DNA from: Kordia sp. TARA_039_SRF
GTDB taxonomy: Bacteria > Bacteroidota > Bacteroidia > Flavobacteriales > Flavobacteriaceae
DNA length: 64,000 nucleotides
Assembly: GCA_006383075.2 (NCBI GenBank)
Contig: SMNH02000009.1
Span: forward strand, 1 to 64,000
Reading direction: 5' to 3'
Positions 1-64,000 of this stretch are shown here, piece by piece (the stretch's first letter is position 1; every line of letters starts with the position of its first letter). Below the pieces are notes generated by a model. That model worked only from the letters and a program-made list of their open reading frames with translations, made no database searches and was not told the origin of the DNA. Made by a program: the position numbers and the translations under genes.

Positions 1-572
1 GCAGCTTTCGATTCTTGTCGCGCCGAATCCCATGCAGGTTTTAAGTCTTCCGGTTTCCAAACGGCACGCATTCCTTTTCCACCACCACCAGCAGTAGCTT
101 TCAACATCACAGGATATCCAACTTCTACGGCTAATTTTTCGCATTCTTCAAAACTAGCAATGATTCCATCACTTCCAGGAACACAAGGAACGCCAGCTTC
201 TTTCATGGTCGCTTTAGCCGTTGCTTTGTCTCCCATTTTAGAAATCATTTCTTCACTGGCTCCGATAAATTTGATATTGTGTTCTCCACAAATTTTAGAA
301 AATTTGGCATTTTCTGATAAGAATCCGTATCCTGGATGAATGGCGTCTGCATTGGTAATTTCTGCAGCTGCAATAATGTTAGACATTTTAAGGTACGACT
401 CGCTACTTGGTGCAGGACCAATACATACGGCTTCGTCAGCAAAACGTACATGAAGGCTATCAACATCGGCTGTAGAATAAATAGCGACGGTTTTGATACC
501 CATTTCTTTACAGGTTCTAATTACTCTTAAAGCAATTTCACCTCTATTGGCAACTAATATTTTTTTAAACAT
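1..572 (-). CDS. accC: Acetyl-CoA carboxylase biotin carboxylase subunit (partial, N-terminal part)
   Basis: Biotin carboxylase carboxylates the biotin on BCCP with ATP and bicarbonate, the first half-reaction of malonyl-CoA synthesis. The reverse strand starts [14 protein letters not shown], the canonical biotin carboxylase start. It continues through [11 protein letters not shown] and the ATP-grasp glycine-rich loop ([12 protein letters not shown]). The gene runs off the left edge, so only about 190 of the usual ~450 residues are present. It lies 82 bp downstream of accB in the order fabH-accB-accC, which supports one transcription unit. Family assignment is firm. Confidence 0.96.
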
Positions 573-654
573 CTTTTGAAATTTTAAATTTTGAAATTAA
601 AATCTATACTTTTTAAAGCACTGAGTTGATGCCTTAAATACTATTTAAAATTTC

Positions 655-1152
655 TTAGGATGGATCTACTAAGAATAATGGTTGATCGAATTCTACTGGT
701 GAAGCGTCATCTACTAAGACTTTCACGATTTTTCCTGAAACTTCTGATTCAATTTCGTTGAAAAGTTTCATTGCTTCAATCACACACAATACACTTCCTT
801 CAGAGATAGAGGCTCCAACCTCAACAAATGCAGGCTTGTCTGGAGATGGTTTTCTGTAGAAGGTACCAATGATAGGTGATTTTATAGTAATATATTTTGA
901 GTCTTCGCTAGCTGCAGGTGCAGGAGTTTCTGTTGCAGCAGGCGCTGGTGCTTGTTGTGCTACTGGCGCTGGTGCTTGTTGTTGAGGGATTCCAGCCATT
1001 GGAATTTGTTGCACCACAGTTGTTGTTTCGCCTTTAGAATCGCCACTTCCTGTTTTGATGGTGATTTTTACATCTTCCATTTCAAGTTTTACTTCACTTG
1101 CTCCAGATTTGGCTACGAATTTAATTAAGCTTTGAATTTCTTTTAAATCCAT
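655..1152 (-). CDS. accB: Acetyl-CoA carboxylase biotin carboxyl carrier protein (BCCP)
   Basis: BCCP carries the biotin that shuttles carboxyl groups between AccC and the carboxyltransferase. The 165 residues show three parts: an N-terminal helical region (residues 1-35), an Ala/Pro/Gln-rich flexible linker (about 45-85), and a C-terminal biotinyl-lipoyl domain from about residue 88. The biotinylation motif EAMK places the modified lysine at about residue 129, with the usual ~35 residues after it. It lies 20 bp downstream of fabH on the same strand and is followed by accC. Confidence 0.97.
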   Translation of the reverse strand: MDLKEIQSLIKFVAKSGASEVKLEMEDVKITIKTGSGDSKGETTTVVQQIPMAGIPQQQAPAPVAQQAPAPAATETPAPAASEDSKYITIKSPIIGTFYRKPSPDKPAFVEVGASISEGSVLCVIEAMKLFNEIESEVSGKIVKVLVDDASPVEFDQPLFLVDPS

Positions 1153-1172
1153 GAGATAGGTTTTAGTCGTTT

Positions 1173-2171
1173 CTAGTTAGAATTATATGCCCATTTAAGG
1201 TAAATAGCGCCCCACGTAAATCCACCACCAAATGCAGCAAATATGAGGTTATCTCCTTTTTTGAGTTGTTTTTCATAGTCATGCAAACAGAGTGGCAACG
1301 TTCCAGAAGTAGTATTTCCATAACGTTGGATGTTCATCATCACTTTACTTTCATCTACGCCCATACGCCTTGCAGTGGCATCAATGATACGTTTATTGGC
1401 TTGGTGAGGAACCAACCATTGTACGTCTTCATTCGTCAGATTGTTATCTTCCATAATTTTAGCACTCACATCTGCCATGTTGGATACTGCGAATTTGAAA
1501 ACGGTTTTTCCGTCTTGAAAAACGGTATGTTGTTTGTTTTTTACAGTTTCTTCAGAAGCTGGCAATATAGAGCCACCAGCATCAATTTTTAGGAATTCGC
1601 GACCAATACCATCACTTCGTAAGTATTCGTCTTGCAGTCCTAATCCTTCTTCATTTGGTTCAAATAAAACCGCGCCAGCACCATCTCCAAAGATGATACA
1701 TGTAGCTCTGTCTTTGTAATCGATGATAGAAGACATTTTATCCGATCCAATTAACAATACTTTTTTATAGCGTCCAGATTGAACATAGCTTGCTGCAGCA
1801 GACATTCCATATAAAAAACTAGAACACGCCGCTTGTAAATCGAACGCAAACGCATTGGTAGCACCAATTTCAGTAGCTGTATACACTGCGGTTGAGGCAA
1901 CAGGCATGTCTGGCGTAGCGGTAGCTACAATAACCATGTCTATTTCCTTTGGGTCTAAATTTTTCTTTGCTAAGAGGTCTTGTGCGGCTTTGATTGCCAT
2001 ATATGAAGATCCCGCGCCTTCTTTTTTAAGAATTCTGCGTTCTTTGATACCTGTTCGAGTCGTAATCCACTCGTCATTCGTATCAACCATTGTTTCAAGT
2101 ATCTTGTTGGTCAATACATAATCAGGAACATAGGCTCCTACAGCGGTTATTGCTGCTGTAATTTTGGTCAT
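1173..2171 (-). CDS. fabH: Beta-ketoacyl-ACP synthase III (KASIII)
   Basis: KASIII condenses acetyl-CoA with malonyl-ACP to start type II fatty-acid synthesis. At 332 residues it has normal length. The catalytic triad is visible: Cys at about residue 116 in QAACSSFLYG, His in WLVPHQANKRI and Asn in RYGNTTSGTLP. It heads a fabH-accB-accC cluster and is separated from rpmF upstream by a hairpin terminator, so it probably has its own promoter in the ~175 bp gap. Flavobacteria often carry more than one FabH; this is the copy linked to ACC. Confidence 0.96.
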   Translation of the reverse strand: MTKITAAITAVGAYVPDYVLTNKILETMVDTNDEWITTRTGIKERRILKKEGAGSSYMAIKAAQDLLAKKNLDPKEIDMVIVATATPDMPVASTAVYTATEIGATNAFAFDLQAACSSFLYGMSAAASYVQSGRYKKVLLIGSDKMSSIIDYKDRATCIIFGDGAGAVLFEPNEEGLGLQDEYLRSDGIGREFLKIDAGGSILPASEETVKNKQHTVFQDGKTVFKFAVSNMADVSAKIMEDNNLTNEDVQWLVPHQANKRIIDATARRMGVDESKVMMNIQRYGNTTSGTLPLCLHDYEKQLKKGDNLIFAAFGGGFTWGAIYLKWAYNSN

Positions 2172-2298
2172 ACCTTAACGTTAGTTTTTGTTGATTTTTA
2201 ACAAAAATTCATTAAAAATTAAACGAAATTACTAAAATTCTCCGATAATCTCGGCAAAATATGTCGTTTTTACATTTTTAACAAAAAAACGAGCAAAT

Positions 2299-2327
2299 AA
2301 AAAACTCTCACGAAAGTGAGAGCTTTT
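2299..2327 (-). terminator. Rho-independent terminator after rpmF
   Basis: A stem of CTCTCAC/GTGAGAG around a GAAA loop is followed by a T run when read on the minus strand. It sits 20 bp past the rpmF stop codon and separates the yceD-rpmF pair from fabH. Confidence 0.75.
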
Positions 2328-2346
2328 ATGACGAAACATGTGTATG

Positions 2347-2547
2347 TTATGCTAAGTTTTCTTCTGTTGTATTATCAATCAATACTTTTCCTCTGTAATA
2401 TAATTTACCTTCGTGCCAGTGTGCTCTGTGATATAAATGTGCTTCACCAGTCGTTGGGCACGTAGCAATTTGAGGAGCAGTAGCTTTATAGTGAGTTCTT
2501 CTCTTATCTCTTCTTGTTTTCGAGATTTTTCTCTTAGGATGTGCCAT
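2347..2547 (-). CDS. rpmF: 50S ribosomal protein L32
   Basis: A 66-residue basic protein starting [17 protein letters not shown], the diagnostic L32 N-terminus. It has the usual aromatic/His-rich middle ([13 protein letters not shown]). Only one cysteine is present, so the four-cysteine zinc-binding form does not apply. It follows the YceD-like gene by 8 bp, the conserved yceD-rpmF pairing of many bacteria. Confidence 0.97.
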
Positions 2548-2555
2548 TTTCTATA

Positions 2556-3101
2556 TTATTTATCCGTTAATAGTTTTTTTAATGTATTCCAACGAGGATC
2601 AATTTCCTCTTCAGTTTCTTTTTTTTCTGTACCAGGTTGTAATTCTTCTAGCTTTTCGAGTATTTCAGATTGTAATGTACCATCTGCAATACCAGGATGA
2701 ATTCGTTTGGAAGGAACTGCCAATACAATCATTTCATAAATGTACTGCGCTACGTTAATTTCATATTCGCCATGAGGAACAATCAAAATTTCTTCATTTT
2801 CATCGTTGTATTCATGTCCAAATTTTACAATTAAGTCTAGCTTTCCTTCAATAGGCTGCTCGTAAGGTTCATTAGTTACATCACAATTTACATTGACCGT
2901 ACCTGTTGCTTTGAATGAAAGCTCTAGCATGGTTGTTTTTTTGTGAAAGTCTAATACAACGTTTACAGCGGCATTATTAAATTCATCAAAATCAAAAAGT
3001 TCAAAGAACGTATTATCAATTTGATAATCAAACTGGTGTTTTCCTTCTTTTAATCCTATAAAAGGAATTGTAAAGTCCTTTAGTACCATCATCTTAAACA
3101 T
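2556..3101 (-). CDS. YceD/DUF177 family protein
   Basis: 181 residues of the YceD (DUF177) family, which is linked to 23S rRNA and ribosome assembly in other bacteria. Supporting features are the position directly upstream of rpmF, the central CDVTNEPYEQPIEG segment typical of the family, and an acidic C-terminus ending in DPRWNTLKKLL. Several closely spaced Met codons (residues 1, 4, 5) make the exact start uncertain by a few residues. Its biochemical activity cannot be read from sequence. Confidence 0.85.
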   Translation of the reverse strand: MFKMMVLKDFTIPFIGLKEGKHQFDYQIDNTFFELFDFDEFNNAAVNVVLDFHKKTTMLELSFKATGTVNVNCDVTNEPYEQPIEGKLDLIVKFGHEYNDENEEILIVPHGEYEINVAQYIYEMIVLAVPSKRIHPGIADGTLQSEILEKLEELQPGTEKKETEEEIDPRWNTLKKLLTDK

Positions 3102-3166
3102 CAGTTTCGAGCGTGCAAAGATATAAATTTTTTAATAGCAACGTAAAGTTGTCAACATTTTTTTGT

Positions 3167-4213
3167 TTATATCTTGCTTTGCTGCTTTTTTAAAGGGTTT
3201 TTTGCAATCTTTTTATACAGTTCTCGGTTTCTAAAAATCTGTATTCCAGTAAATACTGCTTCTTTGAACGAATTATGGTCGGCTTTATTTTTCCCAGCAA
3301 TTTCGTATGCCGTTCCATGATCGGGCGACGTGCGCACTCTGTTGAGTCCTGCCGTAAAATTCACACCGTGTCCAAATGACAATGTTTTAAACGGAATTAA
3401 GCCTTGATCGTGATAAGCAGCCAAAATAGCATCAAAGTTTTTATAATTGCTCGACGCAAAGAAGCTATCTGCCGCATACGGTCCAAATACCAACTTGCCT
3501 TCATTTTTAATTTTTTCCAAGGTTGGTTTCATAACCTCATCGTCTTCTATACCAATGACACCATTGTCGCCTACATGCGGATTGATACCTAGCACCGCAA
3601 TTTTTGGCTTGCTGATGCCAAAATCCTGTTGTAGTGTTTTGTAGATAACGTTTACCTTCTTTTCAATCAATTCTGGTGTAATGGCTGCGGAAACATCTTT
3701 TACTGCAACATGGTCAGTCAACAATCCCACACGAAGCGTATTGTTTACCATTAACATTAAACTGTCGCCTTCTAAAGTTTGTCCTAAATAATCGGTATGT
3801 CCAGGAAAGGTAAATTCTTCCGATTGCACATTGTGTTTATTTATAGGAGCTGTCACCAAAACATCAATCGTTCCTTCTTTCAAAGCATTAGTAGCTTCCA
3901 CAAACGATTTTATGGCAAACTTTCCAACTTCTTCTGTGGATTTTCCGTATTCAATCGTAATTGGATCTTTGGTAATATTTACCACATTTATTTTTCCATG
4001 TTGTGCGTTTTCAGCGCTTGAGACACCATGAAAATTAGCTTGTACGTTGAAATGCTTTTTCTGAAATGATAGAATTTTTGTAGAGCCAAAAATAACAGGC
4101 GTACACAACTCTAGCATTCTATTATCTTTAAAGGTCTTTAAAATAACCTCTGTTCCAATACCGTTTAAGTCACCAACCGAAATCCCTACTTTTATTTTTT
4201 CCTCTTTCTTCAT
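3167..4213 (-). CDS. pdxA: 4-hydroxythreonine-4-phosphate dehydrogenase
   Basis: PdxA oxidises 4-phosphohydroxy-L-threonine in the DXP-dependent pathway to pyridoxal phosphate. At 348 residues the length is typical. Metal-binding histidines lie in FPGHTDYLG (about residue 136) and AAYHDQGLIPFK, and the family signature RTSPDHGTAYEIAG is present near the C-terminus. It is divergent from ribE with 59 bp between the start codons. Confidence 0.95.
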   Translation of the reverse strand: MKKEEKIKVGISVGDLNGIGTEVILKTFKDNRMLELCTPVIFGSTKILSFQKKHFNVQANFHGVSSAENAQHGKINVVNITKDPITIEYGKSTEEVGKFAIKSFVEATNALKEGTIDVLVTAPINKHNVQSEEFTFPGHTDYLGQTLEGDSLMLMVNNTLRVGLLTDHVAVKDVSAAITPELIEKKVNVIYKTLQQDFGISKPKIAVLGINPHVGDNGVIGIEDDEVMKPTLEKIKNEGKLVFGPYAADSFFASSNYKNFDAILAAYHDQGLIPFKTLSFGHGVNFTAGLNRVRTSPDHGTAYEIAGKNKADHNSFKEAVFTGIQIFRNRELYKKIAKNPLKKQQSKI

Positions 4214-4272
4214 GTATGTGATTCAGACTTTTATTTCTTAATTTTGACTGCAAATTTAACGAAATTAATACG

Positions 4273-4869
4273 ATGTTTACAGGGATTATTGAAGAATTAG
4301 GTATCATTACACAATTAAAACGCGAAAAAGAAAACCTTCACATTACAGTACAAAGTAGTTTGACGCACGAATTGAAGATTGACCAAAGCGTAGCGCACAA
4401 TGGCGTTTGCTTAACCGTAGTCGATAGAAATCTTGATGAAAATACCTATGTGGTAACCGCCATTCAAGAAACACTCGAAAAAACAAATTTAGGAACTTGG
4501 CAAGTGGGTAATCGTGTCAATTTGGAACGTGCTATGAAACTTGGTGATCGCTTAGACGGACATATTGTTCAAGGACATGTAGACCAAATTGCAACCTGTA
4601 TTTCCGTAGAAGAAAGCGATGGTAGTTGGTACTATTCGTTTGAATATGATGCTTCACTAAATAATATCACCATTGAAAAAGGCTCTATTACCGTAAATGG
4701 TACAAGTTTGACCGTAGTAAATTCGGGAAGAAATACGTTTTCAGTGGCTATTATTCCATATACATACAGCCATACGACTTTTCAGTATTTGAAAGTTGGC
4801 TCAATTGTAAATTTGGAATTTGATGTTATAGGGAAATATGTTGCAAGACTTCAAGGGCTAACGAAGTAG
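4273..4869 (+). CDS. ribE: Riboflavin synthase alpha chain
   Basis: The enzyme dismutates two 6,7-dimethyl-8-ribityllumazine molecules to riboflavin. The 198 residues contain the duplicated lumazine-binding domain. The first repeat begins MFTGIIEELG and the second follows RLDGHIVQGHVD; GVCLTV and GTSLTV are the matching internal signatures. No FMN riboswitch is visible in the short 5' gap shared with pdxA. The stop codon abuts that of the convergent small gene, with zero spacing. Confidence 0.95.
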   Translation: MFTGIIEELGIITQLKREKENLHITVQSSLTHELKIDQSVAHNGVCLTVVDRNLDENTYVVTAIQETLEKTNLGTWQVGNRVNLERAMKLGDRLDGHIVQGHVDQIATCISVEESDGSWYYSFEYDASLNNITIEKGSITVNGTSLTVVNSGRNTFSVAIIPYTYSHTTFQYLKVGSIVNLEFDVIGKYVARLQGLTK

Positions 4870-5064
4870 TTAATTTTTCAATTTTTTCCGTATACCATAC
4901 AAAACTCCAGCAGCTAGTACACCTACGAGACCAGCATCAATCGGGAAACCCGGTGGTGGTGGTGGTCCTGGCGGTGGCGGTACGATTTGGGCGTGTGTCT
5001 GTGTTACAAAAGCAACTGCTACTATAACAAAACACAACAGGGACTTTAGGTTTAATTTTGCCAT
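4870..5064 (-). CDS. Small secreted protein with PID-CTERM-type sorting tail
   Basis: A 64-residue protein starting MAKLNLKSLLCF. It has a signal peptide ending near THAQ, a proline/glycine stretch (IVPPPPGPPPPPGFPIDAG), a hydrophobic segment (LVGVLAAGVLYG) and a basic tail (IRKKLKN). The Pro-rich/PID/hydrophobic/basic order matches the bacteroidetal PID-CTERM putative protein-sorting signal. After signal cleavage almost nothing but the tail would remain. An upstream in-frame start at 5100 would put 12 residues before the signal peptide, so the start at 5064 is preferred. Function is unknown. Confidence 0.75.
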   Translation of the reverse strand: MAKLNLKSLLCFVIVAVAFVTQTHAQIVPPPPGPPPPPGFPIDAGLVGVLAAGVLYGIRKKLKN

Positions 5065-5332
5065 AACGGTGTAAAAGTATAAAATTATGGGGTTTGACAA
5101 AACATTTTATGTTATATCATTGCAAATTTATCCATGAAATAACGTAAAATTTCGTCGAATGCGTCTTTTTCTTCTATTTTACATACGTAATTTTCTTAGT
5201 TTAGGATTTTTCTATCTACGAAATATAAAAATCTTTCCTGTTTTTTTGGCGATAAAACTCCTAAAAAAACATTTTGTATTCATTTTTTCATTAATTAAGT
5301 TTTTTTTAAGAAAGTTAGACATAAGTTATAGA

Positions 5333-5340
5333 TAAATTTG
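5333..5340 (+). promoter_or_regulatory. Putative -7 box (TAAATTTG) for the RND operon
   Basis: An exact TAnnTTTG match, the Bacteroidota housekeeping -7 element, lies 30 bp before the membrane-fusion gene start codon. No convincing -33 TTG was identified at consensus spacing. Confidence 0.5.
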
Positions 5341-5370
5341 CAGTCTAACCATCTAAAATATTCCCATCAG

Positions 5371-6537
5371 ATGCGAAAAGTAATCCTTTCGATAGTAGGA
5401 TTGTTATTTATAGTTGGCGCATTTATGTATGCTCAAAAGTTGATTGCCGACAAAAAACGACCTAAACCTGTCCCAAAAAAAGTTGTTAAAACCGTCTATA
5501 CAGACACGATTACCAATACAACAATTCCTATTGTGGTTCCCGCAAACGGGAATTTAGTCGCCAAAAGACGTGTAGAATTGTACGCAGAAGTACAAGGCGT
5601 TTTTAGAGGAAGTAACAAACTTTTCAGACCTGGACAAAAATACCGTCGAGGCGAAGCGCTGATTCGTATTGATGCTGCCGAATACCGAGCTAGTGTGCAA
5701 GCTGCCAAAAGTAATTTGTACAATTCTATCGCGGCAATTATGCCCGATTTACGATTGGATTTTCCAGAAATATACCAAAAATGGCAAACGTATTTAAACA
5801 GTTTTGACATCAACAAAACAACGCCAACGTTGCCAGAAATGACTACCGAAAAAGAAAAATACTTTATCACTGGTCGCGGGATTGTTTCAAGCTATTACAA
5901 CGTTAAAAACCAAGAACAACGTTTGGTAAAATATACAATTCAAGCTCCGTTTTCTGGAATTTTAACCGAAGCATTGGTTACAGAAGGTTCTCTAGTTCGA
6001 AACGGGCAAAAATTAGGCGAGTTTATTGACGATTCTGTTTACGAAATGGAAGTCGCGCTCAGCAAAACCTATGCTACTTTATTGAAGGTTGGCGAAAAAG
6101 TAACGCTAAACAATCTTGAAAATACAGAAACATTCTCAGGAACCGTTTCACGTGTCAATGGAAGTATTGATCCTACCACACAAACTATTACAGCCTATAT
6201 TGAAGTGCGCGATGACAAATTGAAAGAAGGAATGTATCTAGAAGCGCAATTGAATGCAAAAGACGAAGAAAACGCTATTGAAATTAGTCGAAACTTACTA
6301 TTAGAAAGCGAAGAGATTTTTGTGGTGAGAGATAGTATTTTAGATCTTATCGACGTAAAACCTATATACTTTTCAGACAAAAAAGTGGTGTTGAAAAACA
6401 TTCCAGATGGTACAGTCATTCTTTCCAAACCAGTTCCTGGAGCGTATGCAGGAATGGCAGTAAAACCTTTTGGAGCGGAAGATAAGGAAGACAAAAAAGA
6501 AGTTTCTGCAAAAGATTCATTAAACACTAAAAAATAG
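5371..6537 (+). CDS. RND efflux periplasmic adaptor (membrane fusion protein, HlyD/AcrA-like)
   Basis: A 388-residue adaptor that links the inner-membrane pump to the outer-membrane channel. It has an N-terminal hydrophobic anchor (residues 4-22) and a lipoyl/barrel-sandwich domain with halves near GNLVAKRRVELYAEVQG and YTIQAPFSGILTEALV. A beta-barrel domain follows (about 215-280). The ATG at 5371 is chosen because translation from the TTG at 5338 would add residues ahead of the anchor. It is followed by the permease gene after 3 bp. The C-terminus is lysine-rich. Substrate cannot be inferred. Confidence 0.92.
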   Translation: MRKVILSIVGLLFIVGAFMYAQKLIADKKRPKPVPKKVVKTVYTDTITNTTIPIVVPANGNLVAKRRVELYAEVQGVFRGSNKLFRPGQKYRRGEALIRIDAAEYRASVQAAKSNLYNSIAAIMPDLRLDFPEIYQKWQTYLNSFDINKTTPTLPEMTTEKEKYFITGRGIVSSYYNVKNQEQRLVKYTIQAPFSGILTEALVTEGSLVRNGQKLGEFIDDSVYEMEVALSKTYATLLKVGEKVTLNNLENTETFSGTVSRVNGSIDPTTQTITAYIEVRDDKLKEGMYLEAQLNAKDEENAIEISRNLLLESEEIFVVRDSILDLIDVKPIYFSDKKVVLKNIPDGTVILSKPVPGAYAGMAVKPFGAEDKEDKKEVSAKDSLNTKK

Positions 6538-6540
6538 GAC

Positions 6541-9500
6541 ATGAGAAAACTAATTGCCTATTTTATCCGCTATCACGTAGCTGTAAACGTGTTTATCATT
6601 GCGTTTTTTGCTTTTGGTATTTTGGGAGTACTATCGTTAAAATCGTCCTTCTTCCCATTGGTCGATTCCAAAATTATCAACATCAACATTACCTATCCTG
6701 GCGCGTCTCCACAAGAAATTGAGGAAGGAATTGTGCTGCAGATTGAAGACAATTTAAAAGGATTGAAAGGAATTGACCGTGTAACTTCAACTTCACGAGA
6801 AAACAGCGGAACCATTACCGTTGAAATTGAAAAAGGAGAAAATATTGACTTCATGTTACTAGAGGTCAAAAATGCGGTAGACCGTGTGCCGTCGTTTCCA
6901 ACAGGCATGGAACCGTTAATTGTTGCCAAGCAAGAAGCTGTGCGCGAAACCATCTCTTTTGCGGTAAGTGGTGATAATATTCCGCTGGCAACACTCAAAC
7001 AAATTGGACGTGCTATTGAAAACGATTTACGTGGTATTGATGGCATTTCGCAAGTAAACCTCTCAGGATTTCCTGCTGAGGAAATTGAAATCGCCGTTAA
7101 CGAAAACAGTCTGCTGGCGTACAATTTAACCTTTAACGATGTAGCGCAAGCCGTAAGTACTGCCAATATTTTGGTGACTGGAGGAAACATTAAAACAGAT
7201 GTAGAAGAATATTTAATTCGTGCCAACAATCGTTCGTATTATGGGGACGAATTGTCCAATATTCCTGTAAAAGCACTTCCTAACGGAACAACAGTTCGAC
7301 TCAAAGATGTAGCCATTATTCGCGATCGTTTTTCGGAAACGCCAAATGCTTCGTATTTCAATCAAAAATTATCGGTTAACATTTCTATCACGAGTACCAA
7401 TAATGAAGATTTGATTGGTTCGGCTGATAAAGTGAAGGAATATATTAAAGAATACAATCAAAAATATGACAATGTGCGTTTGGATGTCGTTCGCGATTTA
7501 TCCATAACGTTAAATCAACGAACCGATTTATTAGTAGAAAATGCTGTTATCGGAATGTTATTGGTGTTGGTTTTTCTATCCATCTTTTTAAATACGCGAC
7601 TCGCATTTTGGGTGGCTTTCGGATTGCCCATTTCCTTTTTGGGAATGTTCATCTTTGCCGGACAATTTGATGTAACAATTAATGTGTTGTCCCTTTTCGG
7701 GATGATTATCGTGATTGGTATTTTGGTGGATGATGGAATTGTGATTGCGGAAAATATCTATCAACATTACGAAAAAGGAAAATCACCGATAAAAGCTGCG
7801 ATTGACGGAACCATGGAAGTAATTCCACCTGTAGTTTCAGCTATTGTGACAACTTTATTAGCCTTTTCACTTTTCCTATTTTTAGATAGCCGAATTGGTG
7901 AGTTTTTCAGTGAAGTTTCTGTTATTGTAATACTGACCTTGTTAGTTTCGCTCGTAGAAGCATTGATTATTCTACCAGCGCATTTGGCACATTCCAAAGC
8001 CTTACGAAAACAAGAAGAAGAGGAAAATCCGTCCAAAATAAAGCAGTTTTTCTCCAAAATGCGCGCTATCAACACATTTGGCGATCGTATTATGAGTTTT
8101 TTACGAGACAAAGTATACACGCCTGTGTTACGATTTGTTTTGAATGCTAAACTATTTTCATTAGGTGTTTTTGTGGCGTTGTTAGTACTCACGTTTGGAT
8201 CTATTGGTGGCGGAATTATTGGAGTGACTATTTTTCCAAGAATTGCTAGTGACCGTGTTTCTGTTGAATTGGACATGCCGAATGGAACAAACGAAAAAAT
8301 CACAGATTCTATCATTTCCATGATTGAAGAAAAGTCCTTTTTGGTGAACGAATATTTCTCAGAAAAATACCTAAAAGGAACAGACAAAAAACTTTTCGAA
8401 AACACCATTTTAAACATTAAAAGTAGTTCTAGCGCCGAGCTTATCATCAATATGTTGCCTGGAGAAGAACGTCCAGATGCGATTAATTCGCAGTTAGTCG
8501 CCAACAAATTACGCGATACTGTTGGTCCTGTCATCGGTACAGAACGTTTAATTTTTGGTTCAGGCGGAAACTTTGGTGGAAGTCCTGTTTCGGTGGCACT
8601 TTTAGGAAATAATATTGAAGAACTGAAAGCCGCCAAAAAAGAACTGAAAGATGTTTTAGAAAAAAATCCGCTGTTAAAAGATATTGAAGACAACGATCCT
8701 GCAGGAATCAAAGAAATCCGCTTACAACTCAAAGAAAGTGCGTATTTACTCGGCTTAGACTTACGAACTGTGATGTCGCAAGTACGTGCTGGATTCTTCG
8801 GCGCACAAGCACAACGTTTTCAACGTGGACAAGACGAAATAAGAGTGTGGGTTCGATATGACAGAAGCAACCGCGCTTCTATCAACGATTTAGACGATAT
8901 GCGTATTGTAACGCCAACAGGCGAACGCGTTACGCTGAAAGACATCGCCACATATACGATTGAACGTGGAGAAGTTGCCATCAATCATTTGGAAGGACAA
9001 CGCGAAATTCGTATTTCTGCCGATTTAAAAAATCCAAGCGAAAGCGCTACGGATATTTTAGACGACATCCGAAACAATACAATTCCAGAATTACAATCAA
9101 AATATCCAACAATTTCTGCTTCTTTTGAAGGACAAAATAGAGAAGCATCCAAACTAAACAATTCGTTGGCAAAAGCGGGAATTCCTATTTTAATTTTAAT
9201 TTACATTGCCATTGCGTTTACGTTTAGAAGTTACAGTCAGCCAATCTTATTAATCTTATTGATTCCGTTTAGTTTAACGGCGGTTGCTTGGGGACACTGG
9301 TTGCTCGATTTTCCTGTAAATGTGTTGTCGTTGTTAGGAATTATTGCGTTGATTGGAATTATGGTCAACGACGGACTCGTCTTAATTGGAAAGTTCAACA
9401 GCAATCTAAAAGAAGGTATGAAATTCGACCTCGCGTTGACGGAAGCTGGAAAATCGCGTTTTAGAGCTATTTTCTTAACCTCATTAACGACCATTGCTGG

Positions 9501-9855
9501 ATTAGCGCCGTTATTGTTGGAAAAAAGTAGACAAGCACAGTTCTTAAAACCCATGGCAATTTCTATTTCGTTTGGAATTGGCTACGCGACTATTCTAACC
9601 TTATTGGTATTACCTTTATTCTTAGCATTTAGCAACAATATTAAGAAAAACGTAAAATGGTTAGCATTTGGCGGAAATGTCACCAAAGAAGAAGTTGAAC
9701 GCGCTATTAAAGAACAAAAAGAAGGTGCTGAGTTGCTCGAGCATGATGAAGAAACTATAGCAAAAAGAGACAACACTATGATTGTATATACAGTTCAAAA
9801 AGAAAATTCAAATCTTGATAATTCTCAAAATCAAAATGAAGCAGATGAATCGTAA
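6541..9855 (+). CDS. Efflux RND transporter permease subunit (AcrB/HAE family)
   Basis: A 1104-residue proton-driven pump with the duplicated RND layout. TM1 is at about residues 10-30, followed by a large periplasmic porter loop. TM2-6 begin near residue 335 and contain GILVDDGIVIAENIYQH. A second periplasmic loop follows, then TM8-12 with the matching GIMVNDGLVLIGKF. A long charged cytoplasmic tail (about 1040-1104) follows the last helix. It is middle gene of a complete adaptor-permease-channel operon. The 3' end overlaps the TolC gene by 20 bp, implying translational coupling. Confidence 0.95.
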   Translation: MRKLIAYFIRYHVAVNVFIIAFFAFGILGVLSLKSSFFPLVDSKIININITYPGASPQEIEEGIVLQIEDNLKGLKGIDRVTSTSRENSGTITVEIEKGENIDFMLLEVKNAVDRVPSFPTGMEPLIVAKQEAVRETISFAVSGDNIPLATLKQIGRAIENDLRGIDGISQVNLSGFPAEEIEIAVNENSLLAYNLTFNDVAQAVSTANILVTGGNIKTDVEEYLIRANNRSYYGDELSNIPVKALPNGTTVRLKDVAIIRDRFSETPNASYFNQKLSVNISITSTNNEDLIGSADKVKEYIKEYNQKYDNVRLDVVRDLSITLNQRTDLLVENAVIGMLLVLVFLSIFLNTRLAFWVAFGLPISFLGMFIFAGQFDVTINVLSLFGMIIVIGILVDDGIVIAENIYQHYEKGKSPIKAAIDGTMEVIPPVVSAIVTTLLAFSLFLFLDSRIGEFFSEVSVIVILTLLVSLVEALIILPAHLAHSKALRKQEEEENPSKIKQFFSKMRAINTFGDRIMSFLRDKVYTPVLRFVLNAKLFSLGVFVALLVLTFGSIGGGIIGVTIFPRIASDRVSVELDMPNGTNEKITDSIISMIEEKSFLVNEYFSEKYLKGTDKKLFENTILNIKSSSSAELIINMLPGEERPDAINSQLVANKLRDTVGPVIGTERLIFGSGGNFGGSPVSVALLGNNIEELKAAKKELKDVLEKNPLLKDIEDNDPAGIKEIRLQLKESAYLLGLDLRTVMSQVRAGFFGAQAQRFQRGQDEIRVWVRYDRSNRASINDLDDMRIVTPTGERVTLKDIATYTIERGEVAINHLEGQREIRISADLKNPSESATDILDDIRNNTIPELQSKYPTISASFEGQNREASKLNNSLAKAGIPILILIYIAIAFTFRSYSQPILLILLIPFSLTAVAWGHWLLDFPVNVLSLLGIIALIGIMVNDGLVLIGKFNSNLKEGMKFDLALTEAGKSRFRAIFLTSLTTIAGLAPLLLEKSRQAQFLKPMAISISFGIGYATILTLLVLPLFLAFSNNIKKNVKWLAFGGNVTKEEVERAIKEQKEGAELLEHDEETIAKRDNTMIVYTVQKENSNLDNSQNQNEADES

Positions 9856-11161
9856 CATTTATATCACCGCTACATTGGTTTTTTTAGGCATGTATTTGAA
9901 TGCGCAAGAACTGCTTTCGCCTGATAAAGCGGTTCAATTGACATTGGAGCATAATTACGGAATTCAAATTGCCAATAATAATGTAGAAGTTGCAGAAAAT
10001 AATACGAGCGTTTTAAATTCTGGTTACTTACCAACATTGACAGGAAACGCTGGCGCTACGTACAATTTGGACAATACGGAAGCCGAATTCTCCAATGGAA
10101 ACTCTACTGTATTAAACGGAGCAGAAAGTTCGCGCTACAATGCTTCTATCAACTTAAATTATACGTTGTTTGATGGTTTGGGCAGATTGTACAATTATAG
10201 AAGACTGAAAGAGCAATATCAATTGTCTGAGTTGGAAGCGCGTGAAACTATTGAAAATACGATGTTGCAACTGTTTTCGGTGTATTATTCTGTAGCGCAA
10301 CTTGCGGAAAATACGAATGCTATTAAAGAAACGTTTCAAATTTCTAAAGATCGCTTAACGCGTTCGGAATATCAGTTTGAATATGGTCAGAATACAAAAT
10401 TGGATGTTTTAAATGCGGAAGTTGATATCAATAATGACAGTATTAGTATCGTCAATACGGAACAACAACTCATCAATGCCAAGCGCGATTTAAACGTGAT
10501 TATGGGCAATAAAGTAACAGGCGATTTTGACGTAGACACCGATATTTCTTTTCTGTTTGATTTGAATAAAGACGAATTGTGGACGAAAACGAAAGCAAAT
10601 AATGTGTCGTTGTTGCAAGCAGATAAAAACATTAATATCAGTACGTTGGATGTAAAATCGAATCGTTCGCAGTATTTACCAACGGTTGGATTGACAGGAA
10701 GTTACGGTTGGAACCGAAATAATAACAATGCCGCAGCGTTCGTAGCAGTTTCTACCAACACAGGATTGTCTGCAGGCGTAAGTTTGACTTGGAATTTGTT
10801 TGATGGCGGAACGACGATTACACGTGTTAAAAACGCAAAAATTACGCTAGAAACACAGCAGCTTCAAAAAGAACAAATTTTAATCGATTTGGAACGCAAT
10901 TTCAACAATGCTTGGGACGATTATCAAAACAAAGTGCTGATTTACCGATTGCAAGAAGAAAACATCAAAACGGCTGAAAATAACTTCAATCGTACGCAAG
11001 AAAAGTTTAAAATTGGACAAGTAAATTCCATCGAATTCCGACAAGCACAATTGAATCTTCTAAATGCAGAACTCAATAGAAATCAAGCAAAATACAATGC
11101 AAAATTGGCAGAGTTGGTCATATTGCAATTGAGTGGTGATTTGTTGAATGTTCAATTTTAG
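9836..11161 (+). CDS. TolC family outer-membrane efflux channel
   Basis: A 441-residue TolC-type protein completing the tripartite pump. It starts MKQMNRNIYITATLVFLG with a signal peptide ending near LNAQ, followed by SPDKAVQLTLEHNYGI, the usual first helix. The internal duplication typical of the family is visible, with two long coiled-coil stretches at about 150-220 and 330-420. The start lies within the permease gene in another frame; the alternative ATG nine bases later is equally possible. Confidence 0.93.
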   Translation: MKQMNRNIYITATLVFLGMYLNAQELLSPDKAVQLTLEHNYGIQIANNNVEVAENNTSVLNSGYLPTLTGNAGATYNLDNTEAEFSNGNSTVLNGAESSRYNASINLNYTLFDGLGRLYNYRRLKEQYQLSELEARETIENTMLQLFSVYYSVAQLAENTNAIKETFQISKDRLTRSEYQFEYGQNTKLDVLNAEVDINNDSISIVNTEQQLINAKRDLNVIMGNKVTGDFDVDTDISFLFDLNKDELWTKTKANNVSLLQADKNINISTLDVKSNRSQYLPTVGLTGSYGWNRNNNNAAAFVAVSTNTGLSAGVSLTWNLFDGGTTITRVKNAKITLETQQLQKEQILIDLERNFNNAWDDYQNKVLIYRLQEENIKTAENNFNRTQEKFKIGQVNSIEFRQAQLNLLNAELNRNQAKYNAKLAELVILQLSGDLLNVQF

Positions 11162-11614
11162 GTGTTAGGTTTTGGGTATTAGGTATTAGATTGCTTCGCT
11201 ATCGCTCTTGGACACGGCTTTGCCTTTACATGTTAGATCGCTTCGCTGTTAGACTTTTTCTTGCTTTGTCATTCCTGCGAAGGCAGGAATCTATTTCAAA
11301 GTTGAATCACACTTCGATAAACTCAGTATAAAAATTCAACTTGACCTTTAGTTTCATCAAAAGAAATTCTAACAATCTAAAAATTTCCGCAGCAAAAGAG
11401 TCTAAATGTCTAAGAGACGGCTTCTACTTTAGATGTTAAACTTTTTTCTTGTTTTGTCATCCCGCGAAGGCGGGAATCTATTTTGAAGTGTTACTCACTG
11501 TTATGTGAAGTTGAATCAAGTTCAACTTGACGTAATGAATTATATGCTCTAAAACTCTAACTAGTCTAAAGGGAGAGCCGTGTCTAAAAACTTCTTGCAT
11601 GCTAGAGAACGAGT
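11162..11614. repeat. Intergenic region with dispersed palindromic repeats
   Basis: About 450 bp without a gene between convergent units. It contains two GTCAT-led palindromes with CGAAG-type centres. One, at about 11267-11287, has arms ATTCCTG/CAGGAAT; the other, at about 11460-11478, has arms TCCCG/CGGGA. A third palindrome of the AATCAAGTT class with arms AAGTTGAA/TTCAACTT lies at 11508-11532. The rest is non-coding, repetitive T/G-rich sequence. Confidence 0.7.
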
Positions 11615-12496
11615 CTAGCTCCCTAGCTCCAATTTATATCCAACACCATGCACATTGGTAATTTTAATGCGTTCGTCGTCTTTGAGTTTTTTGCGGAGTT
11701 TGGAAATGTAGGTATCTAAGCTTCTTCCGACAATCACGCCGTTGTCTTCCCATACTTTTTTTGTCAATTCATCACGCGTAACGACTTGATTGAGATTGTC
11801 CGCAAATATTTGCAGCAATTCACATTCTTTTTTGGAAAGATTGATTTCCGTAGCTTGTTTTACGAGTTTGTTTTGTGTCGGATAAAAATGAAAACTTCCG
11901 ATGGCAGCGTAATTTTCTAGTGTTTCATCGCTCGTTTTTGGCGTAGCATTTTTGGTGGTTTTCTTTCGAAAGAAAAACAATTCCATCACAATGAAAAGCA
12001 ACAACACCAATCCATATAATATGGTAGACGTCGTAAATATAGGATTGCTTTTTTTCGTAAATCGTAATTGTATCGTGTAACAATCCATCGGTAACCAGCG
12101 TCCTGAACATGGAATAATCGTACTTTCTTCGTGTTTGGTCATTAAAAAACTATACGCCACTTGCTCCGTGCTGCATTGTAGTACTTCTACAATATATTCT
12201 GAGGGTAGTTTGGAGCGTTTAAAGCTGTTTTCTATCGTTGAAACCATAATCATCGGTTCAAAAGTTAAGTGATTTTGAAACGAAAGCTCGTAGGTAAACG
12301 CGGCAATTTCTTTGATGGGTAAAATTAAGGATGTAGAATCTTTTTCAGATAGTAAAAGTTTATTGCCCACATCGCGCAACGCCACTTTTACGCTTTCAGA
12401 GAATTGCTTTTGGTGTGTACTTTTTGGCAAAAACAACCAAATACACAGCAATGCAATTCCAAAAAAACTATATGTAATAATTTTCTTTTTCCTCAT
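11615..12496 (-). CDS. Membrane-anchored winged-helix transcriptional regulator
   Basis: A 293-residue protein with a TM helix near the N-terminus (residues 6-23), a ~135-residue extracytoplasmic domain containing three Cys, and a second TM (about 166-188). The C-terminal cytoplasmic OmpR-type winged helix is at about 215-290 (KKECELLQIF, TRDELTKKVW, RSLDTYISKLRKKL, GVGYKLE). This is the reverse of CadC/ToxR order, where the DNA-binding domain is N-terminal. The start at 12496 puts the anchor right at the N-terminus; 24 further in-frame codons lie upstream. It is divergent from the YceI-like gene, a plausible target. Confidence 0.85.
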   Translation of the reverse strand: MRKKKIITYSFFGIALLCIWLFLPKSTHQKQFSESVKVALRDVGNKLLLSEKDSTSLILPIKEIAAFTYELSFQNHLTFEPMIMVSTIENSFKRSKLPSEYIVEVLQCSTEQVAYSFLMTKHEESTIIPCSGRWLPMDCYTIQLRFTKKSNPIFTTSTILYGLVLLLFIVMELFFFRKKTTKNATPKTSDETLENYAAIGSFHFYPTQNKLVKQATEINLSKKECELLQIFADNLNQVVTRDELTKKVWEDNGVIVGRSLDTYISKLRKKLKDDERIKITNVHGVGYKLELGS

Positions 12497-12638
12497 AACG
12501 GCTGTAAATAACAGACAATTTCGTGACTTTTTACAACTGTTGACACTTCTTTTACACTTTTTTGACATTTTTCACCACGACTCCACGCTAGTTTTACTCC
12601 ACAATTCAAAAAATACATACAATTTAAAAAACGAACAG

Positions 12639-13193
12639 ATGAAAAAAATTTTAGTTTTTATCGCCTTTTTGGCAATAACACAAATGAACGCGCAAGAGCA
12701 ACTTCCTATTGACACGTCTAAAAGTAGTATTAAATGGTCGTGCGATTATAGTTTTTATTTTAACGGACATTATGGATTTGTGAATTTTGAAGAAGGGTAT
12801 TTTATCAAAACTGATGATAAAATTTCGGGTGGCAGTTTTGTGATTGACCTCAACACAATTCAGGCAACTGATATGGGCAAAACAGGAAACGAAAATTTAA
12901 CGGAACATTTAAAAGATCCTGATTTTTTTGATGTGAAACGATTTCCAAAAGCAACATTGGTTATTACGAATGTTGAATATAATGATGCAACACATTTTAG
13001 AGCGGAAGCAGACATGACGATTAAAGGCGTTACGCAATCGGTAAATTTTCAAGCAGAACTCGATTTTACTACTAAAACCATGAAAACAAAGTTTAAAATT
13101 GACCGCACACGTTGGGGAATTAATTACAACAATGCTTTAAAAGATAGTGCTATTTCAGATGCGGTTGGCTTTGAAGTAACTATTAGTTTGTAA
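12639..13193 (+). CDS. YceI-like secreted lipid-binding family protein
   Basis: A 184-residue protein with a signal peptide (cleavage near MNAQ) and the YceI lipocalin-like beta-barrel pattern. Visible signatures are IDTSKSSIKWS at the start of the mature protein, then GGSFVIDLNTIQ, FDVKRFPKATLVIT and ADMTIKGVTQSVNF, ending in FEVTISL. YceI proteins bind isoprenoid or fatty ligands in the periplasm. It is divergent from the winged-helix regulator and 10 bp ahead of another secreted protein. The ATG at 12639 is chosen because only it gives a signal peptide at the N-terminus. Confidence 0.85.
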   Translation: MKKILVFIAFLAITQMNAQEQLPIDTSKSSIKWSCDYSFYFNGHYGFVNFEEGYFIKTDDKISGGSFVIDLNTIQATDMGKTGNENLTEHLKDPDFFDVKRFPKATLVITNVEYNDATHFRAEADMTIKGVTQSVNFQAELDFTTKTMKTKFKIDRTRWGINYNNALKDSAISDAVGFEVTISL

Positions 13194-13203
13194 CTTGACA
13201 CGC

Positions 13204-13794
13204 ATGAAAAACAATATACTTCTCATTTTTGTATTGGTTACTTTATGTGCATTTGCGCAAGAGCAAAAACCAAATTTATTACAAACTCCTGACGATTCTT
13301 GGCAGGAAGAAAAAATACGCATGCCACTACATTTTGCACCGCAAATTCCCTATGCAGGTGAAGAAGAATTGCGCTTTTCGAAAGATTGGTCAAAACAGGG
13401 AACAGCTGGTTTTTGGAGTTATGCCTTTGTTTGGGATATCGATTTAAAAACACTGTTGACTTCGCAACAATTAGAAGCTGATATGCAATATTATTTTGAC
13501 GGATTGATGGGCGTTGTGAATAAGGATAAAGACAAAAAACTACCAAAAACCATCGCGTTGTTTTTAGAAAAAGAAGCCAAAACGAATTATGTGTCGTTTG
13601 TGGGAAAGCTTCAAATTTACAATTCATTTCATACCAAAGACGTCATGATGCTCAACTGTACGGTTCAACAATGGTATTGTCCTGCAAAGCAAAAGTCGAT
13701 GGTTTTGTTTCGTTTTTCTCCAAAAGAATTGAATCATCCTATTTGGGACGAATTACAAAAAGTTACGCTGAAAGAAAAGCCTTGTAGTCATTGA
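13204..13794 (+). CDS. Secreted protein of unknown function
   Basis: 196 residues with a clear signal peptide (MKNNILLIFVLVTLCAFAQ). The mature part is rich in aromatic residues and has no recognised motif. It lies 10 bp after the YceI-like gene and is followed by a terminator, so the two form a small operon. Translation from a TTG at 13195 is possible but the ATG at 13204 starts directly with the signal peptide. Confidence 0.8.
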   Translation: MKNNILLIFVLVTLCAFAQEQKPNLLQTPDDSWQEEKIRMPLHFAPQIPYAGEEELRFSKDWSKQGTAGFWSYAFVWDIDLKTLLTSQQLEADMQYYFDGLMGVVNKDKDKKLPKTIALFLEKEAKTNYVSFVGKLQIYNSFHTKDVMMLNCTVQQWYCPAKQKSMVLFRFSPKELNHPIWDELQKVTLKEKPCSH

Positions 13795-13803
13795 TACATA
13801 GTG

Positions 13804-13834
13804 AAAACTCTGCACATTTGTGTGGAGTTTTTTT
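13804..13834 (+). terminator. Rho-independent terminator
   Basis: AAAACTC and GAGTTTT arms enclose a small loop and are followed by a T run. It lies 10 bp after the secreted protein gene. Confidence 0.7.
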
Positions 13835-13914
13835 ATGCTATTTTTCCTGTTTTAAATTTTCTATGAAATCAACTTGATTTTCTTGACTTTATAGTTGATT
13901 AATTATAGTCACTT

Positions 13915-14112
13915 TTATGGTTTTTTTGTAAACACCTTTGTCCAAAAAGGAATCAATACATATACCATTAAAGGAACAAGTATAATTGTAAGAATGAGCG
14001 TTCTTACAGCTAAATGAAGCGATTGTAATTGTTCACCAAAAAAATATAAGATGATGGTTAACGGTGGATAAATTGCAATCCAAACAATAAAAGTTCTGAG
14101 TAATTTTTTCAT
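13915..14112 (-). CDS. Small two-helix membrane protein
   Basis: 65 residues starting MKKLLRTFIVWIAIYPPLTI, with two predicted TM helices (about 6-26 and 36-56) and a lysine-rich C-terminus. No family recognised. It has its own start, a plausible A-rich upstream region and no overlapping better candidate, so it is probably real. Confidence 0.6.
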   Translation of the reverse strand: MKKLLRTFIVWIAIYPPLTIILYFFGEQLQSLHLAVRTLILTIILVPLMVYVLIPFWTKVFTKKP

Positions 14113-14261
14113 TTTTCGTTACCTATTTTTTAACAAAAATTATAGTGAGAATTCAAAGGTAATTTTCAAAACTGCAAAGTTACATCATTCTAAATTGAGC
14201 ACAGAATCATAAAAGACAAAATTCTTCCACAAAAAAAGCTCCTAAATTTCTCTAGAAGCTT

Positions 14262-14414
14262 TTAACGTTTTAAGAAGTGGCCCCATATTTCGGAACGCTC
14301 AATACGGCGACTAGGCTCACCTCTAATTACTGTGTAAGGCGCTTTCGCAAAAAAATATATTTTTCTTCTCAACCAATGCTCAGCATAAACTTCTCGCCAG
14401 AAGATTTCTCCCAT
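14262..14414 (-). CDS. Small basic protein, tandem paralogue 1
   Basis: A 50-codon open frame with ATG start, ending HFLKR then TAA. It is highly basic and aromatic (for example WREVYAEHWLRRKIYF and RGEPSRRIERSEIW). It is nearly identical over its full length to the neighbouring 14446-14598 frame. Between the two copies, most synonymous-site differences fall in third codon positions, which suggests a protein-coding history. No function recognised. It is preceded by a GGAAGG-like site and a hairpin. Confidence 0.5.
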   Translation of the reverse strand: MGEIFWREVYAEHWLRRKIYFFAKAPYTVIRGEPSRRIERSEIWGHFLKR

Positions 14415-14445
14415 AAAAAAACCTTCCAGAAGAACTGAAAGGCTT

Positions 14446-14598
14446 TCAACGTTTTAAAAAGTGGTCCCATATTTCGGCACGCTCAATACGTCGACTGGGC
14501 TCACCTCTAATTACTGTGTAAGGTGCTTTCGCAGAAAAATATATTTTTCTTCTCAACCAATGCTCGGCATAAACTTCTCGCCAGGGAATTTCATCCAC
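14446..14598 (-). CDS. Small basic protein, tandem paralogue 2 (GTG start)
   Basis: Also 50 codons, aligned start to stop with the copy at 14262-14414: it begins GTG where the other has ATG and ends HFLKR then TGA. Differences include Phe to Ser, Ser to Ala and Gly to Asp. It lies directly downstream of tRNA-Met, its start codon touching the tRNA terminator hairpin. It may be a real small gene or a decaying duplicate. Confidence 0.45.
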   Translation of the reverse strand: MDEIPWREVYAEHWLRRKIYFSAKAPYTVIRGEPSRRIERAEIWDHFLKR

Positions 14599-14630
14599 AA
14601 AAAAAGCTTCTAAATCTCTCTAGAAGCTTT
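14598..14630 (-). terminator. tRNA-Met terminator hairpin
   Basis: AAAGCTTCTA and TAGAAGCTTT arms, then a T run on the minus strand, 17 bp beyond the tRNA 3' end. Related hairpins follow each of the two downstream repeat units. Confidence 0.7.
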
Positions 14631-14646
14631 CAACGTTTTAAAAAGT

Positions 14647-14719
14647 GGTCCCAACTGGGCTCGAACCAGTGACCCTCTGATTATGAGTCAGATGCTCTAA
14701 CCAACTGAGCTATGGGACC
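14647..14719 (-). tRNA. tRNA-Met (anticodon CAT)
   Basis: 73 nt forming a full cloverleaf. The acceptor is GGTCCCA/TGGGACC, the D arm GCTC...GAGC, and the anticodon stem TCTGA/TCAGA encloses loop CTCATAA. The T arm is ACTGG-TTCGAGC-CCAGT. Anticodon CAT with this acceptor is not the initiator type. A lysidine-modified tRNA-Ile2 is the alternative and is not excluded by sequence alone. CCA is not encoded. Confidence 0.92.
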
Positions 14720-14775
14720 GTAAAACGGGATGCAATATTACTACTTTTTTTACTTTCGTAAAAATTTAATCTGTA

Positions 14776-15177
14776 TTAAATTCTTTCCTGACACAACTCT
14801 ATCAGCGTACCATTGGTCGATTTTGGATGCAAAAAGACAACCCATTTGTTGTCCGCACCTTTTTTAGGCGTTTCGTTTAGCACAACAAAACCTTCTTCTT
14901 TGAGTCGCGCTACCTCAGCGTTGATGTCCGTTACATCAAAGGCAATATGATGAACACCTTCGCCTTTTTTGGCAATGAATTTTGCGATGGGACTGTCGTC
15001 ACGAGTAGCTTCTAACAGTTCTATTTTGCTTTCGCCCAACTGGAAAAAAGAGGTTTTTACACCTTCACTTTCCACCTCTTCCATTTTGTAATGTTCTTTA
15101 TTAAAGAGTTTGGCAAATAATTGGTTGGACGCGTCAATATCTTTTACCGCAATTCCAATATGTTCTATTTTGTTCAC
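14776..15177 (-). CDS. mce: Methylmalonyl-CoA epimerase
   Basis: 133 residues of the glyoxalase/VOC fold. It interconverts the (R) and (S) forms of methylmalonyl-CoA for propionyl-CoA/succinyl-CoA metabolism. Metal ligands are visible: His in KIEHIGIAVKD, His in EGVHHIAFDV and Glu in GTLIELCQ. The length and the two beta-alpha-beta-beta-beta modules fit the family. Confidence 0.92.
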   Translation of the reverse strand: MNKIEHIGIAVKDIDASNQLFAKLFNKEHYKMEEVESEGVKTSFFQLGESKIELLEATRDDSPIAKFIAKKGEGVHHIAFDVTDINAEVARLKEEGFVVLNETPKKGADNKWVVFLHPKSTNGTLIELCQERI

Positions 15178-15325
15178 GATTTTTTTCTTAATTTGATTGT
15201 CAATTCTATTGTATTGAACGCTAGAAAATTGTCATAAGACGTACTTTCTAGTGTTTTAATTTCAATTATTACGTAAAGTTATTGCAATTCCACAGCAATG
15301 TCAACGTTTTGTGGCGTTATTATTA

Positions 15326-15333
15326 TATTTTTG
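15326..15333 (+). promoter_or_regulatory. Putative -7 box (TATTTTTG) for rbfA
   Basis: A TAnnTTTG match that ends 6 bp before the rbfA ATG. If used, the rbfA transcript would have almost no 5' leader. Confidence 0.4.
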
Positions 15334-15339
15334 CAAATT

Positions 15340-15741
15340 ATGAGTGATATAGAAAGTAATAGACAGAAAAAAATAGCAAGTGTTCTCCAAAAAGATTTGG
15401 TAGACATTTTACAAGGTGCAGCAAGAAGTGGCGGACTGACAAACGTGATTATTTCAGTAACAAAAGTGAATGTTACGGTTGATTTATCTGTCGCGAAAGT
15501 ATATTTGAGCATTTTTCCGCATGATAAATCGAAAGAATTATTAGAAGGAATTAAATCAAACGCGCCATTAATTAAGCACGATTTGGCACAACGCGTGCGT
15601 CATCAACTGCGAAAAGTGCCAGATTTAATCTTCTTTGTAGACGATTCTTTGGAATACATCGAAAACATAGAAAAGTCATTAAAAGGCGAAGAAAACCCTA
15701 TTGAAGATCCTGATTTACTAGACAAAAGAAAGAAATCTTAA
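15340..15741 (+). CDS. rbfA: 30S ribosome-binding factor A
   Basis: 133 residues with the RbfA KH-like fold: the N-terminal helix SNRQKKIASVLQKDL, then NVIISVTKVNVTVDLSVAKVYLS and RHQLRKVPDLIFFVDDS. It acts in late 16S rRNA processing and 30S maturation. The ATG at 15340 is chosen over an upstream in-frame ATG at 15298, which would add a hydrophobic extension not seen in the family. The stop codon is directly followed by the next gene's start. Confidence 0.94.
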   Translation: MSDIESNRQKKIASVLQKDLVDILQGAARSGGLTNVIISVTKVNVTVDLSVAKVYLSIFPHDKSKELLEGIKSNAPLIKHDLAQRVRHQLRKVPDLIFFVDDSLEYIENIEKSLKGEENPIEDPDLLDKRKKS

Positions 15742-16953
15742 TTGAAATTTCCGTTGTACATAGCCAAGCGGTATTTGCTATCGAAAAGTTCGCAAAACGC
15801 TATCAATATTATCAACATCGTTACGAGTGTCGTGGTGGTGATTGGTGCGTTGGCTTTGTTCATTGTTCTTTCTGGATTTGCAGGATTGAAAACCTTTAGT
15901 TTGTCTTTTAGCAATGATTTTGATCCTGATATTAAGATTGAAGCGGCTACTGGAAAAACCTTTCGCGTCAACGCTTCACAATTGAAGGAATTAGAAGAAA
16001 TTCCAGAAATTGTTTCGTTTTCAAAAGTTGTAGAAGAGCGTGTGGTGCTGAGTTTTAAGAACAAACATCACATCGCCAATATTAAAGGTGTTGATGCCAA
16101 GTTTAAAAGCGTAAATGCCGTTGATAGCATTATGTATGTTGGCAAGTGGATTGACCCAAATCAGTATCAAGATGCGGTGATTGGTATTGGAATTTCGAAT
16201 CTTTTAGGCGTCATTGCGAATGATTATACAGGTTTGCTAGAAATTATTGTTCCGAAACCTGGTACCAAAAGTATTACAAGCAGTTCCAAAGCGCCGTATG
16301 AGCAGGTAAATGTGTTGACTTCGGGTATTTATCGCATCAATGAAGATTTGGACGATCAGTTTGTGTTTACCAATTTAGAATTGGCGCAAGAACTTCTCGA
16401 ATTGGACATAGACCAAGTCACGCATATTGAATTTGATATACGTCCAGAAGCTGATGAAACCGTAGTGAGAGAAAAAATCACGACGGTTTTTAACAACGAA
16501 GTAATCACCAAAAGTCGTATTGAATTGAACGATGCGCTTTACAAAATGCTAAATACTGAAAACATCGCTATTTACTTGATTTTCACTTTAGTACTCATTC
16601 TTGCGTTGTTCAATGTAGTTGGTGCCATTGTCATGATGATTTTGGACAAACGCGGCAACTTAAAAACGCTTTTCAGTATGGGAACGACTATCAAACAGAT
16701 AAAACGTATTTTCTTTTTTCAAGGTATCATTATTACTACCTTAGGAGGATTGTTGGGTATAACACTTGGCGTGATAGCTGTATTTTTACAGATTAAATTC
16801 AAGTTAATTTATATTACCGCAAGTTTGCCTTATCCTGTGGAATTCAAATTCATGAATTGCGTTACCGTATTTTTAACAATTACGATTTTAGGAATTCTAG
16901 CTTCCTATTTGGCGAGTAGACGTATTTCCAAAGGGTTTATTGCGAATTCTTAA
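15742..16953 (+). CDS. LolC/LolE-like ABC transporter permease (FtsX/MacB superfamily)
   Basis: 403 residues starting at a TTG immediately after the rbfA stop, giving KFPLYIAKRYLLSKSSQN, the usual N-terminus of lipoprotein-releasing permeases. Topology fits the FtsX class: TM1 at about 24-45, a ~220-residue periplasmic domain, then three TMs in the last 140 residues. No ATPase subunit lies beside it. Its likely role is release of lipoproteins from the inner membrane, inferred from family. Confidence 0.88.
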   Translation: MKFPLYIAKRYLLSKSSQNAINIINIVTSVVVVIGALALFIVLSGFAGLKTFSLSFSNDFDPDIKIEAATGKTFRVNASQLKELEEIPEIVSFSKVVEERVVLSFKNKHHIANIKGVDAKFKSVNAVDSIMYVGKWIDPNQYQDAVIGIGISNLLGVIANDYTGLLEIIVPKPGTKSITSSSKAPYEQVNVLTSGIYRINEDLDDQFVFTNLELAQELLELDIDQVTHIEFDIRPEADETVVREKITTVFNNEVITKSRIELNDALYKMLNTENIAIYLIFTLVLILALFNVVGAIVMMILDKRGNLKTLFSMGTTIKQIKRIFFFQGIIITTLGGLLGITLGVIAVFLQIKFKLIYITASLPYPVEFKFMNCVTVFLTITILGILASYLASRRISKGFIANS

Positions 16954-17330
16954 GTTTTTCGCTACGCTCAATTCAACGATTTAAAAATTCAATGATTCAA
17001 GGTTTTTATTGTTTTATGGGAAGCTGAATCGAGTTCAGCTTGACGAAATATATTATCAAATTGATAGATTGAAAAAACCGTCACTTCGAGTGAATTTGCT
17101 GCTCATTGAGCCTGTCGAAATGAAGCAAATTAGTATCGAGAAGTACTTTAATATTGAGAGTTTCCCAGCACTTCTCGATACAGTTTTCTGTCGAAAACCA
17201 CTCGAAGTGACGGTTTGATGATTCTATTGAGATTTGTTAGAATTTTAGATGAACTCTTTTTTAGAATGAAAATATGGGTTTTGCCTATACTGAATCAAGT
17301 TCAGCACAAGCTGCAGAAATGACAAAAAGT
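16954..17330. repeat. Intergenic repeats including a long inverted repeat
   Basis: No gene. A palindrome lies at 17021-17045 (arms AAGCTGAA/TTCAGCTT, flanked by TGACG). A long hairpin at 17075-17216 has perfect 18-bp outer arms (AAACCGTCACTTCGAGTG and its complement) and inner TATCGAGAAGT/ACTTCTCGATA-like arms. A further palindrome lies at 17290-17304. Related copies of the inner sequence occur at 45367 and 46158. The open frame across this region is not coding. Confidence 0.75.
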
Positions 17331-18323
17331 CTATACGAATTGATGATCACCAAACTTCTCATACACTTCATCCAAAACTTGAAAAACACCTGCAGAATCG
17401 TCTGTAGTGACTAAGCGTTGACGGTATTCTTTAAAATGTGGAATTCCTCTGAAGTAATTGGCATAATGACGACGCGTTTCAAAAACGCCTAAACGTTCAC
17501 CTTTCCAATCGACAGACATTTGTAAGTGGCGGCGTGCTGCCTCCACACGTTCTTCCATCGTTGGTTTTGCCATGTGTGTTCCTGTTTCAAAGTAATGTTT
17601 TACTTCTCTAAAAAACCACGGATAGCCAATACTTGCACGACCAATCATGGCGCCATCCAAACCAAATTCATCACGCATCAACATGGCTTTTTCTGGAGAA
17701 TCTACATCGCCGTTTCCGAACACTGGAATGTGCATACGTGGATTGTTTTTAACCTCAGCAATTGGTCGCCAATCCGCTTCACCTTTATACATTTGAGCAC
17801 GTGTACGTCCGTGAATTGCTATAGAAGCACAACCAACATCTTGCAAACGCTCTGCTACTTCTACAATTTTGATAGAATCATGATCCCAACCCAAACGCGT
17901 TTTCACCGTTACAGGCAATTTGGTATGTTTTACCATGGCTTCTGTCAAGGAAACCATTAAATCGATATCTTTTAAAATTCCTGCACCAGCACCTTTGCTT
18001 ACTACTTTCTTTACAGGACAACCAAAGTTGATGTCAATAATATCAGGATTCGATTTTTCTACAATCTCAACCGATTTTAGCATCGAATCTAAGTTTGCAC
18101 CAAATATTTGAATGCCGACAGGACGTTCTTTTTCGTAAATATCAAGCTTCATGGTACTTTTGGCAGCATCGCGAATCAATCCTTCCGAAGAAATAAATTC
18201 CGTATACACCACATCAGCACCTTGTTCCTTGCACAAAGCACGAAAAGGCGGATCACTTACATCTTCCATCGGCGCCAGCAACAAAGGAAAGTCTGGCAAT
18301 TCTATGTCTCCTATTTTTACCAC
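17331..18323 (-). CDS. dusB: tRNA-dihydrouridine synthase B-like
   Basis: 330 residues of the Dus TIM-barrel FMN enzyme that reduces uridine in the tRNA D-loop. Visible: PLLLAPMEDVSDPPFRALC at the N-terminus and the catalytic Cys in DINFGCPVKKVVSKGAGAG. Further signatures are HGRTRAQMYKGEADW and GNGDV, and a C-terminal helical tRNA-binding domain begins around residue 245. Stand-alone transcription unit. Confidence 0.94.
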   Translation of the reverse strand: MVKIGDIELPDFPLLLAPMEDVSDPPFRALCKEQGADVVYTEFISSEGLIRDAAKSTMKLDIYEKERPVGIQIFGANLDSMLKSVEIVEKSNPDIIDINFGCPVKKVVSKGAGAGILKDIDLMVSLTEAMVKHTKLPVTVKTRLGWDHDSIKIVEVAERLQDVGCASIAIHGRTRAQMYKGEADWRPIAEVKNNPRMHIPVFGNGDVDSPEKAMLMRDEFGLDGAMIGRASIGYPWFFREVKHYFETGTHMAKPTMEERVEAARRHLQMSVDWKGERLGVFETRRHYANYFRGIPHFKEYRQRLVTTDDSAGVFQVLDEVYEKFGDHQFV

Positions 18324-18420
18324 AATTTATAATGCTATAAAGATGGCGCAAAGATACAGGAAAAATTTAAAGTACTAAAGTATCTAAAAGATAGGTTTTA
18401 AGCTATTTAAGAGCAATTGC

Positions 18421-20826
18421 TTACTCCTTCAAACGCTCTTGCTCTGCAGAAGATTTGGTACGCTGATTGGTTTGTAATCGCGTATTTCCGAAATTGTATC
18501 GAAAGCCTACACGAATGGTTTGCGTATCGTAGTTGGTAAAATAACGACTGTTTTGATTGACAAAGCGTGTTGTATTTGTAAATTCTTGTCCGTTTAAAAT
18601 ATCATTCAACGTTAAGGAAATTGTTGCTTTTTTATTCCACAATGTTTTGCGAAGTGATAGATTTACAAAGTTTCTATCCGAAACTTGTGAAAGTCCTTGA
18701 ATGTTAGAAGATATGTATAAAATAGACAGATTTGCCGTTAAACTTTGGTCTTTTAAAAAGGTAAAATTATTGTCTAACGTTGTATATAACGACCATTTGC
18801 GCTGCGTGGTTTGCACATTGTCTCCTAGCGTAAATGTATCACTAATATTGAAGACAGACGATACAAAAGATACGTCCCATGTATCGGTTACAGGAAAATA
18901 CGTGACAAAATCTAGCCCATAGTCGACACTTTTTTGAATGTTTGAAGCGATATATTGTATCACATCATTTTGGTTATCTTGCAAAGTAAGTTCAAAAATG
19001 GCTGATTTATTGTAAGCATAATAGGCTTCTATAAAGAAGGTATCTTCAATTTCAACACCAACTTTGTATCGATTGGTAATGGCAGGTTGCAAACGCGGAT
19101 TTCCCGTTACAAACGAAAAGTCGGTAAAATTATAACGAAACGGATTCAAATCGTCAAAGCTTGGTCGCTGAATTCTTCTGCTGAAATCTGCATATAAATT
19201 CACTTTTTCAGAAACTTTATGACTCAAATACGCACTTGGAAACAACTCAAAGTAATTTTGTGTATTGGTTTGATTGGTACTTTCAGAAACACCTTTGATT
19301 TCTGTTTGTTCACCTCTAAATCCAATTTTTAAGCTCCAGTCTTCCCAACTTTTCGCATAACTTACATACGCTGCGTAAATAGATTCGTCATAATCAAACA
19401 CATCAGAATTCGTCACATCCAACACCGAAATACCATTTTCAATATTGTACTGCCATAAATTACTTGTGGTATCAATATTGGCAACCTTGGCTCCTGCTTC
19501 AAAATTTGCCGTTTCACTGATTGGCGATTGATAATCTACTTGTCCACTTAAAATATTGGTGTGCTGATTGGCGTGCGTCGTAAATGCCGTTGAAAAATCT
19601 GGACTTGATACAACCGTGTATTCTGTTGAAACATGCTGATCATCTGCTTTGTCATAATCTGTGTAATGTGCATTTACGGAAAGTTGTGCTCCTTCTTTTT
19701 CAAACTTATGAATATAATCAATATTCAATCCCAAATTATGCATGTCACGATTTGACTTATTGATTGCCGCTAACGAAAAGTCTTCGTTCATCATCGTCTG
19801 GTCATCTACCGTGGAGTTCGTTATTGTATTTCGTTTCCAATGTGGCAGATACAACAAGTTTCCAGAAAAACTTAGCGTATTTTTAGCATCAAATTCATAG
19901 TCAATATTCAAATTCACATTATGCTGATTAGACCATGTATTTCGATTGATAAGTGAATTCCACACAGACGTTGTAGCCATATCATCCAAATAGTTAATCA
20001 CCTCATCATTATCTCTATTTATCTTATTGTCTGTGTAATTGTAATTTCCGAAAATATTGAACTTTCCACGCTTGTAAAATTGATTGATTCCCGCATTATA
20101 GCGAGGAAAAACTCCTTGTGTAAAGTTTCCATACACACTTCCGTGATAACCAACAATCAAGTTTTTTTCCATCACAATATTCAAAATTGTGCTTCCTTGC
20201 GCATCGTAACGCGCTGGCGGATTGGTTATCACTTCAACCGATTTTACCGTTTCTGCGGGCGTTCCTTCTAACAGTTGATATACTTCACTATCGGAAAGAT
20301 GTACTTTTCTATCGTTAATATAGACGATTGGTGTGCTATTTTTAATCGATAATGTATTGTTGATAATAATGACGCCTGGCGTTCTACGCAAAACTTCCCA
20401 CGTATTTTCTTCGGTAAGTGCTGTTCCTTGAATATTGAACACCAAACGGTCAATTTCACGTTGTAAGGAAGGTTTTTTATTCGTAATCGTCACGCCATCT
20501 AACGCTTCTGTATCTTTTTGAAGAATGATGGTACCAAGATTAAAATCGCCTTGAACTTCTATACTTTTCGTGTACGTTTTATAGCCTAAAAAACTAATGT
20601 TAAGTTCGTACGTTCCTGATAAGATATTTTCTATCAAAAACGTTCCTGAAGCTTCGGACGAACTTCCTTTCACCACAATACCTTCTTGAAGTAATACCGC
20701 ATTGGCAAACGAGATTGGCTTTTCTGAATCAGAAGCAATCAATTTCCCTGTGACTTGATACGTTTCTTGTCCTACAGCGGTAAAAAATGTAAAAAACACA
20801 ATTAAACTTGTGATTTTTAGGTTCAT
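18421..20826 (-). CDS. TonB-dependent receptor-like outer-membrane beta-barrel protein
   Basis: 801 residues with four parts: signal peptide (cleavage near AVGQ), an N-terminal carboxypeptidase-regulatory-like beta-sandwich (about 22-105; GKLIASDSEKPISFANAVLL), a plug-like segment around GVIIINNTLSIKNSTPIVYINDR, and a long aromatic-rich barrel. The C-terminal strand reads QTIRVGFRYNFG but is followed by a charged ~20-residue tail. No SusD partner is adjacent, so it fits the OMP_b-brl class rather than a SusC/D pair. Start at 20826 places the signal peptide correctly. Confidence 0.87.
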   Translation of the reverse strand: MNLKITSLIVFFTFFTAVGQETYQVTGKLIASDSEKPISFANAVLLQEGIVVKGSSSEASGTFLIENILSGTYELNISFLGYKTYTKSIEVQGDFNLGTIILQKDTEALDGVTITNKKPSLQREIDRLVFNIQGTALTEENTWEVLRRTPGVIIINNTLSIKNSTPIVYINDRKVHLSDSEVYQLLEGTPAETVKSVEVITNPPARYDAQGSTILNIVMEKNLIVGYHGSVYGNFTQGVFPRYNAGINQFYKRGKFNIFGNYNYTDNKINRDNDEVINYLDDMATTSVWNSLINRNTWSNQHNVNLNIDYEFDAKNTLSFSGNLLYLPHWKRNTITNSTVDDQTMMNEDFSLAAINKSNRDMHNLGLNIDYIHKFEKEGAQLSVNAHYTDYDKADDQHVSTEYTVVSSPDFSTAFTTHANQHTNILSGQVDYQSPISETANFEAGAKVANIDTTSNLWQYNIENGISVLDVTNSDVFDYDESIYAAYVSYAKSWEDWSLKIGFRGEQTEIKGVSESTNQTNTQNYFELFPSAYLSHKVSEKVNLYADFSRRIQRPSFDDLNPFRYNFTDFSFVTGNPRLQPAITNRYKVGVEIEDTFFIEAYYAYNKSAIFELTLQDNQNDVIQYIASNIQKSVDYGLDFVTYFPVTDTWDVSFVSSVFNISDTFTLGDNVQTTQRKWSLYTTLDNNFTFLKDQSLTANLSILYISSNIQGLSQVSDRNFVNLSLRKTLWNKKATISLTLNDILNGQEFTNTTRFVNQNSRYFTNYDTQTIRVGFRYNFGNTRLQTNQRTKSSAEQERLKE

Positions 20827-20952
20827 GGCTTTGGTTTGGTTATAGAGCGCAAATATATTCAATTTTATCAAACGTAGAAAAAAAGCTACATATTTAATTA
20901 AAAAATCTTTGCTTCTCTCTTAGAAACGTGTGTTTTTGGTAGTTAAAAGAAC

Positions 20953-20960
20953 TATATTTG
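20953..20960 (+). promoter_or_regulatory. Putative -7 box (TATATTTG) for lepA
   Basis: Exact TAnnTTTG match 22 bp before the lepA start codon. No -33 element at consensus spacing was identified. Confidence 0.5.
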
Positions 20961-20982
20961 CAAAATATTAGTGATGAATTAG

Positions 20983-22779
20983 ATGAAGCACATTAGAAAC
21001 TTTTGCATTATTGCGCATATTGATCATGGAAAGAGCACGTTAGCTGACCGTTTGTTAGATTTTACAAACACAGTTACTGAACGCGAAAAGCAGAATCAAT
21101 TACTAGATAGTATGGACTTAGAGCGTGAGCGTGGCATCACGATTAAATCGCATGCTATTCAAATGGAATATACATACGAAGGACAAGAATATATTTTAAA
21201 CTTGATTGATACTCCAGGACACGTAGATTTCTCGTATGAAGTATCGCGCTCAATTGCTGCCTGCGAAGGTGCGTTATTGATTGTTGATGCCGCACAAAGC
21301 ATTCAAGCACAAACCATATCGAACTTATATTTGGCATTAGAAAACGATTTGGAAATTATTCCAGTCTTAAACAAGGTAGATTTACCAAGCGCCAATCCTG
21401 AAGAAGTAACGGACGACATTGTTGATTTATTAGGTTGCGATCCTGAAGAAGTCATTCACGCAAGTGGAAAAACTGGTTTTGGTGTCGATAATATTTTAGC
21501 AGCCGTTATTGAGCGTATTCCTGCGCCACAAGGAAGTCCTGACGAGCCATTACAAGCGTTAATTTTTGACTCTGTATACAATCCGTTCCGAGGTGTGGAA
21601 ACCTATTTTAGAGTGATGAATGGTGCTATTAAAAAAGGACAGGAGATTAAGTTTGTCGCTACTGGAAAAAAATATTATGCTGATGAAGTAGGAACTTTGA
21701 AGCTGAATCAAGTTGTTAAGAAAGAAATCAAAACGGGCGATGTTGGATATTTAATCACAGGAATTAAAGATGCACGCGAAGTAAAAGTAGGTGATACCAT
21801 TACCGATGCAAAAGAACCAACAAAAAACGCCATTGAAGGTTTTGAGGATGTAAAACCAATGGTTTTCGCGGGAATTTACCCTGTAGATACGGAAGATTAT
21901 GAAGAATTGCGTAATTCGATGGAAAAACTGCAATTGAATGATGCTTCATTGGTATTTACGCCTGAAAGCTCTGCCGCGTTAGGCTTTGGTTTCCGTTGTG
22001 GTTTCTTGGGAATGTTACACATGGAAATCATCCAAGAACGTTTGGAGCGCGAGTTTAATATGACCGTGATTACAACGGTTCCGAACGTATCGTATCATGC
22101 GTTTACCAAGAAAAATCCTGAGGATATTATCATTGTAAATAATCCTTCCGACTTACCTGAACCTTCAAGTTTAGATCGTGTGGAAGAACCGTATATTAAA
22201 GCAACTATTATCACAAAATCTGACTTTGTTGGAAACGTGATGTCGTTGTGTATTGAAAAGCGTGGGCAAATTACCAATCAAACCTATTTGACCACAGAAC
22301 GTGTAGAATTGTCGTTTGATATGCCATTGGCTGAAATTGTATTTGACTTTTACGACCGATTAAAAACGGTTTCCAAAGGTTATGCATCGTTTGACTATTC
22401 GCCAATAGGAATGCGTGCTTCTAAATTGGTTCGTGTAGATATTTTATTGAACTCACAAACAGTAGATGCGCTTTCAGCATTAATTCACTTCGACAATGCC
22501 TACACTATCGGAAAAAAGATGTGTGAAAAGCTAAAAGAGTTGATTCCAAGACAACAATTCGACATTCCAATTCAAGCTGCTATTGGTGCAAAAATTATTT
22601 CTCGTGAAACGATTAAAGCACTTCGTAAAGACGTAACTGCAAAATGTTATGGTGGTGATATCTCGCGTAAGCGTAAACTGTTAGAAAAGCAGAAAAAAGG
22701 TAAAAAACGCATGCGCCAAGTAGGAAATGTAGAAATCCCACAACAAGCATTTATGGCAGTGTTGAAACTGAATGATTAA
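20983..22779 (+). CDS. lepA: Elongation factor 4 (back-translocase GTPase)
   Basis: 598 residues, standard LepA length. G-domain motifs: AHIDHGKST (G1), [15 protein letters not shown] (G3), NKVDLP (G4). The LepA-specific C-terminal domain carries [20 protein letters not shown] and ends in AFMAVLKL. It binds ribosomes and remodels stalled or premature translocation states. Single gene unit with its own promoter and terminator. Confidence 0.97.
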
Positions 22780-22831
22780 ATCATAGATTCAAGATTTTTA
22801 GAGTCTAGAATCAAGATATTTTCTAAGTAAA

Positions 22832-22867
22832 ATAACAAGCGCGAGTTTTAAAACTCGCGCTTGTTAT
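22832..22867. terminator. Bidirectional terminator between lepA and the antiporter gene
   Basis: A perfect 16-bp inverted repeat (AACAAGCGCGAGTTTT and its complement) lies between two convergent genes. Confidence 0.75.
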
Positions 22868-22923
22868 ATCTAAAAATCTAAAGCGAAACGTCTCTAAAAA
22901 GTGAAACGTTCTAAAGATCTAAA

Positions 22924-24774
22924 TTAATTCGTTTCTGTAATCTCAACATCAAACGGTTTTCCTAAGTAGACAAGCTTCCAATTTTTACCAACTTCTTCCA
23001 ATTCGGTATCTTTTAAGGAAATAATATCCAATTCGCCATCTTCCTTTTTAATAAATAATGGAATCGTATACTTTTCATTGTTAGTTTGCTCGATGAGACT
23101 TTTGTAATGTGCCGCGTCGTTGATGTCAATTTCTTGGATAGAAGGATATTTACGCGTTACTTCCGTCAATGAATTGTAATCGTCTGTGCTAGAAAAAAGT
23201 CCCTCTACAGGATTGTTATTTTCGTCTAGCATTTCTTCTTTGGTCACCAATCGGAACGAGCCATTTTCTCCAAACTCAGCACCAAACTTATCTATTGCAT
23301 ATTTGTTAATTCCTGAATTTCCTGTAAGCGCAATTAAATAGCCGACATCGTTCAGTTCAATATTGTCTGTCAATGTGTTGGAATAAATATCTGTGCTAAT
23401 GGCTTCTAAGCCAAGTTCTTTTGCTTTTTCTATATTGGTTTTATTACTGTCAATCAATACGACATGACGACCGTTGCTTTTAAGATAATGTCCTAGCAAA
23501 CGAGATACTTTGGAAGCACCTACAATCAAAATTCCTTCTGATTTTGTTAAAAATACGCCTACCAATTTCGCAAACAAACGCGCTGTGGTTGCATTTAATA
23601 ATACTGTTCCGAGCACAATCATAAATACCAAAGGCGTAATGTATTCCGCGCCTTCTACACCTTGTTTTGCCAATTTACTTCCAAATAGTGAAGCAATTCC
23701 TGCTGCTACAATTCCGCGTGGTCCAACCCAACTGATAAATAGCTTTTCCTTGGTTTTAAGTTTTGAATTCATTGTACTGAGAAAAACACCTAGCGGACGA
23801 ATTACAAAAACCACTAAGGCAAACAAAATTGCGGTTTGCCAGTTGTACAACAATTCCAAATCTTCCTTATTAATATTCGCAGCAAGCAAAATGAACAGGA
23901 TAGAAATCAACAAGACACTGAGTGATTCTTTAAAGTATAAGAGTTCTTTAATATTTTCTAGTTTTCCGTTTGCCAATACCATTCCCATCACCACAACTGC
24001 CAATAAACCAGATTCGTGTGCAAAGATTTCCGATTCAACAAACACCAATAAAACGGTTGATAACGAAACTACATTCAACAAGTAATGCGGAATCAATTTT
24101 TTGTTAACCGCAAACGCCAACGCGTGCGCAAACGTAAATCCGAATGTTGTACCAAACAAGATGATTTTTCCGAACTCAATTAAGGCTGTTTTGGTGAATC
24201 CGCTATCGCCGCCGACACTGATAAATTCAAACATTAAAACGGCTACCAAAGCTCCTATAGGATCAATCAAAATTCCTTCCCACTTTAAAACGGTTGAGAT
24301 GTCTTTTTTAAGCGGAATATTGCGAAGAATTGGCGTAATTACCGTGGGTCCTGTAACAATAATCAATCCTGAAAAGAGAAAGGATAATTCCCAACTCAGA
24401 TTAAAGGTGAAATGCGCTACAATGCCTGCTCCGAAAAACGTGACAGCGGTTCCTAGCGTGATTAATTTGGTAATTACGGGACCTACATTTTTGATTTCAG
24501 CACGTTTCAGCGTTAATCCGCCTTCAAATAGAATAATACTAATGGCAAGCGACACAAAATTGAACAAACTTTCTCCGGGAAAGAGTCCTTTTCCTTTTTC
24601 TTCGTCCCAAATCGGTTCAATCCATTTGGTTCCGTCTTCTGATAAAAATTCTGCAGCAATTGGCCCTACTAACAAACCAATCAATATCAATGGTAAAATT
24701 GCCGGAATTTTTAACTTCCATGCAACCCATTGTGCCAATATTCCTAAAATAATAATTCCCGCGAGTTCGAGCAT
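22924..24774 (-). CDS. Cation:proton antiporter with C-terminal RCK/TrkA-N domain
   Basis: 616 residues. The first ~400 form a CPA-type antiporter of 12-13 TM helices, including GPTVITPILRNI and RPLGVFLSTM. A Rossmann RCK/TrkA-N domain follows at about 412-530 (EGILIVGASKVSRLLGHYL), then a TrkA-C-like end. This layout fits Na+/H+ or K+/H+ antiporters controlled by nucleotide binding. The ion is not determinable from sequence. Confidence 0.88.
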   Translation of the reverse strand: MLELAGIIILGILAQWVAWKLKIPAILPLILIGLLVGPIAAEFLSEDGTKWIEPIWDEEKGKGLFPGESLFNFVSLAISIILFEGGLTLKRAEIKNVGPVITKLITLGTAVTFFGAGIVAHFTFNLSWELSFLFSGLIIVTGPTVITPILRNIPLKKDISTVLKWEGILIDPIGALVAVLMFEFISVGGDSGFTKTALIEFGKIILFGTTFGFTFAHALAFAVNKKLIPHYLLNVVSLSTVLLVFVESEIFAHESGLLAVVVMGMVLANGKLENIKELLYFKESLSVLLISILFILLAANINKEDLELLYNWQTAILFALVVFVIRPLGVFLSTMNSKLKTKEKLFISWVGPRGIVAAGIASLFGSKLAKQGVEGAEYITPLVFMIVLGTVLLNATTARLFAKLVGVFLTKSEGILIVGASKVSRLLGHYLKSNGRHVVLIDSNKTNIEKAKELGLEAISTDIYSNTLTDNIELNDVGYLIALTGNSGINKYAIDKFGAEFGENGSFRLVTKEEMLDENNNPVEGLFSSTDDYNSLTEVTRKYPSIQEIDINDAAHYKSLIEQTNNEKYTIPLFIKKEDGELDIISLKDTELEEVGKNWKLVYLGKPFDVEITETN

Positions 24775-25021
24775 GTATGCGTATTTTTGTGAATTGTAAA
24801 TTTAACAATTAAAATAGTATAAAAAAGCCATCTAAAGTTAAACAATGTCAAAGGAAGAAAAAAGTAACTTGTCTACACTTAAAATTACTGATAATATTCA
24901 TTAAAAATCACTTTGGTATTTTAATCTTTACCATTTCTCTTCTCATTTTCTTAATAAAACCTTAATAAACACGCATTTTTGTCGTGGTTTTGTTAATTTG
25001 CAAGCTAAAACTCAATTATCT

Positions 25022-25879
25022 ATGAAGCTGTATCCTATTGAAGCTGGAAACTTTAAATTAGACGGAGGCGCTATGTTTGGCGTTGTTCCAAAATCTTTAT
25101 GGCAACGCACCAATCCCGCAGACACACATAACATGATTGATATTGCGGCGCGCTGTTTGCTAATTGAAGATGGAGATCGGCTAATTTTGATTGATACAGG
25201 CATGGGAAACAAGCAAAGTGATAAGTTTTACGGTTATTATCATCTTTGGGGCGATGATTCTATCGAGAAATCACTTAAAAAATACGGTTTTCATAAAGAT
25301 GATATTACCGATGTGTTTATGACGCATTTACACTTTGATCACTGTGGTGGAAGCATTCAGTGGAACAAAGACCGAACAGGCTACGAACCTGCGTTTAAAA
25401 ATGCACGCTTTTGGAGCAATGAAAACCATTGGCAATGGGCAACCATTCCAAACCGACGTGAAAAAGCTTCTTTCTTAAAAGAAAATATCATTCCGATGCA
25501 AGAAAGTGGTCACCTCAACTTTATTGCACAACCCAAAGTGGATATTTTAGAAAACTCTGCGCTCGGATTTGATGTGTTTTTTGCGAATGGACATACCGAT
25601 AAGCAAATGATTCCGATGATTCACTACAAAGGAAAAACCATCTGTTTTATGGCAGATTTATTGCCTACTGCCGGTCATTTACCGTTGCCATTTGTTATGG
25701 GATATGACACCAGACCTTTGCTAACCTTAGATGAAAAAGAAAAATTCTTAAACATGGCAGCCGATGAGAATTTTTATCTCTTCATGGAACACGACGCGCA
25801 TAACGAAATTATTACCGTAAAACACACTGAAAAAGGTGTTCGACTCAACGAAGTTTTTACGTGTAACGATATACTTTAA
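25022..25879 (+). CDS. MBL-fold metallo-hydrolase
   Basis: 285 residues with the metallo-beta-lactamase fold. The zinc motif HxHxDH is seen in MTHLHFDHCGG, later ligands in FANGHTDKQ and MADLLPTAGH, and the final His in FLFMEHDAHNE. It belongs to the lactonase/quorum-quencher-like part of the superfamily, but substrate is unknown. The ATG at 25022 is preferred to a TTG at 24998. It is followed closely by the S8 peptidase gene. Confidence 0.88.
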   Translation: MKLYPIEAGNFKLDGGAMFGVVPKSLWQRTNPADTHNMIDIAARCLLIEDGDRLILIDTGMGNKQSDKFYGYYHLWGDDSIEKSLKKYGFHKDDITDVFMTHLHFDHCGGSIQWNKDRTGYEPAFKNARFWSNENHWQWATIPNRREKASFLKENIIPMQESGHLNFIAQPKVDILENSALGFDVFFANGHTDKQMIPMIHYKGKTICFMADLLPTAGHLPLPFVMGYDTRPLLTLDEKEKFLNMAADENFYLFMEHDAHNEIITVKHTEKGVRLNEVFTCNDIL

Positions 25880-25910
25880 AAATAGAATTTACAATAATTA
25901 AAATAGCATA

Positions 25911-27539
25911 ATGAAAATACTAAAACCCTCAATTTTTGCTGTATCATTGCTTGCATTGGCAAGTTGTACCTCTACAGCTCCTATTTTATCAACTCCCATC
26001 GAAAATATTGACGCTACGCCACTAAAAGAGCGTGCACTGACCGATGAAGAACTTAAATCGTGGGGACATAAAGATTTGGTAACAGACACCATTCCTGGAA
26101 TGAGTGTGGACAAAGCGTATGCAGAAATCATCAAAGGAAGAAAAGGAAAAAAAGTCATTGTAGCCGTTTTGGATTCTGGAATTGATATTGATCATGAAGA
26201 TTTGGATGCTGTCATTTGGACCAATTCCAAGGAAACTCCAAATAACGGGAAAGACGATGATAACAACGGATATGTAGACGATATGCACGGCTGGAACTTT
26301 TTAGGCGATTCGTACAATGAAAACATGGAAAAAACACGTATCGTAAAAAAAGGACCGAGTCACCCAAGGTATGCTGAAGCTAAAGCAGAAATAGAAAAAG
26401 AATACGAGGAAAAAAAGCAGCTTAAAGTACGAGTAGAACAGGTTTTACAACAAGCAGAGCAAACGCATCAAGCACTTACAAAATACTTTAAGAAAAGTGA
26501 TTATACGAAAAAAGAAGTAAATTCCATTAGCAATCCAAGTGAGGAATTGAAGCGATATGTTGGTGCTGCGAAATACTTTTTAAGTATCAATCCAAAAAAT
26601 AATACCATGGAAGAAGTAATTGCAGAACTCAAAGATTATGTTCAAAATGCAATTACAGATTACCTAAACTACTATCTAAACCCAGATTTTGACGGTCGTA
26701 CTGTTGTAGGAGACAATCCGTATGATATTACAGACACTAATTACGGAAACGCAAATGTAAAGCATTCGGTAAAGTCAGAATCACATGGAACACACGTTGC
26801 AGGAATCATTGCGGCAGAACGTAACAACGGAATCGGAATGAATGGTGTTGCTAATAATGTAGAAATTATGGCGGTTCGTATGGTGCCAAATGGCGATGAA
26901 TATGATAAAGATGTAGCGTTAGGGATTCGTTACGCGGTTGATAACGGTGCTAGAATCATCAATACAAGTTTTGGTAAATACTACTCTCAAAACAGCGAAT
27001 GGATTCGTGATGCCATCGCTTACGCGGGAAAAAATAATGTGCTTATTGTGAATGCAGCAGGAAATGAAAATACCAATTTGGATGAAAAAGCCGTATTTCC
27101 AAACGACCAAACACCGAATGGAAGTGAAATTTCAGATACCTTTTTAACCGTTGGTGCATTGACCAACGAATACGGTTCACAAATGGTTGCAGAATATTCT
27201 AACTACGGACAAAACAATGTAGATGTTTTTGCGCCAGGATCAAGTATTTACTCAACATTCCCTGAAAACGAATACAAATCGATTGGAGGAACTTCAATGG
27301 CAGCTCCAGGTGTTTCAGGTATTGCAGCATTATTGATGTCACAATATCCAAAACTAACGGCTGCACAAGTAAAAAAGATTATCATGCAATCTGGACTTTC
27401 CATCAACAAAAATGTAATTCTAGATCAAACAAAAGAAGCAATGCCGTTTTCTAAATCCTCTAAAACAGGAAAAATAGCAAATGCATACAACGCGCTTATT
27501 TTGGCAGACAAAGTAAGTAGAGGAAAAGTACAATTATAA
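25911..27539 (+). CDS. S8 (subtilisin-like) serine peptidase lipoprotein
   Basis: 542 residues. Signal peptide with lipobox LALASC (Cys19) predicts a lipid-anchored envelope protein. Catalytic triad: Asp88 in AVLDSGID, His292 in SHGTHVAG, Ser462 in GGTSMAAPG. The gap of about 200 residues between Asp and His is much larger than in subtilisin. It holds a charged, coiled-coil-like insert (about 145-230). Immediately upstream of an M1 peptidase lipoprotein, 22 bp apart, suggesting joint envelope proteolysis. Confidence 0.93.
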   Translation: MKILKPSIFAVSLLALASCTSTAPILSTPIENIDATPLKERALTDEELKSWGHKDLVTDTIPGMSVDKAYAEIIKGRKGKKVIVAVLDSGIDIDHEDLDAVIWTNSKETPNNGKDDDNNGYVDDMHGWNFLGDSYNENMEKTRIVKKGPSHPRYAEAKAEIEKEYEEKKQLKVRVEQVLQQAEQTHQALTKYFKKSDYTKKEVNSISNPSEELKRYVGAAKYFLSINPKNNTMEEVIAELKDYVQNAITDYLNYYLNPDFDGRTVVGDNPYDITDTNYGNANVKHSVKSESHGTHVAGIIAAERNNGIGMNGVANNVEIMAVRMVPNGDEYDKDVALGIRYAVDNGARIINTSFGKYYSQNSEWIRDAIAYAGKNNVLIVNAAGNENTNLDEKAVFPNDQTPNGSEISDTFLTVGALTNEYGSQMVAEYSNYGQNNVDVFAPGSSIYSTFPENEYKSIGGTSMAAPGVSGIAALLMSQYPKLTAAQVKKIIMQSGLSINKNVILDQTKEAMPFSKSSKTGKIANAYNALILADKVSRGKVQL

Positions 27540-27561
27540 TCACTCAAAAACCTAAAAATAC

Positions 27562-29400
27562 ATGAAAATAGTAACCAAATTAAGTATGCTGTGTGTGTTA
27601 GTTGCTTTTGCATGCAAACCACAACAGGGAACTATTGCTGGAACTAAAAACACTACTTCAAACAATACTTCATCGACCTATTGGCAGCAAAAAGTCAATT
27701 ATGACATGAGTATTGATATGAACGTAAACAACTACCAATACACAGGAACGCAAAAGTTGACATACACCAACAATTCACCTGATGTGTTAGACAAAGTATA
27801 TTATCATTTATATTTCAATGCGTTTCAGCCAGGAAGTGAAATGGACGTACGCTCTAGAACTATTGCCGATCCTGATAGACGTGTGGGCGATCGTATCAGT
27901 AAATTGTCTGATAGTGAAATTGGATACTTACGTGTAAATTCGCTTACGCAAGATGGAAAAAGTCTTTCGTATACGACAGAAGGAACCATTTTAGAAGTAA
28001 CCTTGGCAAAACCTATCATGCCTGGCGCTTCTACTACGTTTGATATGAATTTTAATGGACAAGTTCCTGTACAAATTCGCCGTTCAGGTAGAAACAACAG
28101 TGAAGGCGTGGCGTTATCTATGACGCAATGGTATCCAAAGATGGCAGAATACGATTTTGAAGGTTGGCACACGCCACCATACATCGGAAGAGAATTTCAC
28201 GGTGTTTGGGGAGATTTTGATGTAAAAATTATCATTGACAAAAACTATGTTTTGGGTGGAACAGGTTATTTGCAAAATCCAAACGAAATTGGCTATGGTT
28301 ATGAAACTGGAACTGTAAAAAGACCAGCTGGTGACAAACTTACATGGCATTTTAAAGCACCAAACGTTCACGATTTCACTTGGGCAGCCGATCCTGATTA
28401 TGTACACGATACTTTCAAAGGACCGAATGATGTTACCTTGCATTTCTTATACAAAAACGAGCCTGAAATTAAAGACAACTGGAAAGAACTACAGCAAAAA
28501 ACTTCTGAAATGATGGTGTATTACAATGAATACATCGGAGAGTATCCATATAAGCAATATTCGGTAATTCAAGGTGGCGATGGCGGAATGGAATATGCAA
28601 TGTGTACCTTAATTACTGGAAAACGAAGCTTTGGAAGTTTGGTAGGTGTTACAGCGCACGAGTTAGCACACACATGGTTTCAATTTTTATTAGCAACTAA
28701 CGAATCTAAACACGAGTGGATGGACGAAGGGTTTACAAGTTATATCTCCAATCGTTGTATGAATCATATTATGGATTTGAATCGTGAAAATCCTCATAAA
28801 GGTTCGTATAATTCGTATTATCGTTTGGTACAGTCTGGAAAAGAACAACCGCTTACCACACATGCCGATCGTTACGAATACAATAGAGCGTATGGAGTTT
28901 CAGCATATAGTAAAGGTGCAATTTTCTTAGCGCAATTAGAATATGTGATTGGAAAAGAAAATCTGGAAAAAACGCTTAGAAAGTATTTTGACGATTTCAA
29001 ATTCAAGCATCCAACACCTAATGATATTAAAAGAACGGCTGAAAAAGTTTCTGGAATTCATTTAGATTGGTATTTAACGGATTGGGGACAAACCACCAAC
29101 ACGATTGACTACGGCGTTAAAGAAATCAACGGAAGTGATATTGTGTTAGAACGAATTGGTTTAATGCCAATGCCTATTGATATTACCGTGAATTATGCTG
29201 ATGGTTCTAGCGAAGAGTTTTACATTCCGTTACGCATGATGCGTGGTGAAAAACCAACCTCCGCAACCATAAAACCAGATTGGGCTTGGGCGTATCCAAC
29301 TTATACTTTACAAACTGGAAAAACAGTAAAAAGTGTAGAAATTGATCCGTCAGAATTAATGGCTGATGTCAATAGAGAAAACAATGTGGCGCAACAATAG
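27562..29400 (+). CDS. M1 family metallopeptidase, lipoprotein
   Basis: 612 residues. Signal peptide with a lipobox-like LVAFAC. M1 signatures are present: GGMEYAMCT (substrate-binding GxMEN-like motif), the zinc site HELAHTW at about residues 366-372, and the third ligand Glu in WMDEGFTSY about 20 residues later. It releases N-terminal residues from peptides in this family. It follows the S8 lipoprotein gene and ends at a strong terminator. Confidence 0.93.
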   Translation: MKIVTKLSMLCVLVAFACKPQQGTIAGTKNTTSNNTSSTYWQQKVNYDMSIDMNVNNYQYTGTQKLTYTNNSPDVLDKVYYHLYFNAFQPGSEMDVRSRTIADPDRRVGDRISKLSDSEIGYLRVNSLTQDGKSLSYTTEGTILEVTLAKPIMPGASTTFDMNFNGQVPVQIRRSGRNNSEGVALSMTQWYPKMAEYDFEGWHTPPYIGREFHGVWGDFDVKIIIDKNYVLGGTGYLQNPNEIGYGYETGTVKRPAGDKLTWHFKAPNVHDFTWAADPDYVHDTFKGPNDVTLHFLYKNEPEIKDNWKELQQKTSEMMVYYNEYIGEYPYKQYSVIQGGDGGMEYAMCTLITGKRSFGSLVGVTAHELAHTWFQFLLATNESKHEWMDEGFTSYISNRCMNHIMDLNRENPHKGSYNSYYRLVQSGKEQPLTTHADRYEYNRAYGVSAYSKGAIFLAQLEYVIGKENLEKTLRKYFDDFKFKHPTPNDIKRTAEKVSGIHLDWYLTDWGQTTNTIDYGVKEINGSDIVLERIGLMPMPIDITVNYADGSSEEFYIPLRMMRGEKPTSATIKPDWAWAYPTYTLQTGKTVKSVEIDPSELMADVNRENNVAQQ

Positions 29401-29420
29401 TGTCAACAATTCATAGGAAT

Positions 29421-29458
29421 AAAAAAAGCGAAATCATTATCTGATTTCGCTTTTTTTA
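29421..29458. terminator. Bidirectional terminator
   Basis: AAAAAAAGCGAAATCA and its complement with flanking A and T runs. It ends the M1 peptidase gene on plus and the RiPP precursor gene on minus. Confidence 0.8.
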
Positions 29459-29474
29459 TTGTTGTAAGTTCTTT

Positions 29475-29636
29475 TTAACAATTATCACAACTTTGATAAG
29501 GTTCACAACTCATACCTTGCCAAGAAACTATTGGGGAGGTTGGTTTTGTAGTCCATCCGCCTTTTAGGTTTTTATTTTCAAGACTAGAAATAGCTACTTT
29601 TTGCAGTTTTAATGTTTTAAAATTCTTTTTTTTCAT
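29475..29636 (-). CDS. RiPP precursor peptide (bacteroidetal class I lanthipeptide-type leader)
   Basis: 53 residues. The leader starts MKKKNFKTLKLQK and ends with Gly26-Gly27, the usual double-glycine cleavage site. The core (28-53) holds Thr/Ser residues and three Cys at the C-terminus (SCEPYQSCDNC). The leader matches that of the peptide at 50342-50536 in length and pattern. No lanthionine synthetase, radical-SAM enzyme or GG-peptidase transporter is in this window, so it would have to be modified in trans. The modification type is inferred from leader similarity only. Confidence 0.75.
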   Translation of the reverse strand: MKKKNFKTLKLQKVAISSLENKNLKGGWTTKPTSPIVSWQGMSCEPYQSCDNC

Positions 29637-29755
29637 AATATATAAGGTTAAATTCTTTCTTAAACTTAAGAAAAAGCTTATTATTTAATTTATGGTAAAA
29701 CCATAAATTAAATAACCTTATAACTACTTAACTCTTTTGTTATAGCATGTATTTT

Positions 29756-30559
29756 TTAATTTTTCTGTCGTAAGGCATTTTCTAGCAGCACTATCTTACT
29801 CTCTAAATCGTGCAATCTATCATATACATCTACAGGTTCTGGCATTTGTTTGGAAGCAAACATCGTTACGTACCAAACTTCCATAACTTCTTCTGCATTG
29901 ATGGTATATGTTGGATAGTTTCCATCTTTATTATCAGACTTTAAGATAAGTTTTCCGCGTTCTTCTATTCTATTAATGACACGTTTTAGTACAATTCCAT
30001 CGTTTCGGCTTACAATCACATACACACGACCATCTTTGATATCGCTTAAATCTTCCACATATTTCCCAAATACCAAGTCGCCATCAAAAAAAGTTCGCAC
30101 CATCGAGTTTCCTTGTACTTCAAAACAGCGATACGTTCCATTTGTTAAATGCGGCATACTAAACGAAGGCAATGTTTCAATATAATCGGCATCGCCATAT
30201 CCATCTAAATATCCTGCGCGTGCTTTGATGGGAACATACACTACATTTTCTTCTCCTTCTTGATTTACCGCAACTACTTGTGGAATTCCAGCATATGTTT
30301 GAAGTTCTGCTTTGTTCGATTTAAACATTTGTGAGCTTTTACCAAATAAATAATCTGGATTGATGTCAAACTCGTTGATAATGCTTGTTAGTAAATCATA
30401 GCCTGGTTTTGTTCTTTTTCTGGAACCATCAGGTTGTGGTCTTCCATTGGTAATACTATCAATGGTAGTACTTGTGACACCGATTCGTTTGGAAAAAGAA
30501 TTATTATTGAGTCGAAAATGATCTATGATTTCCTTTATTTTTTCATGTATTCCTTCCAT
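29756..30559 (-). CDS. Phage-type repressor: XRE helix-turn-helix plus S24 (LexA-like) peptidase
   Basis: 267 residues. An N-terminal helix-turn-helix (about 15-65; NSFSKRIGVTSTTIDSITNG) is followed by an S24 peptidase domain. The domain has a candidate Ala-Gly autocleavage site (KARAGYLDG), the nucleophile Ser in VQGNSMVRTFFDGD, and the general-base Lys in GIVLKRV. The C-terminus is a short coiled coil (DLESKIVLLENAL). The family represses lytic promoters and is inactivated by RecA-stimulated self-cleavage. It is divergent from a promoter with repeated 11-bp motifs, with an inverted motif copy 19 bp before its own start codon, suggesting autoregulation. Confidence 0.9.
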   Translation of the reverse strand: MEGIHEKIKEIIDHFRLNNNSFSKRIGVTSTTIDSITNGRPQPDGSRKRTKPGYDLLTSIINEFDINPDYLFGKSSQMFKSNKAELQTYAGIPQVVAVNQEGEENVVYVPIKARAGYLDGYGDADYIETLPSFSMPHLTNGTYRCFEVQGNSMVRTFFDGDLVFGKYVEDLSDIKDGRVYVIVSRNDGIVLKRVINRIEERGKLILKSDNKDGNYPTYTINAEEVMEVWYVTMFASKQMPEPVDVYDRLHDLESKIVLLENALRQKN

Positions 30560-30577
30560 ATATAGCTCCGATATTTA

Positions 30578-30651
30578 AACATTTTACAAATTATTTCTGT
30601 TTTATGTTTGAATTAATCTGTAATTTGTTTATATTTGTACTGTAATTTGTT
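30578..30651 (+). promoter_or_regulatory. Putative repressor-controlled promoter with phased 11-bp repeats (site 1)
   Basis: Direct repeats of the motif TGTAATATGTT occur at 30598-30608 (TGTTTTATGTT), 30619-30629 and 30641-30651 (both TGTAATTTGTT), 21 and 22 bp apart. A -7 box TATATTTG lies at 30630-30637 and a TTTG at 30607-30610, 19 bp upstream of it. An inverted copy (TGTAAAATGTT on the minus strand) covers 30578-30588, just ahead of the S24 gene. Function as an operator is inferred. Confidence 0.65.
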
Positions 30652-30827
30652 GCTAATATACGAATTTTTATTGAAAATCAAACATTTGTGAGGATATTTG
30701 TCGGTTTTATTCTTCATAAATACAAAAAAAGCGATACAATATAGACTGGCGGTTACGTATTTGAATGCTAAAATTCACATACGCTTTTTTAAAAAAGTAG
30801 AATAATAATAACACATAAAATAGTACC

Positions 30828-30983
30828 ATGAAAAGAAGTAAAGAGCTATTAGACAAAAGAAAGAAATTCATTCACAGCTACGTAGAAGACAATTCTGCAA
30901 AGCAAATGAAAGTCATCATCAACGAATTAGTGGATAGACTGTTCATTTCGGAAAAGACGATATACAATATTTTAAAACAATAG
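30828..30983 (+). CDS. Small HTH-like protein
   Basis: 51 residues starting MKRSKELLDKRKKFIHSYVE and ending in RLFISEKTIYNILKQ. The C-terminal half looks like a single helix-turn-helix of the phage/transposase type. It is the first open frame after repressor-controlled promoter site 1. Preceded by A-rich sequence and no clear Shine-Dalgarno, as usual in this phylum. It may be a small DNA-binding regulator; no family recognised. Confidence 0.6.
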   Translation: MKRSKELLDKRKKFIHSYVEDNSAKQMKVIINELVDRLFISEKTIYNILKQ

Positions 30984-31155
30984 GAAGCTAGTCACTCAAA
31001 CGTATTAAAATATGTATAGCTGGAAAGCTCCTTTTCTAATAAGGAGTTTTCCTCTTCAAAAAAATACAAACATATCCTGCAGTGAATACGCTTATTGTAG
31101 TATGAAAAAGTTCTTAGGGTTAGTTATTCATATTCATCACTACACTACGTATTCA

Positions 31156-31187
31156 AAAAATCCCTTCGCGTAAGGGATTTTTTTTCA
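31156..31187 (+). terminator. Terminator or attenuator ahead of the tail-collar gene
   Basis: Stem AAATCCCTT/AAGGGATTT with a CGCGT loop and a T run. It lies 30 bp before the tail-collar start codon, downstream of promoter site 1. A weaker hairpin (CTCCTT/AAGGAG) lies at 31029-31047. Confidence 0.7.
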
Positions 31188-31216
31188 GCTTAACATTTAT
31201 TAAAAACATACAAATC

Positions 31217-31891
31217 ATGAAAAAATCAATTCAAGAATTAAAATCCTATTTTGAAACAGGAGACAAACCGACAGAAGCACAATATAAAGACTTGTTAGAT
31301 AGTTTAGCTATGCCAATGATTGGAGAAATTAAAACAGTGAGTTTTGCTACTGTTCCAAGTGGTTGGGCAGCTTGTAATGGGCAATTATTAAATATTGCTG
31401 AACACGACGTGTTATTCAGTTTGATAGGAACTACCTATGGCGGTGATGGCACCACCACATTTGCATTGCCAAATTTGCAAGGAAAAACCATGATTCATAA
31501 CGATTCAAATTTTGCATTAGGTCAATCCGGAGGAATTTCTGAAAATACATTAACGGAAGATCAATTACCAGCGCACAATCATGCAGTTGGAAATTTGGCG
31601 GCTTCTCACAACTTAACAGGAACAGTGAAAGTTAACGAAGAAGATGGTGAATCAGAAGATCCACAAAACAAAAATTTTGGAGTTTTTACTGGTTCTATAC
31701 CTGATTTTATATACAATCCATACATCAACGATAAGTTAATGGCAGCAGACAACGTTCAAATTGATGGAGGTGTAACACTTTCAGGAAGTACTTCACAAAC
31801 AGGAAGCGGAACTCCTGTTAACAATATGCAACCGTATGTATCAGTCAATACAATTATTGCCCTAGAAGGAATTGATCCTTTAGCAAGTTAA
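31217..31891 (+). CDS. Phage tail-collar domain protein (tail-fibre/MdpB-like)
   Basis: 224 residues. An N-terminal ~30-residue module (LKSYFETGDKPTEAQYKDLL) is shared with the protein at 33129-33725. A tail-collar domain follows: IGEIKTVSFATVPSGWAACNGQLL, LIGTTYGGDGTTTFALPNLQG. Then comes the usual QLPAHNHAV motif and a C-terminal PYVSVNTIIALEG. Such proteins tip phage tails or phage-derived injection devices. It is preceded by a terminator-like hairpin and followed by promoter site 2. Confidence 0.88.
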   Translation: MKKSIQELKSYFETGDKPTEAQYKDLLDSLAMPMIGEIKTVSFATVPSGWAACNGQLLNIAEHDVLFSLIGTTYGGDGTTTFALPNLQGKTMIHNDSNFALGQSGGISENTLTEDQLPAHNHAVGNLAASHNLTGTVKVNEEDGESEDPQNKNFGVFTGSIPDFIYNPYINDKLMAADNVQIDGGVTLSGSTSQTGSGTPVNNMQPYVSVNTIIALEGIDPLAS

Positions 31892-31946
31892 ATTTACCTG
31901 TAAAAAAGCGTATTCAAACAAAAAGCAGAAAAAAATAAAAGAATTT

Positions 31947-31987
31947 TGTAATATGTTTGTTTTATATTGTAATATGTTTTATATTTG
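31947..31987 (+). promoter_or_regulatory. Putative repressor-controlled promoter with phased 11-bp repeats (site 2)
   Basis: Exact TGTAATATGTT at 31947-31957 and 31968-31978, 21 bp apart. TTTG at 31956-31959 (-33 candidate) lies 20 bp from the -7 box TATATTTG at 31980-31987. It drives toward the endolysin-holin-fibre operon. Confidence 0.7.
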
Positions 31988-32001
31988 AACTCGCTTTTCT
32001 A

Positions 32002-32124
32002 ATGAACAGTACATCATTTTGTACGATTCGTATATTAAAATACACTGTTGAGAAGAATCTTATAAGCATGCAAAGCCCTATTCTGGTTAAGAAAAATACA
32101 AAAATAAAGTTGCATCAAATCTAA
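32002..32124 (+). CDS. Possible short leader peptide
   Basis: A 40-codon frame starting with the first ATG 14 bp after the -7 box of promoter site 2. It has a basic composition and no recognised motif. It could be a leader peptide or chance; the remaining leader to 32270 shows no other gene. Confidence 0.25.
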   Translation: MNSTSFCTIRILKYTVEKNLISMQSPILVKKNTKIKLHQI

Positions 32125-32270
32125 GTTTTTTATTCTCAAATTAAATTCCAACATTTTCATGAATATATAAACCACGCACTGATTATTCAGTAGCGAAGGC
32201 ACTGCTTTTGTTCTTTTTTGAAATGATAAAAAGTAGCAGTATTGCCAAATATTAAAAAAAAATTGAAACT

Positions 32271-32705
32271 ATGAGCTTAATTCAAAAGGCATTATCTCAA
32301 TACGGAGTTACAGAGGTTGACGGTAAAGCAGATAATCCCCAAATTATACGATATTTTGAAATTATAGGATTTGATGGTAGCAAACTACAAGATGAAACTG
32401 CTTGGTGTAGTGCATTTGTGAATTGGGTTGCTAAAACGGAAAACTATACATACAGCGGAAAATTAAATGCTAGGAGTTGGTTGAATGTCGGTGAATCTAC
32501 CGCATCGCCCAAACAAGGAGATATTGTTGTGCTATGGCGCGAATCTCCAAGTAGTTGGAAAGGTCATGTCGGATTTTTTGTAAAGCAAACAAAACGATAT
32601 GTATACATTTTAGGAGGCAATCAAAACAATAGAGTTTCTATTAAAGCGTATCCTAAAAATAGAGTATTAGATTACCGGAAACTAGTAAAGCATGGAGAAA
32701 TTTAA
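32271..32705 (+). CDS. Endolysin-like peptidoglycan hydrolase (TIGR02594/CHAP-like)
   Basis: 144 residues with the cysteine/histidine amidase pattern. It has IRYFEIIG, then TAWCSAFVNWVAK with the catalytic Cys at about residue 45. Next come PKQGDIVVLWRESPSSWKGHVGFFV with the catalytic His, and the acidic/amide GGNQNNRV motif. No signal peptide is seen, as expected for a holin-dependent phage endolysin. Its last 14 bp overlap the holin-like gene. Confidence 0.85.
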   Translation: MSLIQKALSQYGVTEVDGKADNPQIIRYFEIIGFDGSKLQDETAWCSAFVNWVAKTENYTYSGKLNARSWLNVGESTASPKQGDIVVLWRESPSSWKGHVGFFVKQTKRYVYILGGNQNNRVSIKAYPKNRVLDYRKLVKHGEI

Positions 32706-33132
32706 ACCGTATTTATTTTGGTTATTTACCTTAATTGCACCTATTATTTCTGTAATGTTAACTGTTGGTTTTTTAATCGTTGTTGATTTTATCACAGAAT
32801 CGTATGCTGGAATTAAGAAAAATATTCCTATTTCAAGCGAGCGTATTGGAAATACCATTTCAAAATTTTTCATTTATAATCTAGTGGTGTTATCTGCTTT
32901 TTTAATGGAAAAATATATTGTAAATGAAATTCCCTTTATGCGCATTATTGCTGGATTTATAGCAATTGCTGAAATTAAATCCATTATGGAAAATTTTAAT
33001 AACATCTATGGTATTGACCCTTTTAAAGCTTTGATAAATTTAATCAAAAAGAAGGCACATATCAATTTTGAAGATACCATAGAACATCTTGTGAATAATT
33101 CTGAACAAGATCAAAAAAATCAAAAAAAATGA
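32692..33132 (+). CDS. Holin-like membrane protein
   Basis: 146 residues with two or three TM helices in the first 85 residues (LFWLFTLIAPIISVMLTVGF, FFIYNLVVLSAFLM, MRIIAGFIAIAEI), followed by a charged cytoplasmic tail. The layout resembles the phage_holin_4 class. Its gene overlaps the endolysin by 14 bp and the following fibre gene by an ATGA, a compact lysis cassette. The holin assignment rests on topology and context. Confidence 0.7.
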   Translation: MEKFKPYLFWLFTLIAPIISVMLTVGFLIVVDFITESYAGIKKNIPISSERIGNTISKFFIYNLVVLSAFLMEKYIVNEIPFMRIIAGFIAIAEIKSIMENFNNIYGIDPFKALINLIKKKAHINFEDTIEHLVNNSEQDQKNQKK

Positions 33133-33725
33133 AACAATCATTAGAAACATTAAAATCTTATTTCGAAACTGGTGACAAACCAACGCAAGGGCAGTATGAA
33201 AATCTACTAGATAGCTTGGTGCATGTTAATTTAGTCCCTGTTCCCGTTCATACAGCAGAAGCATCTTCTAATTATGCAAGTGCTGCGTACAGTCCTATTT
33301 TTCCATTTAGCAATAGTATACAACCAAAATCAGGATTTACCAACTATCATTGGTTAAGTGATCCAGGACAAACAACCAATCAGCGTTTGTGCATTTACTT
33401 TAAAAACCCATGTAGCATTTCAAAATTTATCTACATAAATGCAGGACAAAACGCTACCTCTAAAGGCGGTATTAAAACCTGTAGAATGTATGGTATGACT
33501 GAAAGAATGATGTATGCTACCACGCATGGAACCATTGTTCCTGAAATGACAGATGTATTATTTAGTGGGGATTTAGATCAATATACTGAAAGCCAGTTTG
33601 ATAACGGTGGCGTAAGTGTCGAAATTCCAAAAACGCCTGTAATTTATGGAATCATATTAGATATGGACGATAAACACAGCGGAGAAGCATACATTGGTTT
33701 AAAATCAATGAGTTTCTACCAATAA
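33129..33725 (+). CDS. Putative tail-fibre/adhesin protein with shared N-terminal module
   Basis: 198 residues. N-terminus SLETLKSYFETGDKPTQGQ followed by YENLLDSL is nearly the same as in the tail-collar protein at 31217. The rest is unrelated and looks like a beta-sandwich of the discoidin/galactose-binding type (for example RLCIYFKNPCSISKFIYI and AYIGLKSMSFYQ). This suggests a common docking end with exchangeable binding domains. Start ATG overlaps the holin stop (ATGA). Confidence 0.6.
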   Translation: MKQSLETLKSYFETGDKPTQGQYENLLDSLVHVNLVPVPVHTAEASSNYASAAYSPIFPFSNSIQPKSGFTNYHWLSDPGQTTNQRLCIYFKNPCSISKFIYINAGQNATSKGGIKTCRMYGMTERMMYATTHGTIVPEMTDVLFSGDLDQYTESQFDNGGVSVEIPKTPVIYGIILDMDDKHSGEAYIGLKSMSFYQ

Positions 33726-33754
33726 TTTCCACTCAATATTGTAGAATAATTACG

Positions 33755-33785
33755 GAGCCTTTGTTATAAGCAAAGGCTCTTTTTT
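33755..33785 (+). terminator. Rho-independent terminator of the lysis/fibre operon
   Basis: Stem GAGCCTTT/AAAGGCTC followed by six T, 29 bp after the fibre stop codon. Confidence 0.8.
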
Positions 33786-33798
33786 ACCTGTAAAAATC

Positions 33799-33990
33799 AT
33801 GAAAAAAATACATTTATCAACCGATCGCATATTACTAATTATGATAGCACTTTTGCTTTGGTATAGCGCTTTACTGAAAGCCTGCGAAAGTGATAGTGAC
33901 GTAAGTTTAGAACCCAAAATAAGTATGGTAAAAGAAATTGTTTCGCACGCAAATTTACATCGCAAAGGAATCCGTAGAAAAAGACGATAG
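33799..33990 (+). CDS. Small membrane or lipoprotein-like protein, unknown
   Basis: 63 residues: basic start, one hydrophobic stretch (ILLIMIALLLWYSALLKAC), then an acidic segment and a very basic C-terminus (HRKGIRRKRR). The Cys after the hydrophobic stretch could be a lipid-attachment site but the lipobox is poor. Its place after a lysis cassette would suit a spanin-like role, which is only a guess. It lies just behind the terminator, so its promoter is unclear. Confidence 0.45.
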   Translation: MKKIHLSTDRILLIMIALLLWYSALLKACESDSDVSLEPKISMVKEIVSHANLHRKGIRRKRR

Positions 33991-34006
33991 TTCCCCCTAA
34001 TAGTTA

Positions 34007-34318
34007 TCAAATTGAAAACAACAACATAATAATTAATACAATCAATACGAATGTTAAAAACTCAAAGACAAACGGTTTTCTCTTAAATTTTTCCAATGTA
34101 TTGAGGGTTTCTTCTGATTCTTTCTCTTTCAAGCATTCATTGACATGCTCTACAAAAGGCAAATCTTTTTCTTGAAAAAAATACTCTGTAAACTTTGAAT
34201 CGGGAATTTCTCTTTTTACAAAATCAATTTGTTGTTGTTTTAATGCATTATCAAAAAAAACCTCTGCTTCATCATTCGTGAATAATTTAAAATAACGCTC
34301 TAAGTTTACTTTTTTCAT
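34007..34318 (-). CDS. Tail-anchored protein of unknown function
   Basis: 103 residues: charged soluble part (1-80) starting MKKVNLERYFKLFTNDEAE, then one C-terminal TM helix (about 83-102). This is the topology of tail-anchored membrane proteins. No family recognised. Divergent from rnpA with a 73-bp gap. Confidence 0.65.
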   Translation of the reverse strand: MKKVNLERYFKLFTNDEAEVFFDNALKQQQIDFVKREIPDSKFTEYFFQEKDLPFVEHVNECLKEKESEETLNTLEKFKRKPFVFEFLTFVLIVLIIMLLFSI

Positions 34319-34391
34319 TTGCGGTCAATGTCTTATAAAGATACGAATTACAATCTTATTTTCTATTTTTACCGAGATTCAATACATATAC

Positions 34392-34784
34392 ATGAAGTAT
34401 CGTTTTCCGAAAGAAGAAAAATTAAAAAGTAAAAAATGCGTAGAACTCCTTTTTAATGAAGGAGCTGCCGTAACAAAATTTCCGTTACGCCTTGTTTATA
34501 TTGCGACCGATTTACCCAAAGACGTTCCCGTACAAGCTGGTGTTTCTGTGGCGAAAAGACGGTTTAAAAAAGCGGTAACTCGCAATCATATTAAAAGATT
34601 GATGCGAGAAGCCTATCGTTTGCATAAAAATGAGGTTTTTAACAGAATATCAACATCCTATGCTTTCATGTTTTTGTATATTGGAAAACAAGAACCTACT
34701 TTTGAAGAAGTAGAAACTTCAATGGTTCGATTGTTGGAAAAGTTTATCGAAAAAATTGATGCAACAAATACGCTTAAAGACTAG
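34392..34784 (+). CDS. rnpA: Ribonuclease P protein component
   Basis: 130 residues. The family signature is visible as VSVAKRRFKKAVTRNHIKRLMREAYR (given in parts: KAVTRNHIKRLMREAYR is the conserved RNR motif). The N-terminus has the usual FPKEEKLKSKKCVELLF. It helps the catalytic RNA mature tRNA 5' ends. Upstream of the S41 peptidase gene, a common flavobacterial arrangement. Confidence 0.95.
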   Translation: MKYRFPKEEKLKSKKCVELLFNEGAAVTKFPLRLVYIATDLPKDVPVQAGVSVAKRRFKKAVTRNHIKRLMREAYRLHKNEVFNRISTSYAFMFLYIGKQEPTFEEVETSMVRLLEKFIEKIDATNTLKD

Positions 34785-34826
34785 TTATATAAAAGTTATC
34801 TTGTTAACTATTAATGAAGTAAAAAG

Positions 34827-36464
34827 ATGAAGAAACTGTTAAAAAAACGAATTATTATTCCCGTATTGGCAATCACATTGCTATTTGGTGCGGTTGGATT
34901 TAAAAGTGATTTCTTTGAAATTGCCAAGCAAATTGAAATATTCACAACCATGTTTAAACAATTAAACATGAACTATGTAGACGAAACTAATCCTGCAGAA
35001 TTGATGGACGATGCCATTAAAGAAATGCTGAACGATTTAGATCCGTATACAAAATTCTACAACGAACAAGATGTAGAAGCTGCCAAAATCCGAAATGCCG
35101 GTGAATACTCTGGAATTGGCGCTTCTATCCGTAGAAACAAAAATAAAATTACCATCATTGAACCTTACAAAGGATATCCAGCAGACAAAGCAGGCTTGAA
35201 AGCGGGCGACGAAATCATTAAAATTGACGATATCGTCATTGCTAATTTTAAAGAAGATACAGGCGAATTGTTAAAAGGTGCTGCCAACAGCAAAATAAAT
35301 ATTGTATACAAACGTCAAGGAAAAGAATACGAAACGGAATTGACACGAAGCAAAGTAGCAGTAGATGCGGTTCCTTTTTATAAAATGATTGATGACAAAA
35401 CGGGTTATATCGTCTTGGCGAAATTCAACAAAAAAGCTAGTGCTCAAACCAAAGATGCTTTGGAAAGATTGAAAGAAGACGGCGCAGAACGCATTGTGCT
35501 CGATTTACGCGGAAACCCTGGCGGATTATTACGAGAATCTATTGCTATTGTTAACTTATTTGTGCCAAAAGGCGAAGTTATCGTTACTACAAAATCGAAA
35601 GTAAAAAAATACAACAGAACGTATAAAACTAGAAAACAACCTGTAGATACGGAAATTCCGCTCGTAGTTTTGGTAAATGGAAAAAGTGCTTCTGCAAGTG
35701 AAATTGTTTCTGGAGCTTTGCAAGACTTAGATAGAGCCGTTGTTATTGGCGCGCGTAGTTTTGGAAAAGGTTTGGTGCAACAACCAAAAAAACTCACCTA
35801 CGGAACACAATTAAAAGTGACGATTTCAAGATATTATACACCTTCAGGACGTTGTATTCAGGCGTTGGATTATTGGAATAGGGACGAAAATGGAAACGCT
35901 GTTCGTACGAGCGAAAAAGATTATAATGCTTTTAAAACGAAAAAAGGAAGAACTGTATATGATGGTGGTGGAATCAATCCTGATATTGTAATTGCTTCTC
36001 AAAAAACAAGCGATTTTACACGTGCTTTGGTCGGAAATTTGGCAGTTTTCAATTACGCAACCGAATATTACAACAAAAATACGTTTGCCACTATGAATGA
36101 TTTCTCTGCGGATGCGATTGATTATGAAACGTTCAAAGAAAATATGGAAGCTTCTGGCATGGACTTTTACGAAACCAACACCGAAAGAGAGCTCAAAAAA
36201 ATCATGAGTACGCAAGAAGCAACCGATTTTGGTAACGAGGTTTCAAAAGAATACAAAGAACTATTGGAATCTATTCAACAAAGCAAATTAGACGCTCTAG
36301 ACACCTATAAAGAACAAATTGAGGTAGAACTTCAAAACGAAATTTTAAAGCGTTATTTCTATCGTGAAGGCATGTACGAGTATCAACTAACTCATGATGA
36401 AGCTATCAAAAAAGCTACAGAGGTTTTAGCAAATACTACGGAGTACAATCGTATTTTAAACTAG
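34827..36464 (+). CDS. S41 family C-terminal processing peptidase (CtpA/Prc-like)
   Basis: 545 residues: N-terminal signal/anchor (about 8-24), a PDZ domain (about 95-170; GIGASIRRN, ADKAGLKAGDEIIKIDD), and the S41 catalytic domain. The latter has the nucleophile region NGKSASASEIVSGALQD and the general-base Lys in ARSFGKGLVQ. A helical C-terminal region follows. It cleaves proteins from their C-termini in the periplasm. Confidence 0.94.
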   Translation: MKKLLKKRIIIPVLAITLLFGAVGFKSDFFEIAKQIEIFTTMFKQLNMNYVDETNPAELMDDAIKEMLNDLDPYTKFYNEQDVEAAKIRNAGEYSGIGASIRRNKNKITIIEPYKGYPADKAGLKAGDEIIKIDDIVIANFKEDTGELLKGAANSKINIVYKRQGKEYETELTRSKVAVDAVPFYKMIDDKTGYIVLAKFNKKASAQTKDALERLKEDGAERIVLDLRGNPGGLLRESIAIVNLFVPKGEVIVTTKSKVKKYNRTYKTRKQPVDTEIPLVVLVNGKSASASEIVSGALQDLDRAVVIGARSFGKGLVQQPKKLTYGTQLKVTISRYYTPSGRCIQALDYWNRDENGNAVRTSEKDYNAFKTKKGRTVYDGGGINPDIVIASQKTSDFTRALVGNLAVFNYATEYYNKNTFATMNDFSADAIDYETFKENMEASGMDFYETNTERELKKIMSTQEATDFGNEVSKEYKELLESIQQSKLDALDTYKEQIEVELQNEILKRYFYREGMYEYQLTHDEAIKKATEVLANTTEYNRILN

Positions 36465-36474
36465 AAAAATAACC

Positions 36475-36918
36475 TTATCGAATCATAGCAATGTGCGGAA
36501 TACCATCTTCAAGGTATTCCGTTCCTATTTGTGTAAATCCGTGTGCGTTGTAAAACTTTCGCAAATAGGTTTGTGCCGAAATTTTAATGGCTTCTGTGTG
36601 ATAATGTGTTTTAATCGCTGCAATAGAAGCTTTTATAATTTCATGTCCATAACCGAACGCACGTGCATCTTTTGAAACCACTACTCTACCGATACTAGCT
36701 TTTTCAAAATAATCGCCTGCATCAAACAAACGTGTATAGGCAACAATCTTTCCGTTTTCGTCATTGCCAACTACATGAAGTGCTTTTCTATCTTTCCCAT
36801 CTACATCTTGATACACACAATCTTGCTCCACTACAAAAACTTCGCTTCGTAGTTGGAGTACATCGTACAATTCATCAATAGTAAAGGCTTCAAAGGGTTT
36901 CACAGTTATGGTAAGCAT
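36475..36918 (-). CDS. GNAT family N-acetyltransferase (ElaA-like)
   Basis: 147 residues, start MLTITVKPFEAFT; five more in-frame codons exist upstream. ElaA-type features: LYDVLQLRSEVFVVEQDCVY near the N-terminus, IGRVVVSKDARAFGYGHEII (acetyl-CoA loop), and FYNAHGFTQIGTEYLEDGI near the end. Acceptor substrate unknown. Confidence 0.88.
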   Translation of the reverse strand: MLTITVKPFEAFTIDELYDVLQLRSEVFVVEQDCVYQDVDGKDRKALHVVGNDENGKIVAYTRLFDAGDYFEKASIGRVVVSKDARAFGYGHEIIKASIAAIKTHYHTEAIKISAQTYLRKFYNAHGFTQIGTEYLEDGIPHIAMIR

Positions 36919-36971
36919 ACAATCAAAAATCAATTAAAAAAGAAACTACAGGAACATTTTACATAAAATAC

Positions 36972-37012
36972 TGTAAAATGATTCCTAAGTATTGTAATAT
37001 GTTATATATTTG
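36972..37012 (+). promoter_or_regulatory. Putative repressor-controlled promoter with phased 11-bp repeats (site 3)
   Basis: TGTAAAATGAT at 36972-36982 and TGTAATATGTT at 36993-37003, again 21 bp apart, with the -7 box TATATTTG at 37005-37012. It points toward the 1147-residue protein gene. Confidence 0.65.
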
Positions 37013-37051
37013 TGTTGTTATTTTAGCATAAAGCTACAAAATAAAGCAATA

Positions 37052-37207
37052 ATGGCTAATAATACGAATCTTTTTTATTTTGTCTAAACACAATTCAAAC
37101 ATTTGATTGAATTACAGGTAGCACAAAAATTAGTTTTTAATCGTACAAATGCAGTACTGTCATTAGAAAAGCGGCAACAGTTTATGCAAACATATTTAAA
37201 CGATTAA
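37052..37207 (+). pseudogene. Possible small gene interrupted by one stop codon
   Basis: From the ATG at 37052 the frame is open to 37207 except for one TAA after 11 codons. The second part (TQFKHLIELQVAQKLVF onward) ends in LSLEKRQQFMQTYLND, which resembles part of the 51-residue protein at 30828 (LLDKRKKFIHSYVED). It sits between promoter site 3 and the large gene, as the 51-residue gene sits after site 1. Low certainty. Confidence 0.3.
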
Positions 37208-37217
37208 AATTAAAAAG

Positions 37218-40200
37218 ATGAAACAAAACATCAAGAATACCTTGTACAGATTCGTCACCATGCGCGCTCCAGAACTTATTGGAGAAACTGATAAAGCATT
37301 GGGATTTGTACAATTTCCAACAAGTGAAACGAGTGAATTTATTACTCCTGCCACGCAAGCAGCCACTCCAGAAGCTAGAAAAACAGCTATTGAAACTGCT
37401 GTTACTGGCTATACACCTGTATATGCTTCAAAGGCAGCTTTAAAAACTGCAAATTCACACTTTTTTGAACTAGCAACTTGGCTTACTGCCAATAGATCAA
37501 AATTTACGGTTACTGAGCTTACCGCTAAAGTAGACGATTTCAATCAAACAGGAGCTGCGATTCCTAATATGGTAGAAATTTGGGATGATTTACATTACAA
37601 CATTCTTACTTCGGGTGATTCATATTTAAGAGATGTACTTCTATCCTATTTAGTAGCAAAATTCTTTCTTGATAATCAATTAAAAGTTGATGCCACAGCG
37701 AAAGATTTACAAAAACTAGCACAAGCCAGAGTTGTCATTGATAAGATATTATTTAGTTATGAAGTTTCGCCAACGCAACCAAGAACGCCAAAAGTAGCAG
37801 AAAAACATTTCAAAAAAGAAATGAATGCGCTTACAGCAAAGCAAAACGTAACGGAACTAGAAGCTATTGCAAAAGAGATCGAAAAAGCTAAAAAAATATA
37901 TACCGCAGAAAGAGCTAGAGCCAAAGCTGCTTATCAAAAAACGCATGACGATGCTGTTGAAGCCGCTTATGCAGCAGCTACTTTAACAGAAAGAGTCGTT
38001 ACCGACCCTGATACGGGAGAAACTTCTGTAGTAAAAGAATATACAAACTTAAATCTACCAGAGTATGACTTTACCTATGTTGAGTTAGACGAAAATAAGC
38101 TCGATAATAGATTGAGTGAGCCTGCATCGCAAATAGTCTCTGATTATATAACACAAAATGGCGTAACAACATTCCAAGAAGTTGAAGATCTAATTGCTAT
38201 TGATATTCAATCAAATACTGACGAGTTGTTTGACAATGTTGATTTAACGTCTTCAGAAGTAGTACTACCAGGTGGTGTTTCTATTCCTGTAACTGGAAAT
38301 GCTCCTATTGCACCTTTCTCATATAGCCTATGTCCAAAACAAAAAATTGGAACATCGTTATATAATTTGTTGATGACAATAAATATTCCTAATTCCTCTT
38401 ATGATGTTGTGGATGTATTAATTGATTTTAATGGTCAGCCATATTCTGACTTTGAAGAATTTAGATCAAATTCAAAAATTTCTTTAGTACTTTGTTCTGA
38501 AGGTATTGACTTAAGTCTAGCTTCAGAAATTGATATTGAGATTGAATTTTCAAATGGAGAAAGATATGATGATAATATTTTAGATATTGTACCTAAGGTC
38601 TGTAAATTAGGTCAACTTCAGCCAATATCAGTTAGTCCGTCAACAACAACAGAAGCTCCTGTAGTGTATGGAATTCAACGTTTGGGAATTGCCGATTATC
38701 GCAAAGTAGAACAAGAAGTATGTTGCTATGTGCCAGGAGAAGTTTCACATATTGAAAACATTATGGCGCGTGAATACAAATCGAAAGATGTAAGACGTAC
38801 ACGTCGTCAGGAAACTACAGACACTTTTTCAAGCGAAACCGAAAGAGAAAACCTTACAGAAACAACGTCTACAGATCGTTTTGAGATGAACCAAGAAATT
38901 GCTTCTATGACAGCACAAGATCAGTCTACAAATGCTAGTGCTGGAATACATTGGGGTAATGGCAATAGTTTTGGAGGAAATGCTAGTGCAAGTTTTGCTA
39001 CCAACACATCTTCTGAAGAATCTGAAAGTCAAGCTATCAATCATGCTAAAGAACTCACAGAAAGAGCATTAGATAGAGTGGTTCAAAAAGTACGTGAAGA
39101 ACGTGTTACAAAAATTGTAGAAGAATACTCTGAAACCGCTTCGCATGGTTTTGATAACCGAACTGGAGATAAACACGTGTCTGGTGTGTATCGCTGGGTT
39201 GATAAAATTTACGAAAATAAAATCCTCAACTACGGCAAGCGCTTGATGTATGAATTTATGATTCCAGAACCTGCTGCTTTCCACGAATTAGCCATAGAAA
39301 TTACGGATAATGAAGACCTATTGGTAAGACCTGTAGATCCAAGAACCGAAGCAGCAGCTTTGCAACAAATGAAAGATTATACAGATATTACCAAAGCAAA
39401 TTCAAAACACTGGGCAGCAATATACAATGCTGAAATTAACCCAATGCCAGCTGAAACTGTATACGTTTCCAAATCGTATAGTGAAAGTAACATGACTGAA
39501 AATTCTGGAAGATGGGCACACTCTGGACATGAAAGTGTAGAAATTCCTGAAAATTACTATGCATCCAAGTATAGCGGATTTTTTACTGCAGAGCACGGGC
39601 ATCGTGAAGATAATGGTCCAACTTATATGCGAGGTGCTATTAGTATTGGTGGAGACGATCACTCAATGAATGCAAATCAAGGAAGTGCTATTAGTATTGA
39701 CGGTGATTTTCCAAATGAAAATATGATCAATTCCTTAGATTTTTCTGTGGCTTCTTGGGATATGGGAGCGTATGCTTTCAACCTTAAGGTAGAATGCAAA
39801 TTACTTCCTGAAGCCGAAGAAGCATGGCAGTTAGAAACTTTCAATGCTATTATTGAAGCTTATGAAGCACGTTTGGCAGCGTATGAAGAAAAATATGCTG
39901 CACAAAAAGCGAAAAACGAAGAAAAAATCAAGATCAATCCTGGATTCTTCCGCGAAGTTGAACGTACAGTGTTACGTAAAAACTGTATCGCTTACTTATT
40001 AGGTCATGAAAATATGGGACTTGATTTATTGGAAAACAGACATACTGCATCTGAAGTTGTTCCTAAATATTCTAGTCCAGCATTAGACGAATATGCAGCT
40101 AAAGTAAAGTTCTTCGAGCAAGCATTTGAATGGAATATTATGAGCTACTATTTCTATCCGTTCTATTGGGCTAAAAAAGATAAATGGACAAAACTATATC

Positions 40201-40661
40201 AAGTGCGAAATGACGATCCGTTATTCAAAGCCTTTTTACAAAGTGGAATGGCACGTGTTATCCTCACTGTTCGTCCAGGGTTTGAAGAAGCTGTAAACTG
40301 GTATATGGCGACAGGACAAATTTGGAATGGTGGACAAGTACCAACACCAAGTGATGAAGAATTTGTATCGATTGTGGAAGAATTACGCAATCCAGAAGGC
40401 ATGGTGGAAGAAACTTGGGAATCACGTGTACCAACTTCGTTAACGGTTATTCAAGCGGGTGCTATCGGACTCAATGTAGAAGGATTACCATGCAATGACG
40501 AATGCGACGATTGGTTAAGATTTGATACTGACGGAAATCCTGTAGTAGACGAAAATGGAAACCAAATCTCAGACAATCCAATTGTACAAAGCGATGAGCT
40601 CATAGGCGGCACACAAAGTGGCGTTGGAAGTGATGTAGTAGGAGAAACTACGGTACAATAA
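37218..40661 (+). CDS. Large protein of unknown function (1147 residues) in the repressor-controlled island
   Basis: No family recognised. No signal peptide; the first 200 residues are helical. A charged coiled-coil-like stretch lies at about 205-260 (AKEIEKAKKIYTAERARAKA). A central beta-rich region (about 330-490) is followed by a Pro/Thr linker (SVSPSTTTEAP). Then comes a strongly charged segment from about 516 (MAREYKSKDVRRTRRQETTD). A Gly/Ser/Asn-rich patch at about 575-600 (GIHWGNGNSFGGNASASF) is next, then a long helical region and a Trp-rich C-terminus. Absence of a signal peptide and the link to the lysis cassette would fit release by lysis; this is inference. Confidence 0.8.
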   Translation: MKQNIKNTLYRFVTMRAPELIGETDKALGFVQFPTSETSEFITPATQAATPEARKTAIETAVTGYTPVYASKAALKTANSHFFELATWLTANRSKFTVTELTAKVDDFNQTGAAIPNMVEIWDDLHYNILTSGDSYLRDVLLSYLVAKFFLDNQLKVDATAKDLQKLAQARVVIDKILFSYEVSPTQPRTPKVAEKHFKKEMNALTAKQNVTELEAIAKEIEKAKKIYTAERARAKAAYQKTHDDAVEAAYAAATLTERVVTDPDTGETSVVKEYTNLNLPEYDFTYVELDENKLDNRLSEPASQIVSDYITQNGVTTFQEVEDLIAIDIQSNTDELFDNVDLTSSEVVLPGGVSIPVTGNAPIAPFSYSLCPKQKIGTSLYNLLMTINIPNSSYDVVDVLIDFNGQPYSDFEEFRSNSKISLVLCSEGIDLSLASEIDIEIEFSNGERYDDNILDIVPKVCKLGQLQPISVSPSTTTEAPVVYGIQRLGIADYRKVEQEVCCYVPGEVSHIENIMAREYKSKDVRRTRRQETTDTFSSETERENLTETTSTDRFEMNQEIASMTAQDQSTNASAGIHWGNGNSFGGNASASFATNTSSEESESQAINHAKELTERALDRVVQKVREERVTKIVEEYSETASHGFDNRTGDKHVSGVYRWVDKIYENKILNYGKRLMYEFMIPEPAAFHELAIEITDNEDLLVRPVDPRTEAAALQQMKDYTDITKANSKHWAAIYNAEINPMPAETVYVSKSYSESNMTENSGRWAHSGHESVEIPENYYASKYSGFFTAEHGHREDNGPTYMRGAISIGGDDHSMNANQGSAISIDGDFPNENMINSLDFSVASWDMGAYAFNLKVECKLLPEAEEAWQLETFNAIIEAYEARLAAYEEKYAAQKAKNEEKIKINPGFFREVERTVLRKNCIAYLLGHENMGLDLLENRHTASEVVPKYSSPALDEYAAKVKFFEQAFEWNIMSYYFYPFYWAKKDKWTKLYQVRNDDPLFKAFLQSGMARVILTVRPGFEEAVNWYMATGQIWNGGQVPTPSDEEFVSIVEELRNPEGMVEETWESRVPTSLTVIQAGAIGLNVEGLPCNDECDDWLRFDTDGNPVVDENGNQISDNPIVQSDELIGGTQSGVGSDVVGETTVQ

Positions 40662-40694
40662 CAAAAAATTAATCACAGATTTTAATAAAAAAAG

Positions 40695-40726
40695 ACGTCC
40701 CGAATTCGATTCGGGACTGCTTTTTT
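40695..40726 (+). terminator. Rho-independent terminator
   Basis: Stem GTCCCGAAT/ATTCGGGAC and a T run, 35 bp after the 1147-residue protein gene. Confidence 0.8.
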
Positions 40727-40778
40727 GATGCCTTATTTTGGCAAAAATCAAAATATCAAATTTTAAAAAATAAAAATT

Positions 40779-42926
40779 ATGTATGTATACGAGTATGGAG
40801 TATCAAATTTTACCAGAACATATAAGCCTTTTAATCATGTAACTGTATTTAATGATATTTATGATGTGCTAGATATTGATGAAAATAATATCACTGGATA
40901 TGGTTTTTATATAAAAGTTGCACTAGATCCTAATGATGAAAGTGTTGCTAGAGCTGTAGTAGACGAAAAAAGTGGCGGTCATATAGTTTTTCGTGCTAGA
41001 GTTTTTGAAGAATATCTAAAACATATAAATCCATATTACGAAGTTGGTTACAGAATAGTTCATGATACTGGGATTAATTATGGTCCTAATCAACAACTGG
41101 ATGCCCAAGAGCTTGGAGAAGTTAAAATTGTATCTTATAATGGAGAATACTATGCTTTTATTGATGTTAATAAAGGACTTGAGGAAGTAATTATAACCTA
41201 TAATAAAGAATCAAATTCTGTTCAAACGAAACCACAAAATAATATCGTTAAAAGACTTAAAGCTGCTCCACGATTTAAAGAACTAGAAGAAGATTTAGCA
41301 AGAGAAAATATTTCAGTGATTTTAATGATTTCAGATGATGGTGCTAAAATTGAAAATACTTTCCAAAATACAAAAACCTTATTACCTAACGAATTAGTAA
41401 TATATGTTGAAAATGATAATGGATTTAATTTTACAGGATCTGTTTTTAGAGTTCGATCTGGAAGTGATGTCACCAAAGATTCCAAACTTCCATTCAATGT
41501 AATTGCTAAATTATGCAGATTTTTTGATGTCAATATTTCCAAAAATAAAATAGTGGAGTTTTTGACAGATCATGTGACTACTAAAAATGAAGAAATAGGC
41601 TATTTCAGTAGAGCTGGCTTAAAACTTATAAAATTAGCTTCTGAATTTGCATTAGACTCTGTTGCAGGACTTTTTGATTTAACAACTCAAGGAATAAATT
41701 ATCTAAGAATTGAAAATCCCAATTACTGGAAAAGATATGATGAAAACGGTAACATAAATAACGAGTATAAACCTTTATTACCTGGCTACGAATATATCAA
41801 AATATTACAGGCAATGTTTTATGAACCACCTAAAACAAAAGAAGAGAAGAAAACTAAAAAAGAGACTGAAAAACAATTAAATAAAAATATTTCCGGAGGA
41901 TCTCTTTCTTCTATTGGAGGTGACATAGAAAAATCAGAAAAGGAACTTCGATCTAGTATCGACGGACTTGGAATTTCTTCTCTTATCAATTTCGTAAAAC
42001 AAAAACTTCAAGGTGTTTTTAGATTTTTAAGTGAAGTCAAAAGCATTATTAAAAAAGTCATTAAATATATACTTGATGCACTTGAAAAGGGATTTATATA
42101 TTGTAATGCGTTCATTGTTGGCTTATATAATAGTTTAATTGATACCGTAACAGGAATACTACAATTAATTAGTATGATATGTAAAGGTGTAAAATCTCTA
42201 GTTAATACTGGTGCTGAGGTACTCAAAAATCCTACTACGTATTTTAGTATGTTTTTAGAAATGTTTGAAAATGGTATCGAAACTGTTGCAAAATTATTCT
42301 CATGGAAAAATGTAAAAGCGTTTGTTGGATTTATAGTTCAACTGGTAAAATTTTATCTTTTTCCAACTAGAGAAAACAGTAAATTTCTTGATGATATTAC
42401 TGAGAAAGTGAAAAATAAATATAACCAAGCAAAAGAAAAAATTTCTGAAATTAATACAAATGTTAGCCTCACGTATGATCAACTTGGATATGGTGTAGGA
42501 TACATAATCGGTTTTATAGTTTCAGAGGTTGCGTTTACAATAGCTACAGGAGGTGCAAGCACAGTTTCAACAGCATTAAGAGTATCAGCTAAAGGGTATT
42601 TATCAATTCTTAAAGGTGCTGGTAAAATCACTACGACTGCTGTTAGAGGTGTTTACAAAACTATTAAATTTTCATTTCGCTCAGTTATCAACTTTATGAG
42701 ATATCTAAGAAGTTTAGTTGTCAAAATACCTCAATTGCTCAAAAAAATGGTGAATTGGTTTAATGAAGTAGGAACAGCAGCAAAGAACGTTGTAGATGAA
42801 GTATTTAAAAAACTATTCCCGAACGAAGCTATGAGAAATAGAATTTTAGCTGCTGGATTCAAACCTACTAAAGTAAACGCTGCTGGAGATATTATAACGT
42901 TTTGCCCCATAAAAAACATACTATGA
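40779..42926 (+). CDS. Large pretoxin-like carrier protein (polymorphic-toxin type)
   Basis: 715 residues, no signal peptide. The N-terminal ~150 residues are beta-rich and unrecognised. A Lys/Glu-rich linker lies around 348-372. Amphipathic and hydrophobic helices fill about 405-530. A Gly/Ala-rich membrane-active-looking stretch follows at about 564-640 (LGYGVGYIIGFIVSEVAFTI). The end, FPNEAMRNRILAAGF onward, is short and lacks a toxin domain. The stop overlaps the next ATG (ATGA), so the toxin appears to be a separate coupled gene. Role as delivery or carrier half is inferred. Confidence 0.6.
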   Translation: MYVYEYGVSNFTRTYKPFNHVTVFNDIYDVLDIDENNITGYGFYIKVALDPNDESVARAVVDEKSGGHIVFRARVFEEYLKHINPYYEVGYRIVHDTGINYGPNQQLDAQELGEVKIVSYNGEYYAFIDVNKGLEEVIITYNKESNSVQTKPQNNIVKRLKAAPRFKELEEDLARENISVILMISDDGAKIENTFQNTKTLLPNELVIYVENDNGFNFTGSVFRVRSGSDVTKDSKLPFNVIAKLCRFFDVNISKNKIVEFLTDHVTTKNEEIGYFSRAGLKLIKLASEFALDSVAGLFDLTTQGINYLRIENPNYWKRYDENGNINNEYKPLLPGYEYIKILQAMFYEPPKTKEEKKTKKETEKQLNKNISGGSLSSIGGDIEKSEKELRSSIDGLGISSLINFVKQKLQGVFRFLSEVKSIIKKVIKYILDALEKGFIYCNAFIVGLYNSLIDTVTGILQLISMICKGVKSLVNTGAEVLKNPTTYFSMFLEMFENGIETVAKLFSWKNVKAFVGFIVQLVKFYLFPTRENSKFLDDITEKVKNKYNQAKEKISEINTNVSLTYDQLGYGVGYIIGFIVSEVAFTIATGGASTVSTALRVSAKGYLSILKGAGKITTTAVRGVYKTIKFSFRSVINFMRYLRSLVVKIPQLLKKMVNWFNEVGTAAKNVVDEVFKKLFPNEAMRNRILAAGFKPTKVNAAGDIITFCPIKNIL

Positions 42927-43765
42927 GAAAATTATTAAAATTTCTCATACATGTATGGGAATTAAAAACAATAAGTAAAATTGATTTTTTACTAATAAAA
43001 ATAAAAGATACATCTATTATATTAGGTTGTTTTAATGTCGTTTTTGGATCTAAGAAGTTTAAATTCAATTTGTATGCAAGAAAAACAGGTGTTTTATTAG
43101 AAGAAAATATAAGAAAAAGGCAACTTGATTCTTTAATGAAAAAATATAAAAATAAAGCTAAAACAGCGGGAAAAACATTAGATGAATATTTTGAAGAATT
43201 AGCAACAGCCGTTAGGAATGGAAGAAGTCAGAATATAATAGCTAAATTTGTAAAAGGTGCCAAACTTGAATTAGTTGGATCAAGATTTAAAAACCTTTTT
43301 GGAGGAGGAATTATTGTATTACATCCTGAAAGAACAGTTGCTGTTACAGGAATTTTAGATGATATGAAAATAATAAAAGGTCTAGGTTTAAAAAATTTGT
43401 GGAAACAAGGAAGTAATATTGGAGGATTAGATATATTATCTTCTCCTGTTTGGAAAAAGCTTAAATTAAAATATAAGGCTTTAGAGAAAACTAATAATAA
43501 ATTATATTGGAAAAAAATAACAAAGGATTTCTGGGACGAAGTAAATAAACCTTGGTTAGATGATATTATAGCTAGAGGTGATGATGTTAGATTTATTTCT
43601 GATCCAAGTTTAGAAACCTCTAAGTATGTATTTGATGATAAATTAAGAATGTTTGCTACAGATGAATTTGGAAAAAAAGTTCCTACTATTTTTAGTAAAG
43701 AAGTTGAGTATTTAAAAAATAATGGCTATGAAATAATTGGCCACATAGCTAGAAAAATAAATTAA
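42923..43765 (+). CDS. Probable polymorphic-toxin C-terminal domain protein
   Basis: 280 residues from the ATG at 42923 (ATGA overlap with the previous stop). A lysine-rich N-terminal part is followed by a compact C-terminal domain with GGLDILSSPVWKKLKLKYK, KDFWDEVNKPWLDDIIARGD and a final PTIFSKEVEYLKNNGYEI. That last pattern resembles the ends of secreted polymorphic toxin domains seen in many bacteria; I do not assign an enzymatic activity. It is much more AT-rich than neighbouring core genes. It is followed 4 bp later by a small acidic gene. Confidence 0.55.
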   Translation: MRKLLKFLIHVWELKTISKIDFLLIKIKDTSIILGCFNVVFGSKKFKFNLYARKTGVLLEENIRKRQLDSLMKKYKNKAKTAGKTLDEYFEELATAVRNGRSQNIIAKFVKGAKLELVGSRFKNLFGGGIIVLHPERTVAVTGILDDMKIIKGLGLKNLWKQGSNIGGLDILSSPVWKKLKLKYKALEKTNNKLYWKKITKDFWDEVNKPWLDDIIARGDDVRFISDPSLETSKYVFDDKLRMFATDEFGKKVPTIFSKEVEYLKNNGYEIIGHIARKIN

Positions 43766-43769
43766 TATT

Positions 43770-44201
43770 ATGGAAGAAGAATTATACATCCCAAAAAGTT
43801 ATTTAACTGTACAAATAGTTCGTGATGTAATGGCTGAATTTGAATGGCCGGTATCGTATGAATTAATAGATTTAATAGAAGATTTTCAAGCAGTTATAAT
43901 TAAATTTAAAAGTTGTGAAATTGAATTAGAGGAAATTCCTGATAATGGAATCAATTTGGTTTTTCGATCTTATGATAATGGAAAAAAGTTAGATGCTAAA
44001 TATGGAAATATTATAAAATATCTTGATAATTATAATCCAGCAGAACATTTGGATTTAGAATACAATACATATACAGATCCAAGACTCGATATCATTACAT
44101 CTGTTAGGAATGATATGAAAAATCTACAATACTATCATATGGATTTTATTACTGGTAGAGATTATTCTTGGGCTAAAAAGTATTTAAAAGAAATAAATTA
44201 G
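43770..44201 (+). CDS. Probable immunity protein
   Basis: 143 residues, acidic overall (MEEELYIPKSYLTVQIVRDV; LDLIEDFQAVIIKF not exact family match). It has no signal peptide. Position 4 bp after the putative toxin, small size and acidity against a basic toxin fit a cognate immunity protein. No Pfam-style immunity family could be named from sequence alone. Confidence 0.55.
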   Translation: MEEELYIPKSYLTVQIVRDVMAEFEWPVSYELIDLIEDFQAVIIKFKSCEIELEEIPDNGINLVFRSYDNGKKLDAKYGNIIKYLDNYNPAEHLDLEYNTYTDPRLDIITSVRNDMKNLQYYHMDFITGRDYSWAKKYLKEIN

Positions 44202-44213
44202 GTAAAGTAAAGA

Positions 44214-44258
44214 CAAAAAAAACACCGCTGGCTTTTGAAAAAGTTGGCGGTGTTTTTT
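44214..44258. terminator. Bidirectional terminator at the right end of the toxin operon
   Basis: AAAAAACACCGC and GCGGTGTTTTTT arms. It serves the immunity gene on plus and rpiB on minus. Confidence 0.8.
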
Positions 44259-44289
44259 AAATATCTAAAAGTCCAACAATCTAAGAAGT

Positions 44290-44724
44290 CTAACTACACC
44301 CAATCTTCTCCACTCTACGCTGATGTCGTCCACCTTCAAATTCAGTGGTTAAAAAGGTATCTACCATGGCAATGGCTTGTGGTAACGAAGTAAATCGTGC
44401 GGGAATGCTTAAAATATTGGCATCGTTGTGTTGCCTGGCAAGTGCTACAATCTCTTTGGTCCAACAAAGAGCGGCACGCACATTTTGATGTTTATTCGCA
44501 GTCATGGCAGCGCCGTTTCCACTTCCGCAGATGATAATTCCAAACGGAACTTTTTCAGTTTCGACATCTGAGGCAACTGGATGAATAAAATCCGGATAAT
44601 CAACACTATCATTCGTGTTGGTTCCGTAATTTTTAACAGCATAGCCTTTCGATTCCAAATATGCAACAATAGCATTTTTATAATCAGTTCCTGCGTGATC
44701 GTTTCCGATGGCAATAGTTTTCAT
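44290..44724 (-). CDS. rpiB: Ribose 5-phosphate isomerase B
   Basis: 144 residues from MKTIAIGNDHAGTDYK, the RpiB start. The active-site region IIICGSGNGAAMTANKHQNVRA holds the conserved Cys (read as ICGSGNGAAMTANKH). It interconverts ribose-5-P and ribulose-5-P. An upstream in-frame Met at 44778 would add 18 residues not expected in the family. Confidence 0.94.
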   Translation of the reverse strand: MKTIAIGNDHAGTDYKNAIVAYLESKGYAVKNYGTNTNDSVDYPDFIHPVASDVETEKVPFGIIICGSGNGAAMTANKHQNVRAALCWTKEIVALARQHNDANILSIPARFTSLPQAIAMVDTFLTTEFEGGRHQRRVEKIGCS

Positions 44725-45491
44725 AAATAATTGTGTTGTGTTTGTTGAAAACAAAGGTATGAATCGACTTTTAAACATCCGAAAAAAGTCACTGTTAATT
44801 ATAATTTACAATTCCTTAATTTTGAGTTGATTATAAAGTAACACACATTGTTGATATTTAGTGATTAGAAACTAAGAAGAAAATTTTGTGAACACAGAAT
44901 ATTTTCCAATATGCACAAATTTTAAAACTTCGCAATTTATTTAGCACTTCTTTTTAGAAAACTTTTCAAAAGTCATTTTCTTGATTGTTAACAATTTTTT
45001 GAGACAATTTTATCAAAAAAAAGCTGTGAATTTTAGTTGTTAATAGCTGTTGATAACCTAGCTAATAAATCTTAAAACGAACCACTTAGCTTTTTCATAA
45101 ACTGTTGATGAAATGCTACAACAAACAATTCCAACAAAAAAAGAAAAAAGTTTTACTACCTATTCACAAGCTATTATAATCATCATTATTTTTTTAAAAT
45201 TTTAAAAGAAAAGAAATCTGTATATAATTATTGTTTATAATATTTTTTTGTGTTGTCTCTTTTTAAATTGAAAATTAAGTGGTGTTTTTAAATAGTTTCA
45301 CTTTCGTGAGAAATAAAACGTGAACTGTTAAATGTAAAACTGAGCATTACCTTTACTTTAGAAGAAGTCGTTATTTCGAATGAATTTGCTGCTCATTGAG
45401 CCTGTAGAAATGAAGCAAATTTGTATCAAGAAGTACTGTGAAACCAAAAAAATCTCACTACTCACTACTAAAATCTCAAAACTTTAAAAAA
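44725..45491. other. Long AT-rich intergenic region with one dispersed repeat
   Basis: About 770 bp without a supportable gene, very AT-rich. A copy of the CTGCTCATTGAGCCTGT repeat family lies at 45367-45436 (same core as 17081-17149). I see no RNA gene. Confidence 0.6.
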
Positions 45492-45734
45492 CTACACAAT
45501 CCGAAGATGCGATTGCTTGCCATAAAACTCATCCAAAACCTGTTTGGTGCGTGCTACGTCGTTTTTATGGACTTTTAATGAAATACCACCAATAGCATTC
45601 GAATAGAACGGGAAAACGCTTAACATCATGTCGTTTTCAAACACATAATGAATACCTTCCTGATCTAAAATAATACGCAAAATTGCATACTCAAACGAGT
45701 ACGTAAACGTAGCTACTGTGACGAAATTAGTCAT
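45492..45734 (-). CDS. DUF2007-like putative signal-transducing protein
   Basis: 80 residues resembling the DUF2007 ferredoxin-like fold: VTVATFTYSFEYAILRIIL, then EGIHYVFEND, and the final GGISLKVHKNDVARTKQVL. Function unknown; found as small stand-alone genes in Bacteroidota. Confidence 0.75.
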   Translation of the reverse strand: MTNFVTVATFTYSFEYAILRIILDQEGIHYVFENDMMLSVFPFYSNAIGGISLKVHKNDVARTKQVLDEFYGKQSHLRIV

Positions 45735-45775
45735 ATACTAAAAAATAAAATTCTAAGTACTTAAAAATAAGAAAA

Positions 45776-46006
45776 CTAGTTTAAAAAATACATGTCAACA
45801 GCTGCATTTTTTATAGAATCATTCGGAACTTCCACAGCTCTGATATCATCCTTAAAATCAGTTTTAGTTTTCAAAGAAGAGTTGATATAACTACCAAACG
45901 AGAGTACACCGATTAGAAAAATCGATACAAATAGCAGAATAACTTTATACACTCGTTTCACTTTTTTGACTTTAGTTCTTGTTCTATAGACGAAATAATA
46001 ACGCAA
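45776..46006 (-). CDS. Small single-pass membrane protein
   Basis: Up to 76 residues from a TTG start; a GTG at 45961 would give 61 residues starting KRVYKVILLF. One TM helix (VILLFVSIFLIGVLSFGSY) with a basic cytoplasmic N-terminus and a ~35-residue acidic outer part. No family recognised; the start is uncertain. Confidence 0.5.
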   Translation of the reverse strand: MRYYFVYRTRTKVKKVKRVYKVILLFVSIFLIGVLSFGSYINSSLKTKTDFKDDIRAVEVPNDSIKNAAVDMYFLN

Positions 46007-46157
46007 ATGTTACACTTTTATTAAGATTTTTTTAACTTTTTTTAAGAAAATCTTGACTCAAATGATAGTACAGTCCAATTTTTAAACTCGGACTAACAAT
46101 AAGAAACTTAGATAGTATTGAGTTTTTTAAAAATATAATCTATTGAAATTCAGTAAC

Positions 46158-46211
46158 TAAACCGTCACTTCGCGTGAAATTCTGCAAGAATTTTGTATCG
46201 AGAAGTACTTT
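46158..46211. repeat. Dispersed repeat (CGTCACTTCGCGTGAA family)
   Basis: A shorter relative of the repeats at 17075-17216 and 45367-45436. It has the ACCGTCACTTCG start and the TTTGTATCGAGAAGTACTT end but lacks the CTGCTCATTGAGCC middle. Confidence 0.6.
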
Positions 46212-46240
46212 GAAACTACCTGGTCAGTTCGATTTCCAAC

Positions 46241-47182
46241 TCAATTTGTTGGTTCGAGTTTCCAACTCGGACTAACAACAAATTGTAATTTTTTAGATAA
46301 AATTTCAGCCACAAATCCACCAGTTCCAATCAATTCGCCGTCAGCTTGGATATAGGTGTTTTTTTGAGAAGTTTCAATCGTAATCGCATCCGTTTTAAAA
46401 GTTTCCACTTCTGGATGATTGACAATTTTTCCGTTAAACAATCGCACAACATTTCGTATCAACGTCCAAAAAGAAAAACGTTTTGCCATCGAAACATCAA
46501 ACAAACCATCGGTAGGATCTACGTCTTTAGTTAATTGCATGCCGCCACCAGAAAATTGACAAATTCCCACAATCGTTAATAAGGATTTGCTGGTAATCTC
46601 TTTTTCTTTGCTTGTAATCGTAAATTCGGAAGCTTTATAAGAAATCAATCCTAAAACAGTAGAGACCAAAAACGACATCGGACCTAAAAACTTCAATCGT
46701 TCATTTCGTTTTACCACATAACCGTCAAAACCCAAACCTGCCACATTGTTAAAAAACACAGTTGTAGGTTCCTGCAGCAGTGAAAGTTTTCCAATATCTT
46801 GAAAAACTGTATGTTCATCTTTAATAATTTGCACAGCTTTGGCAATATTTGTTGGAATTTTATAGGTTTTTACCCAATCATTTCCGGTTCCTAATGGAAT
46901 TACTGCCAATTTAATTTCTTCCAGGGAAACCTGTTGTTGTTGCATCAAACCGTTTACAATATGATGCAATGTGCCATCGCCGCCAACGCAGACAAACTTT
47001 CGATAACCTTTCTGCAAGGCTTCCAATACAAGCTCGTATTCATGTTGTGGTTTTTGTGTAAATGTAAAATCATACGGAAGTTCATTCGCTTCAAAAGCAG
47101 CTGTAATTTGTGTCCATTTTCGCTTTCGCGAGAAACTTCCTGAGGTCGGATTCACAATCAAAAACCAAATATCTTTACGCAT
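46241..47182 (-). CDS. Diacylglycerol kinase family lipid kinase
   Basis: 313 residues from MRKDIWFLIVNPTSG. DAGK catalytic motifs: NPTSGS at the N-terminus, FVCVGGDGTLHHIVNGL, PLGTGNDWVKT, and the C-terminal beta-sandwich with GLFDVSMAKRF. It phosphorylates a lipid or sphingoid substrate, which is not deducible. Starts at 47182 rather than 47209 since the family begins directly with the first strand. Confidence 0.9.
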   Translation of the reverse strand: MRKDIWFLIVNPTSGSFSRKRKWTQITAAFEANELPYDFTFTQKPQHEYELVLEALQKGYRKFVCVGGDGTLHHIVNGLMQQQQVSLEEIKLAVIPLGTGNDWVKTYKIPTNIAKAVQIIKDEHTVFQDIGKLSLLQEPTTVFFNNVAGLGFDGYVVKRNERLKFLGPMSFLVSTVLGLISYKASEFTITSKEKEITSKSLLTIVGICQFSGGGMQLTKDVDPTDGLFDVSMAKRFSFWTLIRNVVRLFNGKIVNHPEVETFKTDAITIETSQKNTYIQADGELIGTGGFVAEILSKKLQFVVSPSWKLEPTN

Positions 47183-47231
47183 ACATAACAACAATTTAAT
47201 GCGGCACAAAATACAAATTGTAAAATATTTC

Positions 47232-47239
47232 TATCTTTG
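47232..47239 (+). promoter_or_regulatory. Putative -7 box (TATCTTTG), possibly for rnr
   Basis: Exact TAnnTTTG match in the divergent region; it would leave a leader of about 185 nt before rnr. Confidence 0.35.
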
Positions 47240-47431
47240 CATCAGAATTATTACTGCTTCTCTCCTATTTTTATGTTTCAAACTGAAACTGTTAATTTCC
47301 TAGAAACATAATTTTCCTGACATAAAAATGTATAATTTTAAAAAAGTAAATTCGGTATGCTTTTTTTAAATTTTTAATCAAAAATAACCAACCGAATATA
47401 TGCGTAACAACGTATAAAACAGTATGATATA

Positions 47432-49624
47432 ATGACAAGAAAGAAAAAAAAGAAATCGCACAAAATACCAAACTTAACGGATGCGATTTTACAGATATTT
47501 AAAAAATCTTCCAACAAAGTTTATAACTACAAACAAATAGCTGCCAAACTGAATATTACAGATACCAGCGGAAGAAATCAAATCATAAAAACACTGAAAA
47601 AACTCAAAGCGAAACAAAAAATTGAAGAAATTGATCGCGGAAAATATCGTGTCATCGGCACTACTGAATATTACACAGGAATTTTAGACATGACCACGCG
47701 TGGACAAGGCTATGTCATTTGCGACGATTTTGAAGAAGATATTTTTGTTCCAAGTCACAAACTCAACCGCGCTTTAGATGGCGATGAGGTAGAAGTTTAT
47801 GTGTACAAACGCAGACGAAACAATCGTCCAGAAGGTGAAATTACGGAAGTAGTCAAACGTGCCAAAACAGAATTTGTGGGCGTGTTGCAAATGCAGAAAA
47901 ATTTTGCGTTTGTCGTAGTTTCCAATCAAAAAATGTACACAGACATCTTTGTGCCAAAAAGTAAAATAAACAATGCCAAAGATGGCGAAAAAGTAGTCGT
48001 TGAAATTGAAGATTGGCCAGCACGAGCCGATTCTCCTTTTGGAGTCGTAACGCAAGTGTTAGGAAAACCAGGCGAACACGATACCGAAATTCATTCCATT
48101 TTGGCAGAATACGGTTTGCCATACGAATTTCCAGCAGCGGTAGAACGATTTGCAAACAAATTAGACACGTCAATTCAAGAAGAAGAAATAAAAAAACGTC
48201 GCGATATGCGCGATGTGTTGACATTTACGATTGACCCAAAAAATGCGAAAGATTTTGACGATGCGTTGTCGTTTCAAGTGTTGGAAAATGGCAATTACGA
48301 AATCGGAATTCACATTGCAGATGTTTCACATTATGTAGAACCAGGAAGCATTTTAGATGACGAAGCGTACGAACGTGCAACTTCTGTATATTTAGTAGAT
48401 CGTGTGGTACCGATGTTGCCTGAAATTCTTTCCAATGGTGCGTGTTCATTACGTCCAAATGAGGAAAAATATACCTTTTCAGCGGTGTTTGAAATCAATA
48501 ACAAAGCAGAAGTCATCAAGCAATGGTTTGGACGTACGGTTACCTATTCAGACAAACGATTTGCGTATGAAGAAGCGCAAGTGATTATTGAAACGAAAGG
48601 CAATGAAATTCCAGCAGATATTTCCCTTACGGGAGAAGCCTACAAAGTTTCTGATGACATTGTACAAGCCACATTAAAACTTGATGAATTGGCAAAAATC
48701 ATGCGTGCAAAACGTATGCAACAAGGCGCCATTTCGTTTGATAAAGTGGAAGTTCGCTTTCATTTGGATGAAAACAACAATCCGGAAGGTGTTTATTTTA
48801 AAACACAAAAAGATGCCAACAAACTGATTGAAGAATTCATGTTATTGGCAAACAAAAAAGTAGCGGCATTCATAGGAAAACAAGAACCTGAAAAAACCTT
48901 TGTATATCGTATTCACGACGAACCAGATTCGGAAAAACTAGCCAATTTACAAACCATCATTTCCCGATTTGGGTATTCTCTAAATCTAAAAACGAGAAAA
49001 AGTACGACTTCTTCTTTAAACAAATTATTAGAAGATGTACAAGGAAAAGGTGAGCAAAACATGGTAGATACGCTGGCAATTCGAAGCATGAGCAAAGCAA
49101 AATACACCACTAAAAACATTGGTCATTACGGTTTGGCTTTTGATTACTATTCGCACTTTACCTCGCCAATTCGTCGTTATCCTGATGTAATGGTACATCG
49201 TTTATTGCAACACTATTTGGATGGTGGAAAATCAGCAGATGCAGAAGCGTATGAAGAAAAATGTGAACATTCGTCCAAAATGGAAGCATTGGCTGCGAAT
49301 GCCGAACGCGATTCTATCAAGTACATGCAAATCAAATTCATGCAAGATCACAAAGACGAAGAATTTGTAGGTGTAATTTCTGGTGTGACGGAATGGGGAA
49401 TTTACGTGGAAATCATTGCCAACAAATGCGAAGGTATGGTTCGCATTCGCGAAATCAAAGACGATTACTACACCTTTGATGAAAAGCAATATGCGTTGGT
49501 AGGCGAAGTCACCAAAAACATGTATCAACTCGGTGATGAAGTTGTGGTAAAAGTGAAAAATACGGACTTAATAAAGCGTCATTTGGATTTTGATTTGTTA
49601 GGAAAGCGCGTTGAGGTTGATTGA
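47432..49624 (+). CDS. rnr: Ribonuclease R
   Basis: 730 residues of the RNB exoribonuclease family. It has an N-terminal winged helix (about 15-75), two cold-shock OB domains and an RNB catalytic domain with DPKNAKDFDDALS (metal-binding Asp cluster). An S1 domain follows (about 640-720; EFVGVISGVTEWGIYVEI). It degrades structured RNA 3' to 5'. The C-terminus stops soon after S1, lacking the long basic tail of the E. coli enzyme. Confidence 0.95.
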   Translation: MTRKKKKKSHKIPNLTDAILQIFKKSSNKVYNYKQIAAKLNITDTSGRNQIIKTLKKLKAKQKIEEIDRGKYRVIGTTEYYTGILDMTTRGQGYVICDDFEEDIFVPSHKLNRALDGDEVEVYVYKRRRNNRPEGEITEVVKRAKTEFVGVLQMQKNFAFVVVSNQKMYTDIFVPKSKINNAKDGEKVVVEIEDWPARADSPFGVVTQVLGKPGEHDTEIHSILAEYGLPYEFPAAVERFANKLDTSIQEEEIKKRRDMRDVLTFTIDPKNAKDFDDALSFQVLENGNYEIGIHIADVSHYVEPGSILDDEAYERATSVYLVDRVVPMLPEILSNGACSLRPNEEKYTFSAVFEINNKAEVIKQWFGRTVTYSDKRFAYEEAQVIIETKGNEIPADISLTGEAYKVSDDIVQATLKLDELAKIMRAKRMQQGAISFDKVEVRFHLDENNNPEGVYFKTQKDANKLIEEFMLLANKKVAAFIGKQEPEKTFVYRIHDEPDSEKLANLQTIISRFGYSLNLKTRKSTTSSLNKLLEDVQGKGEQNMVDTLAIRSMSKAKYTTKNIGHYGLAFDYYSHFTSPIRRYPDVMVHRLLQHYLDGGKSADAEAYEEKCEHSSKMEALAANAERDSIKYMQIKFMQDHKDEEFVGVISGVTEWGIYVEIIANKCEGMVRIREIKDDYYTFDEKQYALVGEVTKNMYQLGDEVVVKVKNTDLIKRHLDFDLLGKRVEVD

Positions 49625-49699
49625 TTTTTTCAATTTGTTAATTTGAAGATTTAAAAATGAATACTTTACTTATTTAATGATTGAATCTTTCAATTATTG

Positions 49700-49785
49700 A
49701 ATAAGTATCAGAGCGTTCCCGTAAACGGTCAGGCTATCGGCAGTCGCTTTTGCGTCATGCTGAACCAAGTTCAGCATCTCACAAA
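49700..49785. repeat. Dispersed intergenic repeat region
   Basis: GAGCGTTCCCGTAAACGG and GGCTATCGGCAGTCGC segments, followed by a palindrome with arms GCTGAA/TTCAGC at 49759-49775 preceded by GTCAT. Both are of types that recur between flavobacterial genes. The rest of 49625-49901 shows no gene. Confidence 0.5.
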
Positions 49786-49901
49786 GAGCTCCAACAAAGC
49801 CTCTATCCTTAACGCAAAACATTGTAACATTTTAAAAAACTACCTACTAACATATCAAACAATCTAAAATCGTTTATTAACAATCATAAATTTTAAATAC
49901 T

Positions 49902-50216
49902 ATGATATTCACCACTACAGATTCATTCCAAAACAGAGAAATTATAGAATACGTAGGCTTAGTTTCAGGCATGACCTACAATATCAATTACAGTTACAAA
50001 GGCATGTCGTTTAAAGACATGTTTAGCATGAAAAAATACTACTCACATGTAGAGTCGGCAATAGAAGATGTCAAGGAAAAAACATTCCAAAAGCTCAAAG
50101 AAAATGCTGAAAAACTCCACGCTGATGGTGTTGTAGGAATCCATGTAGATATGGAAGTCAGTGCAGGCGGCGCTGTCATGGTCAGTATTACAGGAACTGC
50201 TGTAAAATTGAAGTAA
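49902..50216 (+). CDS. YbjQ/UPF0145 family protein
   Basis: 104 residues with the YbjQ pattern: MIFTTTDSFQNREIIEYVGLVSG, a central helix with two charged arms, and GVVGIHVDMEVSAGGAVMVSITGTAV. The family forms pentamers; function unclear. Stand-alone, followed by a terminator. Confidence 0.85.
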   Translation: MIFTTTDSFQNREIIEYVGLVSGMTYNINYSYKGMSFKDMFSMKKYYSHVESAIEDVKEKTFQKLKENAEKLHADGVVGIHVDMEVSAGGAVMVSITGTAVKLK

Positions 50217-50290
50217 AAACTATCATTCTGGGACATAAAAGGGACATATTGGTCTTTTTAAATAATAAAAAATAGAATCTTTACAAAACA

Positions 50291-50330
50291 AAAAACCCTG
50301 ATGTACATACATCAGGGTTTCGTTTTATAA
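50291..50330. terminator. Bidirectional terminator
   Basis: AAACCCTGATGTA and TACATCAGGGTTT arms with flanking A and T runs, between the YbjQ gene and the convergent RiPP precursor. Confidence 0.8.
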
Positions 50331-50341
50331 TGTTTAAAAGA

Positions 50342-50536
50342 TTAATAATCTTCATCTAAGCACAAACACGCTACTTCGCATGCGTATGGTCCAAAACTTG
50401 TTGTTGGTCCTGCACCACAATACAAATTAGGGTGAATTGTAAAATAACTTCCAGTTCCGCCTGTAACTTCTTCATGGTTTAATTCAGAAACTTTCTGCTT
50501 GTTAAGCTTTAACGATTTTAAATTCTTTTTTTTCAT
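50342..50536 (-). CDS. RiPP precursor peptide (bacteroidetal class I lanthipeptide-type leader)
   Basis: 64 residues. Leader MKKKNLKSLKLNKQKVSELN then Gly26-Gly27, at exactly the same position as in the 29475 peptide. The core (28-64) is Thr/Ser/Gly-rich with four Cys (LYCGAGPTTSFGP, then ACEVACLCLDEDY). No modification or export genes nearby. Assigned by leader similarity and size. Confidence 0.8.
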   Translation of the reverse strand: MKKKNLKSLKLNKQKVSELNHEEVTGGTGSYFTIHPNLYCGAGPTTSFGPYACEVACLCLDEDY

Positions 50537-50698
50537 GATTAAAAAATTTTTAAGTTAATACAGCTAAAAATACCAAACATTCATTAATCAAGAGTATGGT
50601 AAAACCGTAATTCACAAATAATTATAAAAAAATCAATAAAAACTGTAACAAAGCGTTTTGTACAGACTCTTTACTGACAAACACTAAAACCAAAGAGT

Positions 50699-51370
50699 AT
50701 GAAACATATATTCACATTTATTTTTTGTGTAATTACCTATACAGTTTTTGCACAAACACCGATAGAAAAACAAGTAGGAGATTTTGATGAGGTCAAAGTA
50801 TTCGATTTAATAGAAATCAACCTGATTAAATCCAACGAAAATAAAGTAGTCATTACAGGAGCGGATCCTGAAGATGTCGAAATCGTAAACAAATACGGAA
50901 AACTCAAAATTCGCATGAAATTCGACAGAATCTTTGATGGCTCAGAAACGTTTGTGGAAGTATATTACAAAGATATTGACATTATTGACGCAAACGAAGG
51001 CGCTGTAATTGTAGCAAATGAAACCATGACGCAACCGTACTTAAAATTAAAAACTCAAGAAGGTGGAAGAATCATTGCCAATTTGGAAGTTGATAACTTA
51101 GACTCAAGAGCAGTTTCTGGTGGAATTATTGAAATCTCAGGTAAAGTAAAACATCAAGAAGTAGTGTTGAATACTGGTGGAATTTACGAAGGAAAAAAAT
51201 TGCTAACAGAGCAAACCAAAGTGAAAGTAAGTGCTGGTGGCGAAGCCTACGTATCGGCTTCAGTATTAGCAGATGCCAAAGTAAGAGCTGGCGGATATAT
51301 AGAAATTCACGGCGATCCAACTACAATCAAAAAAGACAAAGTTTTTGGCGGAAAAATCAACGTAAAATAA
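50699..51370 (+). CDS. DUF2807 (head GIN-type) secreted beta-helix-like protein
   Basis: 223 residues with a signal peptide (cleavage near VFAQ) and the putative auto-transporter adhesin, head GIN pattern. It has FDEVKVFDLIEINLIKS, repeated beta-strand motifs such as YKDIDIIDANEGAVIV and GGIYEGKKLLTEQTKVKVS, and a final GDPTTIKKDKVFGGKI. Likely a surface or periplasmic protein. Function unknown. Confidence 0.85.
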   Translation: MKHIFTFIFCVITYTVFAQTPIEKQVGDFDEVKVFDLIEINLIKSNENKVVITGADPEDVEIVNKYGKLKIRMKFDRIFDGSETFVEVYYKDIDIIDANEGAVIVANETMTQPYLKLKTQEGGRIIANLEVDNLDSRAVSGGIIEISGKVKHQEVVLNTGGIYEGKKLLTEQTKVKVSAGGEAYVSASVLADAKVRAGGYIEIHGDPTTIKKDKVFGGKINVK

Positions 51371-51870
51371 ATTGAGCTTGACATTATAGGCAACAGTGGT
51401 TTTTCTTTTCCGCAGTGTAGTAGGGATTTTTCGTAAAGAATTTCTGAAGCCTTGGAAGAAATTTAGAAAAATTCCTGCGGTTTTGGTTTTCTCCTAAAAG
51501 AAAAAGCAAAAACACCTCTGGAAAAGTGCCTTTTCTTTTGTTTCTTTTCTTTGGGCAAGCAAAGAATAAGAAAATAAGCAACAGAAATTAAGATGATTAC
51601 ATTTATTTTTCTTGATAAGAAATACTTTTTTTCGTAAAAATATATACATAACTAATGTTAAAATAACACAACAACAAAACAATTCATCAATCAATTTCAG
51701 AAAACGTTCAAACTGCTATTTGGACGTTTTTTTATAAATTGAATTTTTCAAGCGTAAATTCACACACAGAAAAACCTTCAAAACACAAAAAAAGAAGGAA
51801 AAGCAAAAAAATAACTTCAGAAATGAAATATAAAAAGCCGTAATTACATCTCTTTTACTACATTTGTTAT
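51371..51870. other. Intergenic region with a purine/pyrimidine-biased dispersed repeat
   Basis: About 500 bp without a gene. 51400-51570 resembles a flavobacterial intergenic repeat rich in AAGAAAAAG and TTTTCTTTTGTTTC runs; the reverse open frames across it are low-complexity and not coding. A GAACGTTC-like hairpin (AACGTTCAAACTGCTATTTGGACGTTTTTTT, arms AACGTTC/GGACGTT) at about 51703-51732 could be a terminator. Confidence 0.5.
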
Positions 51871-52515
51871 ATGGTTGACGGATTACAATACGCAGTGTTA
51901 TACGGATTATTTTTATCCTTTGTTGCTATTGGACCTATATTTTTTCTTCTGTTAGAAATTAGCATCACCAAAGGTTTCCGAAGTGCGTTGGCATTCGATT
52001 TAGGAGCAATTTTTGCAGATATCATCTTTATTATTTTTGCGTATTACAGTACGTCAGGCTTGATTGAAAAAGTAAAAGATGATCCCAATCTCATCATTTT
52101 TGGAGGCTTGATTCTGTGCGCGTATGGCGTTATTTCCTATATAAAAACCTCAAAATCGTTTCGAAAAATTGTGCGCGAACACTACAGCGTTGACACAAGA
52201 AAAAATCTTTTCGGATTGTTCATCAAAGGTTTCTTTCTCAACTTTATCAACTTTGGCGTATTGGCAGGTTGGATTGTTGCCATTGCTACCGCAAGTAAAA
52301 TTACAGGCGATACCAAATACGGATTGTTCATTTTCATCACCACTATTTTAGTGACCTTGTTAGTCATGGACATTTCCAAAATAATGCTGGCAAAAAAATT
52401 AAAAAGTAAAATGACACCGCGTTTTATCTTTAAAGCTAAAAAATGGGTGAGCATTATCATCATCGTTTTTGGCATTATTATGATAATAAAAGGCGGCTAT
52501 TCGCGAATCGTATAA
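51871..52515 (+). CDS. LysE family translocator
   Basis: 214 residues with six TM helices; starts GLQYAVLYGLFLSFVAIGPI, with the family GP motif, and SITKGFRSALAFDLGAIFAD, the typical loop after TM1. LysE proteins export amino acids or similar small molecules. Substrate unknown. Stand-alone gene ending at a strong terminator. Confidence 0.87.
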   Translation: MVDGLQYAVLYGLFLSFVAIGPIFFLLLEISITKGFRSALAFDLGAIFADIIFIIFAYYSTSGLIEKVKDDPNLIIFGGLILCAYGVISYIKTSKSFRKIVREHYSVDTRKNLFGLFIKGFFLNFINFGVLAGWIVAIATASKITGDTKYGLFIFITTILVTLLVMDISKIMLAKKLKSKMTPRFIFKAKKWVSIIIIVFGIIMIIKGGYSRIV

Positions 52516-52537
52516 ACATCTCAAAAACACAGATACA

Positions 52538-52574
52538 AAAAAACCTTCTGATTATCAGAAGGTTTTCTTTTTTT
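52538..52574. terminator. Bidirectional terminator between LysE-type gene and tRNA-Cys
   Basis: AACCTTCTGAT and ATCAGAAGGTT arms flanked by A and T runs. Confidence 0.8.
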
Positions 52575-52648
52575 TGGAGGCGTCGAGCGGATTCGAACCG
52601 CTGTACAAGGTTTTGCAGACCTCTGCCTAGCCACTCGGCCACGACGCC
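52575..52648 (-). tRNA. tRNA-Cys (anticodon GCA), CCA encoded
   Basis: Cloverleaf on the minus strand: acceptor GGCGTCG/CGACGCC, D stem GCCG, anticodon stem GAGGT/ACCTT with loop CTGCAAA, T arm CAGCG-GTTCGAATC-CGCTG-like, and a 3' TCCA. Followed closely by the terminator. Confidence 0.93.
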
Positions 52649-52864
52649 AGTTGTGAATGTTGTCTGCAAATTTAACTAAATTTCTATTGTATGCAACAAA
52701 AAATAAACATTAAATCACCTTAATTATTGCTAAGAAAACCCAACGATTTTGTTAAGTCCCAAAAAGTTCTAACTTTACAGAAAATAATCACCCTTGTATC
52801 AAATTCATAAAAAAGAATAATTTTCACCACCAAAAACCTCTTTTTTATAAATTCCCTTAAAAAA

Positions 52865-53617
52865 ATGAATATGAAAAAAATACTATACATAGCAATATTA
52901 ACACTCATATGTTCTTGTAATTCAGATGATAATGATAATAGTATTGTTGAGACACCAGCAGAGGATGTTAATACAATACCTACAAATTACAGACTCACTA
53001 AAGTGGAACATTTTAACTCGCTTACCAGCACAGTGCCGTATGCAACAACTTTTTATGAATATGATGCTGAATTAAGAATCATTAGAATAAAAGATGAATC
53101 TGGAAATATAAAAAAACAATACAACTATGAAGGTGATAAAATCGTTTCCATTGAAAATGCTGTATCTACGATGTATTTTACTTATAATGAACAAGACTTA
53201 GTGATTTCAAGTTCAGAATTAAGGAATGGATTACTAATTGAATACGAGCATGAATACAATAATTTAGAACAACGCGTAACTTATACACAATACTTAGATG
53301 GTGTTTTTCAATGTGAAATAAATTTATCATACGATACTGCAAACAATGTAGTTTTAAGAGAAAATTCGTGTGTTTCTTACAATGTAGCATATGAACACGA
53401 TACGATGAACCATATTAATATGCTATTGTTCAGTCCTCAAATGAGGAAGTACTTTGGAAGCGCAAGTAATAACACAACTTTAACTAGATTAGGAAGTATT
53501 TCACAAAATCAATTTTTTTACGAGTACAACGATCAAGGATTTCCTAGTGTTATCAACAGCCCTGGCGACCAAGAAGGTGTAAGATACAGACAAGAATATA
53601 CGTATGAATTTTTATAG
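52865..53617 (+). CDS. Lipoprotein with YD/RHS-like beta-strand repeats, unknown function
   Basis: 250 residues. Lipobox LICSC near residue 18 followed by an Asp/Asn-rich tether (NSDDNDNSI). The mature part has repeated tyrosine-centred strands (TFYEYDAELRIIRIKD, QYNYEGDKIVSIENA, YFTYNEQDLVISS), similar to short RHS-like repeat lipoproteins of Bacteroidota. No catalytic motif. Start at 52865 or 52871. Confidence 0.75.
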   Translation: MNMKKILYIAILTLICSCNSDDNDNSIVETPAEDVNTIPTNYRLTKVEHFNSLTSTVPYATTFYEYDAELRIIRIKDESGNIKKQYNYEGDKIVSIENAVSTMYFTYNEQDLVISSSELRNGLLIEYEHEYNNLEQRVTYTQYLDGVFQCEINLSYDTANNVVLRENSCVSYNVAYEHDTMNHINMLLFSPQMRKYFGSASNNTTLTRLGSISQNQFFYEYNDQGFPSVINSPGDQEGVRYRQEYTYEFL

Positions 53618-53634
53618 GCGAACTGAATTGAGCT

Positions 53635-53994
53635 TTACGAACGCTGTGAAGTCATTTCAATAGTCACCATTTGTACATTACCACCAATTGGCGGATTGAT
53701 TTTAGATACTTCTACCGTAGCTTCATTTGCAATCGCCATTTCGTCAAAAATACGATTCAAAATACGTTTGGCAACATGTTCTAAGAGTTTGGAAGGAATC
53801 GCCATTTCTTCCTTTACAATTCTGTTGACATGCACATAATCGACTGTGTCTTTCAATCGGTCGCTTTGTGCAGAAACTTGCAGATTAGCTTTTACTGCGA
53901 CATCAACTCTATAATCGCTTCCAATTTTACTTTCCTCTTTCAAACATCCGTGAAAAGCATACGCACGAATGTTAGTAACACGAATAATTCCCAT
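53635..53994 (-). CDS. folB: Dihydroneopterin aldolase
   Basis: 119 residues. Family features: IRVTNIRAYAFHGCLKEESKIG, with substrate-binding Glu/Lys region, DTVDYVHVNRIVKEEM, KLLEHVAKRIL, and a final VSKINPPIGGNVQMVTIE. It cleaves dihydroneopterin in folate synthesis. Confidence 0.93.
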   Translation of the reverse strand: MGIIRVTNIRAYAFHGCLKEESKIGSDYRVDVAVKANLQVSAQSDRLKDTVDYVHVNRIVKEEMAIPSKLLEHVAKRILNRIFDEMAIANEATVEVSKINPPIGGNVQMVTIEMTSQRS

Positions 53995-54149
53995 ACTAAA
54001 TACTTAATCGTGCAAAAATACAGCATAAATGGCAGAATATCAACTTGTGAATTCACTGTAAAATGTAGTAAAAAACACCATTACATTTCTATTAAAAATC
54101 GAATAATTGGCAAAGGTTTCTGGAGTTTTATTCCTATCAAAATCAAAAA

Positions 54150-54359
54150 TTAACTCGTAAAAAAATCAAAAACATTGCTAATAGCACTTGTTTTTGTCTT
54201 GTAAAACTCTGTATACGAACAACGTTCGCACGTAACGGAAGTGTACTTCTGGTTTTGAATGTCAAATATTTTAGAAAACGTGCCGCCTGTAGCTCTCAAC
54301 TCTCCTACTTTAAAGGTTCTATTATGACATTTTGGACACGAATAATTACGATGTTGCAT
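54150..54359 (-). CDS. Zinc-ribbon protein
   Basis: 69 residues with two CxxC pairs: SCPKCHNRTF (about 7-10) and TCERCSYTEFY (about 44-47), plus GGTFSKIFDIQNQKY between. Matches the Zn_ribbon_13 type of small nucleic-acid-binding-like proteins. Function unknown. No other gene lies between it and glnS; 54360-54566 is non-coding. Confidence 0.85.
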   Translation of the reverse strand: MQHRNYSCPKCHNRTFKVGELRATGGTFSKIFDIQNQKYTSVTCERCSYTEFYKTKTSAISNVFDFFTS

Positions 54360-54566
54360 GATTTTTATAATTTATGTTAAACAATACAATCAATTAGTGC
54401 AATTATACTCGCAATTGTTACAACTCACCTTTTCTCTTAAAAACACGAAAAAGCTTCATCAATACAAGTTTTAGCAATCGTAAGTAAGAAAGGGTTTTAT
54501 TATAAATATTCGCTTGAATTCCGTATTTTTGACGTTCTATTTTAACAAGTATTTCAAAATAAAATA

Positions 54567-56603
54567 ATGTCTGAAGAAACAAAATCACTCAATTTCATTG
54601 AGCACATTATAGAAGAAGATTTGGCAAATGGAATGCCAAAAGAACATCTTCGCTTTCGATTTCCACCTGAACCCAATGGTTATTTGCATATTGGGCACAC
54701 AAAGGCAATCGGAATAAGTTTTGGTTTGGGCGAAAAATACAACGCGCCTGTAAATCTTCGTTTTGACGATACCAATCCAGCCAAAGAAGAGCAGGAATAT
54801 GTAGATGCTATCAAACGCGATATTGCGTGGCTTGGCTATCAATGGGCAAACGAATGTTACTCTTCAGATTATTTTCAGCAATTGTACGATTGGGCAATTG
54901 AAATGATAAAAGACGGAAAAGCCTATGTTGATTCGCAATCGTCAGAAGCAATGGCGGAACAAAAAGGAACACCGACGGAAGTTGGCACCAATAGTCCGTA
55001 CAGAAACCGAAGCGTGGAAGAAAATTTAGACTTGTTCCAACGTATGAAAAATGGCGAATTTGAAGCAGGAACACATGTATTGCGTGCCAAAATAGACATG
55101 GAAGATCCAAACATGTTAATGCGCGACCCAATCATGTACAGAATATTACACGCACATCACCACCGAACTGGAAACGATTGGTGTATTTACCCAATGTACG
55201 ATTGGACGCATGGTGAAAGTGATTACATTGAGCAAATTTCGCATTCCTTGTGTTCATTAGAATTTAAACCGCACAGAAAGTTGTACGATTGGTTTAAAGA
55301 GCTAGTGTATGCGTATAGTAAAGACGAATATCCATTACAACCAAAACAGCGCGAATTTGCACGTTTAAATCTCAGTTATACCATCATGAGCAAGCGTAAA
55401 TTGCTCCAATTGGTTAATGAAAAAATCGTAGCTGGTTGGGACGATCCACGCATGCCTACCATTTCTGGCTTACGCCGAAGAGGATATACGCCAGCAGCCA
55501 TTAGAAAATTTGTGGAAACGGTTGGTGTTGCCAAACGTGAAAATGTGATTGATGTTTCTTTGTTGGAATTTTGCATTCGTGAAGATTTAAACAAAACGGC
55601 AAATCGTGTGATGGCAGTGTTGAATCCTGTGAAATTGGTCATTACGAATTATCCAGAAGGAAAAGAAGAATGGCTTGATGCTGAAAACAATCCAGAAGAT
55701 GATAGTGCAGGCAACAGAAAAGTGCCATTTTCTAGAGAATTATACATAGAGCGTGAAGACTTTAAAGAAGAGGCAAGTCGTAAATTTTTCCGTTTAACGC
55801 TTGGAAAAGAAGTGCGACTCAAAAACGCATACATCATCAAAGGAGAATCGGTTGTCAAAGATGCCGACGGAAACATCACGGAAATTCGCTGTACGTACGA
55901 TACAGATAGTTTAAGTGGAAGCGGAACGGAAGCAAGTTTACGCAAAGTAAAAGGAACTTTGCACTGGGTTTCCATTGCGCATGCTGTCAATGCTGAGGTT
56001 CGTGTGTATGATCGTTTATTCTCAGATGAAGCGCCAGACGGTCACAAAGACAAGGATTTTATGGAATTTATCAATCCGAATTCGTTAACCATTGTCAATG
56101 CGTTTGTAGAGCCTTACTTGAAAGAAGCAACCATTGGAGAACGTTTTCAATTTCAGCGTTTGGGCTATTTTTGTGTGGATGAAGATAGTAAAGAAGATAC
56201 GCTAATTTTCAACAAAACAGTTGGATTGCGTGATACTTGGGCAAAACAAAAACCAAAGGCAAAGCAACCTCAACAACAGCCAAAATCACAAAAAAATCAA
56301 CACCAACGACCTCCGATTGAGGAAATTAAACAATTAGGAAAAAAATATACCAACCTTCCAGAAGAAAAGCAGCAACTCGCAAAACAAAAGATTCAAGCTT
56401 TAGCTGAAAAGGTTACGTATGAAGATTTAGAACCCTTATTTGGAACAGCAGCTAAAAAAGTTGGAACTCGAATTGCGGCAATGCTAACACTAGGTGTGTT
56501 GTTGAAAAACGGTCAAAAACGTACCGAAAGTATCAACCAATTCATAGAAAAAGCATTGGAAGACCAACATGAATTATTAGTTGCAGAAGCAAAACAAGTA
56601 TAA
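54567..56603 (+). CDS. glnS: Glutaminyl-tRNA synthetase with C-terminal extension
   Basis: 678 residues. Class I signatures: FPPEPNGYLHIGHTKA (HIGH) and TIMSKRKLLQLV (KMSKS-like). The catalytic and anticodon-binding domains match GlnRS to about residue 560. A Gln/Lys/Pro-rich linker (KQPQQQPKSQKNQHQRPP) and a ~95-residue helical domain follow. This domain may be of the YqeY/GatB type, as in a few other GlnRS proteins. The extension could aid tRNA binding; this is inferred. Confidence 0.93.
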   Translation: MSEETKSLNFIEHIIEEDLANGMPKEHLRFRFPPEPNGYLHIGHTKAIGISFGLGEKYNAPVNLRFDDTNPAKEEQEYVDAIKRDIAWLGYQWANECYSSDYFQQLYDWAIEMIKDGKAYVDSQSSEAMAEQKGTPTEVGTNSPYRNRSVEENLDLFQRMKNGEFEAGTHVLRAKIDMEDPNMLMRDPIMYRILHAHHHRTGNDWCIYPMYDWTHGESDYIEQISHSLCSLEFKPHRKLYDWFKELVYAYSKDEYPLQPKQREFARLNLSYTIMSKRKLLQLVNEKIVAGWDDPRMPTISGLRRRGYTPAAIRKFVETVGVAKRENVIDVSLLEFCIREDLNKTANRVMAVLNPVKLVITNYPEGKEEWLDAENNPEDDSAGNRKVPFSRELYIEREDFKEEASRKFFRLTLGKEVRLKNAYIIKGESVVKDADGNITEIRCTYDTDSLSGSGTEASLRKVKGTLHWVSIAHAVNAEVRVYDRLFSDEAPDGHKDKDFMEFINPNSLTIVNAFVEPYLKEATIGERFQFQRLGYFCVDEDSKEDTLIFNKTVGLRDTWAKQKPKAKQPQQQPKSQKNQHQRPPIEEIKQLGKKYTNLPEEKQQLAKQKIQALAEKVTYEDLEPLFGTAAKKVGTRIAAMLTLGVLLKNGQKRTESINQFIEKALEDQHELLVAEAKQV

Positions 56604-56625
56604 CAAATTACACATCATATTTTTG

Positions 56626-56658
56626 AAAAGACTGTACCAAAACGTGCAGTCTTTTTTT
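56626..56658 (+). terminator. Rho-independent terminator of glnS
   Basis: AAAAGACTG/CAGTCTTTT arms and a T run, 23 bp past the stop codon. Confidence 0.8.
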
Positions 56659-57081
56659 GTTTAAAACTACTTCACTCCTCTTCTACTCATAATTTAAAAA
56701 AAATCATCACAAAAAATGAATTCCATGTGATATTTATAAAAAACGCTAAAAAAATGCATAACTTTTATAGAATTCTCACTATATCATATCTTTCATAAGA
56801 CGCGTGTTTCTCTAAGCTAAAAGGGAAGTAAGCACAAAACATAGTATAAAAACAACAAATCCTATCTTAGAAATGATTATCTAGCAACAAAAAAATCAAG
56901 CTAAACGCCTAAAAAAGATGAATATAAATAAAGGGCATCACCAAAAATCTTAACAATTTTTTGCGAACTAATCATTATATTAGCGAGCTAAATACATTTT
57001 TAACAAAAAAAGTTATCAAAATATCGATAATGAAAAAGAAAATAAATTTGTACCCTATTCAAAAACTAAATTAAAATTGTC
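56659..57081 (+). promoter_or_regulatory. Intergenic leader of the S8 protease gene with a -7 box
   Basis: About 420 AT-rich bp without a gene. A TAnnTTTG match (TAAATTTG) at 57043-57050 lies 32 bp before the protease start codon; no -33 was recognised. Confidence 0.45.
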
Positions 57082-60000
57082 ATGAAAAAAATTACGCTAG
57101 CAAAGAGCTTTTTTGGTTCTTTCATTCCTATGTTAGTGGCAGTAATTTTCCTAAACTGTACCTTTTTGTCTGCACAAAATACCGTGTATTTTCAAGATGA
57201 GATTATTACAATGCCAACTAATATTGCATCATTCAATTGGAACATGATGCCACAATCCGCCAAGTTTGATAATGGATATTTTGCCTGGGTTCGCTTTAGC
57301 GAAACACCTACACAAGCCATTCAAAATCAATTTGCAGAAAGAAATCTAAGACTTATTGAGTATTTCCCTGAGAAAACATACTTGGTTCATTTTCCTGAAA
57401 ATACGGCGATTTCATATCTGCAATCTTCAGGAGTTATTTCTATCATTCCTGTAGAAAACAACCTTAAAAAATCATCAAAAATAAAATTCAACAACATTGA
57501 CGACCACGCTATTGAAGGAAACAATGTTGTCGTGATGTTGGAATATTATGATTTTATTGACAAAAGCTATGTACTTCGTCAACTTTCAAACATTAACGGC
57601 GTGTACATCAAAGAAAATTATACATCTAGCAACTATATTCAAGCATCTATTCCAACAAATGCAATGGACGATGTGGTATCAAAACCATTCATCAAATGGG
57701 TAGAATTAATTCCGCCACCAGCAGTTTTAGAAGATGATAGAGGTAGAAGCATTCACCGTTCGTCAAACTTAGACACACAAACACTTGGCGGAAGAAACTA
57801 CACAGGAGCAGGAGTAGGCGTTTTAGTGCGCGATGATGGAGTAGTAGGACCGCATATTGACTTTCAAGGAAGATTAAACACTTTGACAACTTCTAACGGA
57901 GGAACACACGCTGATGGTGTTTCTGGAATTATGGCTGGAGCTGGAAATTTAGATCCAACCAACCGCGGAATGGCAGCAGGAAGTGATGTGTATGTTACGA
58001 CTATCGCTGTTTCTTTCCTAGACGGACCAACAGTAAGTTTACTAAACAGTGGTGACGTTCAAATTACGAACAACTCGTACGGAAATGGTTGTAATGGAGG
58101 TTATACAGCTGCTGCAAGAACTGTTGATGAGCAAATCAGTACCATTCCAGCTGCATTACATGTATTTTCGGCAGGTAACTCAGGAACATCCAACTGTGGA
58201 TATGGAGCAGGAGCAGGCTGGGGAAATATTACTGGTGGAGCAAAACAAAGTAAAAACGGAATTGCTACAGCAAACACATTTTTTAATGGACAATTGGTAA
58301 GCTCTAGTAGTCGTGGACCAGCGTATGATGGACGAATCAAACCAGATATTACAGCACACGGACAAGGACAAATTTCAACAACAACCAACAATAATTACCA
58401 AACATTTGGAGGAACTTCTGGAGCAGCACCTGGAATTACTGGAGTAGCTGCACAGTTGTACGAAGCGTATGCTAACCTAAACGGTGGAAACTTACCAGAA
58501 TCAGGTTTAATTAAAGCTGCAATGCTGAATACTGCAAACGATTATGGAAATGAAGGTCCAGACTTTAGCTACGGTTGGGGAATGGTCAACGGATTACGAG
58601 CAGCAATGCTTATTGAAGACGGACGTTTTTTAGATGCAACAGTTTCTCAAGGTGCTAGCAATTCACATTCTATCACAGTTCCAGCAAATACGAGAGAAGT
58701 TCGTTTTATGGTCTATTGGGATGATGCTCCTGCAGCTTCTGGAGCAGCAACAGCATTGGTAAACGATTTAGATGTAGTAGTTACAGATCCAAATATGACA
58801 ACGCATCAGCCTTGGGTATTAGACAATACAGCAAATGCTGCGTTTTTAAATTTACCAGCTTCAAGAGGAACGGATCACTTAAACAATATGGAGCAGGTTT
58901 TAATTGACAATCCAGTAGTAGGAACATATAATGTTAATGTAACAGGATTCAATGTTCCTGTAGGTCCACAAAAATATCACTTAGTATATGAAATCATTAC
59001 AGATGGATTAACACTTACATATCCAGTTGGTGGAGAAAAATTAGTTGCGGGTTCTCAAACCGTAATTCACTGGGACGCTAATAATGCAACAAGTAATACT
59101 CTCATAGAAATCTCTGAAGATGACGGTTCTTCATGGTCAACATTGACTACATTGCCACCATCTTCAACTAATTATGAATGGAATATTCCATCAAATACTG
59201 TTTCTGGTGAATGTTTAATTAGAGTTACTAACGGTTCATTAACAGATCAGTCAGCATTTAACTTTTCTATAGCGCCTCGTGTTAATTTTTTAAGTATTTC
59301 ACAAGTATGTCCAGATGGTGCTACAATTAGTTGGTTAGCAGTTCCTGGTGCAAGTACATACGATGTATATATTTTAGGAGAAAAATACATGGAAGTTGTA
59401 GGAAGTACAACAGCGACGAGTTTAAACGTTGCTATTCCAAATCCATTAGATCCGCTATGGGTTTCCGTAGTAGCAAAAGGAGGAAATGGATGGGAATCTC
59501 TTCGCTCTAACGCTGTAACTGTGAATCAAGGAAACGGCGGATTGTTCAACTGTCCATTAGCAAAAGATATGGCGGTAACTACCATTAATAATACAGAAAG
59601 TGATTTTGATAAACTTTGTAATGCAGACCCAATCATCATTTCGGCTGATATCGAAAATGAAGGTACAGATGCACAGTCAAACTTTATGGTTTCGTACCAA
59701 GTAGGTTCTGAGGCAATTGTAAGTGAAACATATACAGCTACATTAAATGCTGGTGAATCTGATACGTATATGTTTACAACACCAGCAACCGTAACAAACA
59801 ATGGAGATACAACACTACGTGTATGGACATCTTTGACGGGTGATGAATTCTCTAATAACGATGAAGAAACTTTTAACTTCAACGCATTAATTAGTGGAAC
59901 GGCCATCAATTTTTCGGAAGATTTTGAGACTGCAAGTGTTATTCCAGAAGACTGGACAGTAACCAATTTTGACGGTGCTACTACGTGGAATTCTTCTTTC

Positions 60001-60702
60001 AATATCACTGGAATTGACGGAAATAACACCAGCGCAGTATTTATTGATGCGTATAACTATAACAACGCTTTAGGTCAGCAAGACTGGTTAGTTACAGAGT
60101 ATTTTGACCTGACGAGTGTAACAGATGCTTCGCTAATGTTCGATTTAGCAAAAGCACAATACAGCGCAGCAAATTCAGATGATTTACGTGTAGATATTTC
60201 TACAGATTGTGGAGTAACATTTACGGAAATCTACTTTAAAGATGGAGCCGATTTGGCAACAGTTCCAGATGATACAAATCCTTTTACACCAACAAGTGCT
60301 TCCGATTGGAGAACAGAAACAGTAAGTTTAGATGCGTATATCGGAAACAATGTTATATTGCGTTTTGCTCATATAAACGGTTTTGGTAACAATATGTATA
60401 TTGATAATGTAAAAGTAGAAACTACATTATCAGTTGGCGAAAATGAATTAGAAGGCGCAATTTCTATGTATCCAAATCCAGCATCAAGCAATGTAGATGT
60501 AGTTATCAACACGACTGTTGGAAATACCTACGAAATTGAATTGTTAAACAGTATTGGACAAACTATCACAAAAATTGAAGAAACGCGTTTCAACGCGAGT
60601 GCGCGTCAAAAATTAGATGTTTCTAGATATGGAACAGGATTATATTTTGTAAAAATTAAAGTGGGCAATCAAATGGTAACAAAAAAATTGATTGTCAACT
60701 AA
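57082..60702 (+). CDS. Secreted S8 serine peptidase with T9SS sorting domain
   Basis: 1206 residues. Signal peptide ending near LSAQ and a ~190-residue prodomain-like region precede the S8 domain: Asp251/252 in VLVRDDGVV, His276 in GGTHADGVSG, Ser446 in GGTSGAAPG. Fibronectin-like and CARDB-like beta domains follow (about 650-960), then a jelly-roll-like segment (FSEDFETASVIPEDWTVTNF). The final ~80 residues form a type A T9SS tail (SMYPNPASSNVDV ... LIVN). It is exported through the type IX system and anchored or released at the surface. The Asp motif DDG departs from the usual DSG/DTG. Confidence 0.95.
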   Translation: MKKITLAKSFFGSFIPMLVAVIFLNCTFLSAQNTVYFQDEIITMPTNIASFNWNMMPQSAKFDNGYFAWVRFSETPTQAIQNQFAERNLRLIEYFPEKTYLVHFPENTAISYLQSSGVISIIPVENNLKKSSKIKFNNIDDHAIEGNNVVVMLEYYDFIDKSYVLRQLSNINGVYIKENYTSSNYIQASIPTNAMDDVVSKPFIKWVELIPPPAVLEDDRGRSIHRSSNLDTQTLGGRNYTGAGVGVLVRDDGVVGPHIDFQGRLNTLTTSNGGTHADGVSGIMAGAGNLDPTNRGMAAGSDVYVTTIAVSFLDGPTVSLLNSGDVQITNNSYGNGCNGGYTAAARTVDEQISTIPAALHVFSAGNSGTSNCGYGAGAGWGNITGGAKQSKNGIATANTFFNGQLVSSSSRGPAYDGRIKPDITAHGQGQISTTTNNNYQTFGGTSGAAPGITGVAAQLYEAYANLNGGNLPESGLIKAAMLNTANDYGNEGPDFSYGWGMVNGLRAAMLIEDGRFLDATVSQGASNSHSITVPANTREVRFMVYWDDAPAASGAATALVNDLDVVVTDPNMTTHQPWVLDNTANAAFLNLPASRGTDHLNNMEQVLIDNPVVGTYNVNVTGFNVPVGPQKYHLVYEIITDGLTLTYPVGGEKLVAGSQTVIHWDANNATSNTLIEISEDDGSSWSTLTTLPPSSTNYEWNIPSNTVSGECLIRVTNGSLTDQSAFNFSIAPRVNFLSISQVCPDGATISWLAVPGASTYDVYILGEKYMEVVGSTTATSLNVAIPNPLDPLWVSVVAKGGNGWESLRSNAVTVNQGNGGLFNCPLAKDMAVTTINNTESDFDKLCNADPIIISADIENEGTDAQSNFMVSYQVGSEAIVSETYTATLNAGESDTYMFTTPATVTNNGDTTLRVWTSLTGDEFSNNDEETFNFNALISGTAINFSEDFETASVIPEDWTVTNFDGATTWNSSFNITGIDGNNTSAVFIDAYNYNNALGQQDWLVTEYFDLTSVTDASLMFDLAKAQYSAANSDDLRVDISTDCGVTFTEIYFKDGADLATVPDDTNPFTPTSASDWRTETVSLDAYIGNNVILRFAHINGFGNNMYIDNVKVETTLSVGENELEGAISMYPNPASSNVDVVINTTVGNTYEIELLNSIGQTITKIEETRFNASARQKLDVSRYGTGLYFVKIKVGNQMVTKKLIVN

Positions 60703-60730
60703 AACGATAAACACCAATCCAACCATTTTA

Positions 60731-60769
60731 AAAAATCCTAAGAGCCATTGTGTTCTTGGGATTTTTTTT
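60731..60769 (+). terminator. Rho-independent terminator
   Basis: AAAATCCTAAGA and TCTTGGGATTTT arms and a T run, after the S8 protease gene. The remaining stretch to 61113 shows no gene. Confidence 0.8.
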
Positions 60770-61113
60770 AGCCAAAAAATGCGTGATAATTTTTATCAAT
60801 AGATTTCACTAAAACGATGTGTAACAACTATCAAAAACGACTTCTATAAAAGTGTTTTCTTGAATGATAATTTAATTTTAAACTACTTTCATGAGAAGCA
60901 ACAGAACCGCGCTAAAAACCACTTAAAAATGAGAAACGGTGAATATAAAGTCTAATGAGAAATATTTTGAATCCATTCATAAAAAAAGACTTACTTTTTT
61001 AGATTTAACGAAGATGCCAGAATTTTTGTGACCATCGTTTTATAAAAAAGTAAGCCGAATTTTATACAGTACTTTTCAATCAATTCGAAAAGTATCAGAA
61101 GCATCTCAAAAAA

Positions 61114-61641
61114 TTACTCCTTTTTAATATCTTTCATTTCCATTGTATTTTCAGGAATTTTCATGGACGTTTTAAAATCTGGAAAATACATAGCTACCGA
61201 ACCTGTATTTTTCATTTCTTTAGCTTCTACAAACGTCCATTTTTTAGTTGTTTCGTTATAAAAGCCAATCATATAACTTGTAGAAATAATACGCTTGTCT
61301 TTCATTCTCATGACATTGTAATTTTCCACATAACAACGATATTCTCCTTGTTCTTTTACAATATCAGAAACTGATTTTGTTTCGGCAATTTCAAATTTAA
61401 AACCACCAGCATTCATTTCTGCAAAAGTTGATTTTAAAAACTCTTCCATGACTTCTGCGCCGCCAGCAGCTTTTAAAATATTAGGATGTGTATATGTCAG
61501 TAAGGTTTTAAAATCTTGGTCTAAAGTGGCTTTACAAGCTGCATTTGCATCGCGTAGCGCACTTGCTTTCAAGGTACTCATATTTTGAGAAAACACCTGT
61601 GTAGCACAAAAAATAAATAGGAGGAAAGTGATTTTTTTCAT
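61114..61641 (-). CDS. Secreted protein of unknown function, NTF2/SnoaL-like size
   Basis: 175 residues with a signal peptide (MKKITFLLFIFCATQVFSQ). The mature part alternates helix and strand (ANAACKATLDQDFKTLLTYT; KKWTFVEAKEM), which suggests an NTF2-like fold, though no catalytic residues are clear. Stand-alone. Confidence 0.7.
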   Translation of the reverse strand: MKKITFLLFIFCATQVFSQNMSTLKASALRDANAACKATLDQDFKTLLTYTHPNILKAAGGAEVMEEFLKSTFAEMNAGGFKFEIAETKSVSDIVKEQGEYRCYVENYNVMRMKDKRIISTSYMIGFYNETTKKWTFVEAKEMKNTGSVAMYFPDFKTSMKIPENTMEMKDIKKE

Positions 61642-61708
61642 CAGAGTTGTTTATTGTTAAGGATAAATATACGTATAAAAAAGACTGTTTTTGAAAGTTA
61701 AGTTTCGT

Positions 61709-61785
61709 CAAACCGAACTTGATTCGGTTTCTCATAACAGTAAAAAATTAAGATGATGAGATTCTGAATCAAGTTCAGAATGACG
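61709..61785. repeat. Pair of dispersed palindromes
   Basis: Arms AACCGAA/TTCGGTT around an ACTTGAT-type centre at 61711-61730, and TTCTGAA/TTCAGAA around TCAAG followed by TGACG at 61762-61785. Confidence 0.65.
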
Positions 61786-61831
61786 TCTGAAAAACTTTTA
61801 AAAAACAGCCTTTTTCGTGTTTTATAAAACT

Positions 61832-62770
61832 TTATTTTTCAGATTCTCCTTTTTTGCGTTTTGCTTCTTTCATGGCTTCTCCAATTTGGTTACTTGCCGT
61901 AAAACTCGCTACCATATTGTTGAGCATATCGCTTCCCGCTTGCGGAGAATTTGGTAATAAAATCAAATTGCTATTGGTTTCTTCACCAATCGATTGTAAG
62001 GTATCGTAATGCTGCGTTACCACTATCAAAGCAGATGCTTCTTGTGAATTGATACCAACTTTGTTCAACACTTCGACAGACTCTTCCAAACCACGCGCAA
62101 TTTCACGACGCTGATCGGCAATACCTTGTCCTTGCAAGCGCTTGCTTTCTGCTTCTGCTTTTGCCTTTTCCACGATTAAAATACGTTGTGCATCACCTTC
62201 ATATTGTGCCGCAATTTTTTCACGTTCTGAAGCGTTAATTCGGTTCATCGCCGCTTTTACCTGTGCATCAGGATCAATGTCAGTTACCAGTGTTTTAATA
62301 ATATCATATCCATAGTCCATCATCGCATCGTTTAATTCTGTTTTCACAGCAATCGCAATATCATCTTTCTTCACAAAAACATCATCTAATTTCATTTTTG
62401 GAACTTCGGCACGAACTACATCAAAGACATACGACGTAATTTGATCGTGCGGATAATCGAGCTTATAAAAAGCATCGTATACTTTATCTTTAATCACCAT
62501 GTATTGCACAGAAACTTTCAATCGTACAAAAACATCATCTAAGGTTTTGGTTTCGACAATTACATCTAACTGCTGAATTTTTAAACTTAATTTTCCTGCA
62601 ATTCTATCCACAAGTGGAATTTTAAACTGCAATCCTGATTGACGAATGCTTTGAAAACGACCAAAGCGCTCAATAACGGCAGCCGTTTGTTGTTTTACAA
62701 TAAAAAAAGTGGCAATCAAAAAAATGACTCCCAAAACAATCAGAACTATCAAAGAAGGACTTATTGGCAT
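61832..62770 (-). CDS. SPFH/band-7 family protein (stomatin/QmcA-like)
   Basis: 312 residues: N-terminal TM helix (about 5-25), then the SPFH domain (about 28-185; AAVIERFGRFQSIRQSGLQF, FVRLKVSVQYMV). An Ala/Glu-rich coiled coil (about 185-250; EKAKAEAESKRLQGQGIADQ) and a hydrophobic-then-lysine-rich tail follow. Such proteins form membrane microdomain scaffolds. The NfeD partner often seen beside them is not in the window. Confidence 0.92.
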   Translation of the reverse strand: MPISPSLIVLIVLGVIFLIATFFIVKQQTAAVIERFGRFQSIRQSGLQFKIPLVDRIAGKLSLKIQQLDVIVETKTLDDVFVRLKVSVQYMVIKDKVYDAFYKLDYPHDQITSYVFDVVRAEVPKMKLDDVFVKKDDIAIAVKTELNDAMMDYGYDIIKTLVTDIDPDAQVKAAMNRINASEREKIAAQYEGDAQRILIVEKAKAEAESKRLQGQGIADQRREIARGLEESVEVLNKVGINSQEASALIVVTQHYDTLQSIGEETNSNLILLPNSPQAGSDMLNNMVASFTASNQIGEAMKEAKRKKGESEK

Positions 62771-62829
62771 AATGTGTAGTATTTAAAATGTTAGTGTATA
62801 AAAATAAATTTTTTTGCGTAAAAAAAGGA

Positions 62830-62837
62830 TACATTTG
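62830..62837 (+). promoter_or_regulatory. Putative -7 box (TACATTTG)
   Basis: Exact TAnnTTTG match 28 bp before the start codon of the outer-membrane protein gene. Confidence 0.45.
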
Positions 62838-62865
62838 CGAAGTTTAAAAAATATACGCTCCCCAA

Positions 62866-63516
62866 ATGCAAAAACCTACTTACTTTTTATTAGTAGCAAC
62901 ACTACTACTTTTTGTTACAAATTCATTCGCTCAAGGAAGATATGATAGCTATAATCGTTTGGGGATTTCGGTGGGAATTCACCAATTTGATATTAAAACA
63001 GACGATTTGGTAACTACAAAATCCACAGGTTTTCAAGCAGGATTATCTACACGTGGAACGGTTGCTCGACACTTCGATATGGTGTATTTTTTACACCTAA
63101 ACTTTCACGAAGTCAATGTCTTGGGACGACAAACCTTGCTATCTGAAAATGTAGAAATTCCGTTTGAATTGTTAGCGGCTAAAATTGGCGTGTTGGGAAG
63201 TTATAAAATCAGCGAGAAACATTTTAGTGTGGAATTTGGTCCAGCATTGCAACTCTCAGAAAAATTTGAAATTGACAGCGAGTTTGAAGATTATATTTTA
63301 CAAGGATATGACACGTTTACTGCTAAAGATGCGCGACAAACCAATCGCTTAAACATTATGGGAATTATAGGCGTTTCGGCAGGATTTCAATCATTTAAAA
63401 TATCGTTGCAATACGAATATGGATTTTCCAACGTTCTTAGTAAGTTATCTGTGAATAATCAACAATTAAAAGGACATATAGAACAGTTGAGTGTTTTAGC
63501 CACTTTCTATTTGTAA
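62866..63516 (+). CDS. Outer-membrane beta-barrel protein
   Basis: 216 residues with a signal peptide (cleavage near SFAQ) and alternating amphipathic strands (VYFLHLNFHEVN, GVLGSYKISEKHFSVEFGPAL, FKISLQYEYGFSNV), ending in LATFYL. Resembles small porin-family barrels of Bacteroidota. No enzymatic motif. Confidence 0.78.
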   Translation: MQKPTYFLLVATLLLFVTNSFAQGRYDSYNRLGISVGIHQFDIKTDDLVTTKSTGFQAGLSTRGTVARHFDMVYFLHLNFHEVNVLGRQTLLSENVEIPFELLAAKIGVLGSYKISEKHFSVEFGPALQLSEKFEIDSEFEDYILQGYDTFTAKDARQTNRLNIMGIIGVSAGFQSFKISLQYEYGFSNVLSKLSVNNQQLKGHIEQLSVLATFYL

Positions 63517-63524
63517 TTAATACG

Positions 63525-63552
63525 AAAAGAGCGCCATAAGCGCTCTTTTTTA
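63525..63552. terminator. Bidirectional terminator
   Basis: AAAAGAGCGC/GCGCTCTTTT arms with flanking A and T runs, between the barrel-protein gene and gltX. Confidence 0.8.
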
Positions 63553-63562
63553 TTTTCATCTC

Positions 63563-63643
63563 GTCATGCTGAACTTGATTCAGCATCACAGAACAGTAAG
63601 AAATTCATGTAGTATGAGATTCCGCATCAAGTGCGGAATGACA
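63563..63643. repeat. Pair of dispersed palindromes
   Basis: GTCATGCTGAA/TTCAGCATC around a CTTGA centre at 63563-63587, and TTCCGC/GCGGAA around ATCAAGT followed by TGACA at 63618-63643. Confidence 0.65.
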
Positions 63644-63656
63644 GTATTCTCAGTTT

Positions 63657-64000
63657 TTACAACATCCCCAAAACCTTCTCAATACGCTTGATGGTTTCTT
63701 GTTTTCCAATCATAAACATAATGGTAAACAAATCTGGTCCGCTGAGTGCGCCAGCCAAGGCAAAACGCAACGGTTGCATTACTTTTCCAAAACCAATTCC
63801 GTTGTCAGTTATCCAACCTTTGATATTGGTTTGTAAGCTTTCTATGGTATACTCTTCTGTAGACTCAACAATGTCTATCAACTTGCGTAAAATATCGTCT
63901 GTGCCTTCTTTTAACGCCTTTTTCTGTGCTTTTGCGTCAAATTCTGTTGGTGCTACAAAGAAAAAGTGACTTTCATCCCACAATTCTTTCACAAACGACA
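63657..64000 (-). CDS. gltX: Glutamate-tRNA ligase (partial, C-terminal end)
   Basis: The last ~114 residues of GluRS; the frame is open to the right edge and the 5' part lies outside. The segment is the anticodon-binding region: LWDESHFFFVAP, GWITDNGIGFGKVMQPLRFAL and AGALSGPDLFTIMFMIGKQE are conserved in GluRS. It charges tRNA-Glu (and, in many bacteria, tRNA-Gln). Confidence 0.93.
   Translation of the reverse strand, partial: SFVKELWDESHFFFVAPTEFDAKAQKKALKEGTDDILRKLIDIVESTEEYTIESLQTNIKGWITDNGIGFGKVMQPLRFALAGALSGPDLFTIMFMIGKQETIKRIEKVLGML

What the first reader, a model, noticed from the sequence alone, without database searches (positions are those of the whole stretch)
30578..37012. Three promoters share an 11-bp motif phased at 21-22 bp, tied to an S24 repressor
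Seen directly: TGTAATATGTT or close variants occur as direct repeats at 30598, 30619 and 30641, at 31947 and 31968, and at 36972 and 36993. Spacing is 21 or 22 bp, two helical turns. In all three places one repeat abuts a TATATTTG -7 box by 0-1 bp. An inverted copy lies at 30578-30588, just ahead of the S24 repressor start codon. I found only a lone imperfect match elsewhere (54056). Inference: these are operators for the repressor, making one regulon of the 51-residue gene and tail-collar, the lysis operon, and the 1147-residue protein. Repressor binding on one helix face over -33/-7 would be a neat design.
Basis: partly seen in the sequence, partly recalled or inferred. Interest (0 to 1): 0.82.

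Follow-up and report, generated by a model that had tools for sequence, protein, structure and literature searches.

The report
One repressor controls toxin and lysis
A LexA/CI-like repressor in marine Flavobacteriaceae appears to hold a toxin operon and a separate cell-lysis operon shut through one shared, strongly conserved operator, and the two messenger RNAs it controls have co-evolved matching ends that could pair with each other.

Summary
The motif is real and specific. The exact repeat pair occurs 27 times in 11 genomes of the genus (Kordia), 26 in this locus, against 0 for the reversed pattern. The same layout recurs across Flavobacteriaceae beside S24 orthologues: of 73 strong sites in 80 loci, 40 lie upstream of S24, 26 of CHAP/holin lysis genes, 7 of the 1147-aa gene, none elsewhere. 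S24 genes without the cassette lack the operator in 13 of 13 loci, through at least 6 changes on the S24 tree. Seven toxin loci from genomes without an S24 orthologue also lack it.

The controlled genes look like a bacteriocin: in relatives the ORF after the 1147-aa gene often ends in a toxin domain and SUKH-type immunity genes follow; holin and endolysin would release it. The repressor keeps the Ala-Gly site and Ser-Lys dyad of autocleaving S24 repressors.

New: the lysis-mRNA 5' end is complementary to the 1147-gene leader in 37 of 39 genomes, with compensating changes; 0 of 5000 partner permutations match. Binding, induction and pairing are unmeasured.

The parts
29756..30559 (-). S24 repressor, 267 aa: HTH_19-type N-terminus (below Pfam cut-off), S24 peptidase C-terminus; A115-G116, S152 and K192 conserved
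   Evidence: Pfam; PHROG transcriptional repressor; alignment of 7 sequences from 6 genera
30578..30588 (-). operator A, inverted arm AACATTTTACA
   Evidence: exact in 11 of 11 Kordia
30598..30608 (+). operator A, imperfect copy TGTTTTATGTT overlapping the -33 TTTG
30619..30629 (+). operator A, TGTAATTTGTT abutting the -7 box
30630..30637 (+). TATATTTG -7 box of the HTH51/tail-collar promoter
   Evidence: the element name is recalled
30641..30651 (+). operator A, TGTAATTTGTT downstream copy
30828..30983 (+). HTH51, 51-aa HTH-like protein (below Pfam cut-off); in 11 of 11 Kordia and 22 of 61 operator-bearing loci overall
31217..31891 (+). tail-collar protein; first ~31 aa shared with the 198-aa protein at 33129
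   Evidence: Pfam PF07484; tblastn
31947..31978 (+). operator B, two TGTAATATGTT 21 bp apart
31980..31987 (+). TATATTTG -7 box of the lysis promoter
31992..32012 (+). predicted 5' end of the lysis leader, complementary to 37154-37173 with one bulged base
32271..32705 (+). CHAP endolysin
   Evidence: Pfam; TIGR02594
32692..33132 (+). holin (Phage_holin_4_1)
   Evidence: Pfam
33129..33725 (+). 198-aa protein, collar-like first 31 aa, variable remainder
36972..36982 (+). operator C, TGTAAAATGAT
36993..37003 (+). operator C, TGTAATATGTT next to the -7 box
37005..37012 (+). TATATTTG -7 box of the p1147 promoter
37154..37173 (+). p1147 leader element in a predicted hairpin (stem ACTGT/ACAGT), complementary to the lysis mRNA 5' end
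37218..40661 (+). p1147, conserved partner of the toxin-position ORF; no Pfam family above cut-off
40779..42926 (+). p715, ORF in the variable toxin position; relatives carry toxin domains, p715 itself has none recognised
42902..44201 (+). p287 and p143, small downstream ORFs in the immunity position
   Evidence: SUKH in relatives; no Pfam hit for p287 or p143

Best explanation
The S24 protein (267 aa, CI/LexA-like) is the repressor of a chromosomal bacteriocin-type regulon. It binds 11-bp sites (consensus TGTAAWATGTT) spaced 19-23 bp apart over three promoters. In each, one copy covers or adjoins the -33 region and the next fills the gap up to the -7 box, so occupancy would block RNA polymerase. 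Site A also covers the start region of the repressor's own divergent gene (autoregulation). When the repressor is removed, most likely by RecA-stimulated self-cleavage after DNA damage, three transcripts appear: HTH51/tail-collar, CHAP-holin lysis, and p1147 with the toxin-position ORF and immunity genes. Lysis then frees the toxin. The lysis and p1147 leaders can pair, which may tie toxin production to lysis.

Shown here: motif layout, specificity, joint absence of operator and cassette, gene content and leader covariation. Inferred: binding, repression, autocleavage, induction, release and the effect of pairing.
For: Operator pair: 27 in 11 Kordia genomes, 26 in this locus, control 0; site A layout conserved in 11 of 11, site C layout in the 8 of 8 genomes whose p1147 region was held. 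Kordia-derived model on 80 S24 loci: 73 sites above 28, of which 40 upstream of S24, 26 of CHAP, 7 of p1147, 0 other; without the 8 Kordia loci 32, 18, 0 other. CHAP genes with 900 bp of upstream sequence: 31 of 33 have a site above 20, two of them (L172, L197) being the S24-side operator itself. Cassette against operator at S24: 61/6/0/13, Fisher 8.6e-11, not phylogeny-corrected. Orphan S24 genomes: 0 of 13 have the exact pair anywhere; of 11 cassette genomes that I picked (out of 67 cassette loci) 8 do, all 8 hits inside the fetched loci by their coordinates. The tree needs at least 6 changes for the orphan, operator-less state, and 5 of the 8 long end branches it names are orphan S24s. p1147 loci from genomes with no S24 match or only a 32-36% one: 0 of 7 with the array upstream. 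Toxin and immunity domains. Cleavage-site residues invariant in 7 sequences from 6 genera. The operator persists without detectable HTH51 in 39 of 61 loci.
Against: No binding, expression or killing data. [quoted passage not shown] Six cassette loci have no operator above threshold at S24; five show degraded sites by eye and L130 almost none. Two Aquimarina lysis operons inside S24 loci have no site, and 13 of 30 further CHAP loci have none above 20: six Aquimarina, one of strain R38, three Dokdonia, L236 and two second copies. All 80 loci were chosen by S24, so co-occurrence is conditioned on it. The window's own p715, p287 and p143 have no recognised toxin or immunity domain.
Confidence: 0.82

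Rival explanations
1. HTH51 or another unlinked regulator, not S24, binds the repeats, perhaps as an activator that replaces a weak -33 element.
For: HTH51 is an HTH-like protein encoded just after operator A in all 11 Kordia. Site C of the window lacks a TTTG at -33.
Against: 39 of 61 operator loci have no detectable HTH51, even with a relaxed search, although a 51-aa protein is easily missed. One repeat lies between -33 and -7, where repressors rather than classical activators sit. The array is absent from the seven examined p1147 loci of genomes without the S24 orthologue. Five orphan S24s without operator sit on long branches.
Confidence: 0.1
2. The repeats belong to the promoter itself, for example the site of an alternative sigma factor, and no repressor is involved.
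For: Repeat 2 directly abuts TATATTTG at all three promoters.
Against: The -7 box and, in sites A and B, the -33 TTTG match the ordinary Bacteroidetes promoter (recalled consensus). Site A continues beyond the -7 box, and A and C carry an inverted arm upstream. The site tracks S24 plus cassette, not genome background.
Confidence: 0.04
3. The leader complementarity is not RNA pairing: it is an inverted DNA-binding site present in both leaders, or a relic of HTH51 coding sequence.
For: The p1147-leader element of Kordia reads like a decayed HTH51 N-terminus by eye, and in Aquimarina it lies inside the HTH51 coding region.
Against: In core positions 0-9 of 37 duplexes all 370 cells pair, 8 of them G-U (RNAduplex chooses the register, which favours pairs). 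Columns -1, 4 and 10 show plain substitutions on both sides. The lysis element lies at the predicted 5' end of the transcript. Foreign partners pair much more weakly. In G004, which lacks the operator-type p1147, the lysis element has decayed (mean -10.3 kcal/mol) while operator B is kept; G003, also without it, keeps the element.
Confidence: 0.2

Closest known systems
Non-canonical LexA proteins of Bacteroidetes (S24, CI-like HTH; PMC8565304)
   Same: Same architecture (phage-type HTH plus S24 domain), Ala-Gly site and Ser-Lys dyad, repressor with operators at its own promoter.
   Different: Operator is a tandem TGTAAWATGTT array, not GGA-N5-TCC or CTAA-N5-TTAG; the exact pair occurs only at this locus in 10 of 11 Kordia genomes, so there is no sign of control of SOS repair genes.
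Colicin operons of Escherichia coli (LexA-controlled toxin, immunity and lysis genes; recalled)
   Same: Toxin, immunity and lysis functions under one S24-type repressor with tandem operators; producer lysis releases the toxin (inferred here).
   Different: Toxin and lysis genes are separate transcripts from separate operators; lysis uses a phage-type CHAP endolysin and holin; a large conserved protein (p1147) precedes the toxin-position ORF; leaders are mutually complementary.
Polymorphic toxin systems (PMC3482391, passages read)
   Same: Variable toxin domains (WHH, Colicin-DNase, EndoU, MPTase4, deaminase, ART) followed by SUKH-type immunity genes.
   Different: Release appears to be by regulated lysis; secretion markers were not searched for systematically; p1147 matches no Pfam, PHROG or NCBIfam model above cut-off.
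Lambda CI operators OR1-OR3 (recalled)
   Same: Tandem sites about two helical turns apart between divergent promoters, one of them the repressor's own.
   Different: The units are asymmetric 11-mers in one orientation plus one inverted arm.

Membership tests
Non-canonical LexA of Bacteroidetes | S24 domain with Ala-Gly cleavage site and Ser-Lys dyad, N-terminal phage-type HTH | tested here: met
   Pfam S24 2e-10; HTH_19 7.5e-5 but 23.0 bits against a cut-off of 30.2; PHROG repressor 1.3e-22; A115-G116, S152, K192 invariant in 7 sequences; criteria from PMC8565304 section 13
Non-canonical LexA of Bacteroidetes | GGA-N5-TCC or CTAA-N5-TTAG at its own promoter | tested here: not met
   Neither motif between 30559 and 30830 of the window
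Non-canonical LexA of Bacteroidetes | Controls core SOS genes (recA, umuDC, dinB) | tested here: inconclusive
   Exact operator pair found only in this locus in 10 of 11 Kordia genomes, with one extra place in G004; looser sites were not tested gene by gene
Colicin-like bacteriocin system | Toxin gene with cognate immunity gene | tested here: inconclusive
   Among 41 toxin-position ORFs: WHH 6, Colicin-DNase 5, MPTase4 2, EndoU 2 (one ORF may match two families); SMI1_KNR4 in 20 of 58 small downstream ORFs. No such hit for the window's own p715, p287 and p143
Colicin-like bacteriocin system | Release gene under the same repressor | tested here: met
   Met at the level of a shared operator: CHAP plus holin with operator B; 31 of 33 CHAP genes with room upstream have a site
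Colicin-like bacteriocin system | Damage-induced killing of relatives | not testable with these tools
   needs culture
Prophage or tailocin | Tail or capsid gene cluster under the repressor | tested here: not met
   Of the ten ORFs scanned from S24 to p143, tail-like PHROG matches are the tail-collar protein, the CHAP protein (best PHROG a tail lysozyme) and weak tape-measure matches in p715; no sheath, tube, capsid or terminase; housekeeping genes (RnpA, S41 peptidase) lie between sites B and C

The most novel reading that the evidence does not exclude
Two mRNAs of one regulon are wired to each other by their leaders: the 5' end of the lysis transcript pairs with a hairpin about 30-85 nt upstream of the p1147 start codon (34 of 36 leaders measured). 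The pairing would act in trans and is kept by compensating changes in Kordia, Tenacibaculum, Winogradskyella/Psychroserpens relatives and others. It would be a post-transcriptional interlock under the repressor, setting the order or ratio of toxin synthesis and lysis.
Probability: 0.65. Interest if true: 0.87.

Novelty: new variant of a known kind. Interest (0 to 1): 0.74.

Why it matters
It gives Flavobacteriaceae a colicin-like logic: one autocleavable repressor commits the cell to make a toxin and to burst. It names the operator, so the prediction is testable in one gel shift. It offers a regulatory signature for finding such toxin systems in genomes where the carrier protein is unannotated. 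If the leader pairing is real, it is an mRNA-mRNA link between the two halves of an altruistic programme. That would make the question of how lysis is timed against toxin production directly testable by exchanging complementary bases in reporters.

Tried and rejected
Single half-sites as evidence: rejected, 62 found against 51 +/- 7 expected.

HTH51 as the binder: disfavoured, see rivals. Internal dyad in the 11-mer: none found by eye; no computation was made for it.

Rfam on 30500-37300: one sub-threshold hit, E 0.2.

Effect of pairing on start-codon access: p1147 start region 0.50 to 0.59 unpaired, CHAP 0.62 to 0.63 on average; too small to assign a direction.

Literature: searches (Flavobacteriaceae or Tenacibaculum/Aquimarina with toxin, holin, bacteriocin terms; Kordia, polymorphic toxin, colicin; 20 of 771 listed; Bacteroidetes S24 repressors; DUF2589; mRNA-mRNA pairing; 12 of 91 listed) listed no paper on this system, judged by titles and abstract starts. 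PMC8565304: abstract, sections 13 and 16 and passages read. PMC3482391: passages read. The others: search listings only.

Results against my reading: two of 39 leader pairs (L180, L188) do not pair. Thirteen of the 52 p1147 leaders had no lysis leader with an operator and are not in the 39. Seven lysis leaders without an operator were tested apart: six Aquimarina gave -12.1 to -20.5 kcal/mol, part of it through bases of the -7 box that are probably not transcribed, and L209 gave -25.5 but at a different site. G003 lacks the operator-type p1147 yet keeps the lysis element. In the column tally part of the two-sided changes in columns 5, 6, 7 and 9 comes from a one-base shift in shortened elements (L127, L160, L173). 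In one search the reversed control pattern hit once (G346). One p1147-bearing genome without an S24 orthologue (G112) was not examined for the operator.

A scripted scan stopped on an output error and was repeated; one search read minus-strand loci the wrong way round and was repeated, where the CHAP start of the truncated locus L214 is misplaced (its site lies nearer the gene than printed).
Full report
WHAT IS THERE. The window is contig C9 of an unnamed 4.6-Mb genome. Its ten genus-mates carry an S24 protein 94-99% identical to the window's, and the named loci with such proteins are Kordia. Single 11-mers are not enriched (62 against 51 +/- 7 expected), but the spaced pair is. TGTAAWWTGWT-N9-11-TGTAAWWTGTT occurs 27 times in 11 genomes, 26 at this locus, none for the reversed pattern. 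The only outlier, in G004, lies upstream of a DUF2589 gene. A repeat joined to the -7 box, with up to 2 mismatches, gave 35 matches in 11 genomes: 22 in this locus and 13 elsewhere, against 10 for the reversed control. The 18 exact ones are all in the locus.

FOOTPRINT. In all 11 genomes the S24-HTH51 gap keeps AACATTTTACA and two TGTAATTTGTT. Upstream of p1147 the layout is inverted arm, direct copy, direct copy, -7 box in the 8 of 8 genomes whose region was held (one copy in G010 has a mismatch). The window's own inverted arm at 36953 was not in the finding. TTTG at -33 overlaps the end of the first direct copy in A and B, and the second copy fills the -33/-7 spacer, a repressor-like position. 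Sites are about two helical turns apart.

BEYOND THE GENUS. A scan of species genomes with an S24 alignment kept the best 80 of 88 loci, from Kordia, Aquimarina, Tenacibaculum, Psychroserpens, Winogradskyella, Olleya, Dokdonia and others. A composite model made from Kordia-type sites gave, over 82 loci (these 80 and two viral), 145 hits against 36 in reversed sequence at score 20, and 70 against 2 at 30. At 28, over the 80 loci, all 73 distinct sites were upstream of S24 (40), CHAP (26) or p1147 (7). Without the eight Kordia loci: 32, 18 and none elsewhere in 1,411,805 bases. Of 33 CHAP genes with 900 bp upstream, 31 have a site above 20, two of these (L172, L197) being the S24-side operator. 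Thirty further loci carried p1147 but no CHAP in the fetched stretch; 29 genomes could be searched and 28 had a CHAP match. Of 30 CHAP loci fetched from them, 17 had a site. By the coordinates most of these lie roughly 10-25 kb from S24, so they are 'not in the fetched locus' rather than unlinked.

WHO BINDS. Operator at S24 against cassette genes in the locus: 61 both, 6 cassette only, 0 operator only, 13 neither; Fisher 8.6e-11, ignoring kinship. On a maximum-likelihood tree of the 80 S24 proteins the cassette-less, operator-less state needs at least 6 changes, and 5 of the 8 long end branches named are such orphans. Orphan genomes have no exact pair anywhere (0 of 13), while 8 of 11 cassette genomes that I picked do, all within the fetched loci. 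Conversely, seven p1147 loci from genomes with no S24 match or only a 32-36% one lack the array upstream of p1147 (an eighth such genome, G112, was not examined). So do the second p1147 copy of the window's genome (L102) and that of G320 (L116), and seven more stretches with Kordia paralogues hold 0 or 1 half-sites each. One weak composite hit in L113 (22.0) is not upstream of p1147. HTH51 is not detected in 39 of 61 operator loci. This points to S24. A115-G116, S152 and K192 are invariant in seven sequences from six genera, the features that PMC8565304 gives for RecA-stimulated cleavage. Neither published Bacteroidetes LexA motif lies at this promoter.

WHAT IT CONTROLS. Operator B drives CHAP endolysin, holin and a 198-aa protein. 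Operator C drives p1147, p715 and small ORFs. p1147-like genes were found in 15 of 299 sampled family genomes, the window's own and one genus-mate included, and relatives are 30-53% identical to it. The ORF in the p715 position is variable (mean column identity 16%). Of 41 such ORFs, the window's included, Pfam finds WHH in 6, Colicin-DNase in 5, Tox-MPTase4 in 2, EndoU in 2 and single deaminase and ADP-ribosyltransferase matches. Of 58 small downstream ORFs, 20 match SMI1_KNR4. The window's own p715, p287 and p143 match no such family. The natural reading is a bacteriocin: toxin, immunity and lysis under one repressor.

LEADER PAIRING. The lysis transcript should begin a few bases after the -7 box (start not mapped), at or near CGCUUUUCUAAUGAACAGUAC (31992-32012). 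Its reverse complement, with one bulge, is in the p1147 leader at 37154-37173, inside a predicted hairpin. Of 52 p1147 leaders, 39 had a partner lysis leader with an operator. RNAduplex of the first 32 nt of the lysis leader with the p1147 leader gave -20 to -33 kcal/mol in 37; L180 (-10.8) and L188 (-7.1) fail; 159 of 3900 shuffles were as strong, over all 39. Own partners sum to -985.5, permuted partners average -755.5 +/- 22.6, 0 of 5000 as low. Relatives share sequence, so the permutation is not a phylogenetic test, but drift alone would not be expected to keep two diverging sequences complementary. In core positions 0-9 all 370 cells of 37 duplexes pair, 8 of them G-U; RNAduplex chooses the register, which favours this. 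Columns -1, 4 and 10 show plain two-sided substitutions; columns 5, 6, 7 and 9 do too, but partly through a one-base shift in the shortened elements of L127, L160 and L173. L127 is the clearest case: much of its element differs, yet 18 consecutive bases pair. In G004, without an operator-type p1147, the lysis element has decayed: its mean with Kordia p1147 leaders is -10.3, against -25.6 to -29.4 for the other ten lysis leaders; G003, also without it, keeps -27.4. Aquimarina pairs are weaker, -12.1 to -20.5 in six loci; L209 gave -25.5 at another site. Blocking the element opens the p1147 start only slightly (0.50 to 0.59) and the CHAP start hardly (0.62 to 0.63), so the direction of control is not known.

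ORIGIN. A viral contig (L199) carries a 61% identical S24 divergent from an HTH51-like gene and near DUF2586, DUF6046 and relaxase genes. DUF2586 is, from recall, a tail-sheath-like family. The switch may thus come from a phage or tailocin, with the tail-collar gene as a leftover. This is speculative.

VERDICT. Observation confirmed, interpretation supported and extended. The regulon is a new variant of a known kind (repressor-controlled toxin plus lysis). The leader pairing is the part for which the searches made here listed no precedent.

Noticed in passing
31992-32012 and 37154-37173: Lysis-mRNA 5' end and p1147-leader hairpin are complementary and covary across genera; not part of the given finding.
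   Followed up: yes
31217 and 33129 (first ~31 codons of each): The tail-collar protein and the 198-aa protein share a ~31-aa N-terminus with variable remainders; relatives show the same modular start.
   Followed up: no
L101:14587-14675 (G004): A four-site version of the operator precedes a DUF2589 gene in the Kordia genome G004, which lacks the operator-type p1147; possibly an alternative payload.
   Followed up: partly
G000:C1:305740-309150 and G000:C3:393343-396690: Two further p1147-family genes (39% and 33% identity) in the window's genome without the operator.
   Followed up: partly
30678-30689 (minus strand ACAAATGTTTGA): An element kept even in most orphan S24 loci, probably the -33 region of the S24 promoter; it resembles the operator half-site.
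   Followed up: no
L199:7014-12190: Viral contig with S24 and an HTH51-like gene near DUF2586, DUF6046 and relaxase genes; hints that the switch is of phage or tailocin origin.
   Followed up: partly
L210, L212, L213, L215, L216, L217: Aquimarina lysis promoters keep a -7 box and a GCTTTTC start but score below threshold for the operator array, so lysis control may have been rewired there.
   Followed up: partly
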